This document shows positions 1-64,000 of a stretch of DNA of 64,000 nt, piece after piece. The DNA lies in assembly GCF_028294535.1 (NCBI RefSeq), contig NZ_JAQBIE010000002.1:62001-126000 (forward strand), given 5' to 3'. The stretch comes from Paracoccus onchidii. GTDB taxonomy: Bacteria; Pseudomonadota; Alphaproteobacteria; Rhodobacterales; Rhodobacteraceae. A model generated the notes under the pieces. It was given only the letters and a program-made list of their open reading frames with translations, did no database searches and was not told the origin of the DNA. The stretch's first letter is position 1, and each line of letters begins with the position of its first letter. The position numbers and the translations under genes are program-made.

Positions 1-671
1 ATCCTGACACCCGCACCGCGATAGAGGGGCTGTATGTCGCGGGCGAAGATGCCGGCGGTGCGCATGGTTCCAACAGGTTGGGCGGCAATGGCGTTGCAAA
101 TTCCACGGTCTATGGCGGTGTGGCCGGCGACGTGATGGGGGTCGATATCCGCAGAATGACCGCATTGCGGCCTGCAGATGAAACCGTGCTGGCCGCCGAG
201 ATCGAGCGCGCCCTGCACCCGCTGCGCAAAACGCCCGGACATGTTCCGGGCCTGCGCGCCAAACTGCAGGAAGCGATGTGGGAAGATGTGGGCGTGATGC
301 GTACCGGCGCCGGAATGGAGCGTGGGTTGAAACGCATTTCCGAGATCAGAGAAGAACTGTCAGAAACTGGGGTGGACCCCTCGAATCTGGCCTTCAATCT
401 GACCTGGCATGACTGGCTGAACATGGCATCTCTGACCGAGATATCAGAGGTCATCACCAAAGCCGGGATCGCACGCGAAAATTCTCGTGGCGCACATTTC
501 CGCGAAGATTACCCGGAAGCCGGGGATCTCGAGGCATCCTATTTCACAATGGCACGCCAACAAAACGGCGTGGTCGATGTCAACAGGGTCCCGGTCAAAT
601 TCACCATCGTCCGGCCAGGTGAAACAATCCTGCCCGAGGGCGAACCAGAAACACTGGTGGCGCAGACATGA
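1..671 (+). CDS. FAD-binding fumarate reductase/succinate dehydrogenase-type flavoprotein, C-terminal part
   Basis: The gene is open from the left edge (codons begin at base 3), so the N-terminal FAD-binding domain is missing. The visible part has the GEDAGGAHGSNRLGGNG block and a later SRGAHFREDYP block. These are the FAD-contact and C-terminal signatures of the FrdA/SdhA/NadB flavoprotein family. A redox reaction on fumarate, succinate or a related dicarboxylate is expected from the family. The stop codon overlaps the ATG of the fumarase-like alpha subunit (ATGA), so the three genes are probably one transcript and act on the same C4 acid. The exact substrate cannot be read from this fragment. 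An internal TTG at 78 is not a credible start because it would remove the conserved block. Confidence 0.85.
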   Translation, partial: PDTRTAIEGLYVAGEDAGGAHGSNRLGGNGVANSTVYGGVAGDVMGVDIRRMTALRPADETVLAAEIERALHPLRKTPGHVPGLRAKLQEAMWEDVGVMRTGAGMERGLKRISEIREELSETGVDPSNLAFNLTWHDWLNMASLTEISEVITKAGIARENSRGAHFREDYPEAGDLEASYFTMARQQNGVVDVNRVPVKFTIVRPGETILPEGEPETLVAQT

Positions 672-1621
672 TCTCGATCGATCTTATACAGAACACAGCC
701 CGAACCCTGATGGACAAGGCTGCAATCGAAATCCCGCAGGACTATCTTGACGGATTGCAGGCCGCCGCCAAGACCGAGGATGGCGACCTGTCATCCTTTG
801 TCCTGCAGGCGATGCTCGACAACTACGAAGCCGCGAAAGAAGATCGCCGCGCCATGTGCGGAGATACCGGCGTGCCGCGCTGGTTCGTGAAGATGGCGAA
901 TGACGCCCGGATCGAGGGCGGCATGTGCGCCCTTGAAACCGCCCTGCGCCGCGCCACCGCCGAGGCAACGAACGGCGTACCGCTGCGCCCGAACAGGGTG
1001 CACCCGCTTTGGCGCACGGATCACAACAACAATGTCGGCATCGGCGCGCCAGAGATCGAATACGGCTTCGAGCCCGAAGGGGATTGGGTGGATCTGATCA
1101 CGGTCCACAAGGGCGGCTTGTTCGGCACCGATTACCGGATGCTGTTCCCGTCAGATGGTATCGAGGGGATCAAGCGGTTCTATCTGGACAGCCTTGTTGC
1201 ATTCGGCAAGCGCGGTCTGGCCTGCCAGCCCGCGATCATCGGCATCGGGCTGGGCGGGTCCAAGGATACCTGCATGGTCCTTGGCAAACGCGCGTCCGTC
1301 CTTAGAACCGTGGGCAGCCGCAATTCCGATCCGCGCATAGCCGCCCTTGAGGATGAGTTGAAGCAGCTTGGAAACTCGATCGGGATGGGCGCCATGGGGT
1401 TCGTGGGAAAGAACATGGTGATCGATTGCAATATCGAGGTGGGATACTGTCACACCGGGGGCATGCAGATGTCGGTGCATGCATTCTGCCTGTCATCACG
1501 CCGCGCTGTCGCACGCCTGTTTCCTGACGGGCGGGTCGAATATCGCACCGACCCCGACTGGTTCACCCCCTATCAGCGGCGCGAAACCGTTGAATGGGAA
1601 CCTGCAATGGAGGATGCGTGA
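668..1621 (+). CDS. class I fumarate hydratase / L(+)-tartrate dehydratase alpha subunit
   Basis: The 317-aa protein matches the N-terminal (iron-sulfur) half of class I fumarases and the TtdA subunit in length and motifs. MCGDTGVPRWFV lies near residue 62, a GLGGSKDTC block in the middle, and CNIEVGYCHTGG near residue 255. The conserved cysteines fit ligands of a [4Fe-4S] cluster. The family adds or removes water on fumarate, tartrate or mesaconate-type acids in the cytoplasm. The start overlaps the upstream stop as ATGA, and the stop overlaps the beta-subunit start as TGATG, which indicates translational coupling. Fumarase, tartrate dehydratase and a substituted-fumarate hydratase cannot be told apart from sequence alone. 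Confidence 0.85.
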   Translation: MISIDLIQNTARTLMDKAAIEIPQDYLDGLQAAAKTEDGDLSSFVLQAMLDNYEAAKEDRRAMCGDTGVPRWFVKMANDARIEGGMCALETALRRATAEATNGVPLRPNRVHPLWRTDHNNNVGIGAPEIEYGFEPEGDWVDLITVHKGGLFGTDYRMLFPSDGIEGIKRFYLDSLVAFGKRGLACQPAIIGIGLGGSKDTCMVLGKRASVLRTVGSRNSDPRIAALEDELKQLGNSIGMGAMGFVGKNMVIDCNIEVGYCHTGGMQMSVHAFCLSSRRAVARLFPDGRVEYRTDPDWFTPYQRRETVEWEPAMEDA

Positions 1622-2289
1622 TGAAACCTCGTGAAGTTGTTCTCAGCACGACGCCGACCGCCGAAGATATCGCCGCGCTGCGATTGGGGGACATCGTTTA
1701 TCTGGACGGGCTTATGTATACGGCCCGTGAAGGCGTTTACATGCGTGCGCTTGAAGGGCAGGCCAATATCCCGATGGAGCTACCTTCGGAAAGCGCGGCG
1801 AATTTTCATTGCTCTCCGGCGGCAACGATCCGGGAAGATGGCACCTTCGATCTGGGGGCGGTCACGGCGACAGCTTCATTCAGATTCGCAAAGTGGTTGC
1901 CGGAATGGATGGCCAAGACCGGCGCAAGGCTGATCATCGGCAAGGGTGGCATGTCTTCCAGGGATTACAAGAACTACTTCGTGCCCAACGGGGCCGTATA
2001 CCTGTCGACGGTTGGTTACGGCACCGGCGCCTTGCTGGGGCGCGGCGTCGAAAACGTCGAGGCCGTCCACTGGCACGAAGAACTGGGTCTGGCCCAGGCG
2101 ATGTGGGTCATTCGCTGCAAGCGGATGGGGCCGTTCATCGTTGCCTCTGATCTGGACGGAACATGCCTGTTCGAACGCGAAAACGCCAAGATCAGCAAGA
2201 ATCTGGATCGCGTGTATGAAGGAACGCGCCCCGCCGTTCTGAAACGATTTGGCGAAACCGATGATCGCTCGGATGAACTGATCGGTTAG
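1621..2289 (+). CDS. class I fumarate hydratase / L(+)-tartrate dehydratase beta subunit
   Basis: The 222-aa protein corresponds to the C-terminal swivelling domain of class I fumarases (TtdB-like). It has IGKGGMSS and a glycine-rich GTGALLGRG segment, and ends with a FIVASDLDGTCLFE stretch typical of the family. It should pair with the upstream alpha subunit to form the active hydratase. I start it at the ATG that overlaps the alpha stop (TGATG) and not at the in-frame start 27 bases upstream, because the protein then begins MKPREVVLST, as family members do. The gene ends 21 bases before a convergent gene. Confidence 0.85.
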   Translation: MKPREVVLSTTPTAEDIAALRLGDIVYLDGLMYTAREGVYMRALEGQANIPMELPSESAANFHCSPAATIREDGTFDLGAVTATASFRFAKWLPEWMAKTGARLIIGKGGMSSRDYKNYFVPNGAVYLSTVGYGTGALLGRGVENVEAVHWHEELGLAQAMWVIRCKRMGPFIVASDLDGTCLFERENAKISKNLDRVYEGTRPAVLKRFGETDDRSDELIG

Positions 2290-2310
2290 GGCGCGACAAC
2301 AGCAGGGGTA

Positions 2311-2724
2311 TCATGCGCGCGCTTTCAGCCTGCGCCCCACAAAAATCCCGGCAAGCATGGTCGGCACGAACACAAGCGTGCCGGTCGCCCCTATCGGCAG
2401 TGCGACCCAGGCCGGACCGGGGCAAAAACCGCCAATGCCCCAGCCAACCCCGAAGATCGCAGCCCCCGCCAGAAGCGGCGCATCGATCCTGCCCCTCGCG
2501 GGCAAATCGAAATCCGGCAAAAGCAGCGGTTCATCGCGCAGCCAGGCCATCCGGTATCCCAGAAAAGCCGTCACAGAGGCCCCGCCCATGACAAATGCGA
2601 GGCTGGGATCCCAATTTCCAAATATGTCAAGAAAGTTCAGCACTTTGGCCGGGTTCGCCATCCCCGACATAATAAGCCCGAAACCAAAGATCAGACCGGA
2701 TAGAAAGCCAAACATCGCGCGCAT
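2311..2724 (-). CDS. YeeE/YedE-family (DUF6691-like) membrane protein, second half of a pair
   Basis: This about 137-aa hydrophobic protein has four probable membrane helices and the motif GGFCPGPAWVAL, a cysteine-bearing loop found in YeeE/YedE sulfur-transport proteins. It begins MRAMFGFLSGLIFGFGL. The start is supported by an AAGGGG ribosome-binding site about six bases upstream. It follows the other half-size protein by ten bases on the same strand, the common two-gene arrangement in which each half carries one conserved cysteine loop. Known relatives import thiosulfate or other sulfur compounds across the inner membrane. That role is inferred here, since no sulfur enzymes are nearby. Confidence 0.8.
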   Translation of the reverse strand: MRAMFGFLSGLIFGFGLIMSGMANPAKVLNFLDIFGNWDPSLAFVMGGASVTAFLGYRMAWLRDEPLLLPDFDLPARGRIDAPLLAGAAIFGVGWGIGGFCPGPAWVALPIGATGTLVFVPTMLAGIFVGRRLKARA

Positions 2725-2734
2725 TCCCATCCCC

Positions 2735-3163
2735 TTATGCAACATGGCGCAACAGAAAGACCGTGACCGCGGCACAGATCATAAAGACCAAGACAGCGGC
2801 CAGCGATCGCGGGGAAAACCGCGCAAGACCACAAACCCCATGCCCGGACGTGCAGCCCGACCCTAACGATGTTCCGATCCCGACCAGCAACCCGGCAATG
2901 ATCATGCCTGCCGGATTGTCACTGACCTGTTGTTCAGGAAAATTGCCGGAAACCCCGAACCAGGCCAACGGCGCTGCGATCAGGCCGGCGACAAACGCGA
3001 TCCGCCATCCACGGTCATGACCGACAACCGCCCCCGACGTGATTCCGACAATACCCGCGACCCGCCCGAAAAGCAGCATGACCATCACGGCAGATACACC
3101 AATCAGGACGCCACCTGCCAGTGATGCCCAAGGCGTGAACTCGGTCGGGATGACAGGAAGCAT
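2735..3163 (-). CDS. YeeE/YedE-family sulfur-transport membrane protein, first half of a pair
   Basis: This 142-aa membrane protein carries the motif GSGCTSGHGVCGLAR, the hallmark cysteine loop of YeeE/YedE (TsuA-type) transporters. Hydrophobic helices lie on both sides. I place the start at MLPVIPTEF because an AAAGG site precedes that ATG; the longer upstream extension is basic and atypical. It is the first gene of a two-gene operon with the following half-size protein, and the two probably assemble into one transporter. It is divergent from the FadR-type regulator with a 166-base shared intergenic region. The cargo (thiosulfate, sulfite or a metal-associated sulfur species) is unknown. Confidence 0.82.
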   Translation of the reverse strand: MLPVIPTEFTPWASLAGGVLIGVSAVMVMLLFGRVAGIVGITSGAVVGHDRGWRIAFVAGLIAAPLAWFGVSGNFPEQQVSDNPAGMIIAGLLVGIGTSLGSGCTSGHGVCGLARFSPRSLAAVLVFMICAAVTVFLLRHVA

Positions 3164-3302
3164 ATCGCAAACCTTTCGAAATCGGAACGCATGAGGCATT
3201 CGCGCGAACGCCCGCGACTTAAGGCCGAAAAGCGATCGCAGTCAAATATGACCATACAGCCAGGCAACGCGTTTCGACGAAATCAATAAATCAGTTGACT
3301 CT

Positions 3303-3317
3303 AAACATCTGATGTTT
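3303..3317. promoter_or_regulatory. candidate FadR/GntR-type operator
   Basis: AAACATC-T-GATGTTT is a perfect 7-bp inverted repeat around one base. It ends 12 bases before the ATG of the FCD-domain regulator, at the expected place for an autoregulatory site. The ATCnGAT core resembles sites of sugar-acid-responsive FadR-family repressors. Assignment to this regulator is inference. Confidence 0.55.
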
Positions 3318-3329
3318 CATCTTTGATAC

Positions 3330-4085
3330 ATGAGCGAGATTCTTTACTATGACCTGAAGGACGCACCGTCCCTGTCGCCCAGCCTTGCGACCCAGATGTG
3401 TCGTGAACTGGGCCGCCGGATCGTTGGCGGACATCTTCCCGAAGGTGATCTGATCGAGGATGAAACCAGGCTTGCCGCCCGTTTCAGTGTCAGCAAATCC
3501 GTCGTACGGGAGGCCGTTAAACTGCTTGTCGGCAAAGGCCTTCTCGAGGTGCGCAGAGGCGATGGCACCCGTGTGCGCCGCCGCAACCACTGGGCCCTTC
3601 TGGATGATGATGTTCTGGCATGGCACCTCGCTTCGACGCCGCAACCGTCATTCTTGCGCCAACTGATGGACATGCGGCGGATCATCGAACCGAAAGCAGC
3701 TGCATGGGCAGCCACCTTTGGAACCGATGCACAGCTTGCGGAAATCGCAGATGCACAACAACGGATGGAACAGGATCCAAGATCGATCGAGGATTTTGTC
3801 GTTGCGGATGCGCTGTTTCACCGGGCGATCCTGCGGGCGGCGAACAATGAGTTCCTGACGGCGATGGAAGGGGTGATTTTTTCGGCGCTGCTCAGCTCGA
3901 TCCCGCTGACGAATGCAGATCCGCGGCAGAACAAGAGTTCGATCCCGTTTCACCAGGATCTGTTGCAGGCAATCACCGCACGCAATGCCGCCGAGGCCGA
4001 GCGCGCGATGGAACGCCACCTTGACGATACCAGCACCCGGCTTGCGCAGGTGATCGACGGCTTCGACATTTCGCAAGGCACCTGA
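3330..4085 (+). CDS. FadR/GntR-family transcriptional regulator (FCD domain)
   Basis: The 251-aa protein has an N-terminal winged helix-turn-helix near residues 20-85 (ARFSVSKSVVREAVKLLVGKG) followed by an all-helical FCD ligand-binding domain. The FCD domain includes the metal-binding pattern DALFHRAI and a later FHQDLLQAI. FCD regulators usually bind small organic acids or sugar acids and are released from DNA by them. It lies 130 bases ahead of, and points the same way as, the ABC transporter and oxidation genes, so it is the probable repressor of that operon. A short palindrome just before its start suggests autoregulation. Confidence 0.88.
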   Translation: MSEILYYDLKDAPSLSPSLATQMCRELGRRIVGGHLPEGDLIEDETRLAARFSVSKSVVREAVKLLVGKGLLEVRRGDGTRVRRRNHWALLDDDVLAWHLASTPQPSFLRQLMDMRRIIEPKAAAWAATFGTDAQLAEIADAQQRMEQDPRSIEDFVVADALFHRAILRAANNEFLTAMEGVIFSALLSSIPLTNADPRQNKSSIPFHQDLLQAITARNAAEAERAMERHLDDTSTRLAQVIDGFDISQGT

Positions 4086-4215
4086 CGACATCAGATATCC
4101 GACATGCCCGAACGGCGGCGGGCGGGTCACGTTGCCCTGCGCGGCAGCGAAGGATGCCCCATGGCAAAACCGCCACCTCAGCGCCAGCACGGCGCGATCT
4201 CTGGGAGGAGAACAC

Positions 4216-5277
4216 ATGATCCAGATCAACAAGGCAAGAATGCTTGCGGCCAGCACTGCGGTCTTTACATTCGTCGGTGCGGCGACCGCGCAGGCAGACG
4301 GGATGGTCGCATTCTTGCTGCCCGAAAACGTGAATCCCCGCTGGGAACAGCAGGATGCAGCAGCTTTTGTTGCCAAGATGCAGGAAATCGCGCCCGACAC
4401 CAAGGTCGAGGTTTTCAATGCCGGTAATGACACCTCCGTTCAGCAAAGACAGGCCGAGCAGGCCTTGACGCAGGGCGCAAATGTCTTGGTCGTCATACCC
4501 ATTGATGGCGAAAGCTCGGCAATCATTGCGGACACGGCAGCCGAGGAAGACGTGCCGACGATCGCCTATGACCGCATGATCAATTCCCCGAACACCAGCT
4601 TCTGGGTTCAGGCCGATATGCATGCCACCGGGGCGGCGCAGGCCCAGCACGTCGTCGACAACACCGCATCGGGCGACACGCTGGTGATGTTGAAAGGATC
4701 GCCGACCGATCCGAACGCGGCCGTGATCGCAGAAGGTCAGATGTCGGTGCTGGAACCCCTGTTCGCCTCGGGCGAGCGCGTGCTGGGGTATGAAAACTGG
4801 ACCCAGGGATGGGATCCGGCGATTGCACGGCGATCCATGGATCAGGCCCTGACACAGCTGAACAACAATGTGCAGGGCGTTGTCTCGTCCAATGATGGCA
4901 ATGCCGGCGCGGCGATCGCCGCCATGGAGGAACAGGGGATGGCCGGACAGGTTCCCGTATCGGGACTTGACTGCACGGTCCAGGCTCAGCAGCTGATGTT
5001 GCTGGGGAAACAGACCCAATGTGGCTGGCGGCCATTGCATGAAATGGCTGCGGCCGCGGCCGAGGTTTCGGTGCGCCTTTTGAATGATCAGGATTATTCC
5101 GATCTGGCCACCGAAACCGTCACGAATGGTGTCGGCGCAGAGGTGAATTTCGTACCCATTGACAGCTATTCGGCCGTTGGGGCGGAAGGCGTTGCCTATG
5201 TGATCGAGAACGACCCGTCGATCACGAAAGACATGGTTTGCCAGGGCGAAGCCGCCGAAACCGATTTCTGCAAGTGA
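4216..5277 (+). CDS. XylF-like periplasmic sugar-binding protein of an ABC transporter
   Basis: The 353-aa protein starts at the ATG after a strong GGGAGGAG site and opens with a Sec signal peptide ending in ATAQA near residue 25. The mature part is a type I periplasmic-binding fold. ANVLVVIPIDGESS and VPTIAYDRMI closely resemble the D-xylose-binding protein XylF, and VVSSNDGNAGAA is the distal-lobe motif. It delivers a monosaccharide to the permease and ATPase encoded next. XylF resemblance suggests an aldopentose or related aldose, but the downstream oxidative enzymes leave the ligand open. There is no lipobox, so the protein is soluble in the periplasm. Confidence 0.88.
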   Translation: MIQINKARMLAASTAVFTFVGAATAQADGMVAFLLPENVNPRWEQQDAAAFVAKMQEIAPDTKVEVFNAGNDTSVQQRQAEQALTQGANVLVVIPIDGESSAIIADTAAEEDVPTIAYDRMINSPNTSFWVQADMHATGAAQAQHVVDNTASGDTLVMLKGSPTDPNAAVIAEGQMSVLEPLFASGERVLGYENWTQGWDPAIARRSMDQALTQLNNNVQGVVSSNDGNAGAAIAAMEEQGMAGQVPVSGLDCTVQAQQLMLLGKQTQCGWRPLHEMAAAAAEVSVRLLNDQDYSDLATETVTNGVGAEVNFVPIDSYSAVGAEGVAYVIENDPSITKDMVCQGEAAETDFCK

Positions 5278-5286
5278 TTGAACGAT

Positions 5287-6102
5287 ATGCCGAATGACAA
5301 CTTGATGGCGGGGTCAATGACCCCGCCCCCTCACCTGCGGGTTTCGGGGATACACAAACGCTTTGGCGGCCTGCATGCATTGCGCGGCGTCGATTTCGAA
5401 GTCGCCCGCGGCGAGGTCATGGCGCTGGTCGGCGATAATGGCGCGGGGAAATCCACATTGATGAAGGTTCTGGCCGGCGCCCATCTGGCTGACGAGGGCA
5501 GCTTCTGGCTGGACGATCAGCAGGTTCAGGTAAACGGTCCGACCGATGCCGCGGATCTGGGAATTCAGATTGTCTATCAGGATCTGGCGCTCTGCGAGAA
5601 CCTGGATGTCTCGGCCAATCTTTCGCTTGGTGCCGAACCGGTCAAGGCTGGCTTCGGCTTTCTTCCGCGTTTCCTGCGCCCGATCGATGATCTGGAAATG
5701 GAAATCAAGGCGCAGAAGGCCATTGACAGGCTGGAGGTCAGAACCCTGAAATCGGTGCGCTCGCTGGTAGGCGGCCTTTCGGGCGGCCAGCGTCAGGCAA
5801 TCGCGATTGCGCGCGCCGTGGGGGCCGAAAGCTCGGTGGTGATGCTGGACGAGCCGACAGCCGCGCTTGGGGTCGCACAGACCCGACAAGTGCTGAACGT
5901 CGTTCGCCGTCTGCGCGACACCAATCATGCCGTCGTCTATATCTCGCACAATATGCGCGACATCTTCGAGATCGCAGACCGCATCTGTGTGCTGCGCCAT
6001 GGCGGCAATGTTGCAACCTGGAAAACATCGGAAACAACGCCTGACGAAATCGTCGTGGCCATGACGCGCGGACTGGACGGAGGGCAAGGCAATGCCGCAT
6101 GA
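5287..6102 (+). CDS. sugar ABC transporter ATP-binding protein (single nucleotide-binding domain)
   Basis: This ATPase of about 271 aa has Walker A GDNGAGKST, Q-loop VYQDLAL, signature LSGGQRQ, Walker B VVMLDEPTAAL and the switch histidine in YISHNM. It has only one nucleotide-binding domain, unlike the tandem XylG/RbsA type, so it must dimerise, as in FrcA-like systems. The ATG at 5287 is chosen. A TTG nine bases upstream abuts the previous stop and is the alternative; neither has a clear ribosome-binding site, which suggests coupling to the binding-protein gene. It energises uptake through the permease, whose start it overlaps by 11 bases. Confidence 0.87.
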   Translation: MPNDNLMAGSMTPPPHLRVSGIHKRFGGLHALRGVDFEVARGEVMALVGDNGAGKSTLMKVLAGAHLADEGSFWLDDQQVQVNGPTDAADLGIQIVYQDLALCENLDVSANLSLGAEPVKAGFGFLPRFLRPIDDLEMEIKAQKAIDRLEVRTLKSVRSLVGGLSGGQRQAIAIARAVGAESSVVMLDEPTAALGVAQTRQVLNVVRRLRDTNHAVVYISHNMRDIFEIADRICVLRHGGNVATWKTSETTPDEIVVAMTRGLDGGQGNAA

Positions 6103-7315
6103 ACCTGCGTTGTCGATTGCCGATCGCATGCGGATCATGCGGCAAACCCGTTTTGGCGCCTTTGTTCCGGTATTGTTGGCTCTGGCCGCGATCTGGGGGT
6201 ATTTCGGGCTGATCGCTCCGCTTTTCGAGTACTGGTCAGATCCTGCCGCCGACAGCATCCGATTCATATTCCTCAGCCCGCGCAACATCTACAACCTGTT
6301 CATGCAATCGGCGGTCATCGCAACGCTTGCCGTGGGCATCACGATTGTTCTGCTTTTGGGCGATATCGACCTTTCCGCTGCGGCGACCGCAGGGGTTTGC
6401 GCCGCATTGCTGGGCGTGCTTGTTCTGGCAGGCGTGCCGGGATGGCTGGCCTGCCTGATGGTCATGGTGGTGGGCACCGTCATGGGGGCCGCGCAGGGGC
6501 TGTTGATCGCATATGTCGGCATTCCGTCCTTCGTGGTCACCTTGGCGGGATTGCTTGGCTATCAAGGGCTGATGCAAAAAATCCTGCCCACCGGGAATTT
6601 GAATGTGGATGACCCGTTCATTCGCGCGATCGCACGAATCCTGATCCCGGACATGCTTGGGGTGGTACTGGCAATCGGCCTTGTGGCCCTGGTCGCGGCC
6701 AGCGCATTGCGCCGTCAGTCAATGCGCCGTGCACGCGGTTTGGAACTGGACAGCCGCTTTGCCATCTGGGGCCAGATCGGATTCTTCGCCGCCATAACCT
6801 TTGCAACCGTTCTGACCCTGAACAGCTATCGCGCCGTCCCATTGATGATCGTTCTGCTGGTCGCGCTCACGGCGCTGATCGGGTGGATCACGACCTCGAC
6901 GCCTTTCGGACGCTCTGTTTTTGCGGTCGGGGGGAATGCGGAAAGTGCCCGCCGCGTCGGCATGAAGGTCAACCGCATCCGCGTTGCCGCCTTTGGAATC
7001 GTTGGCCTGATGGCCGCAATCGGTGGAATATTCGGTGCGTCTCGGTTCGGGTCGGTGTCTTACACGGCCTTTGCCGGTGGCAGCCTGCTGCTTGAAAGCA
7101 TCGGCGCGGCAGTGATCGGGGGAACCTCGCTCTTCGGAGGGCGCGGGTCGGTCTGGAACGCCATTCTCGGTGCGCTTGTCATCGGTTCGCTTGGAAACGG
7201 GCTGGATCTTTCGGGTGCCAGTTCGGCAGACAAGCTGATGTTTTCGGGCGCGATCCTCTTGCTTGCCGTGGCCATTGACGCGGTTTCACGCCCCGCCGGC
7301 GCGGCCGGACGCTAG
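6092..7315 (+). CDS. XylH-like sugar ABC transporter permease
   Basis: The 407-aa protein is strongly hydrophobic, with about ten predicted membrane helices. It has the family motif GRSVFAVGGNAESARRVG in the large cytoplasmic loop and SLLLESIGAAVIGGTSLFGG near the end, both diagnostic of the BPD_transp_2 (RbsC/XylH) permeases. Its length is that of XylH and longer than RbsC. It overlaps the ATPase gene and completes a three-gene importer. It should form a homodimeric channel in the inner membrane. Confidence 0.88.
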   Translation: MPHEPALSIADRMRIMRQTRFGAFVPVLLALAAIWGYFGLIAPLFEYWSDPAADSIRFIFLSPRNIYNLFMQSAVIATLAVGITIVLLLGDIDLSAAATAGVCAALLGVLVLAGVPGWLACLMVMVVGTVMGAAQGLLIAYVGIPSFVVTLAGLLGYQGLMQKILPTGNLNVDDPFIRAIARILIPDMLGVVLAIGLVALVAASALRRQSMRRARGLELDSRFAIWGQIGFFAAITFATVLTLNSYRAVPLMIVLLVALTALIGWITTSTPFGRSVFAVGGNAESARRVGMKVNRIRVAAFGIVGLMAAIGGIFGASRFGSVSYTAFAGGSLLLESIGAAVIGGTSLFGGRGSVWNAILGALVIGSLGNGLDLSGASSADKLMFSGAILLLAVAIDAVSRPAGAAGR

Positions 7316-7328
7316 GGAAAGCCATCTC

Positions 7329-7784
7329 ATGTTGACAACAAGACAAACCGAAACCCTGAGCCTGATCTTGAATGACGTGATCCCGCCATCAGCGGATGGT
7401 CATGTGCCAGGCGCGGGGAACGCGGGGGTCGCCAGTTTCCTCCAACAGGCGACCCCTTATGATCCCGACCCTGCACGGGTCGTCCTGACCGTGATCGAAA
7501 CGGTGCTGGAAATCGCTGATGATTTTTCCAGCCAATCACCCCAGGATCGGATCGATGTAATCATACGGGTCCAGGCGCAGCATCCACAGATCTTCGAACG
7601 TTTTCTGCGACTGACCTATATGGGCTACTACAGTCAGGCCGAATTGCGGCCCTTGTTTGGCGTGGCCGCCGAACCCGTGCATCCATCCGGCTATCCCGTG
7701 CCATCGGAATCTTCCCGGATGATGGCCGATCTGACGGCACCCGTGCGCGCAAGGGGGGCGGTCTATAGACCGGCAGACGGCTGA
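7329..7784 (+). CDS. gluconate 2-dehydrogenase subunit 3-like small protein
   Basis: The 151-aa protein has the DVIPPSADGHVPGAGNAGVA region typical of the small (gamma) subunit family that accompanies membrane or periplasmic GMC dehydrogenases such as gluconate 2-dehydrogenase. It has no twin-arginine or Sec signal, unlike the classical subunit, so it probably stays in the cytoplasm with its partner. Its stop overlaps the start of the GMC oxidoreductase (ATGA), which supports a 1:1 complex. No cytochrome c subunit is encoded nearby, so the electron acceptor is unknown. A weak GGGAAAG site precedes the chosen ATG. Confidence 0.7.
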   Translation: MLTTRQTETLSLILNDVIPPSADGHVPGAGNAGVASFLQQATPYDPDPARVVLTVIETVLEIADDFSSQSPQDRIDVIIRVQAQHPQIFERFLRLTYMGYYSQAELRPLFGVAAEPVHPSGYPVPSESSRMMADLTAPVRARGAVYRPADG

Positions 7785-9415
7785 TGGTGACAACAATGAA
7801 ACATGAACCCGTTGATGTCCTGATCATCGGTGCCGGCGCGTCTGGTGCGGCAATCGCATGGTCGTTGCTGGAAACACGCATGCGCATCCTGTGCCTTGAA
7901 CAGGGAACGCATCTGCCGGACGCCGATTTCCCCAGCCGTCGCCCCGACTATGAGCTGGCACGCTATGGCGAATTTTCCTGTGATCCCAATATCCGCCAAC
8001 TTGCGCAGGACTATCCGATCAATGTCGATGACAGTTGCATCGCGCCGGTCAACTGGAACGGGGTCGGTGGATCGACCATCAACTTTCTGGGCCACTGGCC
8101 CCGCATGAAACCATCGGATTTTCGCACCCGTTCCCTGGATGGCGTGGCCGAAGACTGGCCCGTCGATTACGCCACGCTGGAACCTTTTTACGCGATGAAT
8201 GATCGCAATACCGGCGTGTCCGGATTGTCGGGGAACCCGGCCTATCCGGATTACGCACCCGAACTTCCGCCCATCCCGCTGGGACAATTGGGGCAGACGC
8301 TGGCAAAGGGGTTCAACCAGTTGGGATGGCACTGGTGGCCCTCGGATGTCGCCATCCTGAGCAAGGATCAGGACGGTCGGCAAAAATGCGTGAATGCGGG
8401 AACCTGTGATCTGGGTTGCGCTGCCGGGGCCAAGGGCGGCACGAATTTCACCTATTGGCCCATGCTGGAACGTGCGGGGGTCGAGCTGCGCACCGGATCA
8501 AGAGTCCGCGAAATCCTGATCGACCCCGCCACCGGCATGGCGACCGGTGTCTTGTATCACGGCGCGGATGGTCAATTGCATCGACAACAGGCTGAAATGG
8601 TCATCCTGGCCTGCAATGGCATCGGCACGCCCCGTCTGTTGCTGAATTCCGACACGGAGCGCAATCCCGACGGTCTGGCCAACAGTTCGGGAATGGTCGG
8701 GCGCAACCTCATGTTCCATCCCCTGACCGGTGTTTCAGGCGTGTTCGACCAACCCATGAAAGGACATGAGGGGCCGATGGCGTGTTCCATCCTCAGCCAG
8801 GAGTTCTACGAATCCGACCCGTCACGTGATTTCGTTCGCGGCTATGGGCTGCATTCGGGGCGATCGACGACGCCGATGACCTTTGCGCTTGGCGGCTATG
8901 GCATTGACCGGCCGATCCCCTGGGGGGCGGCACATCGGGAAATCATGGACGACATCTATCCCAACATCGCCAGTCTGACCGTCGTGGCCGAGGATCTGCC
9001 TGATCAGGAAAACCGTGTGACCCTGGATCCCGACCTCACGGACAGCGATGGAATCCCCGCGCCGAAAATCAGCTATCGGCTGGGCGAGAACACCCGCCGG
9101 ATGCTGAAACATGGCGAGGCCCGCGCCGCCGAGGCCCTGCGTGCCGCAGGGGCACACACGATCCTGTCCAAGAATGACGACGCGGTCTGGTGGCGGGCCG
9201 GATGGCATCAGATGGGCACCTGCCGGATGGGCAACGATCCGGAAAACTCGGTCGTGAATGGCTGGGGCCGCAGTCACGACGTGAAGAACCTGTTCATCGT
9301 TGACGGATCGATTTTCGTCACCGCCGGCGCCGTCAATCCGACATCCACGATCCAGGCGCTGGCCCTGTATATCGGTGACCGGATCAAGACAAATATCGCA
9401 ACCTTGTTCGACTGA
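7784..9415 (+). CDS. GMC-family FAD oxidoreductase, probable sugar or polyol dehydrogenase
   Basis: The 543-aa flavoprotein opens with the FAD-binding dinucleotide fold GAGASG (residues 16-21). It has the GMC motif GVGGSTINFLGHWPR and a C-terminal catalytic pair, His475 in WHQMGTCRMG and Asn518 in GAVNPTST. The family removes hydride from a hydroxyl group of sugars, polyols or aldonates. It resembles the large subunit of gluconate 2-dehydrogenase-type enzymes and sits directly after the matching small subunit. There is no export signal. Between the transporter and an aldehyde dehydrogenase it could catalyse the first oxidation of the imported sugar; that order is inference. Confidence 0.85.
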   Translation: MVTTMKHEPVDVLIIGAGASGAAIAWSLLETRMRILCLEQGTHLPDADFPSRRPDYELARYGEFSCDPNIRQLAQDYPINVDDSCIAPVNWNGVGGSTINFLGHWPRMKPSDFRTRSLDGVAEDWPVDYATLEPFYAMNDRNTGVSGLSGNPAYPDYAPELPPIPLGQLGQTLAKGFNQLGWHWWPSDVAILSKDQDGRQKCVNAGTCDLGCAAGAKGGTNFTYWPMLERAGVELRTGSRVREILIDPATGMATGVLYHGADGQLHRQQAEMVILACNGIGTPRLLLNSDTERNPDGLANSSGMVGRNLMFHPLTGVSGVFDQPMKGHEGPMACSILSQEFYESDPSRDFVRGYGLHSGRSTTPMTFALGGYGIDRPIPWGAAHREIMDDIYPNIASLTVVAEDLPDQENRVTLDPDLTDSDGIPAPKISYRLGENTRRMLKHGEARAAEALRAAGAHTILSKNDDAVWWRAGWHQMGTCRMGNDPENSVVNGWGRSHDVKNLFIVDGSIFVTAGAVNPTSTIQALALYIGDRIKTNIATLFD

Positions 9416-9423
9416 GGCAATCA

Positions 9424-10884
9424 ATGGAATTTCCGACCCGAATGTATCTTGGTGGCACGCTGCGGAACTCGGCGACGACGCTGCCGGTCGAAAACCCGGC
9501 AACAGAACAGGTCATCGCCACGGTTGCCACCGCCGACAATGGCCATATCCACGAGGCATTGGAACATGCCCAAGCGGCGTTTCCCATGTGGTCGCAAACC
9601 TCTATCGCCGAGCGCCAAAACTGGATGAGGCGCCTGCGCGACGAGGTTGTCGCCAATGAAGACTATCTGCGGCTGTGTATCCATCACGAGATGGGACGAC
9701 CCTGGGCGTCGACACAAGAAGATTTCGACAGTTTGCGGAATTCACTGGATTTCTATGCCGAAGAAATCGCGCGCCTGAACGATTACAGCCTGGTCGACCG
9801 CGCCGGCACCCATCGGCACAGAATGGTGCACGAACCCGCCGGGGTCGTGGTGGCGTTCCTTGCATGGAATTTTCCATTGCTGAACCTGGCCTTCAAGCTC
9901 GGCCCGGCAATGGCGGCGGGGTGTCCGATCATTATCCGCCCCTCGAATGACACGCCCATCTCGGCTTATGCCGTAGGAGAACTGTGCGAGCGGATCGGAT
10001 TGCCCAAAGGGGTCGTTCAGATTGTCGCGACGGCAAGCTATGAGGCTGCTGACCTGTTGTCGTCATCGACCATTCCCGCCGTGCTGACCCTGATTGGCTC
10101 GACCGCGACGGGGCGTCACATCATGCGCACCGGTGCCACTTCCATCAAGAAATATTCTATGGAACTGGGCGGCAACGCCCCTGCCCTCGTGTTCCCGGAT
10201 GCAGATCTTGATCTGGCGGCAAACATTCTGTGCGGGGTCAAGTTCAACAATGCCGGACAGATCTGCGTTTCCCCCAACAGGGTCTTTGTGCATCGCGACG
10301 TACTGGAAAACTTTACCTCGAAGGCCGTGGCCCTTGCGGATCAGGCAACAGTCGGCTGGGACCGAAACGCCGACGTGACCACGGGACCAGTGATCAACCG
10401 CAAGGCAAGGCTGCGCATCAAGGCGCTTGTCGATGATGCCGTGACCAAAGGCGCCACATTGCTGGCCGGTGGCGATCGCCCTGCCGCGCTGGACCGCGGG
10501 CATTATATCGCCCCGACAGTTCTGACCGATGTCACCCCTGACATGGAGCTCTACCGGCAGGAAAATTTCGGTCCGGTGATCTCGATCATTCCGTTTGACG
10601 ATGACACCCCGTTGATCGCTGCCGCCAACGAAGGCGATGATGGCGGCCTGACCGCGTATGTCTTTACCAACGATCTGGCGCGGGCCGAGGACTGCGCCGC
10701 AAGGCTGCGTTATGGCGAGGTTCAGATCAATGGCGTGAAATACGACATCGACCTGCCCCATGGCGGCATCGGACAGTCCGGCATCGGGCATGATTGTTCC
10801 AACCTCGCCCTGCAGGATTATCTTGTGCTCAAGCGCGTGACCCAAGCCCTGCCCCACGCCCGGCCATCAGGAGATGCGACGTGA
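9424..10884 (+). CDS. NAD(P)-dependent aldehyde dehydrogenase
   Basis: The 486-aa protein is a standard class I/II-size aldehyde dehydrogenase. AWNFPLL marks the cofactor fold, Glu247 (MELGGNAP) is the general base and Cys281 (NNAGQICVS) is the nucleophile. It probably oxidises an aldehyde, for example a sugar aldehyde or semialdehyde, to the acid in the cytoplasm. It follows the GMC oxidoreductase by eight bases and overlaps the next gene by four (GTGA), placing it inside the same operon. The substrate is not readable from sequence. Confidence 0.87.
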   Translation: MEFPTRMYLGGTLRNSATTLPVENPATEQVIATVATADNGHIHEALEHAQAAFPMWSQTSIAERQNWMRRLRDEVVANEDYLRLCIHHEMGRPWASTQEDFDSLRNSLDFYAEEIARLNDYSLVDRAGTHRHRMVHEPAGVVVAFLAWNFPLLNLAFKLGPAMAAGCPIIIRPSNDTPISAYAVGELCERIGLPKGVVQIVATASYEAADLLSSSTIPAVLTLIGSTATGRHIMRTGATSIKKYSMELGGNAPALVFPDADLDLAANILCGVKFNNAGQICVSPNRVFVHRDVLENFTSKAVALADQATVGWDRNADVTTGPVINRKARLRIKALVDDAVTKGATLLAGGDRPAALDRGHYIAPTVLTDVTPDMELYRQENFGPVISIIPFDDDTPLIAAANEGDDGGLTAYVFTNDLARAEDCAARLRYGEVQINGVKYDIDLPHGGIGQSGIGHDCSNLALQDYLVLKRVTQALPHARPSGDAT

Positions 10885-12047
10885 AAATCACCCAAGTCAT
10901 CAGCCATGTGCTGCAATATGACCTGCCCTCGGAACTGGGCTATTCCCAGCAATATTACCACAAACGGACTGCACATCTGGTCGAGGTCCGCACAGATGAG
11001 GGCATCACCGGATGGGGCGAATGCTTTGGCCCCGGCAATGTCGCGATCGCAAACAAGGGAATCGTCGAAAAGGTCATTCAGCCGATGATCCTTGGCGATG
11101 ACCCGCTTGACCGCGACGTCATCTGGCACAAGGTTTACAATCTCTTGCGCGATCACGGGCAAAAAGGCATGCCCATGCAGTCATTGTCCGGCGTCGATAT
11201 CGCCCTGTGGGACATAGCCGGTCAGATCGCTGGTCTGCCGTTGCACAAGATGATTGGTGGCACCCATCGCGACCGTGTCGCCGTCTATGGATATGGCATG
11301 ATGCTGAAACGCGAAAGCACCGACGATCATGTCGCGCGGTTTCGCGACGAAGCTGCTGCAATCCGCGATATGGGCTTTGCCGCGACCAAGATGAAGGTGG
11401 GGCTGGGACCTCGCGATGACATACGCTTGGCGCAGGCCGTGCGCGACGGAGTCGGCGACGGATTCCGCTTCATGGTCGATGCCAATCACTGTTACACCAC
11501 ACCGGATGCATTTCATGTCGGCCGTGCGCTGGAAGAATTGGACGCATATTGGTTCGAAGAACCGGTCGCACCCGAGGATCTGGACGGCTACCGGGAGTTG
11601 CGTGCGGGGCTGCGCGTCAACATCTCGGGCGGAGAAGCCGAATTCAATCGCTGGGGCTGGCGGCAAATTCTTGAAAATCGCGGGCTCGACATTGCCCAGC
11701 CCGAGGTATGTGCCGTGGGCGGTATCAGCGAGTATCTGCGGATTCTTGCCTTGTGTCATGCCCATTTCACACCGGTCATCAACCATGTCTGGGGATCGGC
11801 AATTGCGGTAACCACCAATCTTCACCTTCTGGCGGCCATGCCTGCCCTGCCAGGTGGTCTGTTCCCGTGGGAGCCGATGCTTGAATTCGACACCACCGAC
11901 AACAAGTTCCGCGACGACCTCTTGTCGGAACCACTGAACATCCAGGGGCAGGTCAAGGCAAATGGCGGATATGTTTCGATCCCGGACCGGCCGGGACTGG
12001 GCATCACCCCCGACCGCGACTTCATCGCCCATTACGAAATCGACTAG
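10881..12047 (+). CDS. enolase-superfamily (mandelate racemase/muconate lactonizing) sugar-acid dehydratase
   Basis: The 388-aa protein shows the superfamily catalytic set. It has the Lys pair K170/K172 in TKMKVG, metal ligands Asp200 (VDAN), Glu226 (FEEP) and Glu252 (GGE), and His302 in NHVWGS on the opposite side. This set fits the mandelate-racemase subgroup, many members of which dehydrate aldonic acids to 2-keto-3-deoxy acids. The GTG start overlaps the previous stop and follows a CAGGAG site. As last gene of the operon it could dehydrate the acid made by the upstream oxidoreductases. The specific sugar acid is unknown. Confidence 0.82.
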   Translation: MKITQVISHVLQYDLPSELGYSQQYYHKRTAHLVEVRTDEGITGWGECFGPGNVAIANKGIVEKVIQPMILGDDPLDRDVIWHKVYNLLRDHGQKGMPMQSLSGVDIALWDIAGQIAGLPLHKMIGGTHRDRVAVYGYGMMLKRESTDDHVARFRDEAAAIRDMGFAATKMKVGLGPRDDIRLAQAVRDGVGDGFRFMVDANHCYTTPDAFHVGRALEELDAYWFEEPVAPEDLDGYRELRAGLRVNISGGEAEFNRWGWRQILENRGLDIAQPEVCAVGGISEYLRILALCHAHFTPVINHVWGSAIAVTTNLHLLAAMPALPGGLFPWEPMLEFDTTDNKFRDDLLSEPLNIQGQVKANGGYVSIPDRPGLGITPDRDFIAHYEID

Positions 12048-12083
12048 ATCAAGCCACTGCCATGGCATTGCGGCCTGTGGCCG

Positions 12084-12109
12084 GCGCGCCCCGATTTGTC
12101 AGGGCGCGC
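12084..12109. terminator. bidirectional terminator-like hairpin between convergent genes
   Basis: GCGCGCCC and GGGCGCGC form an 8-bp GC-only stem with a 10-base loop between the dehydratase and the opposing GcvT-type gene. There is no T-tract on either side, so intrinsic termination would be weak. Confidence 0.5.
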
Positions 12110-12117
12110 ACGGTTCA

Positions 12118-14679
12118 TCAGCTGCGTGGCTTGGCATTCGTGGGATCGTAAAGCGGCGCATATCCAATTCCCGCGACCTCCGCAGGGTAGATTTCGTCGA
12201 AATAGGTCAGGTTCACCTTGCGGCCCATCTGGCAATATTCCCAGGGCAAATAAGCCAAGGCAATATTCTTGCCGATACTGGGACCATATGCCAGTGAGGT
12301 GGTGTAGGATCGGCGCCCCAAAGAGTCGATCAATGTCTGACCACTATCGGGATCCATGACTGGCAAGGTGCCTACGGGGTATCGCGCAACGCCCTGTCCA
12401 TCCGTGTTGTCGGTCATCACCAGGGTACACAGCATTGCCGGTTGATGATCGCGGGCACGGTATTCCAGATGTCTTGCCTTGCCGCGGAAATCGGCCTCTT
12501 TGACCTTGGGACGGGCGAGATCAGCCTCGTAGAGATTGTATTGCGTCAGCAAATCTGCATTCTGAAGCCGCAGCGATTTCTCCAGCCGGCGGGAATTGGC
12601 ATAGGTTTCCACGCCCACAGCGATCACGCCTGTATCGCGCAAGGCATCCCAGACGGCCAGCCCATCCTCATAGGGCATGTGCAATTCCCACCCCTGTTCG
12701 CCGACATAGGAAATCCGAAATGCAGTGACCTCCTGCCCTGCAATCGTGATCTGCCGGATGGCCGCGAAGGGGAAATTCTCGGGCAGAAGTTGCTGTGGGT
12801 CCGAGACAACCTGCTGCAACCTTTCGCGCGCATTCGGTCCCCAGATGCCGATCGTGGTATAATTTTCGGTGACATCGGTGATGGTCACATCCAAGCCCCT
12901 GTCCTGGGCCACGCGGCGCATATATTGCTGATCGCGCGGGCCAGCATCGGCACCATTCACTAAGCGGCATCGATCTGACATGCGGAACACGGTGAAATCT
13001 GCGCGGACCATACCTTCATCATCCAGCATATGGGTATAGATACCCTTGCCGATATTGGCATCTCCGCCGATTTTCGCGGCGCAAAGCCACTCCATCAGGG
13101 CGACATGATCGGGACCGGAAATATCGGTCATGTGGAAATGGGACAGGTTGATCAACCCGCAATCCGCGCTCATCTCCAATTGCTCGGCATTGGAAACACG
13201 CCAGAAATGCCGGCTATCCCATTCATTTTCCCGCATCGGAACCCGATCGCCATATTTTTCCAGCAGGTGATCATTTGCTGCATATCCATGCGCACGTTCC
13301 CAGCCGCCAAGCTCCATGAAGTGTCCGCCCAGCTCAACCTCGCGGTGATGAAAGGGCGAACGGCGGATGCCACGACCATTGCCAAAAGGTTCGCGTGGGT
13401 GGACAGGCGGGGTATAGATCTTGGCGGCGGTTTCCTCGCAGCGGCCATAGATGTAATCCGCATCCAACTGGAAATCGCTAAAGCGCGCATAGTCAATCGC
13501 ATGATGGTCAAGATGGGTGCGGCCATCGGTCATCCAGTCGGCAATCAGCTTGCCCATGCCGGGACCGTCCTTGACCCAGATCGCCACCGCATACCACAAC
13601 CCGCGAAACTTTCGGCTTTCCCCCATCGAGGGCGCACCATCCGTGGTCGTTTGCAACAGGCCATTGAATGAATGGCTTTCATTGAACCCCAGTTCTGCAA
13701 GAACCGGCGTCAGTTCCATCGCCCGCTCCAGCGGTTCGATCACATCATCCAGTTCGAGATCCCGCTGAGAGGGAGAAAGCCGGGCCTGATCCTTTTCCAG
13801 AATCTCACGCGGGTGAACCAGGCGCGGATTCTTGTCATAGTAATAGCCCCATTCGATCTGCCCGCCTTCGGTGCTTTTGGGGTCGCCGGTATCGCGCAGA
13901 TAAGCGGAATTGCCCTGATCGCGCAGCAAGGGGCGGCCGATTTCCAGCCCCGTTCCCGCGAACTCGTCATATGGGCCAAAGAAGGTCAGCGGGTGATCCA
14001 CCGGCATGACGGGCAGATCCTCGCCCGCCAGTTCGGCGATCAGCCGGCCCCACAACCCCGCACATACCACGACATGATCCGCATGGATCGTGCCACGCGG
14101 GGTTCGCACGCCGGTGATGCGGCCATCCTCGTGCAGCAGTTCCAACGCCGGGGTATTGGCGAAGGCGCGCAATTTCCCTGTCCGAACAGCGTTATCGACC
14201 AGTTTTCCGGCGACTGTCTGTGAACGCGGGACCACCAACCCGGCATCCGGGTCCCACATGGCCCCCTGAATCTGATCTTCTTCCAGCAGCGGAAATTTTT
14301 CCTTGGCTTCGGCCGCAGAGATGATTTTGACATTGGTGCCGAAAGCGCGACCGGAATCAACGCGCCGCCTCAGTTCGGCCATGCGCTCGTCATCGCCGAC
14401 CCGCGCCACCTCCAGGCCACCGATACGCGAATAATGGCCCATCTTTTCGTAGAAATCGACGGAATACATCGTACACCACGTCGACAGAAGGTCATGGCTG
14501 GTGCAGTAGCAGAAATCCGACGCATGGGCGGTTGACCCGATATCGGTCGGGATCCCCGATTTGTCGATGCCGACCACATCATCCCACCCCCGTTCCAGCA
14601 AGTGATGCGCGACCGATGCGCCAACAATACCGCCCAGGCCCACAATGACGACCTTCGCCCTTTCCGGAAATGCGGACAT
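12118..14679 (-). CDS. FAD-dependent oxidoreductase with C-terminal GcvT domains (dimethylglycine/sarcosine dehydrogenase family)
   Basis: The 853-aa protein has an N-terminal DAO-type FAD domain with GLGGIVGASVAHHL near residue 14. GSTAHAS follows, and its His52 matches the residue that carries covalent FAD in dimethylglycine dehydrogenase. The C-terminal half has folate-binding GcvT and barrel domains, with ISYVGEQGWELHMP and LEKSLR motifs. Enzymes of this build demethylate N-methyl amino acids and pass the one-carbon unit to tetrahydrofolate. The true substrate is uncertain because many marine and soil alphaproteobacteria carry several paralogs. It follows the formylglycine-generating enzyme gene on the same strand with a 230-base gap, so co-transcription is possible but not certain. 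Confidence 0.82.
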   Translation of the reverse strand: MSAFPERAKVVIVGLGGIVGASVAHHLLERGWDDVVGIDKSGIPTDIGSTAHASDFCYCTSHDLLSTWCTMYSVDFYEKMGHYSRIGGLEVARVGDDERMAELRRRVDSGRAFGTNVKIISAAEAKEKFPLLEEDQIQGAMWDPDAGLVVPRSQTVAGKLVDNAVRTGKLRAFANTPALELLHEDGRITGVRTPRGTIHADHVVVCAGLWGRLIAELAGEDLPVMPVDHPLTFFGPYDEFAGTGLEIGRPLLRDQGNSAYLRDTGDPKSTEGGQIEWGYYYDKNPRLVHPREILEKDQARLSPSQRDLELDDVIEPLERAMELTPVLAELGFNESHSFNGLLQTTTDGAPSMGESRKFRGLWYAVAIWVKDGPGMGKLIADWMTDGRTHLDHHAIDYARFSDFQLDADYIYGRCEETAAKIYTPPVHPREPFGNGRGIRRSPFHHREVELGGHFMELGGWERAHGYAANDHLLEKYGDRVPMRENEWDSRHFWRVSNAEQLEMSADCGLINLSHFHMTDISGPDHVALMEWLCAAKIGGDANIGKGIYTHMLDDEGMVRADFTVFRMSDRCRLVNGADAGPRDQQYMRRVAQDRGLDVTITDVTENYTTIGIWGPNARERLQQVVSDPQQLLPENFPFAAIRQITIAGQEVTAFRISYVGEQGWELHMPYEDGLAVWDALRDTGVIAVGVETYANSRRLEKSLRLQNADLLTQYNLYEADLARPKVKEADFRGKARHLEYRARDHQPAMLCTLVMTDNTDGQGVARYPVGTLPVMDPDSGQTLIDSLGRRSYTTSLAYGPSIGKNIALAYLPWEYCQMGRKVNLTYFDEIYPAEVAGIGYAPLYDPTNAKPRS

Positions 14680-14909
14680 TGATCTTTCCTTCTGCTTTGG
14701 TCACGCCCCCCTGTCGGCAGACACGTCACCCCGATGCCTCTTGACGACACGGCCCCCCGCGTCCTTTGCAATATTGCGACAAGCATCGCGCAGAAATAGG
14801 CTGTTTGCGTCAGATTGAACGACCGCAACGACATCGTTTCGGTTTGCACCGCTCACATGGCGCGGATGTGCCTCACACACCCGTCAGGCCAGCTTGCGCA
14901 CCGCCCCTG

Positions 14910-15908
14910 TCAGGACCCCACTGCGTCGCTGGCGACGCGAAATCCGCAATTCCCGGTCGAACTGTCCGGGTCATTGCGGGTGCGTGAATGCACGTGATAG
15001 CGATCGCAATAGCTGACATGGCACAGATAAGAGCCGCCGCGCTGCACACGGGCATAGCCGGTATCCGGCCCCCGGGGATCGATATCGGGCATCCGCCCCG
15101 GCGCGGGACGCGCGCCGAACCGGTCGGCCACCCATTCCCAGACATTGCCCGTCATGTTGTGCATGCCATAACCATTCGGCTTGAACGCATCGACCGGTGC
15201 GGTGCCAAGCCAACCGTCCTCGACACTGTTATGCATTGGGAAACTGCCTTGAAAGGTATTCATCGCGAATTCACCGCCGGGCTGCATTTCATCGCCCCAT
15301 GGGAATTTTCGCTTCGTCAACCCGCCCCGCGCGGCACGTTCCCATTCCGCTTCGGTCGGCAGACGCAGCCCCGACCAATTGCAATACGCCAACGCATCAT
15401 ACCACGCCACATGGGTCACCGGGTGATCTTCACGGCCGGAAATATCTGTGCCGGGGCCTTCGGGCGCGGACCAGCATGCCCCATCGACCCGCCGCCACCA
15501 ATGCAATCCCGGAGGGCTTTCCGGCCAGGCATCGAGATCCTTGAGCAACAGGTGAAAAACAAAGCTCCAGCCTTCCTGTTCCGCGACCGTCCGATAACCG
15601 GTTGCTTCGACGAAACGGGCATAATCGGCATTGGTCACGCTGAAAGCCGACATCAGGAATGGCCGGACCTTGACCTTACGGCGCGGGCTGTCGAGATCGG
15701 CAGGATAGGTCGATTTGCGGGCGCCCATTTCATAGATGCCACCGGGAATCGGCGTCAGCCTGTTGCGCAGTTCCGCCGTCACACTGGCTGCCGCGGGTTC
15801 GATCGCCTGCGCGTTACGCAGGAAATCATCGTCGCCATGCTGGCTGGCAGTTGCCATGTCGGAACGTTTGGTTCCGCAACATGCCTTGGTTGCGCTGTCC
15901 TCGGTCAT
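14910..15908 (-). CDS. formylglycine-generating enzyme (sulfatase maturase)
   Basis: The 332-aa protein has the FGE-sulfatase fold from about residue 50: PIPGGIYEMG, RLPTEAEWERAARGG, TGNVWEWV and GGSYLCHVSYC. Both active-site cysteines of genuine FGE are present (Cys296 and Cys301, in the CHxSYC spacing), which separates it from EgtB- or PvdO-type relatives. It would convert the cysteine of a CxPxR sulfatase motif to formylglycine in the cytoplasm, using copper and oxygen. The start follows an AAAGGGAGAG site. Its short N-terminal lead includes a Cys-Cys pair. An arylsulfatase with CSPTR lies 20 kb away in this window and is a likely client. Confidence 0.92.
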   Translation of the reverse strand: MTEDSATKACCGTKRSDMATASQHGDDDFLRNAQAIEPAAASVTAELRNRLTPIPGGIYEMGARKSTYPADLDSPRRKVKVRPFLMSAFSVTNADYARFVEATGYRTVAEQEGWSFVFHLLLKDLDAWPESPPGLHWWRRVDGACWSAPEGPGTDISGREDHPVTHVAWYDALAYCNWSGLRLPTEAEWERAARGGLTKRKFPWGDEMQPGGEFAMNTFQGSFPMHNSVEDGWLGTAPVDAFKPNGYGMHNMTGNVWEWVADRFGARPAPGRMPDIDPRGPDTGYARVQRGGSYLCHVSYCDRYHVHSRTRNDPDSSTGNCGFRVASDAVGS

Positions 15909-16124
15909 GCAACTCTCCCTTTGCTCTGTGCCTGCCTGCGCATGCAGTTCCCCCAGAATTCAGCAACAGGCAATACACCCTTTCAAAGTCAAAAGAAAAG
16001 CCGGGGGCGCAAGTTCTGGCCACTGTTCGGACCCATGGCCCCCGGCGCGAACGATCCATGGCGAACCGCGTCAGGCAGAGGAACGTTTTCCCGATTTCAC
16101 ATTTTTGATGGAGCAAGGTCTGGT

Positions 16125-16164
16125 CTTCCCGCGCGTGATGCGCGAAGGGGGCAATCCCCGCGCG
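16125..16164 (+). promoter_or_regulatory. possible alternative-hairpin leader of metNIQ
   Basis: Two mutually exclusive stems can form just upstream of metN. One pairs CTTC..GCGC at 16125-16134 with GCGCGAAG at 16140-16147. The other pairs GCGCG at 16140-16144 with CGCGC at 16159-16163, with GGG/CCC stacked inside. The shared arm and position 23-60 bases before the ATG, which lacks a good ribosome-binding site, allow a control role. It does not match a SAM-riboswitch consensus I know. Confidence 0.3.
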
Positions 16165-16186
16165 AATCCAGCAGGCTTTCGGACCC

Positions 16187-17248
16187 ATGACACGGACAGA
16201 ACCAACCGGTGCCTCGATCATCTTCGAGAATGTCGGAAAATCATTCTCTGGTGCCGACGGCACGGGCGTCACCGCCTTGAAGGACGTGTCCCTCACCGTT
16301 GACGCGGGTGCGATCTGCGGCATCATCGGCCGTTCGGGTGCGGGAAAATCGACATTGCTCCGGATGGTGAACGGTCTTGAACGCCCGACAAACGGAACCG
16401 TATTGGTGGATGGTCGCGATGTCGGACGGGCGCGGGGCGCGGAATTACGCGCCATTCGCCGCGATGTCGGCATGATCTTCCAGCATTTCAACCTCATGGC
16501 GCAACGCAGTGTATTTGACAATATCGCATTACCGCTGGAAATCGCCGGGATTGCCCCTGCCCGGATCGAACCGCGCGTGAACGAACTGATTGAACGGGTC
16601 GGGCTGACGACACACCGGGATCGCTTCCCGGCCGAACTGTCGGGCGGACAAAAACAACGGGTCGGAATCGCCCGCGCCTTGGCGACAAAGCCCAAGGTTC
16701 TGCTTTCGGACGAGGCGACATCGGCTCTGGATCCGGAAACGACCCAGACGGTGCTGACCCTGCTGCGCGACATCAGTCGGGACCTTGGGCTGACCATCGT
16801 GCTGATCACCCATGAAATGGCGGTGGTGCGCGATATCGCCAGCCAGATGGCGGTCATCGACGGTGGCCATATAGTTGAATCCGGCCCGACCTATGATGTG
16901 TTCATTCAATCGGCACATCCCACGACCCGGTCATTCCTTTCGGGCGTCACCGGCGTGACCCTGCCTGCATTCCTGTCGGGACGGCTGTCCAAGCAACGCA
17001 ATGCCGGGGACCAGCAAGAAGTCCTGCGCGTGACCTTTGCCGGGCCACACGCCACAGATCCTATGCTTGCACGGCTCAGCACGGATCTGAATGTCAGCGT
17101 CAATATACTGGCTGGAGCGATCGAGGAAATCGGCCCCCATCCCTTTGGCAATCTGCTGATCTCGCTTGATGCCGACCGGGGGGCCGAGGCGCGCGCCTAT
17201 CTTGAACGCCACGGCCTGCTGACGGAGGTGCTGGGCTATGTCCGCTAA
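16187..17248 (+). CDS. metN: methionine ABC transporter ATP-binding protein MetN
   Basis: The 353-aa ATPase has Walker A GRSGAGKST, signature LSGGQKQR, Walker B VLLSDEATSALD and switch His in ITHEM. The DEATSALD form is typical of MetN. The last about 80 residues form the NIL domain, which binds methionine and shuts down transport when the cytoplasmic pool is full. It overlaps metI by 11 bases, and metI is followed by metQ, giving the standard metNIQ order. It powers uptake of D- and L-methionine. Confidence 0.93.
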   Translation: MTRTEPTGASIIFENVGKSFSGADGTGVTALKDVSLTVDAGAICGIIGRSGAGKSTLLRMVNGLERPTNGTVLVDGRDVGRARGAELRAIRRDVGMIFQHFNLMAQRSVFDNIALPLEIAGIAPARIEPRVNELIERVGLTTHRDRFPAELSGGQKQRVGIARALATKPKVLLSDEATSALDPETTQTVLTLLRDISRDLGLTIVLITHEMAVVRDIASQMAVIDGGHIVESGPTYDVFIQSAHPTTRSFLSGVTGVTLPAFLSGRLSKQRNAGDQQEVLRVTFAGPHATDPMLARLSTDLNVSVNILAGAIEEIGPHPFGNLLISLDADRGAEARAYLERHGLLTEVLGYVR

Positions 17249-17912
17249 TGTCATTTCCCTGTTGATCGAGGCGACGCTGCAGACCTGTTACATGGTCGCG
17301 GCATCCACCATTCTTGGCACCTTGTTCGGGTTGCCGCTGGGGGTTTTTCTGGCCACATCGCAGCGCGGGGAATTGCTGTCCGCCCCATTGGTCAACAAGG
17401 TGCTTGGCCTGATCGTAAATGCGGCGCGCTCGGTTCCCTTCATCATTCTGGTGGTGGCGATCATCCCCTTCACCCGCGCGCTTGTCGGCACCTCGATCGG
17501 CACCAATGCTGCCATCGTGCCGCTGACCATCGCCGCGACCCCCTTCATCGCAAGGTTGGTCGAGAATTCGATCCGCGAAGTCGATGCCGGCCTGATCGAG
17601 GCATCCCGGGCCATGGGCGCCACGCCGTTTCAGATCATCCGCAAGGTGCTGATCCGCGAGGCGCTGCCGGGCATCATGCTGGGCCTGACGCTGGCCGTGG
17701 TCAGCCTGATCGGATATTCCGCGATGGTCGGTGCCGTCGGCGGCGAAGGTCTGGGCGATCTGGGCATCCGCTATGGCTATCAGCGATTCATGCCCGATGT
17801 GATGCTGGCCGTCGTGGCAATCCTGATCGTCATGGTCCAGCTGGTGCAGTCGGTCGGCGAATGGATCGCCGCCCGCGTCGACAAACGCGCCGCCCGCAAT
17901 CGCGGTCACTGA
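17238..17912 (+). CDS. metI: methionine ABC transporter permease MetI
   Basis: The 224-aa membrane protein has five predicted helices and the EAA-loop motif EASRAMGATPFQIIRKVLIREALPG cut here to its core EASRAMGATPFQ, followed by SLIGYSAMVGAVGGEGLGD, a MetI hallmark. Its length is that of E. coli MetI. The start overlaps the end of metN, so translation is coupled. It forms the homodimeric inner-membrane channel of the methionine importer. Confidence 0.92.
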   Translation: MSANVISLLIEATLQTCYMVAASTILGTLFGLPLGVFLATSQRGELLSAPLVNKVLGLIVNAARSVPFIILVVAIIPFTRALVGTSIGTNAAIVPLTIAATPFIARLVENSIREVDAGLIEASRAMGATPFQIIRKVLIREALPGIMLGLTLAVVSLIGYSAMVGAVGGEGLGDLGIRYGYQRFMPDVMLAVVAILIVMVQLVQSVGEWIAARVDKRAARNRGH

Positions 17913-17944
17913 ATTTCACGCAGACAAGATTTCACGCAGACAAG
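17913..17944. repeat. perfect tandem duplication of 16 bp between metI and metQ
   Basis: ATTTCACGCAGACAAG occurs twice head to tail with no mismatch, starting one base after the metI stop and ending just before the AAAGGAG ribosome-binding site of metQ. It looks like a recent slippage duplication of the intergenic spacer and adds 16 bases to the metI-metQ gap. Confidence 0.9.
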
Positions 17945-17958
17945 AAAGGAGCCATCCG

Positions 17959-18735
17959 ATGCTGCGCTTTACCACCCTGATTTCCGCCCTTGCCCTTACG
18001 GCAACCGCGGCCATGGCCGAAGACATCAAGGTCGGCGTCTCGCCGGGCGAACATGGCGAGATCATGGAAGAGGTCGCAAAGGTCGCGAAGGCCAGCGGCC
18101 TGAACATCGAAGTGATCGAGTTTTCCGATTACGTCGTGCCCAACCAGGCACTTGCCGATGGCGACCTGAATGCGAACAGCTTCCAGCACCGGCCTTATCT
18201 GGAAAACCAGATGAAGGATCGCGGTTTCGAACTGGTCGAGGTCGGCACGACGATCACGACTCCGATGGGAATCTATTCCAACAAGATCGCCGATATGGCC
18301 GATCTGCCGGAAGGTGCCAAGGTCGCGATCCCCAATGACCCGACCAATGGCGGTCGCGCACTGCTGCTGTTGCAGGATCTGGGTCTGGTCACGCTGGATG
18401 CGGATACCGGCCTTGTCCCCAGCCCGCTGGATGTCACCGAAAATGCCAGGGACCTGTCCTTCCTTGAACTGGACGCTGCGCAGTTGCCGCGTGCCCTGGC
18501 TGACGCCGATATCGCGATCATCAACACGAATTATGCCCTGGCATCCGGCCTCAACCCCAAGACCGACGCCATCGCGATGGAAAAAGCCGACAGCCCCTAT
18601 GTGAACATCATCGTGGTGAAGCAGGGCGAAGAAGACCAGCCCTGGGTCAAGGATCTGGTCGCCGCGTATCACAGCCCCGAGGTCAAAGCCTTCATCGAAG
18701 AAAAATACGAAGGCTCGGTCCTGACCAGCTGGTAA
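17959..18735 (+). CDS. metQ: methionine-binding protein MetQ (NlpA family)
   Basis: The 258-aa protein starts after GAAAGGAG and has a Sec signal ending AAMAED near residue 21. The NlpA/MetQ pattern is clear: VGVSPGEHGEIMEEV, FSDYVVPNQALADGDLNANSFQHRPYL in part (NANSFQH is the ligand-binding core), and AIINTNYALASGL. There is no cysteine at the signal-peptide end, so it is probably free in the periplasm and not a lipoprotein as in E. coli. It closes the metNIQ operon and is followed by a strong terminator. Confidence 0.92.
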   Translation: MLRFTTLISALALTATAAMAEDIKVGVSPGEHGEIMEEVAKVAKASGLNIEVIEFSDYVVPNQALADGDLNANSFQHRPYLENQMKDRGFELVEVGTTITTPMGIYSNKIADMADLPEGAKVAIPNDPTNGGRALLLLQDLGLVTLDADTGLVPSPLDVTENARDLSFLELDAAQLPRALADADIAIINTNYALASGLNPKTDAIAMEKADSPYVNIIVVKQGEEDQPWVKDLVAAYHSPEVKAFIEEKYEGSVLTSW

Positions 18736-18753
18736 TCCGCCTGACAGTCAGCA

Positions 18754-18781
18754 GGGCCGCCGTTCCCGAGAACGGCGGCCC
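18754..18781. terminator. intrinsic terminator after metNIQ
   Basis: GGGCCGCCGTT and AACGGCGGCCC form a perfect 11-bp stem with a CCCGAG loop, followed by TTTCCCGATTTT on the plus strand. It lies between the convergent metQ and colD genes and may serve both directions. Confidence 0.85.
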
Positions 18782-18792
18782 TTTCCCGATTT

Positions 18793-19965
18793 TCAGACAC
18801 GGAATGCGGCAACCGTGTCGATCGCTTCGCTGAAATCATAATGGTGATTTCCAATGAAGAACCCGTTGCGATCGATGTGATCGGCGTTCACCATTTCGCC
18901 ATGCAGCGAATGATCCATCATCTGCAAAACAGGGTTCTTGGTGAAATTGCCACTGACGATCGGCCGCGTTTCAAACCCGAGCTGGTCAAAGCGATCGATC
19001 ACATCGCGCCGCGTCACGCCGGCCTCGGGGCGAATGATCAGTGCGAACCCGAACCAGCTGCTGTTGCCGGTTTCCCGCTGGACGCGAAACACCGGATGAT
19101 CCTGCATCACCTCGGCAAATCGCTTGCCATTGGCCTGACGCCCCGCAATGATTTCAGGCAGTTTCTTCAACTGTTCCTGTCCAAGCGCGCCCGACATCTC
19201 TAGCGGCCGCAAATTGTATCCGGGCAGCACGAAACGAAAGCTCTCCTCGAAGGGATCATCGCTTTTTTCGCCGGTCACATGGTTTTGCCTGGGCAGGTTG
19301 CGTGTCCAGCCATGGGCGCGCAGGGCCAGAAGGATATGATACAGCTCCTCGTCATCCGTCACCACCAAACCGCCTTCCATGGTCGAGATATGGTGCGAGA
19401 AAAAGCTTGAAAAGGTCCCTATGACCCCGAAGGTGCCAGCTTGACGTTGTTGGAACGTGGCGCCCATCGACTCGCAATTGTCTTCAAGAAGAACGATATT
19501 GCGCCCGTTCATGATGGCTTGGATGCGATCGAAATCATTCGGGTTGCCAAGCAGGTTTACCGCCATGATCGCCCGCGTCTGGTCAGTCACCGCGGCTTCC
19601 AACGCGTCCAGATCATAGTTCAGCGTATCAGGATCTATATCGACGAACTTCATCTTCAGTCCGTATTGATGCAGCGGATAGAAGGTCGTCGACCACGACA
19701 CGGCCGGAACGATCACCTCTGCGCCGGGATCAAGGCGCAGATCCTTGTTCTGGGTATAGCGCAGCGCCGCCACCATGACCAAATTTGCGGAAGACCCGGA
19801 ATTGACCATCACCGCGAAACGACTGCCGGTGTAAGCCGCGAACTCGCGTTCGAAATTCGCGACCTCCTGTCCCATGGAATAGCGGTCCGAGGCAATCACA
19901 CGCTGAAGTGCCGCAAGCTCGGCGTCGTCCCAGGACGACGTGGCCAAAGGAAAACGGGCGGTCAT
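18793..19965 (-). CDS. colD: GDP-4-keto-6-deoxy-D-mannose 3-dehydratase (ColD-type, PLP)
   Basis: The 390-aa protein belongs to the DegT/DnrJ/EryC1 fold, but the usual PLP-binding lysine is replaced by histidine in SFFSHHISTMEGG (His191/His192). That replacement is the hallmark of ColD, which uses PLP plus glutamate to remove the 3-hydroxyl of GDP-4-keto-6-deoxymannose. Long stretches such as VPAVSWSTTFYPLHQYG and LLEDNCESMGATF also match ColD as I know it. Its start overlaps the end of the fcl/colC-like gene by four bases, and gmd lies just upstream, giving the three steps to a GDP-3,6-dideoxyhexose. The product would feed a surface polysaccharide. Confidence 0.88.
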   Translation of the reverse strand: MTARFPLATSSWDDAELAALQRVIASDRYSMGQEVANFEREFAAYTGSRFAVMVNSGSSANLVMVAALRYTQNKDLRLDPGAEVIVPAVSWSTTFYPLHQYGLKMKFVDIDPDTLNYDLDALEAAVTDQTRAIMAVNLLGNPNDFDRIQAIMNGRNIVLLEDNCESMGATFQQRQAGTFGVIGTFSSFFSHHISTMEGGLVVTDDEELYHILLALRAHGWTRNLPRQNHVTGEKSDDPFEESFRFVLPGYNLRPLEMSGALGQEQLKKLPEIIAGRQANGKRFAEVMQDHPVFRVQRETGNSSWFGFALIIRPEAGVTRRDVIDRFDQLGFETRPIVSGNFTKNPVLQMMDHSLHGEMVNADHIDRNGFFIGNHHYDFSEAIDTVAAFRV

Positions 19966-20906
19966 GACGATTGCTCCTGCAGGTAGAATTCATATGTGGC
20001 ACGAAGGCCGTCCTCAAGCGCCGTCGGCGCGGACCAGCCCCACGCTTTTTGCGCAGACACATCCAGAAGTTTCTGCTTCATCCCGACCGGACGCGTCAGG
20101 TCATGCGTGAACCGGCCATCCCAACCGATGACCTTGGCGATGATGGCATAGTAATCATTGATCGAGTGATCCTGCCCCAAGCCGATATTAAGTGTCGCGG
20201 GCAGCGACTCCGGATCCGCCACTGCACGCATCACTGCGTCAGCCAGATCCCCGGCATACATGAATTCGCGCCGCGCGGTTCCATCACCCCAGATCTCGAC
20301 CTCGGACAACCCGGCCTGTCTGGCGCTGTGCACCTTGTGAATGATGGCGGGAACCAAATGGGAATGACGTGGATCAAACTTGTCCCACAAGCCGTATAGA
20401 TTGCAGGGGATCAACGTCTTGTAATTCAGGTCAGGGTTCTCGCGCATGGCGTATTCACACAGCCGCATGGTCGTGATCTTTGCCAGTGCATATCCTTCGT
20501 TGGTCGGTTCCAGCGGACCTGACAGAATGCGGTCTTCGGATAGTCCATGCCCCAGGTCCCGGGGGTAGATACAGCTGGAACCCAGATTGATCAGCGTGCC
20601 GATGCCGGCCTGCAAAGCCGCAGAAACCAGGTTCACGCCCATAGTCGTGTTGTCGGCCAGAAAGCGCACAGGCTCTGCCATATTTGCGTGAATGCCGCCG
20701 ACCACACCGGCGCAATGGACGATGGCATCTGGACGATGATCGTCAAGCCAGCGATCAATCGCCCCGCGATCACACAGGTTCAACTCCGACGATGTCGGCG
20801 CATGGACCTGCCATTCCTTCACGGCGTCATGGGCCAGAATGTTCCGGCCGACCATACCGCGCGCACCGGTCACCAGCAAAACCGGCTTACTGCTAAGTTG
20901 GGACAT
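19962..20906 (-). CDS. GDP-fucose synthase-like / GDP-colitose synthase (ColC-like) epimerase-reductase
   Basis: The 314-aa SDR-fold protein begins MSQLSSKPVLLVTGARGMVG, with the NAD(P)-binding GARGMVG motif. It has SSCIYP and YALAK, the catalytic Ser-Tyr-Lys set of the Fcl/GMER family. I start it at the ATG preceded by GAGGACAGG; the longer reading upstream overlaps gmd and is not family-like. Fcl makes GDP-L-fucose from the Gmd product, while the homologous ColC acts after ColD to make GDP-L-colitose. The tight coupling to colD favours the ColC role, but GDP-fucose synthesis cannot be excluded. Confidence 0.8.
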   Translation of the reverse strand: MSQLSSKPVLLVTGARGMVGRNILAHDAVKEWQVHAPTSSELNLCDRGAIDRWLDDHRPDAIVHCAGVVGGIHANMAEPVRFLADNTTMGVNLVSAALQAGIGTLINLGSSCIYPRDLGHGLSEDRILSGPLEPTNEGYALAKITTMRLCEYAMRENPDLNYKTLIPCNLYGLWDKFDPRHSHLVPAIIHKVHSARQAGLSEVEIWGDGTARREFMYAGDLADAVMRAVADPESLPATLNIGLGQDHSINDYYAIIAKVIGWDGRFTHDLTRPVGMKQKLLDVSAQKAWGWSAPTALEDGLRATYEFYLQEQSS

Positions 20907-20938
20907 CCTGTCCTCGTATCCTTTATCAGGTGATATGC

Positions 20939-22063
20939 TCAACCGTGGTCTTCGATGGAGACCGCAGGCGCCATCCCATGTTCCGTCAGCAGCGCCTGAC
21001 GTTTGGCGGTAACCAGATCCGACGCGACCATCTCGGCGCACATCTCGCGTGCGGAAATGCGCGGTTCCCAACCCAGCAATTCGCGCGCTTTCGACGGATC
21101 GCCCAACAGCGTTTCAACCTCGGCTGGTCTGAAATACCGGGGATCGATACGCAAGATGACATCGCCCTTGGACAAGGCCGGAGCATTGTCGCCCGTAACC
21201 GACGCAACGACCGCGATTTCATCAACACCCGAGCCGCGAAACTCCAGCTCGATGCCCAGTTCCTGGGCAGACCAGAGAATGAACTGACGCACGGAATATT
21301 GTTTCCCCGTCGCGATGACGAAATCCTCGGGGCTGTCCCCTTGCAGCATCATCCACTGCATCCGCACGTAATCCTTGGCATGGCCCCAGTCGCGCAATGC
21401 GTCGATATTGCCCATATACAGGCAAGGCTCGAGTCCCTGTGCGATATTCGCCAGCCCGCGGGTAATCTTGCGCGTCACAAAGGTCTCGCCCCGGCGCGGG
21501 CTTTCGTGATTGAACAGGATTCCGTTGCAGGCGAACATTCCATAGGCTTCACGATAATTGACCGTGATCCAATAGGCATACATCTTGGCGACCGCATAGG
21601 GCGATCGCGGGTGAAATGGCGTGGTTTCCCGCTGGGGCGTTTCCTGCACCAACCCGTACAGTTCGGATGTCGATGCCTGATAGAACCGGGTTTTCTTTTC
21701 CATGTTCAGGAAACGAATGGCCTCCAGCATGCGCAACGTGCCGATCGCGTCGACATCCGCCGTGTATTCCGGGGCCTCGAAGCTGACCGCGACATGTGAT
21801 TGCGCGCCCAGATTGTAGACCTCATCCGGTTCGATCTGTGCCAGAAGCCGCGTCAGGTTGGATGTATCGCTCAGATCCCCATAGTGAAGCCGAAGGCGCG
21901 GCTGCTCTTCATGGGTGTCCTGAAAGATGTGATCGATCCGCTGCGTATTGAAAGACGAGGCCCGGCGCTTGATGCCATGCACCTCATATCCTTTTTCAAG
22001 CAGAAACTCTGCAAGATATGAACCATCCTGTCCGGTAATACCTGTAATCAATGCCTTTTTCAT
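20939..22063 (-). CDS. gmd: GDP-mannose 4,6-dehydratase
   Basis: The 374-aa protein is a clear Gmd. [19 protein letters not shown] is the NADP-binding start, followed by [33 protein letters not shown] with the catalytic residues and [10 protein letters not shown]. It converts GDP-mannose to GDP-4-keto-6-deoxy-D-mannose in the cytoplasm. It is the first gene of the gmd-fcl/colC-colD transcript, with a 32-base gap to the next gene. It is divergent from the glycosyltransferase-sulfotransferase fusion gene. Confidence 0.95.
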
Positions 22064-22246
22064 ACCATTGCACTTTCTTCAAAACACGTCGCTGCGGCCC
22101 GCGCACAACATCACTTTAGGGCGCATTGCGCAACTCTTGATTGGGCGTTCGCATGGCTTTCATCCAGATCAGACAGGGACTGAAAACTGTTTGTGCAGCA
22201 ATGCAACGCCACCGCCAAACCTGGCAGCGACATCACACCCGCAATC

Positions 22247-22276
22247 TTGTCAAGCCAACGTCCGCTATCGTAATAG
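22247..22276 (+). promoter_or_regulatory. candidate sigma-70-type promoter of the GT61 fusion gene
   Basis: TTGTCA at 22247-22252 and TAATAG at 22271-22276 are separated by 18 bases. They lie about 30 bases before the ATG of the large glycosyltransferase gene. The match is fair and no experiment supports it. Confidence 0.35.
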
Positions 22277-22305
22277 GTGTTTTCAACACAAGGAAACGGC
22301 GACGA

Positions 22306-24444
22306 ATGGCCCAGCCAAATCTGAACTGGATCAGCCCCGGCTTGGGCAAACAGGCGCAGCTGGTCGAAGAACCTACCTGGTTCTGGGCAGAGAAGGACGG
22401 CGCCATCGTTGACGCCTGGTCGGTTGCCGAGGACTTCACCCATATCAGCGACCAGACCATGTCGCGCCTGAACGAGCTGACCAGAAACAGCGCCCGGCAT
22501 GACGGCCCGCGCAAGATCGTCGAGTTCAATTGCGGCTTGATCTATGCACCGCAAATCCAGGTGGGAAACCGGAATTTCCGCATTGATGGCAAGACCGTCT
22601 CGATCGATTACAGCAGGCTGTTGATCGCGCGTGAACTCAAGGACAAGCTTGCCGCCCAGATCGAAGCATCACGCGCGGCCACCATATCGCACCCCATCGA
22701 CATCGCTGATGGGATCGCCCGCGATCTTCCCGTCTATGTTCAGGCGCGCGAGATCCATTATTTCTTTCATTTCATGACCGAAACCCTGCCTCAGTTCGTC
22801 ACCATCCGCGACGCCGGCCTGCAGGGCCCGATCACCTTGTGCGACCTGAACGACCCCCCGGCCTATGTCATGGGCTTCATCGAAACGCTGTTTCCAGAGC
22901 TTGCAGACCGGGTGACGGTATCGGGCAAGCGGCACGATGTGTCAGACGCTCTTATCGTTGCGGATCTCGAGGATCTCTCGCGCACGCATGGCGCGATCGA
23001 ACCGCCCCGGCTTGACGCCGATACCAGCGCACAACAACAGAACCCGCACGGGTTGCTCGGCATTTCTACGATGTTCTCAAACAGCCACTCGGTCAATCTC
23101 AAGCGTGTCGCCGAAACCGGACGCGATCTGGTTGCGAAAATGGACAAGAGCCATCTGCCGAAACGTTTCGTGATCTCGCGGCGCAAGGCCAAGCGCAGAA
23201 AGTTGATCGGCGAAGAAAAGCTGCTTGAACTGCTTGAGCCGCTAGGCTTCGAACCCTTTGTCGCTGAAGATTACTCACCGATGGAACAGATCGCCGCGTT
23301 TTCCCAGGCCGAAATGATCGTGTCACCCCACGGGGCGGGAATGACCAATATCATGTTCGCGTCGCCGAACTGCCATGCGATCGAACTGACGCAGAGACAA
23401 TATGTCGGGCGCGCAAGGCATTTTATCCGCCTGGCCGATATTGCACGCTGCGGGTATGAAATCGTCCTGTGTGACGAATCCGGCGACAATTATGAAATGA
23501 AGGCCAATGTCGGCAACGATGTTGCAATTACAACAGATGCCGCTGCGCGCATCGCCCGGCATGTCCAGAATATATTGCAAGATGGGTTTCGCCCGAACTG
23601 GCGTCTCAGAACTGACAAGAAGGTAAACTCCGTGAACGCATTGACCGATATTGCAGGCAAAGAAGCACAGCGCATCCGCTTTTTCGGAATGCAGCGTTCC
23701 GGCAATCATGCCATCATCAACTGGGTCGCCCGCAATCTGGGGACGGACAGCCTGTTCCTCAACTGCTGCAGCGCCCGCAAAAGCCCTTATGAAAGTTTTA
23801 CCCAGCTTGAAGTAAACGGCGAGATCATTCCCAAGGCGAAGCAGGTCGCACTGGATGGCAGCGCCCTGTCGCGATCGCTGGACGGCACGCATACCTTGCT
23901 TGTGTCCTACGAGAACCATTCACCGACAGAAAAGAACATTTCCGAGATTTCTTTACCCACCTATTCCGGGCCGGATTTTGCGAAAAACATCCTGATCCAT
24001 CGTTCTTATCTGAATTGGCTGGCATCCTATATCAAACTGATCCGCAGCCGACTGCAAAAGAAAAAGCAGGACAGCCTCGCCGAAGAATTTGCTCAGGTTG
24101 CGCGCGGAGTCAGTCAGTATACGGATATGCTGGGCGTTCTGATCGATGGTGCACTGCCCGAGAACCTTGTCGCGATCAGTTATGACAAATGGTGCATCGA
24201 CGGTGACTATCGGGCCGAAGTTCTGAACCGTCTGGGACTGCAAAATCAGGACAACAGCCTCGGAAACATTCAGGACTACGGCGGGGGCAGTTCCTTCGAC
24301 GAAACAGGAAGCGCCGAAGTCGATCCCAGCCGTTTTGCCAAGCGCCGGGATCTGATGGAAGGTGATCTGACCTTTGACAGCTTTGCCAAACTACTGGAGC
24401 ATGATCCGACACTGATCGCGCTGAACGCCAAAGGGCTGATCTGA
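22306..24444 (+). CDS. GT61 (DUF563) glycosyltransferase fused to a sulfotransferase-like P-loop domain
   Basis: The 712-aa protein has two parts. Residues about 100-430 form a GT61 glycosyltransferase with HYFFHFMTETLPQF (from His151), FVISRRKAKRRK and SPHGAGMTNIMFASP, the family's nucleotide-sugar site. From about residue 456 a second domain begins with FFGMQRSGNHAIINW, a P-loop like the PAPS-binding loop of sulfotransferases, and continues about 250 residues (ILIHRSYLNWLASYIKLIRS resembles the 3'-phosphate-binding segment). It has no signal peptide. The ATG after AAGGAAAC is chosen; in-frame codons upstream encode a basic, unrelated lead. Next to gmd and colD, it probably adds a sugar to, and sulfates, a surface polysaccharide. 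The sulfotransferase call is by motif only. Confidence 0.72.
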   Translation: MAQPNLNWISPGLGKQAQLVEEPTWFWAEKDGAIVDAWSVAEDFTHISDQTMSRLNELTRNSARHDGPRKIVEFNCGLIYAPQIQVGNRNFRIDGKTVSIDYSRLLIARELKDKLAAQIEASRAATISHPIDIADGIARDLPVYVQAREIHYFFHFMTETLPQFVTIRDAGLQGPITLCDLNDPPAYVMGFIETLFPELADRVTVSGKRHDVSDALIVADLEDLSRTHGAIEPPRLDADTSAQQQNPHGLLGISTMFSNSHSVNLKRVAETGRDLVAKMDKSHLPKRFVISRRKAKRRKLIGEEKLLELLEPLGFEPFVAEDYSPMEQIAAFSQAEMIVSPHGAGMTNIMFASPNCHAIELTQRQYVGRARHFIRLADIARCGYEIVLCDESGDNYEMKANVGNDVAITTDAAARIARHVQNILQDGFRPNWRLRTDKKVNSVNALTDIAGKEAQRIRFFGMQRSGNHAIINWVARNLGTDSLFLNCCSARKSPYESFTQLEVNGEIIPKAKQVALDGSALSRSLDGTHTLLVSYENHSPTEKNISEISLPTYSGPDFAKNILIHRSYLNWLASYIKLIRSRLQKKKQDSLAEEFAQVARGVSQYTDMLGVLIDGALPENLVAISYDKWCIDGDYRAEVLNRLGLQNQDNSLGNIQDYGGGSSFDETGSAEVDPSRFAKRRDLMEGDLTFDSFAKLLEHDPTLIALNAKGLI

Positions 24445-24588
24445 CAACTGCCCTCGCCATATGTGTGACGAGCCAGGCAGCCATGTGATAGGCACGACGC
24501 GCTTGTGGCTGATCTTTATGGCCGGGACGGGTATTTTCGACATCCCATAAACAACGGGACGAGGTCGAACCATTTTTCCTGTCCTTGT

Positions 24589-24615
24589 AGGTCGTGCGGC
24601 TTACCCGCACGACCT
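24589..24615. terminator. perfect 11-bp inverted repeat between convergent genes
   Basis: AGGTCGTGCGG and CCGCACGACCT flank a CTTAC loop in the 219-base gap between the fusion gene and the aldehyde dehydrogenase. Position and symmetry suit a bidirectional terminator, but no T-run follows on either strand, so a repeat element or protein-binding site is also possible. I see no gene in the rest of this gap. Confidence 0.5.
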
Positions 24616-24663
24616 GTCCGCTTGACCGAAAAACGGACTCTCTCACCCGAACGGGTCTGGCAT

Positions 24664-26067
24664 CTAGCGTGCTTCGTTCACGATACGGATCTGCGTGAAT
24701 TCGGCCAGGCCTTCCTCGGCAAATTCGACGCCCAATCCAGATTGTTTCGCGCCGCCAAAGGGTATGTTCGGCCCGAACTCGAGATGTTTGTTAATCCAGA
24801 CAGTGCCGCTTTCCATGCGTTCGGCGACGGCGCGGGTCATATCGCGATCGCTGCCCCAGACGGAACCGCCCAGTCCCAGCTCCAGCCCGTTCGCGCTGGC
24901 CAGGGCAGCCTCGACATCCTCGAACCGGATCACCGGCAGAATCGGACCGAATTGTTCCTCATCAACAATCTGATCGCCATCCTTCACATCGGCCACGATG
25001 GTCGGGTGAATGAAGTATCCCGGGCCTTCGCCGACCTCGCCTCCGGCCAGAACACGACCATCCTGACGGGCGCGATCCAGAAACCCCTTTACCTTGTCGA
25101 ACTGCATCTTGTTTTGCAGCGGCCCGATCGTCGTGCCCTGCTGCAACCCGTCCCCCACCACGGCTTCACGCGCCATGACAGCCAGGCGATCGCAAACCTC
25201 TTCGTAAATGGAATCATGTACATATGCGCGCTTGATCGCCAGACAGACCTGTCCGGCATTCATGAATGCCCCGGCAAACAGTCCCGGCGCCACCTTTTCT
25301 GGATCAGCGCCCGGCAACACGATCGCGGCATCGTTTCCGCCAAGCTCCAGCGTGAGACGCTTGATGGTCGAAGCCGCGCTGGCCATGATCTTTTGTCCGG
25401 TTGCCGTCGAACCGGTAAACGAGATCTTGGCAATGTCGGGATGCGCGGTCAGCAAGGCCCCCAGATCGTTCTGATCCGTAATGACATTCACCACGCCAGC
25501 CGGCAGCAATTCAGCCATGATCGCACCAAGGCGCAGCGTGGTCAGCGGTGTCGTGGGCGACGGTTTGACAACGATTGTGTTGCCCGCCAGCAATGCAAGC
25601 GGCAGCTTGAATGCCACGATCAACAACGGGAAATTCCAGGGGATAATCGCGCCGACAACCCCCAGAGGCTTGCGGAACTGCTGCACAAGACGGGCGTCAT
25701 TGTCTTCGATCACCTTCACCGGCAAATCGTAACTGGCCAGATGGCGTATAAAGGCGCAGGTATAGGCGATCTCGGCCGTCGATTCCGCCAATGGCTTGCC
25801 TTGTTCCTGCGTCAGCAAGCGGGCAAAAGCCTCGGACTCGGCCTCCAGCCGGTCAGCGATTTGCAGGATCAAGGTGCGACGATCGCTGATCGCCATTGCT
25901 GCCCATGCCGGAAACGCCGCCTTTGCCGCCGCCACCGCCTGATTCAGCTGTGCGGCCGAGGCGCGCGGCGCCTGGGCCAGAACCTCTTCGGTTGCCGGGT
26001 TCACGACATCCATGCTGTCGTCGCCGGAAACAAGCTGACCATCGATCAGCAATTTGTATTCGGTCAT
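24664..26067 (-). CDS. aldehyde dehydrogenase, likely partner of the amine dehydrogenase pathway
   Basis: The 467-aa protein is a typical NAD(P)-dependent aldehyde dehydrogenase: IPWNFPLLI, FTGSTATGQ, general base Glu241 (TLELGGND) and nucleophile Cys275 (NAGQVCLA). It is divergent from qhpR across a 314-base region. That region holds an 18-bp element nearly identical to one upstream of qhpA. Amine dehydrogenase turns primary amines into aldehydes in the periplasm. Oxidation of the aldehyde to the acid in the cytoplasm would be the next step, so co-regulation makes sense. The substrate range is inferred, not shown. Confidence 0.87.
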   Translation of the reverse strand: MTEYKLLIDGQLVSGDDSMDVVNPATEEVLAQAPRASAAQLNQAVAAAKAAFPAWAAMAISDRRTLILQIADRLEAESEAFARLLTQEQGKPLAESTAEIAYTCAFIRHLASYDLPVKVIEDNDARLVQQFRKPLGVVGAIIPWNFPLLIVAFKLPLALLAGNTIVVKPSPTTPLTTLRLGAIMAELLPAGVVNVITDQNDLGALLTAHPDIAKISFTGSTATGQKIMASAASTIKRLTLELGGNDAAIVLPGADPEKVAPGLFAGAFMNAGQVCLAIKRAYVHDSIYEEVCDRLAVMAREAVVGDGLQQGTTIGPLQNKMQFDKVKGFLDRARQDGRVLAGGEVGEGPGYFIHPTIVADVKDGDQIVDEEQFGPILPVIRFEDVEAALASANGLELGLGGSVWGSDRDMTRAVAERMESGTVWINKHLEFGPNIPFGGAKQSGLGVEFAEEGLAEFTQIRIVNEAR

Positions 26068-26118
26068 GATAAATCTCCCTCAATTCGAGAGATAGTCTGG
26101 CCTTTGCCCGTAGCGATT

Positions 26119-26172
26119 CTTGCCAAATGCGGCCAAGTGGCGCAGGCAATGCCCATTGGCGCCGCATTTGGC
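26119..26172. promoter_or_regulatory. candidate QhpR operator between the aldehyde dehydrogenase gene and qhpR
   Basis: On the plus strand CTTGCCAAATGCGGCCAA (26119-26136) contains two GCCAA half-sites ten bases apart, the direct-repeat layout of AraC-type sites. A 12-bp inverted copy, GCCGCATTTGGC, follows at 26161-26172 and points toward the aldehyde dehydrogenase, about 94 bases before its ATG. The plus-strand element matches one upstream of qhpA at 16 of 18 positions. Binding by QhpR is inference. Confidence 0.7.
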
Positions 26173-26381
26173 CGAAAATGTCAAAACATCAATATCATCA
26201 ATACATCGCCAAACAGCCCGCAACACAATGAAAAATAAAACTTATATGACGGATTTATTCAGTTCTGCCGCATATGGCGAATACTAGGTCAACAAGGGGC
26301 AGTATGATAACAATATCGTAACAGGGAATAGCCGGATCAAGACGCAGCAAGCCGTCACCCGGTGTAGCCACGGGGATAACC

Positions 26382-27377
26382 ATGCAGCAGTCATGGATTC
26401 GCGGAGCCGTCGTTTCAATGTTGCTGGGGTCGGACGGAGGTTCGGTCACGGCCAACGCGGCAACGCCCGCGTCCAGCGGAATACCGCTGGAAAGTTTCGT
26501 ATCCATTCTGGAACGCAACCGTGCGTCGACATCCGACGGGGCATCGTCATGGCGTTCCGGTGAACAGATCCGCTTGCGCGACATCGGAATTGCCGGTGAT
26601 GCCGTCAAGGCACGCAAATGCCTTGGGGATGCGTTGCGCGTTTTTTCGCGTGGATTTCCGACGGTACAGTCCAATACCTGCGTGTCAGTCGATGTCATCG
26701 CTGACGAGGTTCATGTTTCCTATCGCGTGCTGGACCCGCGTATCTGGCCGCGTCGCGCCGATGCCGAATTGAGCCTTGGTCTGATCCACGGCATTTGCGC
26801 ACGCTATGGCGTGACGAAAGATGCCTTTATCGACCTCAGCTTTGAACATGAAGCAGATCGCGCCATGCGGTCATTGGCGCGACATCTGGGCCTGACGCCT
26901 CGCTTTGGGGCCGAAACGAACCGCATCATCCTGCCTGCAAGCGTGCTGTGGAACACCCGCCGCGACCCCAACGCCGATGATGACGTGGCCGCCTATGGCA
27001 AGCGGCTGGATGCGGCGCTGCACGAACTCAGGAATGCCACCCCGGTTTCCCAACGCGTCTGTGAACTTATCCTGGCCGGCATGGATCGAGGCATGGTCAA
27101 TCAGGCTGCGGTGGCCAGTGAAATGGGGATGTCCGAACGTTCCCTGCGCCGTGCACTTGCACATGAAGACCAGCCCTTCCACGATTTGCTTGCCGAATGC
27201 CGCCGCAGTGTCGGGCTTGCACAGCTGGTGCGCACCGACCGCCTGTTCAGCGAGATCGCCCTAGCATTGGGATATTCCGATCAAACGGCCTTTTCACGGG
27301 CGTTTTCGCGCTGGTACGGCGCATCCCCGCGCGAACTGCGCAGGATCGGCACCGAGGCGGTCAGGGTAATGACCTGA
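26382..27377 (+). CDS. qhpR: AraC-family regulator of the amine dehydrogenase cluster
   Basis: The 331-aa protein has an N-terminal AraC-type ligand-sensing region of about 220 residues and a C-terminal double helix-turn-helix (NQAAVASEMGMSERSLRRAL, then IALALGYSDQTAFSRAF and SPRELR). In Paracoccus denitrificans the corresponding qhp-linked AraC protein activates the cluster in response to n-butylamine; the same role is expected here. The gene converges on qhpF, and the coding regions overlap tail to tail by 97 bases. The overlap covers the end of the second helix-turn-helix and is therefore not dispensable sequence in qhpR. Confidence 0.85.
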   Translation: MQQSWIRGAVVSMLLGSDGGSVTANAATPASSGIPLESFVSILERNRASTSDGASSWRSGEQIRLRDIGIAGDAVKARKCLGDALRVFSRGFPTVQSNTCVSVDVIADEVHVSYRVLDPRIWPRRADAELSLGLIHGICARYGVTKDAFIDLSFEHEADRAMRSLARHLGLTPRFGAETNRIILPASVLWNTRRDPNADDDVAAYGKRLDAALHELRNATPVSQRVCELILAGMDRGMVNQAAVASEMGMSERSLRRALAHEDQPFHDLLAECRRSVGLAQLVRTDRLFSEIALALGYSDQTAFSRAFSRWYGASPRELRRIGTEAVRVMT

Positions 27378-29008
27378 TCGAAGTCCAAGTCCCGCACAGG
27401 CCCGCTGTGAGCAATGAAAATAAATACCGCAGTCGCGCGGTGACGCTCAAGCGCGGCCAGAATGCGCAGGCAAGCCTGATCGTCGATCTCGGAAAATGCT
27501 TCATCAAAGATCAGCACATCGGCAGGACGCAGCAATGCCCGCGCGATTGCAACGCGCTGGCGCAGGCCACCCGACAGATTGGCCGCCGTTTCCGCCAGGG
27601 CCGTTTCAAGCCCATCTTCGTGATGCGCCCAATCCGCCAGATCAGCCATTTGCAACACCTGCCACATCCGATCATCGTCAGCGTCCGGATCGGCAAGCAA
27701 CAAGTTGTTGCGCAGACTGCCCCGCAGCAAGGCCGATCGCTGCGCCAGATGTGTGATCCGTCCCGTCAATGCCGATGGCCGTATGGCGCCGATATCCAGC
27801 CCGTTCAGCATTACCGCACCCTGGGCCAAATGGGCATCGCCCGTCAGGGTCGCCATCAAACGTGATTTTCCGACGCCGGACGGACCATCCAGCAGCACCA
27901 GATCGCCCGGTCTGATCGTCGCCGTCACCCCGGTGTTCAGACCTTGCATGGCCCTTGCGTTGCGCAACTCGATCTTCAGGTGTTCGCCAGGCAGATCCCG
28001 GCCTTCATCCGGGCGCGTCGCTTGCATCACCCCATCAAGCCGCTGTGCCGCGACCTTGGCGCGGGCCTGCGCATGATACAATCCAAGCAGGTTGCGCAAG
28101 GGTCCGGACATCATCCCGGCATAGGCCAGAAACGCCACCAAGGTGCCGATCTGCCAGTTGCCGGTGATCACTTGCCAGCCGCCGATCAGCAGGATTGCAC
28201 CCCGCATGATGGCCGTGATCGTCTGGCTGACGGCGGATACGGTTTCGGACCAAAGCCGCTGTTGCATCAAGGCCCCGACCTGCCCGATCTGGGTTTGCGC
28301 AAATTGATCGCGGCTTTGACTCAGGGCCCCAAGACCGCGCAATGTCGATCGCGATGCAACGGTTTCAGCCATTTGCGAGGACAACCCCCCACGCCACTGA
28401 CGCACCGCTTGCGCCAATCGCGTCGTGCGCGGCCGCGCGCGACTAAGAAACCACAGCTCGAACGGCGCGGCCAACAAGGGCAGCATTGCCATGCGCCAAT
28501 CCAGCGCGATCATCAGGCCAAGCCCGCCGATCAGGCGAAACACCGCCCCCACGGCCACAAGCACGGTATCAAACGCGAAACTCTGGATTTCGGCGCAATC
28601 CCCATCAAGCCGCGCCATGGCCTCGCCCAATGGCAGGTCCGGCAATGCCGGATCCCGCATCAGGGTCGCGCCGAAAAGCCGGCCGCGCAGATCGACCAGC
28701 ATGCGTGCCGAAACACGCAGATGCAGCATCGCATTGACCATGCCAAGGCCAACAGCCCCCAACCCGAGGGCAAATGACAATCCCGACCACAGGATCAGGG
28801 CGGACATATCCCCCGCCATGATACCGGCATTGATCACCTGACGCGTCAGCATCGGCAAGGCAAGGCCAAAGCTGGCAGCGGCAAGCGAAAACCCCAACAC
28901 GGTCATCGCGCCCGGCAAAGCCTTGCGCATCACGGGTGACAGCCATCGCGCCGTTTCCGCGCCAAACAGCAATCGCGCGACGCGAAATGTGATACCCTCT
29001 TCACCCAT
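27281..29008 (-). CDS. qhpF: ABC exporter (fused membrane and ATPase domains) of the amine dehydrogenase cluster
   Basis: The 575-aa protein has an N-terminal six-helix membrane domain to about residue 310. The nucleotide-binding domain follows, with Walker A GPSGVGKS (about 375-382), signature NLSGGLRQR, Walker B VLIFDEAFSE and switch His IAHSG. Single-chain exporters of this type form homodimers. In the known pathway QhpF moves the crosslinked gamma subunit, which has no Sec signal, to the periplasm. The ATG at 29008 overlaps the qhpE stop; a TTG two codons upstream is less likely. The last 32 codons, beyond the catalytic core, overlap the qhpR gene on the other strand. Confidence 0.88.
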   Translation of the reverse strand: MGEEGITFRVARLLFGAETARWLSPVMRKALPGAMTVLGFSLAAASFGLALPMLTRQVINAGIMAGDMSALILWSGLSFALGLGAVGLGMVNAMLHLRVSARMLVDLRGRLFGATLMRDPALPDLPLGEAMARLDGDCAEIQSFAFDTVLVAVGAVFRLIGGLGLMIALDWRMAMLPLLAAPFELWFLSRARPRTTRLAQAVRQWRGGLSSQMAETVASRSTLRGLGALSQSRDQFAQTQIGQVGALMQQRLWSETVSAVSQTITAIMRGAILLIGGWQVITGNWQIGTLVAFLAYAGMMSGPLRNLLGLYHAQARAKVAAQRLDGVMQATRPDEGRDLPGEHLKIELRNARAMQGLNTGVTATIRPGDLVLLDGPSGVGKSRLMATLTGDAHLAQGAVMLNGLDIGAIRPSALTGRITHLAQRSALLRGSLRNNLLLADPDADDDRMWQVLQMADLADWAHHEDGLETALAETAANLSGGLRQRVAIARALLRPADVLIFDEAFSEIDDQACLRILAALERHRATAVFIFIAHSGPVRDLDFDQVITLTASVPILRSSRGDAPYQRENAREKAV

Positions 29009-29684
29009 GTGCAAGCTTGCGGCGTTCAGGGCCCAGGATCAGGCAGCGATCGGCCAGTGCGCGAAACGCCTGCACCGGTGCCAAGGTCCCCTGCCGCGCC
29101 ATCATGACCGCCAAATGACCGACGATCCGGGCCGCTCCGATACTTGCCCCCCCCATGCCGACCTGCCCATGTTCAGGCGAATTGCACCACGCACCTATGA
29201 CGTCAGGTCGTGGCATTGAAAGATCATCCCAGCCGCATCTTGCATCCCCCGTGGCGGCCAGAACCCGGGGATACGCTGCCGGAAAGCAGGCCTCTCCCTG
29301 CGCCGGATGCGCGGCGACCAGAACCATGCCATTGGCCGTCAGACGCGCGCAGGCCTCTCGCAGGACAGCGCGGTCGGCCCGAAGACCAAGGCTCAGACAG
29401 ACCAGATGGGGGCGATCAGCTTCCGGCAATCCTTGCAACCAATCCAATGCTGCGGCAACGCGCAACGCGCTGGTCACGGGACGTTCATCGAAAACCTGCG
29501 CATGACGGATCTGCACCGGGGGGCAGGCGCGTCGTATGATGCCCGCGACGGCAGTGCCGTGCCCCAACCGATCGGGTGTGACCGTGGTCTGGCATCCATC
29601 CGGCCCAAACGCCACATGACCATGCCCATCATTGGCATGGTCCGTCAACGGGCCGCCGCTGTCGATGACGCCGACCCTGATCAT
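29001..29684 (-). CDS. qhpE: subtilisin-like serine protease for gamma-subunit leader removal
   Basis: The 227-aa protein is a minimal S8 peptidase with Asp8 (VIDSG), His42 (GHGTAVAG) and Ser181 (GGASIGAA) as the triad. It has no signal or propeptide, so it acts in the cytoplasm. In P. denitrificans the homolog cuts the 28-residue leader from the crosslinked QhpC. The segment where subtilisins carry the oxyanion-hole asparagine reads VAAHPAQG here, with no Asn. The start MIRVGVIDSG one base after the qhpB stop is chosen because the longer reading adds 53 basic residues from the opposite context. Confidence 0.87.
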   Translation of the reverse strand: MIRVGVIDSGGPLTDHANDGHGHVAFGPDGCQTTVTPDRLGHGTAVAGIIRRACPPVQIRHAQVFDERPVTSALRVAAALDWLQGLPEADRPHLVCLSLGLRADRAVLREACARLTANGMVLVAAHPAQGEACFPAAYPRVLAATGDARCGWDDLSMPRPDVIGAWCNSPEHGQVGMGGASIGAARIVGHLAVMMARQGTLAPVQAFRALADRCLILGPERRKLAHG

Positions 29685-29685
29685 T

Positions 29686-30762
29686 TCAGTCCCCGCGCGA
29701 GAACAGGCGCACGCTGGCCAGTGACATCGAGGCATTGCCCGGCAGGTCGACCTGTCCCTTCTTTTCCAGCGTCTCGGAATCATAGGCCGCCAAATCACCA
29801 AGCGCGCCGCCCAGCCAGACCGTGTCGCCATCGGTCGAGACATTCACGGAATAGTAGCTGTGGGGCAGCGGCACCCGCTTGATCGACTTGTCTTCCTGAA
29901 GGTCGAAGCTTTCCAGCACATTATAGGCCCCGAAGGCACGGGTCTTGTCAGGGCTGACCGCGGTCGAGAAGTAGAACACATCCATGATGCGCACCTCTCG
30001 CATGTCCATCTCTCCGCTATCCAGATCCATGGTCAACATCCCGGTGCGATAGGCTTCCGGATCGGCAGGGTCCTTGGCTGTCAGGGCAGTATAGAACGGC
30101 ACGGACAACACGTCCGAGCTTTCATGCTGGCTCCAGACCGCCAGAACATCCGGCTGGGAATAGGTTTCGGGCTGCCAGCTTTGTATCGGCAGATCTTCGA
30201 TCAGTTCTCCGCTCACGGCATCCATGACATGCATGCTGCGGCCCAGGCCATAGATACGGGTGCCGTCGGTGGAATAGGCGAGAATGGTGATCTGCCGCGG
30301 CGCCTCGAAACTGGATTTCCGTTCCATGGTTTCGGTGTCGTAAAGCGCGATCCGGGTTGGCTGAACCTCGAAATGGGTCAGCTCCATCTTGACCGGGCTT
30401 TCATAGACGGCCAGCGTCCCGCCATCAGGCGACAGGGCGAAGCCGAACAGAGATTTCACCCGCTCGCCATCGCTGCTGAGATCGACGCGGGCGACGGCTT
30501 CGCCGCTGTCCAGATCGATCTTGACGAAGCTTTCCGTCTTGTTGACCGTCGAATAGGCAAATTTTCCATCCGGCGCGACGATGGGCACCATCGGTGTCGG
30601 ACCGGCATCCTGAACCGTGATCGTATTGACGACCTTCATTTCCTCGGCATCGACAACGATCAGCTTGTCGGGGCGCGCGGGGGCCAGAATGAAATCCTTG
30701 GCCAGAACCGGCGATGCCAGAAACGCGGCGGACGCCAGAAGGGGCAGAAACGACATGCGCAT
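29686..30762 (-). CDS. qhpB: quinohemoprotein amine dehydrogenase beta subunit (beta-propeller)
   Basis: The 358-aa protein has a Sec signal ending SPVLAKDF near residue 21, then repeated YVTN/WD-like blades (APARPDKLIVVDAEEM, FAYSTVNKTES, FALSPDGGTLAVY, VNVSTDGDTVWLGG) that form a seven-bladed propeller. It supports part of the active site next to the gamma subunit in the periplasm. The start at MRMSFLPLL follows AAAGG and lies four bases after the qhpC stop. The longer frame upstream would overlap qhpC. It carries no heme motif. Confidence 0.9.
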   Translation of the reverse strand: MRMSFLPLLASAAFLASPVLAKDFILAPARPDKLIVVDAEEMKVVNTITVQDAGPTPMVPIVAPDGKFAYSTVNKTESFVKIDLDSGEAVARVDLSSDGERVKSLFGFALSPDGGTLAVYESPVKMELTHFEVQPTRIALYDTETMERKSSFEAPRQITILAYSTDGTRIYGLGRSMHVMDAVSGELIEDLPIQSWQPETYSQPDVLAVWSQHESSDVLSVPFYTALTAKDPADPEAYRTGMLTMDLDSGEMDMREVRIMDVFYFSTAVSPDKTRAFGAYNVLESFDLQEDKSIKRVPLPHSYYSVNVSTDGDTVWLGGALGDLAAYDSETLEKKGQVDLPGNASMSLASVRLFSRGD

Positions 30763-30766
30763 CGGG

Positions 30767-31093
30767 TCAGCCTTTCTTTTCGGGGAAGACGGATTGCAGC
30801 TTGCGCCAGTCCTGCATGACATCATCGGCGCCCGCGCTCCAATCCGGATAGGTGTTCAACGTATCTGCGACCTGCGCCGGCCACCAGCAGGGGTCTGCAC
30901 AGCCATACAGATCGGCCTCCATCGGCTGACACAGATTCGAAACCGCACCGAACGCATCCACTTCCCAACCGGGATCGAAGGATGTGGTGCAGCCAACCAG
31001 AGAGTTCATCGCGACGACTTCGTCCTCGCGGCCTTCGGCCTCGGCTTCGACAAAGGCCTTGGCCTTGGCATTTGCGGGGGTCAGATGTTTCAT
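30767..31093 (-). CDS. qhpC: quinohemoprotein amine dehydrogenase gamma subunit (CTQ peptide precursor)
   Basis: The 108-aa precursor has all residues that are crosslinked in the P. denitrificans gamma subunit. If the mature chain begins after residue 28, Cys7-Glu16, Cys27-Asp33 and Cys41-Asp49 thioether pairs map to C35-E44, C55-D61 and C69-D77. The CTQ pair Cys37-Trp43 maps to C65-W71. Each spacing agrees exactly. CTQ is the quinone cofactor that oxidises primary amines. The 28-residue leader is charged and lacks a Sec signal, as expected for a substrate of QhpD, QhpG, QhpE and then QhpF. It overlaps qhpD by four bases. Confidence 0.95.
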
Positions 31094-32550
31094 TGTGGAA
31101 GAACCTCCTTGGCGGGGCCGGAGCGCGTGATCCGGGGTTCAAGCTGGCTACGGAAGAAATCGGGATTGGCGCGCATGATGCGGACATAGGATTCGATGCC
31201 GAAATCCACCCAGTCTCGCATCAGGTCGCAATAGTGATAGACAGGCGCAAAGGCGTCGCCCTGCCGGGAATAGCTTTCGTGATAGCAACCGCCCGCACAG
31301 ATCGAACGGATGCGGCAGGTTTTGCAGCCATATTCGCTGCGATCCTGGGCCTTTTCGATGAACGCGGCCAGCTTCGGGACATCGATTCCCTTGTCGACAT
31401 TCCCATAGGTCGGTTCATTCGAGCCGACGAACCGGTGACACAGATGCAGGTCGCCTTCCAGATCGACGGCCAGCATCCCCAACCCCGCACCGCAAGGCAC
31501 CTGTTTCTTGGTGCCCTGAGCGATATCGGTCAGCAATTGGTGCATGTTCGAGAAGCCGATATTCTCGCCACGGCACGCTGCCTCGACATAGCGCTGGCCA
31601 AGGGCCTTCATGTCGTCGAACACATGTTTCAGCCCGGCTTCGTCCAGATTGAACACCGCGATCGGACCTGAAGTCGCGGGACCGAACCCGACCTCGGCAA
31701 AGCCCAGATCGTTCTTCAGGTGGTCATGGATGCCGATCACATCGGTGACGCCGCGCGTCAGGGTCACACGCACGCCGACCGGACGGGCCGTATAGCGCGA
31801 CAGCAGCATCCGCACCTTGCGCGACACCAGATCATAGGTACCCTTGCCACCGACGGTCTTGCGATTGATGTCATGCAGGGCCTTGGGCCCATCCATCGAG
31901 ACGGTCAGCGCGAAACGATGCGCATTGAACCAATCGACCATCTCTTCGGTCAGCAAGGTCGCGTTGGTGGTCAACGAGAAATCGACCGTCTTGCCCATTT
32001 CGCGGGCGCGCGGCACAGCGTATTCGACGACCTCGCGGATCAGGGGCATGTTCGACAGCGGCTCTCCGCCAAAGAACACCACATTGACGCGATCCCGATC
32101 GACCGCCTGTTTCAGCAGCAACTCGAACGAGGCGCGCGCCGTGTCAAAGGCCATCTTCTGACCCTTGGCAGGCGTGGTCAGATCCTCTTTGTAGCAATAG
32201 GTGCAGGCCAGATTGCAGCCCGTATTGACGTTGAGGATGATGGTCGACAGCGGGATTTCCTCGACCTTGACGATCGGCCGTGGAATATCGGCGGCTTCGG
32301 CATCGCGCAGGATATCCAGCGCCATGAAGCTTTGCAGGCAATCGCCCAGATCATCCGGGCTGTGGCGGTCGCCAAGCCGGGCCTTCATCGTCCCGGCATC
32401 GACCGCCGGGGTGGTGCGAAACAGTTCATAGACGTCCTGTGCGACCGCATCCAGTTCGAACAGGCTGGTCGTCGGCGGATGCATCAGCATCGCATAGCCA
32501 TCGATATCGACGCGATGCGCATTGTGGCGGACAAGGGTCAAGGCAGACAT
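31090..32550 (-). CDS. qhpD: radical SAM/SPASM thioether-forming maturase QhpD
   Basis: The 486-aa protein has the radical SAM cluster motif [11 protein letters not shown] (Cys112, 116, 119) and the GGEPL motif. The C-terminal SPASM-type cysteine set runs from [12 protein letters not shown] through [14 protein letters not shown] to YHYC. In P. denitrificans QhpD forms the three Cys-to-Asp/Glu carbon thioether bonds in the gamma peptide while bound to it and to the protease QhpE. The N-terminal about 95 residues may form a peptide-recognition domain. The gene sits between qhpA and qhpC and overlaps qhpC (ATGA). Confidence 0.95.
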
Positions 32551-32559
32551 GACGGAACC

Positions 32560-34110
32560 TCAGCGGATTGGCGCATCGACAAAGCGCTGCACGGTTGCAT
32601 ATAGATGCGCCTCGGCGGTCAGCGGCGTGTCACCGGCTTCGACCGTAGCGATCACTTTCAGGTTGCCCGCATTGTTGGTCATCATCGGGCGTTCGGGGTT
32701 CGGGCCTGCATCTGCGGGCACGAACAGGCCGGTTTCATCGATCTGGCCGGCGAATTTCGCATCCTCCATCGCGGCGGCGGCCTCGTCGAAATTGTCGACG
32801 GCCCATTGTGCGTCGAATGCACCCAGGGCGATGTCGTCTTCGGTCGCGGCCTGACCGTCGGGGCCGTTCAACCAGCCCATCGCCTCGAACTGGGCCGGAG
32901 CCTTTGGGATCGGACCGCCGCCGCCACCGATACGGGCCATGGCCATTTCGGGGACGATGGTGATGCGGTCAGGTTGGTCATAGGCGACCAGATCCACCTG
33001 CTGTTTCCCTACCAGTAGGGAAAACGGTCCGGGCGCCGTCTGGGCCTGGACAGACAGCACCATCACACCTGAATCGGAACTCTCTGTTGTTGCCGTGACA
33101 CCTTCAGGCAAGGTCAGGTCATCGCCCAGCCCGACACCTGCGACACGGATTTTAGTTTCTTCGCCAATCCGCACGCGCCGGGGCGTGGCCGCGATCACCT
33201 GTGTCGCACCATCTTCGGGCAGGGCCGCAATGCGTCCACCGATCATGTCGCGATCGGTTTCGTACCAGCGCCCTGAAATCGCACCGTCCTCGGCAATTGC
33301 AAATACCTGCCGGATCGAGGTCGTGCCGTCAGTCAATGTCGCGCGCCACTCGCCCGCGCCGAGTATCCGCCCCGTGCCTTCAAAGGTCTGGCTGCCATCG
33401 GCAAAATCAAGCGTCATGGTCACGGCGTAATCGCCATCTGCTGCCTGAAGTCGCAGCATGCCGGTGTAATCACCCCGCCCCGGCTGTCGGCCTGCCAGCA
33501 CATAATCGCCGGACGCATCGCCGGAAAACGCCGCAGGCGCTTCGCCGAGCGGATAGGTCTTGGCAAGGAACGGAATGATCTCGGCCTTGGCGATGCCCCA
33601 CCAGTCGCGATCACGCGCCAACGCCTGATATTCCAGCGTCGGGAACTGCCCCAGGTGGAAATTGATCAGATGTTCCCAATCCTGCGGGCTGCGCCGTTGC
33701 AGCGCGACGCGCGCATAGGAATGGCAGCGCCCGCATGTCTGCGTCATCAGATCATCCGGACCCGCATCAAAGGCCACCGGCTCGCGTTCAAGGATATAGC
33801 GCCGGTCGGACGTTTCCTCGAGGGTCAGGCCGCGCGTATCCGCCAGATGGCGAACGATTGCCAGACGCTCGTCATCTTCAAGATAGACGTCATGATTGCG
33901 GATCATCCGCGTGACCGTCATGTCCCAACCTTCCGGGGTCTTGCGCACGGCGCTGATACGCTCGTAGCCGCCATCCTCCGTCGCGGCATGGCAAGCGGCA
34001 CAGGTATTTTCCAGCACCTCTTCGCCGGTCACCGCGAAGGCGGGCAAGGCAAGGGACAGCGCGCCAAATGCGCAGCTTGTTACCAAGGCTGATCGGATAA
34101 GTGGCTTCAT
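32560..34110 (-). CDS. qhpA: quinohemoprotein amine dehydrogenase alpha subunit (diheme cytochrome c)
   Basis: The 516-aa protein begins with a Sec signal ending ALPAFAV near residue 27 and has two heme c motifs, CAACH (37-41) and CGRCH (126-130). Three beta-rich domains that pack against the propeller follow. It takes electrons from the CTQ of the gamma subunit and passes them to a soluble periplasmic carrier such as cytochrome c550 or azurin. No carrier gene is present here. It is the first gene of the qhpADCBEF transcript. The putative QhpR site lies 138 bases upstream. Confidence 0.93.
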   Translation of the reverse strand: MKPLIRSALVTSCAFGALSLALPAFAVTGEEVLENTCAACHAATEDGGYERISAVRKTPEGWDMTVTRMIRNHDVYLEDDERLAIVRHLADTRGLTLEETSDRRYILEREPVAFDAGPDDLMTQTCGRCHSYARVALQRRSPQDWEHLINFHLGQFPTLEYQALARDRDWWGIAKAEIIPFLAKTYPLGEAPAAFSGDASGDYVLAGRQPGRGDYTGMLRLQAADGDYAVTMTLDFADGSQTFEGTGRILGAGEWRATLTDGTTSIRQVFAIAEDGAISGRWYETDRDMIGGRIAALPEDGATQVIAATPRRVRIGEETKIRVAGVGLGDDLTLPEGVTATTESSDSGVMVLSVQAQTAPGPFSLLVGKQQVDLVAYDQPDRITIVPEMAMARIGGGGGPIPKAPAQFEAMGWLNGPDGQAATEDDIALGAFDAQWAVDNFDEAAAAMEDAKFAGQIDETGLFVPADAGPNPERPMMTNNAGNLKVIATVEAGDTPLTAEAHLYATVQRFVDAPIR

Positions 34111-34247
34111 CTTGCTGCTTCCTCTGGCTCGGCTGAGGATCCGGGACGGGCCGGATCCGAATTGATATTTTTCAGCAAAGCGCCGCAGGCCGGGGCATAC
34201 TTGTCATTCCCGGCCACAGTCGCGGCAGATTGACGCGCAACAAGGTT

Positions 34248-34265
34248 TTGGCCGCTTTTGTCAAG
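34248..34265 (-). promoter_or_regulatory. candidate QhpR operator upstream of qhpA
   Basis: On the minus strand the sequence reads CTTGACAAAAGCGGCCAA, pointing toward qhpA. It is identical at 16 of 18 positions to CTTGCCAAATGCGGCCAA upstream of qhpR and the aldehyde dehydrogenase. It lies in the 211-base divergent region between qhpA and qhpG. Shared, long and intergenic, it is the best operator candidate in the window. Confidence 0.7.
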
Positions 34266-34321
34266 TTGACTGCACGCGGATAAGGCGATCCTGCCACAAG
34301 GCTGAACAATCGCGGAATACA

Positions 34322-35584
34322 ATGGCAGACGCGTTCGATCTGATTGTCCTGGGAGGAGGACCGGCAGGGGCCGTTTCCGCCTGGCTGGCCGCGCGCGATG
34401 GCCTGCGGGTTGCACTCATCGATCCTTGCTGCACCGCGGCCCGCCTCGAAGGGCTAAGTCCGCGACTGCATCACTGGTTGGGCAAACAAGGGCTGTTGAA
34501 AGGCTTTGATGGCATCTTTGGCCCGCTGCGCAGGCGCGTCGACTGGGCGGGAATCAGCGATACCAACAGCGAATATGTCGTCGAACGCGACAAGTTGGAT
34601 GCGCATTTGCGCGCAGCTGCACGCCGGGCCGGTGCCCAACTGCGGCACGGCAGCGGCACACCCGTTGACGGCGGAGCGATCCTGTCATCCGGGCATCACC
34701 TGCAAGCACCAATGGTGATCGACGCCCGGGGGCGCAAATCGGGACATCACAGCAGTATTCGTGCCGCCGCCACCCTGGCCATTTGCGGCTGGATGGCCGG
34801 CGCCGAAATTGACGCCGGCATATCCATCACCGCCATTTCAACAGGATGGGTCTGGCGCGTTGCCTTGCCCGATGGGCGCATCTGGGTGCAGGCAATCATG
34901 GATGCCACTGGTCACGGCAGCCCGGCCATGCGGCTGCATGATGCCCTGTCCCGCGCCGAACCCAGCCTGACCAGCGCCAGGCCAGTCGGCCAGGTCAATG
35001 TGCGGGCCGCGCAACCACGCCTGCCCGCTCCATTGCGGGATCTGACCGTGCTGCCGGTCGGTGATGCGCTTGCGGCCATGGATCCCTTGTCGGGCCACGG
35101 ACAGTTCTGGGCGGTTTCCAGCGCGCTTGCTGTCGCGGCCGTGCGCCGCAGCCTGGCCGCCTGCCCCGGTCAGGACACAAACGCCATGTCGCTGCAATTC
35201 CTGAACACTCGCGCCGTGGGCACCAGCCTGCATCAGGCGCGCGTGGGCCGTGATTTCCTGCGGCTGGAGCAGCGGTTTTCCAAACATCCCTTCTGGCAGA
35301 GACGGACCGGATTTCCAGATAATGAAACCAGCATCGCCGCGCCCGAGGAAATCACGGTCGGTCAGTCGATCGTTGTCGAAAACGGTCAACTGGCGCGCCG
35401 GGACATCCTGTTGACCCCGCGTTCGCCCGACGGGGTCGCGTGGTTTGGACCGGTGCCTGCGGTCGAGGCATGGCAGATACATCAGACCGATGGCCTTCGC
35501 GGCCTGCAGCAGCGTTGGGGCCAATGGGATCAACACATCCAAAAGGCCCTGCTCCTCGAGGAAACCCCTGCGTTTTCGTCATGA
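34322..35584 (+). CDS. qhpG: FAD-dependent tryptophan monooxygenase for CTQ formation
   Basis: The 420-aa protein has the FAD-binding start IVLGGGPAGAVSAWLAAR, a YVVERDKLDAHLR segment and a GDALAAMDPLSGHG motif of the tryptophan-halogenase/PHBH-like flavin monooxygenases. In the P. denitrificans pathway QhpG adds both oxygens to the gamma-subunit tryptophan, making the quinone of CTQ. It is transcribed away from qhpA, with the shared operator-like element between them. It ends 27 bases before the convergent arylsulfatase gene. There is no signal peptide, in line with action on QhpC before export. Confidence 0.87.
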   Translation: MADAFDLIVLGGGPAGAVSAWLAARDGLRVALIDPCCTAARLEGLSPRLHHWLGKQGLLKGFDGIFGPLRRRVDWAGISDTNSEYVVERDKLDAHLRAAARRAGAQLRHGSGTPVDGGAILSSGHHLQAPMVIDARGRKSGHHSSIRAAATLAICGWMAGAEIDAGISITAISTGWVWRVALPDGRIWVQAIMDATGHGSPAMRLHDALSRAEPSLTSARPVGQVNVRAAQPRLPAPLRDLTVLPVGDALAAMDPLSGHGQFWAVSSALAVAAVRRSLAACPGQDTNAMSLQFLNTRAVGTSLHQARVGRDFLRLEQRFSKHPFWQRRTGFPDNETSIAAPEEITVGQSIVVENGQLARRDILLTPRSPDGVAWFGPVPAVEAWQIHQTDGLRGLQQRWGQWDQHIQKALLLEETPAFSS

Positions 35585-35611
35585 GGCACATGACCGCGGA
35601 AATGGACGCGT

Positions 35612-37969
35612 TCAGGGTTGCTGCAGATCGATCACGATATCACGGATCGTACCGGTGAAGCGGGTCTGGTCGCGACCGATCCCGATCCCCTCGGCAACGG
35701 GTGTCTGGTTATCCAACCCGACATCGGCTGTTTCATCAGCCGAAAAGATCAGTGGCTGTGTCTTGTCGATCCGTCCCTTCGCCAGCGAGATGCCATCAAC
35801 AGACAAAATCGCATCGCCGCCCTTGCCAAGCCCATCGCCGTCATAATCGAACTGCACCACGATTTCGGCGGGCCCGGCAGACAGCGGATCCACCGCCTCG
35901 ATGGTATATCGATCAAGACCCAACCAGTTATACGTGTATATCGGCCGTCCCTCGTCCATATAAAGCGACCAACCGCCGAAACGTCCGCCCTGGGCGATGA
36001 TGACGCCCTGTGCGCCACCTTCGGGAATGTCGACATTCGCCGTCAGCGTCATCGAGCTGTTCTTGATATTGATGAAGGTGTTTTCAAGCATTCCGTCCAT
36101 GCCGGGATAAAGCGTCAATGAGCTTCGTCCCTTCATCAGATCGAGGCGTCCGGCCAGGGCGGGATTGGCGCGTTCGACGGTGCGGTCATCAATTGGCAGC
36201 ACGTGATACTTGCGCGCTTCTTCCATGAACACGCTTTCAAGTTCTGCAAGTTTCTCGGGGTGCTGAGCCGACAGATCACGGCTGAGGCTAAAGTCGCGGC
36301 GCGTGTCGAAAAGCTGCCACTGGTCTTGATCCAGCGGCCGTTGCTGACCGGTTTCCCAAGGGGCGCGGTGAAGCGTCCGCGCAAACCATCCATCACGATA
36401 AATGGCGCGGTTGCCGAACATTTCGAAATACTGGGTCGTGTGACGCTCGGGTGCGGCCTCGTCATTGAAACTGTATAGAAAGCTGGTGCCTTCGATCGGT
36501 ATCTGCGGAGTTCCGTTGACCACTTTGGGTTCTGGCAGACCCGTCGCCTCGAGGATGGTCGGAGCGACATCTATCACATGTGTGAATTGCCTGCGCATTC
36601 CCCCCGCATCAATGCCGTCGGGCCAGTGAACAACCATACCGTTGCGGGTGCCGCCGAAATCGGATGCCACCTGCTTGGTCCAGGCAAAGGGGGCATCAAA
36701 GGCAACCGCCCACCCCGCCGCCATATGTGGAAAGGTGAAGGGACCGCCCCATTCATCGATCAGGGGCAATAGGTCCTCGACGCTTTCCGTGACCTGGTTG
36801 AAATAGGTCATTTCGTTGAACATGCCGACAAAGCCACCCTCGGCGCTGGTGCCGTTGTCACCGGCAATATAGAAGATCAGGGTATTGTCCAGCTCGCCAA
36901 TATCGCGCAGCGCATCCACGACCCGCCCGACCTGATCGTCGGTATGTGACAGGAAACCGGCGAAAACCTCGGCCTGCCGCGCAAACAGGCGGCGCGAGTT
37001 GTCGTCAAGATCCTCCCATGCGCTCAGATCCTCGGGGCGTGGGGGCAATTCGGTTCCGGCGGGGACAATGCCGGCCTCGACTTGTCGCGCGACGGTTTCA
37101 ACACGCACGGCGTCCCAACCGTGGTCGAACTGCCCCGCATAGCGATCCGCCCAGTCTTTCGGAACATGGTGCGGAGCGTGCACGGCGCCGGTCGCAAAAT
37201 ACATGAAAAACGGCTTGTCAGGGGTCAGGGATTGCTGCGCCTTGACCCACTGGATCGCCTGATTGGTCATATCGACCGTAAAGTGATAACCCTCGAATTG
37301 CGGAGGCGTCACCTTGGTCACACCATCATAAACCAGCGGATACCATTGATCCGTTTCACCACCTATAAAGCCGTAGAACTTGTCAAATCCCTGATGTGTC
37401 GGCCAACGGTCGAAAGGGCCTGACACGCTGGTCTCCCAAGGCGCGGTCTCGTGCCATTTGCCAAAAGCACCGGTGCTGTAACCGTTCAACCGCAATGTCT
37501 GGGCGATCGGTGCAACGCCATTTGGCAATCGACCGGTATTACCGGGAAATGCCGTCGCGGTTTCCATGATCGATCCGGTATTCGTCGTATGGTGATTGCG
37601 CCCGGTTTTCAACGCGTTGCGGGTTGGCGAACAAAGCGCCGTCGTATGAAAGTTCGTATAGCGCACCCCTTCGGCCGCCAAAGCGTCCAATGTCGGCGTG
37701 GCGATCGGCCCGCCAAATGCACTGGGACCGCCAAACCCGATATCGTCAATCAGGATAATAACGACATTCGGCGCACCTTCCGGGGCAGTCACTTCGAACT
37801 GGACGGGGGGCGTTGCATCGCGGGCGTCAAGTTGATCGTATCGCGGCGGGTCAGGCTCGGCGATGGGCAGGATGGTTCGGTCGGGCTGGCCGTTGCCGGC
37901 ACCGGCTATAGCCGCGAAGACCAGAAACCCCGTTAGAAATATGGCAGAACCTTTACCGTCAATTTTCAT
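35612..37969 (-). CDS. exported arylsulfatase with CSPTR formylglycine motif
   Basis: The 785-aa protein starts after AAGGAGAAGG and has an N-terminal hydrophobic signal to about residue 27. VVIILIDDIGFG marks the calcium-binding aspartates, and Cys113 in ALCSPTRNALKTGR is the residue to be turned into formylglycine. GKWHE, HAPHHVP and GDNGTS are further sulfatase active-site motifs. The last about 150 residues form a beta-rich C-terminal domain. It should hydrolyse sulfate esters in the periplasm or outside the cell. The formylglycine-generating enzyme needed to activate it is encoded about 20 kb away. The natural substrate is unknown. Confidence 0.92.
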   Translation of the reverse strand: MKIDGKGSAIFLTGFLVFAAIAGAGNGQPDRTILPIAEPDPPRYDQLDARDATPPVQFEVTAPEGAPNVVIILIDDIGFGGPSAFGGPIATPTLDALAAEGVRYTNFHTTALCSPTRNALKTGRNHHTTNTGSIMETATAFPGNTGRLPNGVAPIAQTLRLNGYSTGAFGKWHETAPWETSVSGPFDRWPTHQGFDKFYGFIGGETDQWYPLVYDGVTKVTPPQFEGYHFTVDMTNQAIQWVKAQQSLTPDKPFFMYFATGAVHAPHHVPKDWADRYAGQFDHGWDAVRVETVARQVEAGIVPAGTELPPRPEDLSAWEDLDDNSRRLFARQAEVFAGFLSHTDDQVGRVVDALRDIGELDNTLIFYIAGDNGTSAEGGFVGMFNEMTYFNQVTESVEDLLPLIDEWGGPFTFPHMAAGWAVAFDAPFAWTKQVASDFGGTRNGMVVHWPDGIDAGGMRRQFTHVIDVAPTILEATGLPEPKVVNGTPQIPIEGTSFLYSFNDEAAPERHTTQYFEMFGNRAIYRDGWFARTLHRAPWETGQQRPLDQDQWQLFDTRRDFSLSRDLSAQHPEKLAELESVFMEEARKYHVLPIDDRTVERANPALAGRLDLMKGRSSLTLYPGMDGMLENTFINIKNSSMTLTANVDIPEGGAQGVIIAQGGRFGGWSLYMDEGRPIYTYNWLGLDRYTIEAVDPLSAGPAEIVVQFDYDGDGLGKGGDAILSVDGISLAKGRIDKTQPLIFSADETADVGLDNQTPVAEGIGIGRDQTRFTGTIRDIVIDLQQP

Positions 37970-38178
37970 GATCCTTCTCCTTGTCATGGCATCCACGCGG
38001 CCCGCCGCACCCAAAGGCACGATGGAAGTTCAACAAGAAATTCAAAGATGCAGTCAGCTTAGCGCGAAACCTGTCGTTTACGAACACCCAATTCACACCT
38101 ATCCGTCCCGCCGGCCCCGCGCTTGACAAGTGGCGCGGCGGATGGGCTTTTTCGGAATGGGCTGGCAGGGCGGCAGGA

Positions 38179-39183
38179 ATGAAACGCAAAAGAGTTACAT
38201 TGGAACAGGTTGCGCGCGCGGCGGGGGTTTCGCGCGCGACCGTTTCGCTGGTGGTGCGGAAATCGCCGCTTGTGGCGGAAGCGACCCGTGAAAAGGTCGA
38301 ATGCGTCATGGCCGACATGGATTATGTGCGCGATCTGGGGGCCGCGCGGATGCGCAGCAATCTCAGCCGCACTGTCGGGGTCATCGTCCCCAATCTGGTC
38401 AACAGCTTCTTTACCGAATTTCTAGCCGGTGTCGAAACCGTCATGGGCGAAGAAGATCGCGTCGTTTTGCTTGCCAACAGCCAGGATGATTCCGCGCGCC
38501 AGGACACGATCCTGCAACGGTTCCGGGGCCATGGGGTTGATGGGGTCATTCTCTGCCCTGCTGCGGGCACAGCCGAAGACCTGCCCCGCCGCATGCGCGA
38601 ATGGGAATTGCCGCTGGTGCAATCACTGCGCGAAATCTCTGCTGGCAGCAGCGATTATGCCGGTGCCGACTATATCGAAGGCACCAGACTTGCGGTCCGG
38701 CACCTGGTCGATCAAGGTCATCGGCGCATTGCCTTTCTGTCTGACAAAACCGCAACATCCGCACGCAGTGAACGATTGGCCGGCTTCAACGCCGCGCTGA
38801 TCGAAACCCACGCCGAAAACGCAGGCACGGTCGAAACCGAACTGACCTGGTGTGGTGCCATGCAAACCGCGCGGGACGTTCTGGCGCTGCCGGCGGCACC
38901 GACCGCAATTCTGTGTTTCAACGACATTCTGGCCGCAGGACTGATGTCCGGCTTGCGCCAGAACGGTGTCGAACCCGGCGTCGATCTTGCGGTCATGGGG
39001 CTGGATGATTTGCCCTTGGCGCAACTGACGCATCCCGCGCTCAGCAGCATCGCCATGATGCCCGATCAAATCGGCATGGCAGCGGCCCGTCAACTTGCGC
39101 GAAGACTGGCGCAACCTGATGCGGAAATATCCCGCACCATCATCACGCCACGCATCGTGATCCGGTCCAGCACCGGTTGTTGA
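38179..39183 (+). CDS. LacI-family transcriptional repressor
   Basis: The 334-aa protein starts [30 protein letters not shown], with the LacI helix-turn-helix and hinge in the first 60 residues. A periplasmic-binding-type sensor domain follows (VGVIVPNLVNSFFTEF, GVDGVILCPA, VMGLDDLPLAQ). The long lead in the same frame upstream is not family-like, and a GGCAGGA site precedes this ATG. A near-perfect AACGTT-centred palindrome lies just after the gene, before the dehydrogenase gene, and is its probable operator. It likely senses a sugar acid or its keto derivative. Confidence 0.88.
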   Translation: MKRKRVTLEQVARAAGVSRATVSLVVRKSPLVAEATREKVECVMADMDYVRDLGAARMRSNLSRTVGVIVPNLVNSFFTEFLAGVETVMGEEDRVVLLANSQDDSARQDTILQRFRGHGVDGVILCPAAGTAEDLPRRMREWELPLVQSLREISAGSSDYAGADYIEGTRLAVRHLVDQGHRRIAFLSDKTATSARSERLAGFNAALIETHAENAGTVETELTWCGAMQTARDVLALPAAPTAILCFNDILAAGLMSGLRQNGVEPGVDLAVMGLDDLPLAQLTHPALSSIAMMPDQIGMAAARQLARRLAQPDAEISRTIITPRIVIRSSTGC

Positions 39184-39200
39184 CTTGAATGCCGCAGCTA

Positions 39201-39216
39201 TTTAGAACGTTCCAAA
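39201..39216. promoter_or_regulatory. candidate LacI-family operator before the dehydrogenase-kdgK genes
   Basis: TTTAGAACGTTCCAAA is a 16-bp palindrome with one mismatched pair and the central CG expected for LacI-family sites. It lies 25 bases before the dehydrogenase ATG and 18 bases after the LacI stop. Confidence 0.6.
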
Positions 39217-39240
39217 TCATCACCCGAGGTCCTTTCCAAC

Positions 39241-40161
39241 ATGAGCCGTAAAACCGTTCTTCAACTGGCTTCGCTAGAGCCATCCGATATGCAAACGCAG
39301 TTGATGGACAACTATGAGGTGCTTACCGATATCGATGCCGCATCCCATGCCGAGATCGTGGTAACGGCCGGAAATGTCGGTTTGTCGGGCGCGGCAATGG
39401 CCAGGTTGCCGGCGCTGAAGTTGATTGCGGTGAACGGGGTGGGCGTCGATGCCGTCGACCTGCCCGAAGCCGCAAGACGCGGCATCGCCGTCACCACCAC
39501 GCCCGATGTGCTGTCACTGGCCGTCGCGGAAATGGCCCTGGCTCTGGCGCTGGACGCCGGACGGCGAATGTCCGAAGGCGACCGCTTTGTCCGCGAAGGC
39601 AACTGGGCCACAAAGGGGAAGCTGGGCCTGGGCAATTCGGTGCTGACAAGACGCGCCGGGATATTGGGGTATGGCCGTATCGGGCGTAGTCTGGCCGACC
39701 TTTTGCGGGGCCTTGGGATGCAAGTCACCTATACCGCACGCAGCAGAAAACATGACAGCCTTGACAGCTTTGCCGCCGATCCCGTCACGCTTGCGGCAGA
39801 ATGCGAATTGCTTTTCGTGACCGCTGCCGGTGGATCGGACAACAAGGGGCTGGTCAATGCCGAGGTCTTGCGTGCGCTTGGGCCCGACGGCATTGTCATC
39901 AATGTTGCACGCGGCCCGGTTGTCGAAACGCAGGCACTGGCCGACGCGCTGAGCACGGGCATGATCGCCGCCGCCGGGCTTGACGTGTTCGACGACGAAC
40001 CGAATGTCCCGCAATCCTTGCTGAATGCGCCGAATTGTGTGCTGACACCGCATATCGCCTCGGCCACGGTTCAGGCCCGGCGTGCCATGGCACAGCTGGT
40101 TCTGGACAATATCGCGGCCCATGTCGCCCAAAAGCCCCTGCCCACACCTTACAAGGATTGA
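39241..40161 (+). CDS. D-isomer-specific 2-hydroxyacid dehydrogenase (2-ketoaldonate/glyoxylate reductase-like)
   Basis: The 306-aa protein has the NAD(P)-binding motif GILGYGRIGRSLADLLRGLG and the catalytic Arg in NVARGPVVE. Glu lies in DVFDDEPNVP and His in LTPHIASAT. It resembles GhrB-type reductases that act on glyoxylate, hydroxypyruvate or 2-keto-sugar acids. It is followed two bases later by KDG kinase and preceded by a LacI repressor and operator, so a 2-keto-sugar-acid substrate is the best inference. Direction of the reaction in the cell is not shown. Confidence 0.85.
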   Translation: MSRKTVLQLASLEPSDMQTQLMDNYEVLTDIDAASHAEIVVTAGNVGLSGAAMARLPALKLIAVNGVGVDAVDLPEAARRGIAVTTTPDVLSLAVAEMALALALDAGRRMSEGDRFVREGNWATKGKLGLGNSVLTRRAGILGYGRIGRSLADLLRGLGMQVTYTARSRKHDSLDSFAADPVTLAAECELLFVTAAGGSDNKGLVNAEVLRALGPDGIVINVARGPVVETQALADALSTGMIAAAGLDVFDDEPNVPQSLLNAPNCVLTPHIASATVQARRAMAQLVLDNIAAHVAQKPLPTPYKD

Positions 40162-40163
40162 AC

Positions 40164-41087
40164 ATGCGTTATCTTTCAATCGGCGAGCCTTTGGTCGAAT
40201 TCAACGCACGCCCCGATGCGGAATCCACCTTCGACCGCCGCGCCGGTGGTGACAGCCTGAACACGGCCATCTACCTGTCACGCCTGTTGGGTGCGGGCGA
40301 AGTCGGCTATCAGTCCTGCCTTGGCGATGATCCTCAGAGCATCTGGCTGCGTGGCATGATCGAGGCCGAGGGCATTGACGTCACCGCGCTGGCAATGCGC
40401 CAGAATGCCCGCCCCGGCCTGTATTTCATCACCACCGATGAACAGGGCGAGCGCAGCTTTACCTATTGGCGCAGTCAGGCACCCTATCGGGATCACTTCA
40501 ACGACCCTGCATCGCTGGCTGCGATCGAGGCCGCGGATGTGTTGTTCCTTTCCGCGATTTCATTGGCCGTATTGCGACCAAGCGGGCGCGCGAACCTGCT
40601 TGCCGCATTGAAAACACGCCGTGAATCCGGGGCGCAAGTCATCTTTGATACCAATTATCGCCCCGTATTGTGGGAAGACGCCAACACCGCCGCGGATTTC
40701 ATTCTTCAGGCTGCCCAGATTTCGACACTGCTTCTGCCATCCTACGACGATCTGACAGCGTGTTTCGGTGCAACCGCTCTCGATCAGGCAATGCAGGACC
40801 TGATGTCACGCACCGAGGCCGAAATCGTGATGACGACCGGGGGCGATGCAGTGTTGCGCCGCGCCGCCGCAAGCGACAGCTATCAACGCCATACCTTGCC
40901 CCCCGCCGTCAAAGCCGTGGACACGACCGGCGCAGGTGACAGCTTCAACGCCGCATATATCGCCGCACGCAGCAAAGGCCTGGCACCAGAGGACGCGATC
41001 GACAAGGCGGCCGCGCTGGCCTCGGTCGTGGTCTGCCATCAGGGCGCCATGATTGCCCGCAATGCGATGCCCGATCTATTTTCCTGA
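40164..41087 (+). CDS. kdgK: 2-keto-3-deoxygluconate kinase (PfkB family)
   Basis: The 307-aa protein has PfkB motifs: GGDSLNTAIYLSRLLG near the start and DTTGAGDSFNAAYIA near residue 255, with the catalytic Asp in GAGD. The segment RPGLYFITTDEQGERSFTYW matches KdgK and distinguishes it from fructokinases and ribokinases. It phosphorylates KDG or a related 2-keto-3-deoxy acid for cleavage by KDPG aldolase, which is not encoded here. The start two bases after the dehydrogenase stop is chosen; the longer frame lies inside that gene. Confidence 0.8.
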   Translation: MRYLSIGEPLVEFNARPDAESTFDRRAGGDSLNTAIYLSRLLGAGEVGYQSCLGDDPQSIWLRGMIEAEGIDVTALAMRQNARPGLYFITTDEQGERSFTYWRSQAPYRDHFNDPASLAAIEAADVLFLSAISLAVLRPSGRANLLAALKTRRESGAQVIFDTNYRPVLWEDANTAADFILQAAQISTLLLPSYDDLTACFGATALDQAMQDLMSRTEAEIVMTTGGDAVLRRAAASDSYQRHTLPPAVKAVDTTGAGDSFNAAYIAARSKGLAPEDAIDKAAALASVVVCHQGAMIARNAMPDLFS

Positions 41088-41108
41088 CAGGACCGCGCCG
41101 CCCATCTT

Positions 41109-41138
41109 CGCCCCCGCTTCACATCCGAAACGGGGGCG
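41109..41138. terminator. terminator-like hairpin between kdgK and the sugar ABC operon
   Basis: CGCCCCCG and CGGGGGCG form an 8-bp stem in the 64-base gap between convergent genes, with a few added TTC/GAA pairs in the loop. A modest T-rich stretch follows on the plus strand. Confidence 0.65.
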
Positions 41139-41151
41139 CGTTCATTTCCGA

Positions 41152-42096
41152 TCAGAACGGGCTGTCGGGAAAGTAGAAATCATCCGCATTCTCGGGCGTC
41201 ACAAGAACCGAGCCGATGATGAAATCACCTGAAACCGGTGCATTCGACACCAGACCGACGGCCGTAACCTCGATCGCGGTCGCGATCATTGATGGCGGAT
41301 AAGTCACGTCAGCAGGGATCATCGCATCGTTATCCTTGACGCGTTTGATCATCTCTTTCATCCCGGCACCGCCCAGAACAAAGTTGATATCTTCGCGCCC
41401 GGCAGCATCGATGGCGCCCAGCACCCCAACCGCCATATCGTCATCTGACGCCCAAACCGCATCAATTTCCGGATACTTAGACAGGAAATCCTGCATCACC
41501 GTAAAGGCGTCATCGCGGTTCCAGTTGCCATGCTCCATACCCAGGATTTCGATTCCGGATCCTTCGATCGCCTGCTGGAACCCTTCGACCCGCTCATTGT
41601 CGATCGTTGTGGGAATACCGCGCAGCACCACGATCTTGCCTCCATCCGGCAGCGCCTGGGCCATGTATTCACCCGACACGCGCCCGAAACCGGGATTGTC
41701 GCCCGCAACATACAGATCCTCGATCCCTTCGACCGACAGGCCGCGATCGACAACGGTAACCCATGCACCTGATTGCTTGACGTTCTGAACCGGGCCGGTC
41801 AGCGGCTCTGATTCAAAAGGAAGAACGACAAGTGCGTCGATATTGCGGGTCGCGACCATATCCTCGATATCGTTCACCTGCTTTGACGGATCCGACGCCG
41901 TGGCAAGCACGAAATCAAGCTGAGGATAGGCCGCGTCCAGGCGGTCGACCGCTTCTTGCGCGAAATAGTTCATCCCTCCGGCCCAGCCATGGGTCGCAGC
42001 GGGAATCGAGACCCCGATCACCTTGGTGTCATCCTGCGCAAAGGCCGGGGCCGACAGGGCGACCGCAACCGCAAGTCCGGATACGAAATGTTTCAT
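41152..42096 (-). CDS. periplasmic sugar-binding protein of an ABC transporter
   Basis: The 314-aa protein has a Sec signal ending PAFAQD near residue 22. Its type I periplasmic-binding fold shows GVSIPAATHGWAGGM, NIDALVVLPFESEP, VVDRGLSVEG and AVWASDDDMAVG. The DDDMA distal motif and ribose-binding-like layout fit a pentose or hexose ligand. It is the last gene of the LacI-xylA operon, 30 bases after the permease. The ligand is probably an aldose converted by the isomerase encoded in the same operon. Confidence 0.88.
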   Translation of the reverse strand: MKHFVSGLAVAVALSAPAFAQDDTKVIGVSIPAATHGWAGGMNYFAQEAVDRLDAAYPQLDFVLATASDPSKQVNDIEDMVATRNIDALVVLPFESEPLTGPVQNVKQSGAWVTVVDRGLSVEGIEDLYVAGDNPGFGRVSGEYMAQALPDGGKIVVLRGIPTTIDNERVEGFQQAIEGSGIEILGMEHGNWNRDDAFTVMQDFLSKYPEIDAVWASDDDMAVGVLGAIDAAGREDINFVLGGAGMKEMIKRVKDNDAMIPADVTYPPSMIATAIEVTAVGLVSNAPVSGDFIIGSVLVTPENADDFYFPDSPF

Positions 42097-42126
42097 GTTA
42101 ACCTCCCATTTATATCGGCCGCGACC

Positions 42127-43113
42127 CTAGCCGTCAGCCTTGCTTTCACGCTGCAAGACAACAGCGAGAACGATGATGGCCCCCTGAATGGCACCGTTCA
42201 GATAGGGCGATACGAAATCCGTCAAATTCAGGATATTGCCGATCAGCGACAGGATCAGAACACCTATCACGGTCCCCCAGACGCGGCCGAACCCGCCCTT
42301 GAGGACAGTTCCTCCGATGATCACTGCGGCAATTGCCTCCAACTCCCATAACACGCCGGTCGCCGAAGACGCCGAGCCGAGGCGCGGCACATACATGATG
42401 GTCGCGACGCCCACCAACATGCCCAACGCCGCATAGGTCATCAGCCGCACATGTCCGACGCGAACACTGGAATAGCGCGCCACCTGGTCATTGGATCCTA
42501 TCGCGGCGCAGTGGCGACCGAATGCGGTTGAACGCATCACGATTTCCCCAATGATAACAACCAGCGCGAATACGATAATGGGCCAGCTGATGCCGAACAC
42601 CCCGCCGTAATAAACCGGTTGGTAAAAGCTGCGCAGCGTGAAATCCAGCGACAGCGTGCCACCATCGGCCAGCCATGTCACCAGACTGCGATAAATGCCC
42701 ATCGACCCCAATGTCACGATGAAAGGTTCGATCCCAAGCCGGGTGATCAACAATCCATTCAACAGGCCCGCACCCAGACCCGCGATCAATGCGGTCGCCA
42801 TGCCCAGCAGGACCACCGGAATCCCGACGCCAAGCCCGGGCAGCGCCTTGTTCATCATCAGGATCATCAGGCCGGCGATAAATGCCGCCATTGATCCGAC
42901 CGAAAGATCCAGCCCGCCGGCCGTGATCACAAAAGTCATACCGACGGCAATGATCCCGATAAAAGCCGAGCGCGCCAAGACATTTGTCAGGTTGTCCCAA
43001 CCCAGAAAGTTCGGGTTCAACAAGGCACCCGCCACGAGAAGCGCGATCAATCCCAGAACCGGGCCGACCACCGTCATGGACAGGCGTCGATCTGTGCGGA
43101 TGATGGCATTCAT
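42127..43113 (-). CDS. sugar ABC transporter permease (RbsC-like)
   Basis: The 328-aa membrane protein has about eight helices and the family signatures ITAGGLDLSVGSMAAFIAG near residue 65 and AAVIGGTVLKGGFGRVWGT near residue 265. It is of RbsC length and forms the channel of the importer. Its start overlaps the ATPase stop by four bases (ATGA). Confidence 0.9.
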   Translation of the reverse strand: MNAIIRTDRRLSMTVVGPVLGLIALLVAGALLNPNFLGWDNLTNVLARSAFIGIIAVGMTFVITAGGLDLSVGSMAAFIAGLMILMMNKALPGLGVGIPVVLLGMATALIAGLGAGLLNGLLITRLGIEPFIVTLGSMGIYRSLVTWLADGGTLSLDFTLRSFYQPVYYGGVFGISWPIIVFALVVIIGEIVMRSTAFGRHCAAIGSNDQVARYSSVRVGHVRLMTYAALGMLVGVATIMYVPRLGSASSATGVLWELEAIAAVIIGGTVLKGGFGRVWGTVIGVLILSLIGNILNLTDFVSPYLNGAIQGAIIVLAVVLQRESKADG

Positions 43114-44633
43114 ACGGTCTTCTCCTCTGCAGGAGTTGTCTGGACAACCCCCATCGCCAGACGGACAATTGCGTCTTCGCTGGCCTCTTCGTCCTGCAAT
43201 TCCCCCATAATCCGGCCTTGCCGCATGACGAGGACGCGGTCGGCAAGGCCAATCACCTCTTGCATCTCGGATGAGATGACCACGATCGCCTGTCCCTGAC
43301 TGGCTAGATTACGAATGAATTCATACATTTGTTGCTTGGTTCCGATATCGATCCCGCGCGTCGGCTCATCAATGATCACGATCCGCGGTTCGGCCAGCAA
43401 AACCTTGGCAAACAGCAGCTTTTGCTGATTTCCGCCCGATAGATTCCGGATAAGCGAGTCGCGATGCCCGCGAATGTCGAAATCGGCGATCGCGCGGGTC
43501 AGGGCGTCGTCTTCGGCAGCCCGATCGATCCGTCCACGATCGACAAACCGTTCCAGCGCCTGAAGTGTCAGGTTCTCGTGCATTCCCTTGTCCAGCAGCA
43601 ATCCGCGCGTCTTGCGATCTTCGGTCAGATAGCACATCCCCAGTGCCTGGGCCTGCCAGGGCTGATCAATCTGCACCGGCTTGCCGAATACCCGAATATC
43701 ACCCTGCCCCGGGCGCAAGCCGCAAATCGCCTCGAAGGTTTCGGTTCGCCCTGACCCGATCAGCCCCGCAACCCCCAGGATCTCGCCCTGACGCAGCGAC
43801 AGCGATATATCCGTCGCATGACCCGCTACGTTCAGATTTCGGACCTCCAGCGCCAGATCGCCCGGCTGTCCCAGCTTGGGCGCGAACAGGTCGGACATCT
43901 CACGCCCGACCATCGCCGTCGCCATGTCATGTTCGTCCATTTCAGCGGCAGGGCCTGACCACACCACGCGACCATCGCGCATGATTGTCAGATCATCGGC
44001 AATTTCCGAGACCTCGTCCAGCTTGTGCGAAGTGAACAGAACAGCGGTGCCCGCCTCTTTCAGCGCGCGCACCTGACGCAGCAGAACCGCCGTTTCCGAC
44101 CGTGTCAGAACAGCGGTGGGTTCATCCATGATCAAAACGCGGGTATCGCGCAACAGCGCCTTGGCGATCTCGACCATTTGCTTGTCGGAATTGGATAAAT
44201 CCGACACGCGGCGATCGGGCGAGACAGAACAATCCAGCCGCGCCAACAATTCGCGCGTCCTGCGCCGCATCGCCGGCTTGTCCAGCAGCAAGCCGCGCCT
44301 GATCTCGCGGCCAAGAAAGATATTCTGCTCGACCGTCAATTGCTCGGCCAGATTGAATTCTTGGTGGATCATCGAGATCCCAAGACCTTCTGCCTCGGCG
44401 ATGGTTTGAAAGCGAACCGGCTGGCCGTCAAACTCGACCTCACCCTGACTGGGCGGCTGATAACCCGCCATGATCTTCATGGTGGTCGACTTGCCGGCAC
44501 CGTTTTCACCGATCAATGCATGAACCCGGCCGGGACGCAGCACGATATCGACATCATGCAACACCTCGATCGGGCCGAAACTGCGGCTGACCCGACGCAG
44601 TTCCAGAACCGGCTGGTTCACAACGTCACCCAT
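43110..44633 (-). CDS. sugar ABC transporter ATP-binding protein with tandem nucleotide-binding domains
   Basis: The 507-aa protein has two ATPase domains as in RbsA/XylG. The first has Walker A GENGAGKST and Walker [12 protein letters not shown]. The second is the usual degenerate copy with GLIGSGRTE in place of a full Walker A and a strong signature NLSGGNQQK with VIIDEPTRGID. It drives import through the next-encoded permease. It overlaps the Gfo/Idh/MocA gene by 16 bases. Confidence 0.92.
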   Translation of the reverse strand: MGDVVNQPVLELRRVSRSFGPIEVLHDVDIVLRPGRVHALIGENGAGKSTTMKIMAGYQPPSQGEVEFDGQPVRFQTIAEAEGLGISMIHQEFNLAEQLTVEQNIFLGREIRRGLLLDKPAMRRRTRELLARLDCSVSPDRRVSDLSNSDKQMVEIAKALLRDTRVLIMDEPTAVLTRSETAVLLRQVRALKEAGTAVLFTSHKLDEVSEIADDLTIMRDGRVVWSGPAAEMDEHDMATAMVGREMSDLFAPKLGQPGDLALEVRNLNVAGHATDISLSLRQGEILGVAGLIGSGRTETFEAICGLRPGQGDIRVFGKPVQIDQPWQAQALGMCYLTEDRKTRGLLLDKGMHENLTLQALERFVDRGRIDRAAEDDALTRAIADFDIRGHRDSLIRNLSGGNQQKLLFAKVLLAEPRIVIIDEPTRGIDIGTKQQMYEFIRNLASQGQAIVVISSEMQEVIGLADRVLVMRQGRIMGELQDEEASEDAIVRLAMGVVQTTPAEEKTV

Positions 44634-45760
44634 GCGGCATCCTCGGCGGACGAGCGGATGCAGGCGTCAATAAAACGCATCCCGGCCAGCCCTGCATCGA
44701 TGCCCGGCAACAGGTCCAGAACCGGATCACGCCGCCCCTGTTGAGCCGCACGGATTGCCTGTGCGGCGCCCGCATAGATATTGGCGAAGCCTTCAAGATA
44801 ACCCTCGGGATGGCCACCGGGAACACGCGAGACGGCATTGGCCTCTTCTGTGGCACCGGCGCCTGCGCGGGTCAGCAAACGCTTTGGTTCACCGAATGGC
44901 GTGAACCAAAGATAGTTCGGATCCTCTTGCGCCCATTCCAGACCGCCCTTTTCACCATAAACACGCAGCTTCAGGCCATTCTCATTGCCGGGCGCAACCT
45001 GACTGCACCACAGCATACCACGCATGCCGCCGTCGAAACGCAGCATGACATTCGCGTTGTCATCCACCCGGCGCCCCGGCACGAAGCTTTGCAGATCCGC
45101 TGCCAGTTTCTCGACATTCCGTCCGGTCACAAAACATGCGAGATTATGCGCGTGGCTGCCAATATCCCCGACCGAACCGCCCGCACCCGAACGTTCCGGG
45201 TCGGTTCGCCATTCGGCCTGTTTATTCGTGCCGGTTTGTTCGGCCGCCTCGGTCAACCAATCCTGCGGGTATTCGACCTGCACGACACGCAGATCCCCCA
45301 ATGCGCCAGCCGCGACCATCGCCTGCGCCTGACGGATCATGGGATAACCCGTATAATTGTGGGTCAGAACAAACAACGCCTTGGATTCGGAAACAGCCTT
45401 GGCCAGTTCATCGGCCTGTTGCATCGTCGCCGTCAACGGCTTGTCGCAGATGACGTGAATACCGCGTGCCAGAAACGCCCTGGCGGCGGCCGCATGCACG
45501 TGGTTTGGCGTGACGATCGAGACCGCCTCGATTCCGTCCGCACGCCCGGCCTCGGCCTCGGCCATGTCTTCAAAGCTACCATAGCACCGGTCTTCCTCCA
45601 ACCCCAGCGCAATACCGCTTTCGCGGGATTTCTCGGCCGTCGAAGACAGCGCACCGGCCACCAGATCAAATTCGCCGTCGATCCGCGCCGCGATGCGATG
45701 CACCCCGCCAATAAAGGCGTCTTTTCCGCCGCCAACCATTCCCAGTTTGATACGCGCCAT
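44618..45760 (-). CDS. Gfo/Idh/MocA-family NAD(P)-dependent oxidoreductase
   Basis: The 380-aa protein has the Rossmann start LGMVGGGKDAFIGGVHR, then TPNHVHAAAARAFL and CDKPLTATM (a CDKP form of the usual EKP motif). A long C-terminal substrate domain follows. The family oxidises or reduces sugars and inositols at a ring carbon. In this operon it stands next to a TIM-barrel isomerase/epimerase, a pairing seen in cyclitol and rare-sugar pathways. That pairing is unusual next to xylA and suggests the imported sugar is modified before or instead of simple isomerisation. Confidence 0.85.
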   Translation of the reverse strand: MARIKLGMVGGGKDAFIGGVHRIAARIDGEFDLVAGALSSTAEKSRESGIALGLEEDRCYGSFEDMAEAEAGRADGIEAVSIVTPNHVHAAAARAFLARGIHVICDKPLTATMQQADELAKAVSESKALFVLTHNYTGYPMIRQAQAMVAAGALGDLRVVQVEYPQDWLTEAAEQTGTNKQAEWRTDPERSGAGGSVGDIGSHAHNLACFVTGRNVEKLAADLQSFVPGRRVDDNANVMLRFDGGMRGMLWCSQVAPGNENGLKLRVYGEKGGLEWAQEDPNYLWFTPFGEPKRLLTRAGAGATEEANAVSRVPGGHPEGYLEGFANIYAGAAQAIRAAQQGRRDPVLDLLPGIDAGLAGMRFIDACIRSSAEDAAWVTL

Positions 45761-45762
45761 GC

Positions 45763-46815
45763 TCAGATCCCCAGCATCCTGCGATTGGCGGCATCATCGG
45801 TGCCCCCGCCCGCGAAATCGTCAAATGCCTTTTCGGTGACCCGAATGATATGATCGCGAACGAAGCTCGCGCCTTCGCGGGCACCATCTTCGGGATGCTT
45901 CAGGCAGCATTCCCATTCGACCACAGCCCAGCCATCAAAGTCATTCGCCGTCAAACGGGAAAACACGGCCCCGAAATCGACCTGACCATCCCCAAGCGAC
46001 CGAAAGCGCCCCGCCCTGTCGACCCAGGATTGAAACCCGCCGTAGACACCTTTGCGCCCATTCGGGTTGAACTCGGCATCCTTGACATGGAACATGCGGA
46101 TCCGGTCTTTGTAGATGTCAATGTTCTCAATGTAATCAAGACATTGAAGAACATAATGCGACGGATCATACAACATGCAGGCACGCGCATGATCGCCGGT
46201 CCGGTCCAGGAACATTTCATAGCTGTCGCCATCATGCAGGTCTTCGCCGGGATGGATTTCATAACAGATATCAACGCCGCATTCTTCGGCATGATCCAGC
46301 AGCGGACGCCACCGAGCCGCCAGTTCATCAAAGGCGGCCTCGACCAGACCGGCAGGACGTTGGGGCCACGGATAGACAAAAGGCCAGGCCAACGCGCCCG
46401 AAAAGCTGGCCATCGCGCCCAACCCCATATTGCGAGACGCATCAAGCGCCTTTCTAACCTGGTCGACGGCCCATTCCTGTCGTGCCTTGGGGTTTCCACG
46501 CACCTCGGGGGCAGCGAAACCATCAAAGGCTTCGTCATAGGCGGGATGCACCGCGACCAGCTGCCCCTGCAAATGGGTCGACAGCTCGGTCACCTCGACG
46601 CCGTTCCGGGCCGCAATACCCTTGAATTCGTCGCAATAGTCGCGGCTTTGCGCGGCGCGGGAAAGGTCGATCAGGCGCCCGTCCCAACTGGGCACCTGAA
46701 CGCCCTTATAGCCGCAATCGGCCGCCCATTTCGTGATACTGTCCCAGCTGTTAAATGGCGCTTCATCCCCGGCGAATTGCGCCAGAAACAAGGCCGGTCC
46801 CTTGATCGTCTTCAT
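45763..46815 (-). CDS. sugar phosphate isomerase/epimerase family protein (AP endonuclease 2-like TIM barrel)
   Basis: The 350-aa protein has the IolE/xylose-isomerase-like barrel with CYEIHPGEDLHDG, MLYDPSHYVLQ, MFHVKDAEFN and a WAVVEWEC glutamate, the metal-binding set of the family. It lies between the oxidoreductase (two-base gap) and xylA (27-base gap). Members epimerise or isomerise free sugars or keto-inositols. The exact reaction cannot be read, but the pairing with Gfo/Idh/MocA implies a common substrate. Confidence 0.82.
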   Translation of the reverse strand: MKTIKGPALFLAQFAGDEAPFNSWDSITKWAADCGYKGVQVPSWDGRLIDLSRAAQSRDYCDEFKGIAARNGVEVTELSTHLQGQLVAVHPAYDEAFDGFAAPEVRGNPKARQEWAVDQVRKALDASRNMGLGAMASFSGALAWPFVYPWPQRPAGLVEAAFDELAARWRPLLDHAEECGVDICYEIHPGEDLHDGDSYEMFLDRTGDHARACMLYDPSHYVLQCLDYIENIDIYKDRIRMFHVKDAEFNPNGRKGVYGGFQSWVDRAGRFRSLGDGQVDFGAVFSRLTANDFDGWAVVEWECCLKHPEDGAREGASFVRDHIIRVTEKAFDDFAGGGTDDAANRRMLGI

Positions 46816-46842
46816 CTCTTCCTCCCCGATCCGGCAACACTA

Positions 46843-48147
46843 TCAGACATAGCGGTTCACCAGATTCTCCAGAATTTCCTGTCGCCCGGATACGGGATCA
46901 GGATTCAGGCCGTCTGCCAATGCCTTGTCGGCAATGGCTTCCAAACTTGCATCCGGGCCCAGCATTGCTTGCGCCTCGGGTCGTTGCCATCCGGCATATC
47001 TTTCGCGCCTTGCGTCCTCGAGGCGATTTTCGTCCAACATATTTGCCGCTGCCCTGAGGCCCCGTGCGCAGACATCCATCGCCCCTGCATGCGCCGCGAC
47101 CAGATCCACGGGATCCAATGACTGACGCCGCAACTTGGCGTCGAAATTGGTTCCACCGGTGGTGAAGCCGCCAGCCTTAAGAATTTCGTAATAAGCCAGC
47201 GCGACCTCGGGGACGTTATTTGGAAACTGATCCGTGTCCCAACCCGATTGATAATCGTTGCGGTTCATATCTATCGAACCAAACAGCCCCAAGGCATTTG
47301 CCATCGCGAGTTCATGTTCAAAGCTATGCCCGGCCAGGATTGCATGGCCCTGTTCGATGTTCAGCTTGACCTCATTTTCCAAGCCATACCGTTTCAGGAA
47401 GCCATAGACCGTCGCCACGTCGAAATCATATTGATGCTTGGTCGGTTCCTGCGGCTTGGGTTCGATCAGGATGGCACCCTTGAACCCGATCTTGTGTTTG
47501 TGCTCGACAACCAGCGACAGAAAGCGGCCCATGTGGTCCAGCTCTTGCCCCGGATCGGTGTTCAGCAGGGTTTCATAGCCTTCCCGCCCGCCCCACAGCA
47601 CATAATTCTCTCCGCCCAAACGGTGCGTCACTTCCAGACAATCGCGCACAGTCGCTGCCGCATAGGCGAAAACATCCGGGTCAGGATTCGTGGCGGCGCC
47701 TGACATATAGCGGCGATTGGTGAACAAATTGGCCGTGCCCCATAGCAGCCGTGGCCCACCATCCGCCATCTTTTCTGAAAAGATATCGGCTATCCTGTTC
47801 AGGCGATCCCGGCTTTCGGCAAGGTTGTCGCCTTCGGGGCGGACATCATGGTCGTGAAAGCAGAAGAACGGCACACCCAGAATGCGAAAGAACTCGAACG
47901 CGGCATCGGCACGTTGCTCGGCCAGTTCCATTGTGTCTGCAGGAAACCACGGACGCTCGAATGTGCGCCCGCCAAACGGATCACCACCTTCCCAGCCAAA
48001 GCTGTGCCAATAGGCAACCGCAAAGCGCAGATGATCGGACATGCGTTTGCCCATGACCAATTCATCCGGATTGTAATGGCGAAATGCCAATCCGTCACTG
48101 GCCGGATCGAAGCTCAGGGGGGGAATTGAATCGAAATATCCACTCAT
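46843..48147 (-). CDS. xylA: xylose isomerase
   Basis: The 434-aa protein has the length and signatures of class II xylose isomerase: [10 protein letters not shown] with the catalytic His and Asp, [29 protein letters not shown] and [11 protein letters not shown]. The metal-binding Glu and Asp residues appear intact. It converts D-xylose to D-xylulose, and commonly D-glucose to D-fructose, in the cytoplasm. It directly follows the LacI gene with a four-base overlap. No xylulokinase gene is in the operon. Confidence 0.95.
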
Positions 48148-49187
48148 GCGTGTTCTCCGTCGCCGGTCGGACCGGGCAGGTTATCTTTCAGATAGATTGT
48201 CGGTGTAATCTCGGCCTGTATGGGCACCTCGCCATCAACGATTGCCTTCATGGCATCCAGCGCCTGAGCGATTTCCTCGGCAGGTTTCTGATCGATCACC
48301 GCATCGACAAGACCACCTTCCAGAGCCACGCGGGAATGTGGCGACAATTCGTGCAGCACCACAAAAGGACGCGCGCCGCCCATCTCACCAAGGATCCTGA
48401 TCAGCGCCCTGTTGCCGGCGCCGATCGAATAAATTCCCGTTATGTCCGGATCCATTGTCAGAACCTTGCCGACATGTTCCAGCATCCTGTCAGGTCGGTC
48501 CATGACCTCAAGCGCGGGCAATAACGATATTCCGCCAACCCCGGCAAGAACATCGCTGACGCCGCGCAGACGTTCGCGGTGATCGCGAACGCCCAGCTTG
48601 CCAAGTATCGGCAGGATACGACCGTATCTTGCGGTATGGGCCAAGCCGATCAACCGTCCCGCGGTTCGACCCGCAGCGATATTGTTGATGCCGATATAGG
48701 CGGCACGCGCATGGCTTTCGACGTCGGAAACCAGTGTGACCACCGCGATACCCAGCCCTGCCAATCGCGCCACCGCCGCACCCAGCCGGTCGGAATCCGC
48801 CCCGACTATTGCCACGCAATCGCAATCGCCCTCGGCAATTGACGCCAACTCTATGGCCAGCGCATCGGCATCCAGCGCGGGCACATCATGCACATCGACA
48901 TTGATACGATCCAGCGCACGTGCCCGCCCCTGATCCTGCGCGGCATCACGCAAGACCGAGAAGAAACCATGATCTCCCTGTGGCAGATAGAACCTGAAAC
49001 GATAGCTGCGGCGTCGCGACAGATTTGCCGCGTGAATATCACGGCGATAGCCAAGCTCTTGGATGGCGTGCTGGACGCGCAGGATCGACTTTTCTGCCAC
49101 CCCTCCACGCTGATTCAGCACGCGGTCGGCGGTTGAATAGCTGACACCTGCGGCCCGCGCCACATCATGCAGCGTCGGATTGCGCAT
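48144..49187 (-). CDS. LacI-family regulator, first gene of the xylA-ABC operon
   Basis: The 347-aa protein begins [29 protein letters not shown], the LacI helix-turn-helix, followed by a sugar-sensing domain ([18 protein letters not shown], then [14 protein letters not shown]). It is the leader of the seven-gene operon that continues into xylA. A perfect 24-bp palindrome 36 bases upstream of its start is the likely self-regulated operator. The YSTADRV form of the recognition helix is seen in rhizobial sugar repressors of this type. Confidence 0.9.
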
Positions 49188-49222
49188 ACCCGAATCTCCT
49201 CCCTTAGCCCAACATCGCGCTG

Positions 49223-49246
49223 AAAATGATTGACGTCAATCATTTT
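49223..49246. promoter_or_regulatory. perfect 24-bp palindrome, probable LacI-family operator
   Basis: The left half is AAAATGATTGAC and the right half is its exact reverse complement, with a central CG. It lies 36 bases before the LacI gene that starts the xylA operon and about 100 bases before the divergent coiled-coil gene. Confidence 0.85.
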
Positions 49247-49346
49247 ATGACAGACGTCTTTCAAATTTACCCTTTCGCTCTGTTCCGGCTTGAGCCGCGC
49301 CTTTTGCACATGCATGATTTCACAAGACTGAGAAAAGGTGAGCACC

Positions 49347-49799
49347 ATGTTTCTAGTGCGATTGGGCAAGGCAATCAGAAACCTCGCGCTCGCGTTGATC
49401 AACGCAACGCTCATCCTGCTGGCGATATGCCTGTGGTTTGGATGGAAGCTGATGGCCGAGGTCAACGGCGTCACCCAGAACATGGCAAGCAATCTGGTAT
49501 CGGCGCAGCCCGCGCTCGATCGCATTGATACCTTGCGCGCTGAAATCGTTGGACTGCGCACGGATCTGGCAGATCTGCGGGAAACTGGCAGTGACACGGC
49601 CGATGCAGCCGTTGCGAAACTGCAAGACCGGGCCGCCGGACTGGAGGCCCGACTCGCGGAATTTCAGAACATGTCCCAATATCTTGCCGATGATCCCGGG
49701 ATCATCCTTGATCGCGCTGTGTCAACGGCGGTTACGCAATTGGCCCACGAGGCGCAGGGCATGCTGCAATGCAAGATCGCGCCAACCGCCGCAGACTAG
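49347..49799 (+). CDS. membrane-anchored coiled-coil protein of unknown function
   Basis: The 150-aa protein is not one I recognise. It begins with a positively charged lead and one hydrophobic helix (LALALINATLILLAICLWFG), then a region from about residue 50 to 110 with heptad-like Leu/Ile/Ala spacing that suggests a coiled coil. A single late cysteine (MLQCKIAP) is present. An AAAAGGTG site precedes the ATG. The gene is divergent from the LacI-xylA operon and ends four bases before the convergent yehW. Membrane tethering with a periplasmic or cytoplasmic coil is the most that can be said. Confidence 0.7.
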   Translation: MFLVRLGKAIRNLALALINATLILLAICLWFGWKLMAEVNGVTQNMASNLVSAQPALDRIDTLRAEIVGLRTDLADLRETGSDTADAAVAKLQDRAAGLEARLAEFQNMSQYLADDPGIILDRAVSTAVTQLAHEAQGMLQCKIAPTAAD

Positions 49800-49803
49800 G
49801 GCG

Positions 49804-50541
49804 TCAGCCCTGCCCGGCACGCCGGGACATGCGCCGCTCCAGTGCCACGAACCCGTCATGGACCAAGACAGCGATGGCCCCGACCACAAGCCCCCCTTGC
49901 AGGATGAACGCGATATTGTTTGACAGCAGTCCCGCGATGATCACCTCGCCAAGCGTCCGGGCCGCCACAGTCGATCCGATGGTCGCCGTTGAAATCGCGA
50001 TCACGGTCGACAACCTGACACCGCCAAGAATGACCGGCATCGCCAATGGCAGCTCTACCTGCCACAGGCGTTGCCGGTCAGACATGCCCATCCCGCGCGC
50101 GGCCTCTTGAACGGTCGGCGGCAGGTTGGATAACCCGGTCATGGTATTCTCAAATATCGGCAACAAGCCATAAAGGAACAACGCCACAAGGGTCGGGCCA
50201 TTGCCGAACCCCATCGCGGGAACGGCTAGGGCCAGAACGGCAATCGGTGGAAAGGTTTGCCCGATATTGGCCAAGGCACGGGACAACGGAAGGAACTCGG
50301 ACCAGTTTGGGCGCGTCACCAGAACCGCCAGCCCAACCGCGATCACGGTCGCGCCTAACACCGCCGTCACCACGATGGCCATATGATTCAACGCCAGCGA
50401 CAACAGATCGCTTTGCACATAGATCGGCGGCGCACCGCGCGTCGTGAACAACGCAAAGAACGGGGCAAAAACCTCTGGCTGGACAAGAAATACGGCCAAG
50501 AGCGCAAGCATTGCCAGCCGTATCAGAATGGCCATGCTCAT
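49804..50541 (-). CDS. yehW: YehW-type osmoprotectant ABC permease
   Basis: The 245-aa membrane protein has the ABC permease loop ARGMGMSDRQRLWQVELPLA and the GEVIIAGLLSNN segment of the ProW/YehW family. Its length equals E. coli YehW. The ATG overlaps the ATPase stop (ATGA). It is the last gene of an osmF-yehY-yehX-yehW order and forms, with YehY, the channel for a quaternary amine such as glycine betaine. Confidence 0.85.
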   Translation of the reverse strand: MSMAILIRLAMLALLAVFLVQPEVFAPFFALFTTRGAPPIYVQSDLLSLALNHMAIVVTAVLGATVIAVGLAVLVTRPNWSEFLPLSRALANIGQTFPPIAVLALAVPAMGFGNGPTLVALFLYGLLPIFENTMTGLSNLPPTVQEAARGMGMSDRQRLWQVELPLAMPVILGGVRLSTVIAISTATIGSTVAARTLGEVIIAGLLSNNIAFILQGGLVVGAIAVLVHDGFVALERRMSRRAGQG

Positions 50542-51473
50542 ACCGGTTTTTCCGCTTGTGATTGCAGCGCGGCGCGGGTGATGCGCCCCACCGGGGCGCC
50601 GCCCTCTTGCACCGGCGCAGCTTCGCGTCCCGACCACAACAACTCGGCATAAGCGGCGCGCGCGTTCGCCCAAGCATCGATGGCAGGACCAGAGGCCGGC
50701 CCCTTTTCGATCAGGTCGCGCACCCGTTGCAATGCCAGCATTCGAAATGGACGATCTTCGGACCCGATCAACGCTTCGACAAAGGGGGTGCCCGGACGCG
50801 CGATGATGTCTGCCGGGGGCGCGAATTGCAGCAGTCTGCCCTGATCCATCACCGCGATATTGTGACCCAGGGATATGGCTTCGTTCATGTCATGGGTCAC
50901 CAGCACGATGGTCGTCCCGATGCGTCGCTGGATTGCCAACAGATCATCCTGCGCCTTGGCCCTGATGATCGGATCCAACGCGCCAAACGGCTCATCCATC
51001 AGCAGGATGTTTGGCCCCGCGGCCAACGCACGGGCAACACCCACGCGCTGTTGCTGCCCACCCGACAGCTCATGCGGCATACGGTCGCGAAACTCGCCCG
51101 GCTCCAGCCCGAACAGGTCAAGCAGCTCATCCACCCGCGCCGCAATGCGCGCCTGCTTCCAGCCCAAAAGCCGGGGAACCGTGCCAATATTGCGCCCGAC
51201 ACTACGATGCGGGAACAGCCCGTGCCCCTGGATCGCATAGCCAATCCTGCGCCGCAATTCATACGCCGGGATGCTGGACGTTTCCTCGCCATCGATCAGG
51301 ATCCGTCCACTGCTGGGTTGAACCAACCGATTGATCATCCGCAACAATGTCGTCTTGCCCGACCCCGAGGTCCCGACGATGGTCGCGATCTCACCCGAGT
51401 TGATGGTCAATGAAACATCGTCGACCACGGTCACGCCGTCATAGATCTTGGTCAGGGATTGAAGTTCGATCAT
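50538..51473 (-). CDS. yehX: YehX-type osmoprotectant ABC ATP-binding protein
   Basis: The 311-aa ATPase has Walker A GTSGSGKTT, signature LSGGQQQRVG, Walker B ILLMDEPFGALD and switch His in VTHDM. The MNEAISLGHNIAVMDQGRLLQF segment is typical of ProV/OpuCA/YehX. A short C-terminal tail follows, without a clear pair of CBS domains. It overlaps the genes on both sides by four bases and energises the osmoprotectant importer. Confidence 0.88.
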   Translation of the reverse strand: MIELQSLTKIYDGVTVVDDVSLTINSGEIATIVGTSGSGKTTLLRMINRLVQPSSGRILIDGEETSSIPAYELRRRIGYAIQGHGLFPHRSVGRNIGTVPRLLGWKQARIAARVDELLDLFGLEPGEFRDRMPHELSGGQQQRVGVARALAAGPNILLMDEPFGALDPIIRAKAQDDLLAIQRRIGTTIVLVTHDMNEAISLGHNIAVMDQGRLLQFAPPADIIARPGTPFVEALIGSEDRPFRMLALQRVRDLIEKGPASGPAIDAWANARAAYAELLWSGREAAPVQEGGAPVGRITRAALQSQAEKPV

Positions 51474-52654
51474 GCGCGCATGGTCCTGGTTGCAGAGCTT
51501 TCACTGATTTCGACGACGGCATCCAAAAGCACCGCCGATGCGGTCGCCAAGATCACGGTCGGCAAGGCGCCCAGCAAAATAAGGTCGGTTGCCGTCTGTC
51601 CCATACCCTGAAACACGAACACACCAAAGCCGCCGCCGCCAATCAAACCGGCAATGGTTGCAAGCCCTATGTTCTGAACAAGGACGATGCGAATACCTGT
51701 CAGGATCACGGGAAATGCCAGCGGCACTTCGACCGCCATGAATGCCTGTCGACGGGTCATCCCCATGCCGAATGCCGCATCGCGTATTCTGCCGGGCACG
51801 TTTTCCAACCCGATGACCGTATTGGAAACCACAGGAAGCAACGAATAGGCAAACAGCGCAACCATGGCCGGCGCAGCGCCGATGCCCGAAACACCGATCC
51901 TGGCCGCCCCCGGAATTGTGGCTGCGATCCAGGCCAGCGGCGCGATCAACAGGCCGAATACGGCGATCGACGGAACCGTCTGGACGATATTCAATAGGTT
52001 CAACACCGCAGATTTCAACCGCGGCACGCGAAAGCACGCCACGCCGAGGGGAACCCCTATCAGAACAGCCGCACTCAGCGAACCAAATGCCAGCAACAGG
52101 TGGCGTTCGGCCTCGCGCCAGAACGCGGCGCTGCGCACCTGATATTCGCGCAGCACGGACAGATCGTCCCACTGCCCCGACCCCAGCAAAAGCAACAACC
52201 CCACGCCCGCCAACAGCACACCCAAAATGCGCCAGATCGGCCTCAGCTTCATCTTTGCCAGCGCATCGGTCACGGTCAGCGAAAGGGCAAACAGCAAAAG
52301 CCAGAAACCGGCAGCAGGGGATACCCGGGCCAGATCATTGCCCGCAGGCGTCAGATAGCCGCCCGCCTGGCCCATCAGCACCAACAATATCGCAACGCCC
52401 CCGATCGCGCCCCCCAATCGCAAACCGGGCACACGCAGCCAGATTGATGCGATGACGCAGATCAGCAGGGCGACGATCAGGATTCCCGCCTGAAAAGCCG
52501 GCAACGCCTGCCAGATCGGCAAGGCTTCGCCCGGAACGATCCGGTTCGCGCGCAGCAGCGCCAGCGGAAGCATCGTCCCCACGGCAACGAGCGCGGCGAT
52601 CAAGACGCCCAGCTTATCCGGGAGCCTGGAAAACAGACTGGGCCGGGCCGACAC
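51470..52654 (-). CDS. yehY: YehY-type osmoprotectant ABC permease
   Basis: The 394-aa protein has extra N-terminal membrane helices followed by the permease core, with FGMGMTRRQAFMAVEVPLA and GLIGGGGFGVFVFQG. This long form is characteristic of YehY. The start is a GTG 15 bases after the osmF stop. Together with YehW it makes a heteromeric channel. Confidence 0.86.
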   Translation of the reverse strand: MSARPSLFSRLPDKLGVLIAALVAVGTMLPLALLRANRIVPGEALPIWQALPAFQAGILIVALLICVIASIWLRVPGLRLGGAIGGVAILLVLMGQAGGYLTPAGNDLARVSPAAGFWLLLFALSLTVTDALAKMKLRPIWRILGVLLAGVGLLLLLGSGQWDDLSVLREYQVRSAAFWREAERHLLLAFGSLSAAVLIGVPLGVACFRVPRLKSAVLNLLNIVQTVPSIAVFGLLIAPLAWIAATIPGAARIGVSGIGAAPAMVALFAYSLLPVVSNTVIGLENVPGRIRDAAFGMGMTRRQAFMAVEVPLAFPVILTGIRIVLVQNIGLATIAGLIGGGGFGVFVFQGMGQTATDLILLGALPTVILATASAVLLDAVVEISESSATRTMRA

Positions 52655-52669
52655 GACTTGGCCGCCGGA

Positions 52670-53581
52670 TCAGTCCAACAAGCCTTCGCTGGTCATGAAA
52701 TCCCTGACCACCGTATCGACCGGTTCACCGTTGATCTGCACCCGGGCATTCAGATCCTGCAACGTTTCAAGGTCAAGCTTGGCAAAGACGGGCGCCAGCA
52801 GCTCGGCGATTTCAGGATGTGCCTGAAGCACTTCGCCGCGCACCAGTGGCGCGGGTTGATAAAGAGGCTGCACATTCTTGTCATCCTGCATCACGACCAG
52901 CCCGGAAGGCCCGATACCGCCATCGGTGCCATAAACCATCGCGGCATTCACACCACTTGTGCCCCGCGCCGCTGCCGCAATGGTCGCGGCAGTATCCCCG
53001 CCGGACAGAATGACCAATTGATCCGAAGACATCTCGAAGCCATAGGTGTCTTGAAACGAAGGCAGGGCAGCCGCCGAATTCACAAACTCGGCTGATGCGG
53101 CAAGCTTGATGTCACCGCCTTCCTCGATATAGGCGCCAAGATCGCTCATGGTGGACAGGTTGTTGTCGCTGGCAACACTCCCTTGCACTGCGATGGCCCA
53201 TGTGTTGTTCGCAACCGCCGGCGGAAGCCAGACGATGTCATTCGCCTCAAGATCCAACTCGGCCGCGCGCGGATAGCTGGCATCCGGGTCTTTCCAGACC
53301 GGGCTGTCGGCTTCGTTGAAGAAGAAAGCCGCGTTGCCGGTATATTCGGGATAGATGTCGATTTCGCCGGCGGTGATCGCTTCGCGCAGGATTGGCGTGC
53401 CGCCCAGCTGCAAGCGATTTTCGGTTTCGATGCCGCCGGCGTTCAGCGCCTCGACGATCATGGTCCCCAAAATGCCGCCTTCGGTATCGATCTTGGATGA
53501 AACGACGACCTGCGCAGATGCCATGCCGGTTCCAAGCGCCAAGCCGGCCGCACATAGCGACAAGAGTTTCCGAAAGTTCAT
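52670..53581 (-). CDS. osmF: OsmF/YehZ-type osmoprotectant-binding protein
   Basis: The protein of about 303 aa has a Sec signal ending GMASAQ near residue 24. Its OpuAC-type fold includes VSSKIDTEGGILG, GEIDIYPEYTGNAAFF and ARGTSGVNAAMVYGTDGGIG. The ATG after AGGAAC is chosen over a GTG six bases upstream. It binds a quaternary amine in the periplasm and leads the four-gene importer. No osmotic promoter element was identified. Confidence 0.87.
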   Translation of the reverse strand: MNFRKLLSLCAAGLALGTGMASAQVVVSSKIDTEGGILGTMIVEALNAGGIETENRLQLGGTPILREAITAGEIDIYPEYTGNAAFFFNEADSPVWKDPDASYPRAAELDLEANDIVWLPPAVANNTWAIAVQGSVASDNNLSTMSDLGAYIEEGGDIKLAASAEFVNSAAALPSFQDTYGFEMSSDQLVILSGGDTAATIAAAARGTSGVNAAMVYGTDGGIGPSGLVVMQDDKNVQPLYQPAPLVRGEVLQAHPEIAELLAPVFAKLDLETLQDLNARVQINGEPVDTVVRDFMTSEGLLD

Positions 53582-53692
53582 AGCCACGTTCCTGTTTCGC
53601 TATTCCGGGTCAGACCGCCACATACAACACGGGCGCCCCCCATTATGTTCCGCGAAAAATCCGAGTTACAGCAGAAATGCCGGGGCGGCCCC

Positions 53693-54526
53693 TCAAATCG
53701 CATGCGGGCGGCGATGCAGAATGATCTTGCGCAAGAATGCCGCGACGAAAATCGCCGTCAGGATCAGGATGATTGTCGGGGCCGGCGCGCTATCGAGGAA
53801 AAAGCTCAGATAGACCCCTGCCAGCATCGAAAACAGGCAAACCAGGACCGACAGGACCAGCATTGCGCCAAAGCTTCGCACCAACAGAAATGCGATGGCC
53901 CCCGGGGCGATCAGCAACCCCACCGCAAGGATCAGCCCGGTCGCAGACAAGGTCGCCACGATGGTCAGAGACAAAAGTGTCAGCAACCCGTAATGCAACA
54001 GATTGACGCGCAGCCCTGAAGCCCGTGCCTGGGCCGGGTCAAATGCGTGCAGCATCAGATCCTTCCATTTTAGCAGCAAAGCCCCGGCGACGACGGCGCC
54101 GATCAACCCGGCAGTCCACAGATCGGACGCACCCACGCCCAACATATTTCCAAACAGGATGTGATCCAGATGCATATCGGAGGTGATCGAAGTATACAGA
54201 ACGATGCCCAAACCGAACATGCCAGAGAACACGACCCCCATCACCGTGTCCTGTTTTACGCGGCTGTTGTCGGACAGATAGCCGGTTGCCAAAGCCGTCA
54301 GCATGCCGGCACCGAATGCGCCGACAATCAATGGAAATCCAAGAATATAGGCCAGAACAATGCCGGGCAGAACGGCATGGCTGATGGCATCCCCCATCAG
54401 TGCCCAGCCCTTGAGAACCAGGAAACACGACAACAGGGCAGTGGGCACCGCGACCAGCAGGGAAATCAGCAGGGCCTTTTGCATGAAGGCGAATTGCAAG
54501 GGCAGAACCAGTTGCTCCCACATCAC
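53693..54526 (-). CDS. sitD: manganese/iron ABC permease SitD
   Basis: The 277-aa membrane protein has the ABC-3 motif KGWALMGDAISHAVLPGIVLAYILG near residue 38 (core GDAISHAVLPG) and about eight helices. It overlaps sitC by four bases and is the last gene of sitABCD. With SitC it forms the inner-membrane channel for Mn(II), and possibly Fe(II). Confidence 0.88.
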   Translation of the reverse strand: MMWEQLVLPLQFAFMQKALLISLLVAVPTALLSCFLVLKGWALMGDAISHAVLPGIVLAYILGFPLIVGAFGAGMLTALATGYLSDNSRVKQDTVMGVVFSGMFGLGIVLYTSITSDMHLDHILFGNMLGVGASDLWTAGLIGAVVAGALLLKWKDLMLHAFDPAQARASGLRVNLLHYGLLTLLSLTIVATLSATGLILAVGLLIAPGAIAFLLVRSFGAMLVLSVLVCLFSMLAGVYLSFFLDSAPAPTIILILTAIFVAAFLRKIILHRRPHAI

Positions 54527-55386
54527 GCACCCCCGTCAAGACGCAACGCCGCAGCAGCTTTTGCCCGCGCGGCCAACAGTCCGTGTTTCGGGGCAAACAC
54601 AAAGACGGTCAGGAATATCAGCGTTTGCAGGCATACGATGATACCGCCAGTCGCCCCGTTCAGGAAATAGCTCAGATACGCACCCAGAAAGCTGGTCGTG
54701 GCCCCGATCATCACCGACAGCGCGATCAGGCGCGCAAACCGGTCGCAAAGCAGATAGGCCGTTGCGCCAGGCGTTACCACCATCGCAATCACGAGAAAGG
54801 CCCCGACCGTTTGCATCGCGGCCACGACACACGCAGACAGCAGGACAAAGAACACCGCCTTCAAAACGCCCGGACGCAGCCCGATCGAGCGCGCGTGACT
54901 TTCGTCAAAGAACACTACCATCAGGTCTTTCCATTTCAGCAGCAGGACCGCCAGCGACACGAACCCGATAATGGCCAGCTGCAGCGTATCTTCCGGAGTG
55001 ATGGCCAGAATATTGCCCATGGTGATCGTCTGAACCGAAATCGCCATGGGGTTGATCGACACCATGAACAGGCCAAGTCCGAAGAAAGACGTGAAGATCA
55101 GGCCGATGACGACATCCACCTTCAACCCGGATCGATCCGACAGGAACAGCATCGCCGCCGCGGCCAATCCACCCGACAGAAACGCCCCCAGCGCGAATGG
55201 CAGGCCCAACATATATGCCCCCGCCACCCCCGGCACGACCGAATGTGACAGCGCGTCACCGATCAGCGACCAGCCTTTCAGCATCAGATAGGCCGACAGA
55301 AACGCGCAAACCGCACCCACCAGTGCGGATACCCACATCGCGTTCGTCATGTAGCCATATGAGAACGGTTCCAGCAGGATATTCAT
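54523..55386 (-). CDS. sitC: manganese/iron ABC permease SitC
   Basis: The 287-aa membrane protein has the matching ABC-3 motif [19 protein letters not shown] and eight or so helices, and overlaps both neighbours (ATGA). It pairs with SitD. Its C-terminal tail is charged and variable, as usual for the family. Confidence 0.88.
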
Positions 55387-56273
55387 GCCTCGCCATCCTC
55401 GCGCGTATGGGTTTTGTTTCCATACTGGACCAGAGGCCGTTCATCATCTGACAGGATCGTGACATGACGGGGGTCTTCATCGTCATGCAGGGTTTCGCCA
55501 CCAAGCGTGAAATGGCGCAAGACACCCCCGAATGCAGATTCGAGATTGGGGCGGGTAAAGACCGTTTCCGTCGGGCCATATGCCAACACGGTCCCCTTCA
55601 CCAGAACCACACGATCGCAAAACTCTGGCACCGAGCCCAGGTTATGCGTCGAAACCAGCATCACCCGGCCTTCGGCGCGCAGCTCGCCCAAGAGGGCGAT
55701 GATCTGCTCTTCCGTTTTGACATCGACACCCGTGAACGGCTCGTCCAGCAGGATCACCTGACCTTCCTGCGCAAGCGCGCGCGCAAGAAAGACCCGTTTT
55801 TTCTGTCCCCCCGACAGCTCGCCGATCTGACGATGACGAAAGTCCTGCATGTTCACCCGACTCAGGGCCTCGTCAACCGCCTGATGATCCCTGGCGGCAG
55901 GACGGCGCAGAAACCCCATATGGCCATAACGGCCCATCATGACGACATCTTCGACCAGAACGGGAAAGGACCAATCCACCTCTTCGGCCTGAGGCACATA
56001 TGCGACAAGATTTTGCCGCAACGCCTGCGAGATGCTTTGGCCAAGCAGGCTGATTTCACCGCCGGCCACCCTGACAAACCCCATCATCGCCTTGAAAAGC
56101 GTAGATTTCCCGGCGCCGTTCACCCCGACCAGCGCTGTGACGGTGCCTCGTGGGATCGAGAAACTGGCATGACGCAACGCGGTGTGACCATTCCGATAGG
56201 TCACGGTCACATCCTTTGCACAGATCCCATCATGCGCCGCATCCATGGGCCGTTTCGAATTTCCGTCCATCAT
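55383..56273 (-). CDS. sitB: manganese/iron ABC ATP-binding protein SitB
   Basis: The 296-aa ATPase has Walker [10 protein letters not shown], signature [15 protein letters not shown], Walker [13 protein letters not shown] and switch His in STHNLG. It is the energising subunit of SitABCD. Its end overlaps sitC. About 50 bases separate it from sitA. Confidence 0.9.
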
Positions 56274-56323
56274 CTCGTGTCCTTGCCCCGGTCAGCCTTT
56301 GCCTATGCCGATCAGTTCGAGGC

Positions 56324-57223
56324 CTATTGTTTCAGCCCCTGAGAAAGCCCATCCGCTATCGTTGTCGACGTGACTTTCAACAGATCCAGATAAGTCGGCA
56401 CGGGTCCATTCGGTTCAGACAGGCTGTCCACATAAAGATCACCGCCAAACGCAGCGCCGGTTTCACGGGCGATTTGCTGCGCGGGGGCACTGTTCACAGT
56501 GCTTTCGCAGAACACAACAGGAATGTCATGCATGCGCACGCCATCGATCACCGCGCGCACCTGTTGTGGCGTGCCCATCTGATCGGCGTTCATTGGCCAC
56601 AGATACAATTCTTGCATGTCGAAATCCCGGGCGAGATAGCTGAATGCCCCTTCACAGGTCACCAGCCAGCGCTGATTTTGCGGGACTTTGGCAATCTGTT
56701 CGCGCAAAGGCTGCAAAGTGGCGCGCAGTTCGTCTTTGTAGCTTTCGGCATTCCGCTGATAGATTTGCGCGTTTTCGGGATCCTGCGCGGACAGAGCCTT
56801 AACAATATTGTCGATATAGACCTGCGCATTTTCCAATCCCATCCATGCATGGGGATTGGGCTTACCCTCATAGGCACCGGTTGCAATCGAGATCGGCTTG
56901 ATTCCCTCGGTCAGCGTCACCGACGGGACGTCGCGCATATTGCCCAGGAACTGTTCGAACCACAGTTCAAGATTGAGCCCGTTCCACAGGATCAGATCCG
57001 CGCCTTGGGCGCGAACAATGTCGCGCGGAGTGGGCTCGTATCCATGGATCTCGGCACCGGGCTTGGTGATCGACACGACATCTGCCGCATCCCCTGCCAC
57101 GTTCTGCGCCATATCCGCCAATACCGTGAAAGTGGTCACGACCTTCATCTTGTCTTCGGACCAGGCGGCCGTGCCGCTCGTGGCCAGTATCAGCGCAATC
57201 GCCGCCGTATTCACCGAACGCAT
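56324..57223 (-). CDS. sitA: manganese-binding protein SitA
   Basis: The 299-aa protein has a signal ending TAAWSED near residue 22 and the cluster-A-I metal-binding fold, with ligands His60 (AEIHGYEP), His125 (NPHAWMG), Glu191 (CEGAFSY) and Asp266 (YVDSLS). The H-H-E-D set is that of Mn/Fe binders. The start is the ATG after GGGAAGGA; the longer reading lacks a good signal. It is divergent from mur, with two palindromic sites between. Confidence 0.9.
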   Translation of the reverse strand: MRSVNTAAIALILATSGTAAWSEDKMKVVTTFTVLADMAQNVAGDAADVVSITKPGAEIHGYEPTPRDIVRAQGADLILWNGLNLELWFEQFLGNMRDVPSVTLTEGIKPISIATGAYEGKPNPHAWMGLENAQVYIDNIVKALSAQDPENAQIYQRNAESYKDELRATLQPLREQIAKVPQNQRWLVTCEGAFSYLARDFDMQELYLWPMNADQMGTPQQVRAVIDGVRMHDIPVVFCESTVNSAPAQQIARETGAAFGGDLYVDSLSEPNGPVPTYLDLLKVTSTTIADGLSQGLKQ

Positions 57224-57264
57224 CCAGTATTCCTTCCCAGCAAGACAACTCTGGCGCATGTAAA

Positions 57265-57311
57265 TGCAACTCATTCGCAATAGTCAAGCTAAATGATACG
57301 CATTCGCATTT
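57265..57311. promoter_or_regulatory. candidate Mur/Fur-family binding sites between sitA and mur
   Basis: TGCAACTCATTCGCA (57265-57279) and an AAATG...CATTT imperfect palindrome at 57291-57311 lie in the 145-base sitA-mur gap, about 42 and 68 bases before the sitA ATG. Their A/T-rich TGCAA-type arms resemble alphaproteobacterial Mur-responsive sequences. Binding is inference. Confidence 0.6.
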
Positions 57312-57368
57312 TGTTGTCGCGCCCGTTCATTCGCGCTATCTGAAAGAAAGACGACACAAGGATACCCA

Positions 57369-57788
57369 ATGAGCGCTGAGATCAACGACCTGACACAGGC
57401 GCTGCGCGATGCGGGGCTGCGCGCCACCCAGCAGCGCATGACCCTCTTGTCGGTGCTGATGAATTCCGCCGATCATCCGAACGCGGACGAATTGTTTGTC
57501 CGCACCCGCGCCATCGACGACTCGGTGTCGCTGGCAACGGTTTATCGCACGCTTTCAGCTTTGGAAGAGGCTGGGTTGATCCGCCGCCTCAGCTTTGAAA
57601 ACGAATCCGCCCGTTATGAAATCACGCCGACCGCCGATCACGACCACCTGGTCGATATCGATACAGGTGAAGTGATCGAACTGGCCAACGAGGAAATCAA
57701 CCACCTGCGCGAAGAACTGGCGCGCCGCATGGGTTACGAAATTGTCAGCCATCACACGATGATCCGCGCACGCAAATCCCAAAAATGA
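57369..57788 (+). CDS. mur: Fur-family manganese uptake regulator Mur
   Basis: The 139-aa protein has the Fur fold: ATQQRMTLLSVL and VSLATVYRTLSALEEAGLIRR form the winged helix, and DHDHLVDIDTGEVIEL (His91, His93) the metal site. It contains no cysteine at all, so the structural zinc CxxC pairs of classical Fur are absent, as in alphaproteobacterial Mur. Divergent placement next to sitABCD supports Mn-dependent repression of manganese uptake. An AAGGA site precedes the ATG. Confidence 0.85.
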   Translation: MSAEINDLTQALRDAGLRATQQRMTLLSVLMNSADHPNADELFVRTRAIDDSVSLATVYRTLSALEEAGLIRRLSFENESARYEITPTADHDHLVDIDTGEVIELANEEINHLREELARRMGYEIVSHHTMIRARKSQK

Positions 57789-57919
57789 CGTTCACTTGCC
57801 GTTCGGCCTCTTTTACATTTGTATAGCCGTTCCATCTAATGTATCTCCGATTGCAACCGCAAATCGAGGAACATTGGAGGCCGCTTGCGGATATGCGGCA
57901 CATCTGAACGGAGGACAGG

Positions 57920-58648
57920 ATGAGCAACGAACTGCAGGGCAAGGTCGCCGCCGTCACGGGGGCCGCATCCGGGATTGGTCTGGAATGCGCCAAGACATTT
58001 CTGAATGCCGGCGCCAAGGTCGCACTGGTGGATCACGCAGCCGACCGGTTGCATCAGATCTGCGAAGAACTGGGACCGAGCGCCTTTCCGGTCGTCACCG
58101 ACCTGACGGACCCGGCCAGCGTCGACACGATGGTTCCCCAGATCCTGCAACAGGCTGGTGGACTGGATATTTTTCATGCAAATGCAGGCGCCTATGTCGG
58201 CGGGAACGTGCTTGAAGGCGACCCTGACGAATGGGACCGCATGCTGAACCTGAATATCAACTCGGCGTTTCGATCCGTGCGGGCGGTCCTGCCGCATATG
58301 GTGGCTCGAAAAAGCGGCGACATCATCATGACCAGTTCGGTCGCGGGTGTCATTCCGGTATTGTGGGAACCGATTTACACAGCATCGAAGCACGCCGTCC
58401 AGGCATTTACCCATACCGTTCGTCGGCAGATGGCCGAACATGGCATTCGCGTCGGGGCAATCCTGCCCGGCCCGGTCGTCACCGCATTGCTGGATGACTG
58501 GCCCAAGGCCAAGATGGAAGAAGCCCTGGCGAATGGCAGCCTGATGCAACCGTCAGAGGTTGCGGAATGCGTGCTGTTCATGTTGACACGTCCACGCAAT
58601 GTAACGATCCGCGATCTGGTGCTGTTGCCCAACAGCGTCGATCTGTAA
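57920..58648 (+). CDS. rbtD: ribitol 2-dehydrogenase (SDR family)
   Basis: The 242-aa protein is a classical SDR with cofactor motif GAASGIG (14-20), NAG (88-90) and catalytic Ser140, Tyr153, Lys157. Stretches such as [26 protein letters not shown] and the C-terminal [10 protein letters not shown] match ribitol dehydrogenase. It oxidises ribitol to D-ribulose with NAD. It follows GGAGGACAGG and precedes a pentulose kinase by 30 bases, forming the two known steps of ribitol catabolism. The 131-base gap to mur holds no other gene. Confidence 0.88.
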
Positions 58649-58678
58649 CCTCGGGCAGGTCAGAGGAAAGGCATCAAC

Positions 58679-60316
58679 ATGACGCAACAGGGACAGGCCG
58701 CGCATTTCCTGGGGGTAGATGTCGGGACAGGCAGCGCCCGGGCCGGCGTTTTTCGCCCCGACGGAGAACTGATCGCACATGCCAAGCGTGACATCGCATT
58801 GTATCGCGAGGATGGAAACATCGCCGAGCAATCCAGCGAGAATATCTGGCAAGCGGTTTGTGAAAGCGTTCGCGAGGCCGTCGCGCAAAGCGGCGTCGCG
58901 CCTGCAGATATCGGCGGCATCGGTTTTGACGCGACCTGTTCCCTCGTGGTTCTGGATCGCGACATGCAGCCCCTGTCGATAAGCAAGACGGGCGACAACA
59001 ACCGCAATATCATTGTCTGGATGGATCACCGAGCAACCGAACAGGCCCAGCAGATCAATGCCGGCGGCCACACGGTGCTGAACTATGTCGGCGGCACGAT
59101 CTCACCCGAGATGCAGACGCCGAAATTGCTTTGGTTAAAGACCCACATGCCCGACACCTATCATGCCGCCGGTGCGTTTTTCGACCTGCCCGATTACCTG
59201 ACATGGCGCGCCACTGGCGATCTGGCGCGATCACGGTGCAGCGTGACTTGCAAATGGACCTATCTCGGGCATGAAGATCGTTGGGATGCGGATTTCTTCA
59301 AGAATGTCGGCCTGGACGAACTTGCCCGGGAAGGGTTCTCTCGCATCGGCAATCGCATCCTTGATGTCGGAACAGCGCTGGGTCAGGGCCTTTCCGCCGA
59401 GGCCGCACGTGATCTGGGCCTGCAATCGCAGACCCCGGTAGCCGTCAGCATCATCGATGCCCATGCGGCAGGGATCGGCACCGTCGGCGCGCAGGGCGAT
59501 TACGGCGATGCAACCGCACGGATCGGCTATGTCTTCGGCACCTCGGCCTGCACGATGTCATCGTCGCGCGAAGGTCAGTTCGTGCCGGGCGTCTGGGGAC
59601 CCTATTATGCCGCGATGATCCCCGGCCTGTGGCTGAACGAGGGCGGGCAATCCGCAGCAGGCGAGGCCATTGCGCATCTTGTCAGATGCCACCCCGCTTA
59701 TCCCGATGCCTGCGAACGCGCCAAGGCTGCGGGCCTGCATGTTTTGTCATTCCTGTTGAATGAAATCGACGCGCTTGACCTGCCTGCCGACCAGATCATT
59801 TCACTGGCACGGCAGATGGTCGTCGTGCCCGAATTCCTTGGAAACCGCGCCCCCTTTGCCGATCCCGATGCGCGCGCCGTGATCGCGGGGCTGGATCTGG
59901 ATGACAGCATGAACGGGCTGATCGCGCTCTATATTGCCGGGATCTCGGGTCTGGGATACGGCCTGCGGCAAATCCTGGAGGTTCAACGCGAAAACGGAGT
60001 AGCGCCCGAACTGGTCGTGATTAGCGGCGGGGCCGGCTCTCATCCGGTTATCAAACAACTGCTGGCCGATTCATGCGGGCTGCCACTTGCCGATACATCT
60101 TGTGACGAACCGGTCCTGCTCGGCTCGGCAATGCTCGGGGCCGTGGCTGCAGGCGCATATGAAAATGTGCCCGATGCGATGCAGGCGATGTCACGGTTGG
60201 GCAAGGTCTACACCCCGGCAAGCGGTCCTTCTGCCGCGCGGCACACCCAGCGTTACAAGGCGTTCGAAGCGCTGCAAACCGCCGCCCGGCTCACACGAAG
60301 CGAGGATCAGCCATGA
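58679..60316 (+). CDS. rbtK: FGGY-family pentulose kinase, probably D-ribulokinase
   Basis: The 545-aa kinase has FGGY motifs: GVDVGTGSARAGVF at the N-terminus for ATP binding, GFDATCSLVVLD, WMDHRATEQ, and the C-terminal GYVFGTSACTMSSS and GGAGSHPVIKQLLAD. Its length and DVGTGSARAG start fit ribulokinase more than xylulokinase. After ribitol dehydrogenase it would phosphorylate D-ribulose to D-ribulose 5-phosphate. It overlaps the HAD gene by four bases. Confidence 0.82.
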   Translation: MTQQGQAAHFLGVDVGTGSARAGVFRPDGELIAHAKRDIALYREDGNIAEQSSENIWQAVCESVREAVAQSGVAPADIGGIGFDATCSLVVLDRDMQPLSISKTGDNNRNIIVWMDHRATEQAQQINAGGHTVLNYVGGTISPEMQTPKLLWLKTHMPDTYHAAGAFFDLPDYLTWRATGDLARSRCSVTCKWTYLGHEDRWDADFFKNVGLDELAREGFSRIGNRILDVGTALGQGLSAEAARDLGLQSQTPVAVSIIDAHAAGIGTVGAQGDYGDATARIGYVFGTSACTMSSSREGQFVPGVWGPYYAAMIPGLWLNEGGQSAAGEAIAHLVRCHPAYPDACERAKAAGLHVLSFLLNEIDALDLPADQIISLARQMVVVPEFLGNRAPFADPDARAVIAGLDLDDSMNGLIALYIAGISGLGYGLRQILEVQRENGVAPELVVISGGAGSHPVIKQLLADSCGLPLADTSCDEPVLLGSAMLGAVAAGAYENVPDAMQAMSRLGKVYTPASGPSAARHTQRYKAFEALQTAARLTRSEDQP

Positions 60317-60990
60317 CCGCCCCCCTGATAATCTTCGACTGTGACGGCGTGCTGGTCGACAGTGAACCGATCTCGATCGGGCTTATGGTCGAATATTGCG
60401 CAGCGGCGCGGTTCGCGATCTCGGTCGAAGACGCCTATCGCAGCTTTCTGGGCAAACCGGTTCGCGACGCCGCAATGCATATCAAGCGCGATTTCGGCGT
60501 CACCATTCCACCAATAGATCTGGAGGATTTTCAGCGCGACATCCTGTCCCGCTTTGAGCGCGACCTGCACCCCGTGCATAACGTGACCAAGGCGCTGAAG
60601 CGGCTCGACGCACCAAAGGCCGTGGCATCGTCAAGCAACCCCGATCGCATCCACCGCTCGTTGCGCCTGACAGGCCTTGATGCCTTCTTCGGAGAAAATA
60701 TCTTCAGCACCGATCAGGTGGCTCGTGGCAAACCACATCCGGACGTGTTCCTTTACGCCGCCGAAAAAATGGGTTTCCAGCCACATCACGCCATCGTGGT
60801 GGAAGACAGTCCTGCCGGCCTGATTGCCGCCAAGGCGGCCGGCATGCGCACGATCGGTTTCGCCGGCGCCAGCCATGCAAAGCCCGCAGACCTTGCTGCG
60901 GTTCTGGCCGGGCATGACCCTGATAGCCTGATCGACGACATGAACGATCTGCAACAGGCCATTGCCAGCCTTGCGACAAATGCCGCCTGA
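60313..60990 (+). CDS. HAD-superfamily sugar phosphatase-like hydrolase
   Basis: The 225-aa protein has HAD motif I FDCDGVLVDSEP, motif II ASSSNP, motif III Lys in ARGKPHPDVFL and motif IV VVEDSPAGLIAAKAAGM. A helical cap is inserted after motif I. It resembles beta-phosphoglucomutase-like and sugar-phosphate phosphatases. Coupled to the ribitol operon, it may trim unwanted phosphosugars or act as a pathway phosphatase. The substrate is unknown. Confidence 0.85.
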   Translation: MTAPLIIFDCDGVLVDSEPISIGLMVEYCAAARFAISVEDAYRSFLGKPVRDAAMHIKRDFGVTIPPIDLEDFQRDILSRFERDLHPVHNVTKALKRLDAPKAVASSSNPDRIHRSLRLTGLDAFFGENIFSTDQVARGKPHPDVFLYAAEKMGFQPHHAIVVEDSPAGLIAAKAAGMRTIGFAGASHAKPADLAAVLAGHDPDSLIDDMNDLQQAIASLATNAA

Positions 60991-61088
60991 CAGTTTGTTG
61001 AATTGCCCGCCACGCTGATGCCAGAATAGCGTCGATTGCTGACCGCCTCGGCACATTGCCGGACGCGCCACAGCGAAAGGAGCACGGG

Positions 61089-62291
61089 ATGAAGTCGCTG
61101 AAACTGGAATTCCCCGGTCATGATGGCGGTCAACTGGCCACGCGCCTTGACCTGCCCGAAGGGACCATATCGGGCTATGCATTGCTGGCGCATTGCTTCA
61201 CCTGCTCCAAGGACCTGATGGCTGTGCGTCGCATTGCTGCGGGGCTGGCCCGACATGGCATTGCATTGATGCGCTTTGATTTTACCGGGCTGGGCGCATC
61301 AGAGGGCGAGTTCAGCTCGACCAATTTCTCATCCAATATCGAAGATCTGAAGCGGGCGGCTAAATACCTGGCAGATCACTTCGCGCCCCCTTGCCTGCTG
61401 ATCGGACATTCCCTCGGGGGCGCGGCGGTGCTGGCCGCAGCCGCTGACATTCCCGGCGTCGAGGCCGTAGCAACCATCGGCGCACCTGCCGATGTCGCGC
61501 ATGTACTGCACAATTTCAGAAGTGACCTCGAACGGATCCGTGCTGATGGTCAAGCCGAAGTCAGCTTGCAGGGACGCAAATTCACCATCGAGCGCCAGTT
61601 CATCGACGATGCCTGCAACGCCCGCATGTCGGATCATATCGGAAAGCTGCACACACCCCTTCTGATCATGCACGCCCCCCGCGATGCCACCGTTGGCATC
61701 GAAAACGCGGCGCAGATATTTGAAGCGGCTAAACACCCCAAAAGCTTCGTTTCACTGGATGGTGCCGATCACCTGCTGACCCGCCCCGAGGATGCCGAAT
61801 TCGTCGCCAATGTCATTGCCGGCTGGGCCTCGCGCTATCTTCGGCCAAGACCGCACATGCAGGCAACGGGTGAGGAAGGTGCAGTCCTGGTGACGGAAAC
61901 GCGTTCCGGCAAATTTCAGCAAAGCATATCCGCAGGGGGCCATCACCTGCTGGCGGATGAACCCAAAAGCTATGGCGGCGATGAAACCGGACCCAGCCCG
62001 TATGATTTCGTCGCGATCGGCCTTGGTGCATGCACCTCCATGACGCTGCGGATGTGGGCCGAACGCAAGGGCCTGACCCTTGGCAAGACCGCGAAGATCG
62101 ACCGTTTCGAACGTCATATCACGGTCGAAGGCCGTGTGACTGCCGATCTGGAGGCCGATATTCTGCGCATCGCCGATCTTTGCCCCGTGCACAAGACGCT
62201 GGAATCCAGCTCGGTGATTGTCACCCATATCCGCGATCGGATGGATCCAGACAATGACCAGGGAACGAACGACACCCCGTCCAAGCCCTGA
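61089..62291 (+). CDS. fusion of alpha/beta hydrolase and OsmC-family peroxide reductase
   Basis: The 400-aa protein has an alpha/beta hydrolase part (GLGASEGEFSST, nucleophile in GHSLGG, late His in GADHLL) to about residue 255. An OsmC/Ohr-type domain follows, with the reactive cysteine pair in GLGACTSMTLRMW and LCPVHKTLE. OsmC enzymes reduce organic hydroperoxides. The joined hydrolase could release fatty acyl or ester hydroperoxides. An AAAGGAG site precedes the ATG. The fusion is known in proteobacteria but its biochemistry is poorly defined. It lies 98 bases after the ribitol operon. Confidence 0.88.
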   Translation: MKSLKLEFPGHDGGQLATRLDLPEGTISGYALLAHCFTCSKDLMAVRRIAAGLARHGIALMRFDFTGLGASEGEFSSTNFSSNIEDLKRAAKYLADHFAPPCLLIGHSLGGAAVLAAAADIPGVEAVATIGAPADVAHVLHNFRSDLERIRADGQAEVSLQGRKFTIERQFIDDACNARMSDHIGKLHTPLLIMHAPRDATVGIENAAQIFEAAKHPKSFVSLDGADHLLTRPEDAEFVANVIAGWASRYLRPRPHMQATGEEGAVLVTETRSGKFQQSISAGGHHLLADEPKSYGGDETGPSPYDFVAIGLGACTSMTLRMWAERKGLTLGKTAKIDRFERHITVEGRVTADLEADILRIADLCPVHKTLESSSVIVTHIRDRMDPDNDQGTNDTPSKP

Positions 62292-62603
62292 GCCGCGCGC
62301 TTGCTGGGTTTCCCCTGCGTCCACCAGGCAGCGCCTGATAGATCTGGTGTTGTGACCGGTTTGCGCAGACTTTCGCGTGACTACGCCCGAACATTGACCG
62401 AAGTCAGCATGCCGACGCGGTTGCGCGTCCGATACCCGCGAAACGCAAATGACCTGCCCGTATTATCGCACCAATTTCCCCGGCGGGATCACGCGGGCGG
62501 TAACCTTGTGACCAAACGAAACATCGCTCTCAAAAGCGTTGGCCGACAGGGCAGCCACCCCATCAAGCATCGGGGTTCGGTCACAATGCGGGCGCATGAT
62601 CGA
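62292..62603. other. 312-base gap between convergent genes, no gene seen
   Basis: No reading frame here looks coding and I see no RNA gene. A 12-bp palindrome ATGATCGATCAT at 62596-62607 overlaps the stop of the alcohol dehydrogenase gene. No strong terminator hairpin is evident. Confidence 0.6.
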
Positions 62604-63620
62604 TCATATCAGATCGGTGACGATCACCTTGATCAAGGCGTCACGGTTCTGGGCCAGGCTGGCAAACCGGGCCGGAAGATCGGCCAGAGCGATCACCTCG
62701 GAACAAAGCGCATCACAGTCGATTTGGCCCGTCCTGATCGCCGCCATCACTTGCCGGAAATCCGCATCCAGCGCATTGCGGCTGCCAATGATACGCGCTT
62801 CACGTTTGTGAAATTCGGGATCGGAGAACCGAATGTCGTTCTTGACGACACTGACCAGAACGTAGCTGCTGCCATGCGCAAGATACTGAAATCCTGCCTC
62901 GATTGCGGCGACATTTCCCGTTGCATCGAAAACAGCGTCAAAACCGCTGCCCAGATTGCCCTCCATAAGCGGGCTGCCGCTGCGATGAACCCGCTCAAAC
63001 CCAAAGCGTTGCCGTACCATGTCCAGCCGCTGCGCACTGACATCCATCATATGCACCTCGGCCCCGGCCAGACGCGCGAACAGCGCCGTGCCGATCCCGA
63101 TTGGCCCTGCCCCGGTGATCAGAACCCTGTCGCCGGTTTGCGCGCCGCTGCGCGATACGGCATGCGCACCTATGGCCAGGAATTCGACCATCGCCGCCTG
63201 AATAGGCGTCAAGCCGTCCGCAGAATAAAGATTGCCTTCAGGAACCGCGGTGCGCGCGCACATGCCGCCATCGCCATGAACGCCCAGAACCGAGATATGT
63301 TCGCAACAATTCGATTTCCCGCGCTGGCAGGCACGGCATTCCCCACAGGACAAGTAAGGATTGACCACGACGAGCTCGCCCTTTGCGAAACGATCCGACC
63401 CCTCGGCCACACGCCCGCTCAGTTCATGACCGATGACACGGGGATATTCCAGATACGGATGCTTGCCTTGCAAAATATGATAGTCGGTGCCGCACAGACC
63501 AACAGCCTGAATATCAACAAGCACTTGCCCCGGCGCCGCGGTTTCAGGGCGCGGTCGTTGCGTCAGCTCAAAGCGTCCGGGTTCAACGCAGGTGCCGCAG
63601 CGCATCAGTTCATCATTCAT
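62604..63620 (-). CDS. zinc-dependent alcohol/polyol dehydrogenase (MDR family)
   Basis: The protein of about 338 aa has catalytic zinc ligands in GLCGTDYHIL and GHE, and a structural-zinc region CGECRACQRGKSNCC with four cysteines. The NAD fold GAGPIGIGTALFARLAG follows. It resembles sorbitol/threonine-type dehydrogenases that oxidise polyols or sugar acids. A GAAGGA site favours the MNDELM start; an ATG 15 bases upstream overlaps the ATPase stop and is possible. It follows a sugar ABC ATPase, so the imported compound is a plausible substrate. Confidence 0.85.
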   Translation of the reverse strand: MNDELMRCGTCVEPGRFELTQRPRPETAAPGQVLVDIQAVGLCGTDYHILQGKHPYLEYPRVIGHELSGRVAEGSDRFAKGELVVVNPYLSCGECRACQRGKSNCCEHISVLGVHGDGGMCARTAVPEGNLYSADGLTPIQAAMVEFLAIGAHAVSRSGAQTGDRVLITGAGPIGIGTALFARLAGAEVHMMDVSAQRLDMVRQRFGFERVHRSGSPLMEGNLGSGFDAVFDATGNVAAIEAGFQYLAHGSSYVLVSVVKNDIRFSDPEFHKREARIIGSRNALDADFRQVMAAIRTGQIDCDALCSEVIALADLPARFASLAQNRDALIKVIVTDLI

Positions 63621-63631
63621 GCCGGCATCCT

Positions 63632-64000
63632 TCATCCTGCGACCTCAAGGTGCCGCGGGGTCCAGTCATCGGGCAGCGCACCTTTGATAATCAAGCCGAG
63701 CACATCATCCTTGTTGACATCATGAATCGGATGGGTTCCGACATTGCGGCCCTTGTTCATCACCATCACGCGGTCACACAGATCGAACACGTCATGCATG
63801 TCATGGCTGACCAGAAAGATGCCGATGCCCTCGGCCCGCAATGTCTTGATCAGGTCAGCGACCATCGCGGTTTCAGACGGCCCCAATGCCGCGGTCGGTT
63901 CGTCCATGATCAGGATGCGCACATCGAAATATATCGCCCGGGCAATCGCGATGACCTGCCGTTGCCCGCCCGACAGGCTGGCAACCGGATCTGCCAGATT
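63632..64000 (-). CDS. sugar ABC transporter ATP-binding protein, C-terminal part
   Basis: The gene runs off the right edge, so the Walker A region is missing. Visible are the signature LSGGQRQ, Walker [13 protein letters not shown] and switch His in [16 protein letters not shown], which fit single-domain carbohydrate ATPases (FrcA-like). Its stop lies 12 bases from the chosen start of the zinc dehydrogenase. The substrate-binding and permease genes presumably lie beyond the window. Confidence 0.88.

Follow-up and report, generated by a model that had tools for sequence, protein, structure and literature searches.

The qhp locus of P. onchidii

We characterized a quinohemoprotein amine dehydrogenase (QHNDH) locus of Paracoccus onchidii. 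The window, by which we mean the whole 64,000-nucleotide stretch that was analysed, contains eight genes between positions 26382 and 35584, namely qhpR, F, E, B, C, D, A and G. Each of them is an uninterrupted reading frame, and seven of the eight proteins exceeded the curated threshold of their own Qhp family in NCBIfam, the exception being QhpF. The original prediction of a complete eight-gene qhp locus is upheld by these frames and scores, and its gene positions match ours. The genes qhpA, D, C, B, E and F form a run with intergenic gaps of -8 to +9 bp, qhpG is divergent from qhpA with 211 bp between the two, and qhpR is convergent with qhpF, their tails overlapping by 97 bp. The eight genes thus lie on more than one strand and do not make up a single one-strand series. 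QhpC is encoded once in the whole P. onchidii assembly, and the window gave no hits to Rfam families or in a tRNA scan.

The structural subunits are encoded on the minus strand. The di-haem alpha subunit, QhpA (32560..34110), was recognized by TIGR03908 (600.5 bits; cut-off 274.35) and has two CXXCH haem motifs, CAACH at residue 37 and CGRCH at residue 126. The beta subunit, QhpB (29686..30762), is a beta propeller (TIGR03907, 370.9 bits; cut-off 223.2), and qhpC (30767..31093) encodes the 108-aa precursor of the gamma subunit (NF037958, 165.4 bits; cut-off 50; PF08992). The three proteins also matched chains A, B and C of 1jju, which we take to be the P. denitrificans QHNDH enzyme, with 839.6, 580.9 and 178.9 bits, respectively. 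Since the mature chain 1jju_C aligns from residue 29 of QhpC, the leader comprises 28 residues (31010..31093, minus strand), the length given in PMC7876137. In mature numbering, the codon of Cys37, the CTQ partner, lies at 30899..30901 and that of Trp43, the CTQ precursor, at 30881..30883, both on the minus strand. These two residues, together with Cys7, Cys27, Cys41, Glu16, Asp33 and Asp49, are invariant in 121 of 121 aligned rows, which comprise the window and 120 QhpC loci (two of them repeats).

The remaining genes encode the maturation, export and control functions. QhpD (31090..32550, minus strand) is a radical SAM/SPASM thioether-forming maturase (TIGR03906, 777.4 bits; cut-off 453) with a CX3CX2C motif at residue 112. 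QhpG (34322..35584, plus strand) is an FAD tryptophan dihydroxylase (NF049967, 397.6 bits; cut-off 240) that matched the peptidyl tryptophan dihydroxylase 7ctq with 126 bits. QhpE (29001..29684, minus strand) is a subtilisin-like leader protease (NF049966, 227.4 bits; cut-off 165) with the motifs D-S-G at residues 8-10, HGT at 42-44 and GAS at 179-181. The product of qhpF (27281..29008, minus strand, ATG at 29008) is an ABC exporter whose predicted role is to move processed QhpC into the periplasm; it has the Pfam domains ABC_membrane and ABC_tran, a Walker A motif (GPSGVGKS) at residue 375 and LSGG at residue 478, and none of the 25 matches listed for it (of 167) reached an NCBIfam cut-off. 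The AraC-type regulator QhpR (26382..27377, plus strand) was recognized by NF049968 (356.5 bits; cut-off 250) and contains Arabinose_bd and HTH_18 domains. Because its N-terminal 34 residues fall outside the QhpR model, the position of its start codon is uncertain. The family scores and the 1jju chain matches agree with the gene names and functions first proposed, and the scores place QhpC, QhpD and QhpG inside the QHNDH families. Adjoining the cluster is an aldehyde dehydrogenase (ALDH) gene (24664..26067, minus strand; Aldedh, 504 bits), whose product likely oxidizes the resulting aldehyde.

Relation to characterized QHNDH systems

The layout had been likened to that of P. denitrificans, and in strain DSM 413 (L011) all eight genes indeed occur in the same order and on the same relative strands, with the same ALDH neighbour. 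When each protein was compared with its P. denitrificans counterpart, as had been proposed, identities over the best tblastn segment were 96% for QhpC, 85% for QhpD, 75% for QhpB, 73% for QhpA, 70% for QhpF, 65% for QhpE, 62% for QhpR, 58% for QhpG and 84% for the ALDH; for QhpF, this value and the gene's position are the basis of its name. Mature QhpC differs from the crystallised P. denitrificans chain (PDB 1jju/1pby system) at three of 79 residues, and sequence divergence is the sole difference between the two clusters. The Pseudomonas QHNDH (1jmx; QhpG structure 7ctq, from Ps. putida) has its subunits and maturases in common with the window and its CTQ residues are identical to those of the window's QhpC in alignment, but overall identity is lower. 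Gene order also differs in L031, L035 and L036, the Pseudomonas loci most like the window, and QhpG, the least conserved member of the set, is only 28-29% identical there. According to PMC7876137, QHNDH occurs in more than 1300 bacterial species, the arrangement of its genes varies, and the enzyme is induced by amines. It is a catabolic enzyme, and neither "rare" nor "housekeeping", the words first used, is apt. The window locus is a textbook, already known gene set and one more very close member of a well studied system.

We hold with great confidence that the window carries a complete qhp cluster in the P. denitrificans order for a predicted QHNDH, with QhpD and an O2-dependent QhpG as the likely builders of CTQ on QhpC. 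The sequence contributes the eight intact genes, the seven scores over cut-off and the haem, radical SAM and CTQ residues, and the mechanism is modelled on characterized homologues as described in PMC7876137. By analogy, QhpD would introduce three thioether bridges into QhpC, which is held by its leader during this step, QhpG would add two oxygens to Trp43, with O2 as the proposed source (PMC7876137), and QhpE would cut off the 28-residue leader. QhpF would then export processed QhpC, and CTQ would be completed upon periplasmic assembly with QhpA and QhpB. QhpR presumably switches on the qhp genes in response to amines, and the adjacent ALDH would remove the aldehyde. Occurrence of qhp in the sampled genus Paracoccus is patchy (eight of 37 genomes, P. 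onchidii included) and gain and loss are probably frequent, which could point to a decayed or silent cluster. That reading is highly improbable, as the eight frames are open with their motif residues intact, the genes overlap or nearly touch, and the proteins retain 58-96% identity to P. denitrificans; on the intact frames and family scores we rejected decay. Even less credible is that the locus makes another protein-quinone enzyme, such as a TTQ methylamine dehydrogenase (MADH) or a LodA/GoxA-type CTQ oxidase. QhpG scores 50 bits against each of the maturases GoxB and LodB, a weak similarity far below their cut-offs of 400, but each of the three subunits found its match in a QHNDH equivalog and a 1jju chain, and MADH or LodA models are absent among their matches. 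Family scores thus rule out both enzymes.

A U32 protein and its partner in related qhp loci

The value of the window is as a yardstick for comparing related loci. Tracking QhpG across 120 QhpC loci (118 distinct), we found 19 in which a U32 protein and a partner are present and QhpG is absent from the locus stretch examined, and six further distinct loci in which QhpG and the pair occur together. We propose the names QhpU for the U32 member and QhpV for the four-Cys partner. In the pair-only loci, the pair mostly starts from the qhpE stop codon. Among 249 genomes of a single family, the pair was found in 24, all of them among the 38 that bear QhpC. Aromatoleum aromaticum EbN1 (G169) has the pair in both of its qhp loci. 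The literature searches made did not find a link between the pair and qhp loci or CTQ in print.

Strict replacement of QhpG by the pair is weakened by the observation that, among the 19 genomes with pair-only loci, QhpG over cut-off is absent in 14 and present elsewhere in five (G066, G113, G169, G235 and G281). In EbN1 it belongs to the second qhp locus, and in G066 it lies on another contig (L109) with no qhp gene nearby. At first count, 18 of the 120 loci had neither QhpG nor the pair. Ten of these end at a contig edge (L016, L044, L045, L049, L056, L075, L081, L089, L169 and L178), and for six (L074, L148, L168, L172, L174 and L175) the pair lies elsewhere in the genome, at a distance of 13-31 kb or on a different contig, the search of L074's genome having covered QhpV only. 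A third kind of locus was dropped on these grounds, leaving unexplained L069 and L083, two loci (not whole genomes) of ~20 kb each in which qhpA, D, C and B are the sole qhp genes and the pair is likewise absent. UbiV, taken as a sign of oxygen-free life, failed to distinguish pair-only from QhpG-only genomes: it was present in 19 of 19 genomes with pair-only loci and, in the same search, in 10 of 11 QhpG-only genomes outside the window's genus, and in none of three QhpG-only genomes within it.

Like UbiU-UbiV, the pair consists of two adjacent proteins, one of which is a PF01136 U32 protein (128-141 bits in three of three tested). QhpU is 26% identical to E. coli UbiU; however, its score of 75-93 bits against the UbiU equivalog model (cut-off 440; three of three tested) indicates that it is not a UbiU, and it has nine invariant cysteines vs. 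four in UbiU. In QhpV, C58, C210, C229 and C233 are invariant in 66 sequences, with a spacing of CXnCX18CX3C vs. CXnCX12CX3C in UbiV. By hhalign, QhpV matched QhpU at 85.8 (E 5.4e-6), and its probability against 19 UbiV sequences was 1.9, a comparison of low power in which QhpU itself reached only 2.1. Because every one of the 19 genomes with pair-only loci also encodes a UbiV away from the pair, the pair is not the UbiUV of those genomes. RNA hydroxylases of the TrhP/RlhA type also have the U32 domain, but scores against the TrhP model (58-78 bits) fall short of its curated cut-off of 534, and the substrate of these enzymes is RNA, unlike the protein substrate proposed for the pair.

A possible oxygen-free route to CTQ

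UbiU-UbiV and the RNA modifiers, the U32 proteins characterized to date, have been linked to hydroxylation that does not depend on O2 (PMC6747719, PMC11574389), which suggests that the pair likely carries out the oxygen step of QhpG and forms CTQ in the absence of O2. Judging from gene content and sequence, we think it probable that there are two interchangeable versions of CTQ biogenesis: QhpG, as found in the window, would serve the aerobic version, and in the oxygen-free version a dedicated Fe-S pair would hydroxylate Trp43 of QhpC twice, using an organic donor such as prephenate. Loci with both modules would switch between them by oxygen supply, like the two ubiquinone hydroxylation systems.

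Alternatively, the pair may do another job, for instance a proteolytic or transport-related one, with the oxygen put in by QhpD or by an unlinked flavoprotein. The peptidase annotation that U32 proteins carry speaks for such a role; however, 18 of the 19 pair-only loci retain both QhpE and QhpF, indicating that the protease and export jobs are already taken. Flavoproteins weakly matching the QhpG model were found in all nine genomes examined and in all 14 controls, and the alternative also draws on the six distinct loci that hold both QhpG and the pair, and on the UbiV profile not recognizing QhpV in the low-power comparison. Moreover, a review describes direct proof of catalysis by U32 oxidases as still missing (PMC11574389). 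Set against this are the hydroxylation chemistry of the studied U32 proteins and the presence of QhpG or the pair in each of the 38 QhpC genomes, and we regard a different job for the pair as possible but rather unlikely.

An oxygen-free hydroxylation of QhpC by the pair would bear on a physiological question. Schmitt et al. 2019 reportedly described QHNDHs as the enzymes that initiate the anaerobic breakdown of amines in A. aromaticum EbN1, and reportedly stated that CTQ maturation does not require O2. In the literature searched, we found no account of the source of CTQ's two oxygens without O2, and the pair offers a concrete gene-level answer. If the proposal is true, U32 oxidases would be extended from quinones and RNA to proteins, with QhpU as part of the first U32 hydroxylase to target a side chain of a protein, and the presence of a tryptophylquinone enzyme in nitrate-respiring Aromatoleum, Thauera and their relatives would be explained.

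The qhp locus of Paracoccus onchidii

The eight qhp genes of the original prediction all lie where it had placed them (26382-35584), and a frame check of the window found every ORF open. Seven of the eight proteins (QhpA, QhpB, QhpC, QhpD, QhpE, QhpG and QhpR) exceed the curated NCBIfam cut-off by equivalog scores, and QhpF has the Pfam domains of an ABC exporter. Motifs are kept in QhpA (two CXXCH), QhpD (CX3CX2C) and QhpF (Walker A and ABC signature). The gene for the gamma subunit, qhpC, spans 30767-31093 on the minus strand and encodes 108 aa, of which residues 29-107 align to the whole of the mature gamma chain of P. denitrificans quinohemoprotein amine dehydrogenase (1jju_C; 178.9 bits, 3 differences in 79). 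A longer overlapping frame (30822-31187) is presumably spurious. QhpC is present in one copy in the whole 4.08-Mb P. onchidii genome.

The genes qhpADCBEF form a single tight series with gaps of +9, -4, +4, +1 and -8 bp. The neighbors qhpG and qhpA are transcribed divergently with 211 bp between them, and qhpR is convergent with qhpF, their tails overlapping by 97 bp (27281-27377). The predicted P. denitrificans layout is borne out by strain DSM 413, in which gene order and strands match those of the window and an aldehyde dehydrogenase likewise lies beyond qhpR. Among 25 loci in which qhpR and qhpF are opposed, 23 have a tail overlap of 85-112 bp, which ties the ends of the two coding sequences to each other across opposite strands; the exceptions are a Paracoccus cavernae locus (L037) with broken-up frames and a locus (L068) in which qhpR and qhpF are not neighbors. 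P. cavernae carries two qhp copies ~0.3 Mb apart (L033 and L037), both with broken-up frames, perhaps from sequencing errors. In the window, a large sulfatase-family protein (PF00884) is encoded at 35612-38020, convergent with qhpG and 27 bp from it.

A mechanism for the window's proteins can be proposed from characterized homologs, as described in PMC7876137. QhpD would make three Cys-Asp/Glu thioethers in QhpC, held by its 28-residue leader, and QhpG would add two oxygens to Trp43 with reduced FAD and, as proposed, O2. The leader would then be cut off by QhpE before export by QhpF, and the last oxidation is thought to be periplasmic, with QhpA. The same paper gives the electron donor of QhpG as not known. 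No ferredoxin or flavodoxin was found among the window genes scanned by family models. Taken alone, the window's qhp locus is ordinary; the module considered below, a gene pair in the qhp loci of relatives, lies outside the window.

Two conserved genes after qhpE

The qhp system is patchy, occurring in 8 of 37 genomes of the window's genus and absent from all 24 genomes examined in the class's other families. A genome-collection scan confirmed 216 relatives of QhpC, the best 80 of which were taken as loci. In six of these 80, QhpD is <50% identical to that of the window, and a profile detected QhpG in none of the six. They belong to MAGs of Acetobacteraceae (L041), Sterolibacterium (L059), Nitrosomonadales (L074, whose contig ends after qhpB) and Telmatospirillum (L084), and to Aromatoleum toluvorans (L079) and A. 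toluolicum (L087). Two conserved genes follow qhpE in all five loci whose contigs continue (all but L074). One product, X1, matched no family among Pfam/NCBIfam-type models; the other, X2, is a UbiU-like U32 protein (PF01136) whose sole NCBIfam matches, UbiU and TrhP, were below cut-off. Where the listed database rows carry a name, X2 is annotated as a "U32 family peptidase" or the like, and X1 as a "hypothetical protein" or a "conserved protein of unknown function." The qhpE stop is joined to a possible start of X1 by an ATGA overlap in 16 of 18 loci in which the two genes are adjacent on the same strand, as would be expected for translational coupling.

When 249 genomes of the A. toluvorans family were searched for QhpC, 38 were positive, and 40 of 41 further places were added to the loci. 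The X1 and X2 profiles each identified the same 24 of the 249 genomes, with misses possible for X1 as only the best few candidates (at most nine) were scored per genome. All 24 are within the 38 with QhpC and none among the 211 without it (Fisher p = 6e-24, shared ancestry uncorrected). Since the remaining 14 all possess QhpG (five by NCBIfam model, nine by our own profile at ≥300 bits in the locus), each of the 38 QhpC genomes has at least one module. Among the 24 pair genomes, QhpG is also present in seven and not over cut-off in 16 (G164 reached 179 of 240 bits), with G310 left out; 5 of 19 pair-only loci are in genomes with QhpG elsewhere. Across 398 genomes of the phylum, with at most five candidates scored per genome and misses again possible, X1 was found in the centre genome only, and the other six of seven QhpC genomes were without it. 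A genome search also found X1 absent from P. onchidii, seven more QhpC genomes of its genus and P. denitrificans.

A. aromaticum EbN1 (G169, identified by a 12-kb match at 100% to plasmid NC_006823.1) carries two qhp loci: L160, with the pair directly after qhpE and without QhpG, and L159, with both QhpG and the pair, the latter divergent from qhpA. EbN1 is reportedly the organism studied by Schmitt et al.

Loci with QhpG and loci with the pair

X1 and X2 co-occur in 26 of 26 loci carrying either. QhpG alone is present in 76 of the 120 scanned QhpC loci, the pair alone in 19, both in 7 and, within the stretch available, neither in 18. MAG contigs may conceal some genes. A lone-QhpG locus (L109) brings the QhpG-only count to 77, and the same contigs were met twice in L067/L150 and L080/L155, leaving as distinct loci among the 120 scanned 75 with QhpG only, 19 with the pair only, 6 with both and 18 with neither. 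Where qhpA to qhpF are complete (95 loci), the counts are 69, 18, 5 and 3, respectively. In a QhpD tree of 120 rows, built by a quick method and having 29 open forks and a meeting of long branches (L041 and L084), pair-only loci are split among three positions, and the window groups with Paracoccus.

The loci of Pseudomonas jinjuensis (L069) and a Neptuniibacter genome (L083) have qhpA, D, C and B, with no E, F, G or pair within ~20 kb. The QhpG-like gene of L109 (8563-10182 of G066 contig C237; 549 bits) has no qhp gene within 8 kb on either side and is flanked on one side by an RND/outer-membrane efflux pair and on the other by a frame of 1967 residues that contains RTX repeats. On the branch of L148, L168, L172, L174 and L175, the qhp genes adjoin a response regulator and a ~1900-residue frame (the region 13504-19901 in L172). 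In L172 this frame has domains of Ser/Thr kinase, AAA, GAF, PAS and histidine kinase type. The stretches of this branch showed no gene of the qhpR type. In a record labeled Enemella evansiae (Actinomycetota; L040), there is a qhp cluster among Roseobacteraceae rows of the QhpD tree, reflecting either contamination or recent transfer.

A candidate role for the pair

The crosslink and CTQ residues of the gamma subunit are retained in 121 of 121 rows from both kinds of locus; therefore, both would be expected to require the two oxygens. The pair is often found, linked to qhp genes, where QhpG is absent. U32 oxidases hydroxylate their substrates independently of O2 and prephenate is implicated as the donor, though according to PMC11574389 catalysis has yet to be proved directly. 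UbiU and UbiV form a heterodimer with one 4Fe-4S apiece (PMC6747719). X1 has four invariant Cys in CXnCX18CX3C (66 aligned of 76 found), close in spacing to the CXnCX12CX3C of UbiV, and X2 has nine (48 aligned, picked from 120 listed of 460 found) and shares CX6C with UbiU. X1 and X2 profiles are related to each other (probability 85.8, E 5.4e-6), with unrelated controls at 0.1-0.7. Against UbiV, neither X1 (1.9) nor X2 (2.1) showed a relationship by profile, a comparison of little power for X1 since X2 itself did not match.

UbiV was not found in the genome of P. onchidii or two others of its genus, and P. denitrificans has one. In the open-licence literature, we found nothing tying U32 proteins to tryptophylquinone or amine dehydrogenase, or quinohemoproteins to prephenate. 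All 19 genomes that carry pair-only loci also encode a UbiV elsewhere, so that the pair represents an additional, dedicated copy. Judging from sequence and gene neighborhood, the U32 protein and its four-Cys partner in L159, L160 and 24 more loci (two being one contig) are a candidate O2-independent Trp hydroxylase for CTQ.
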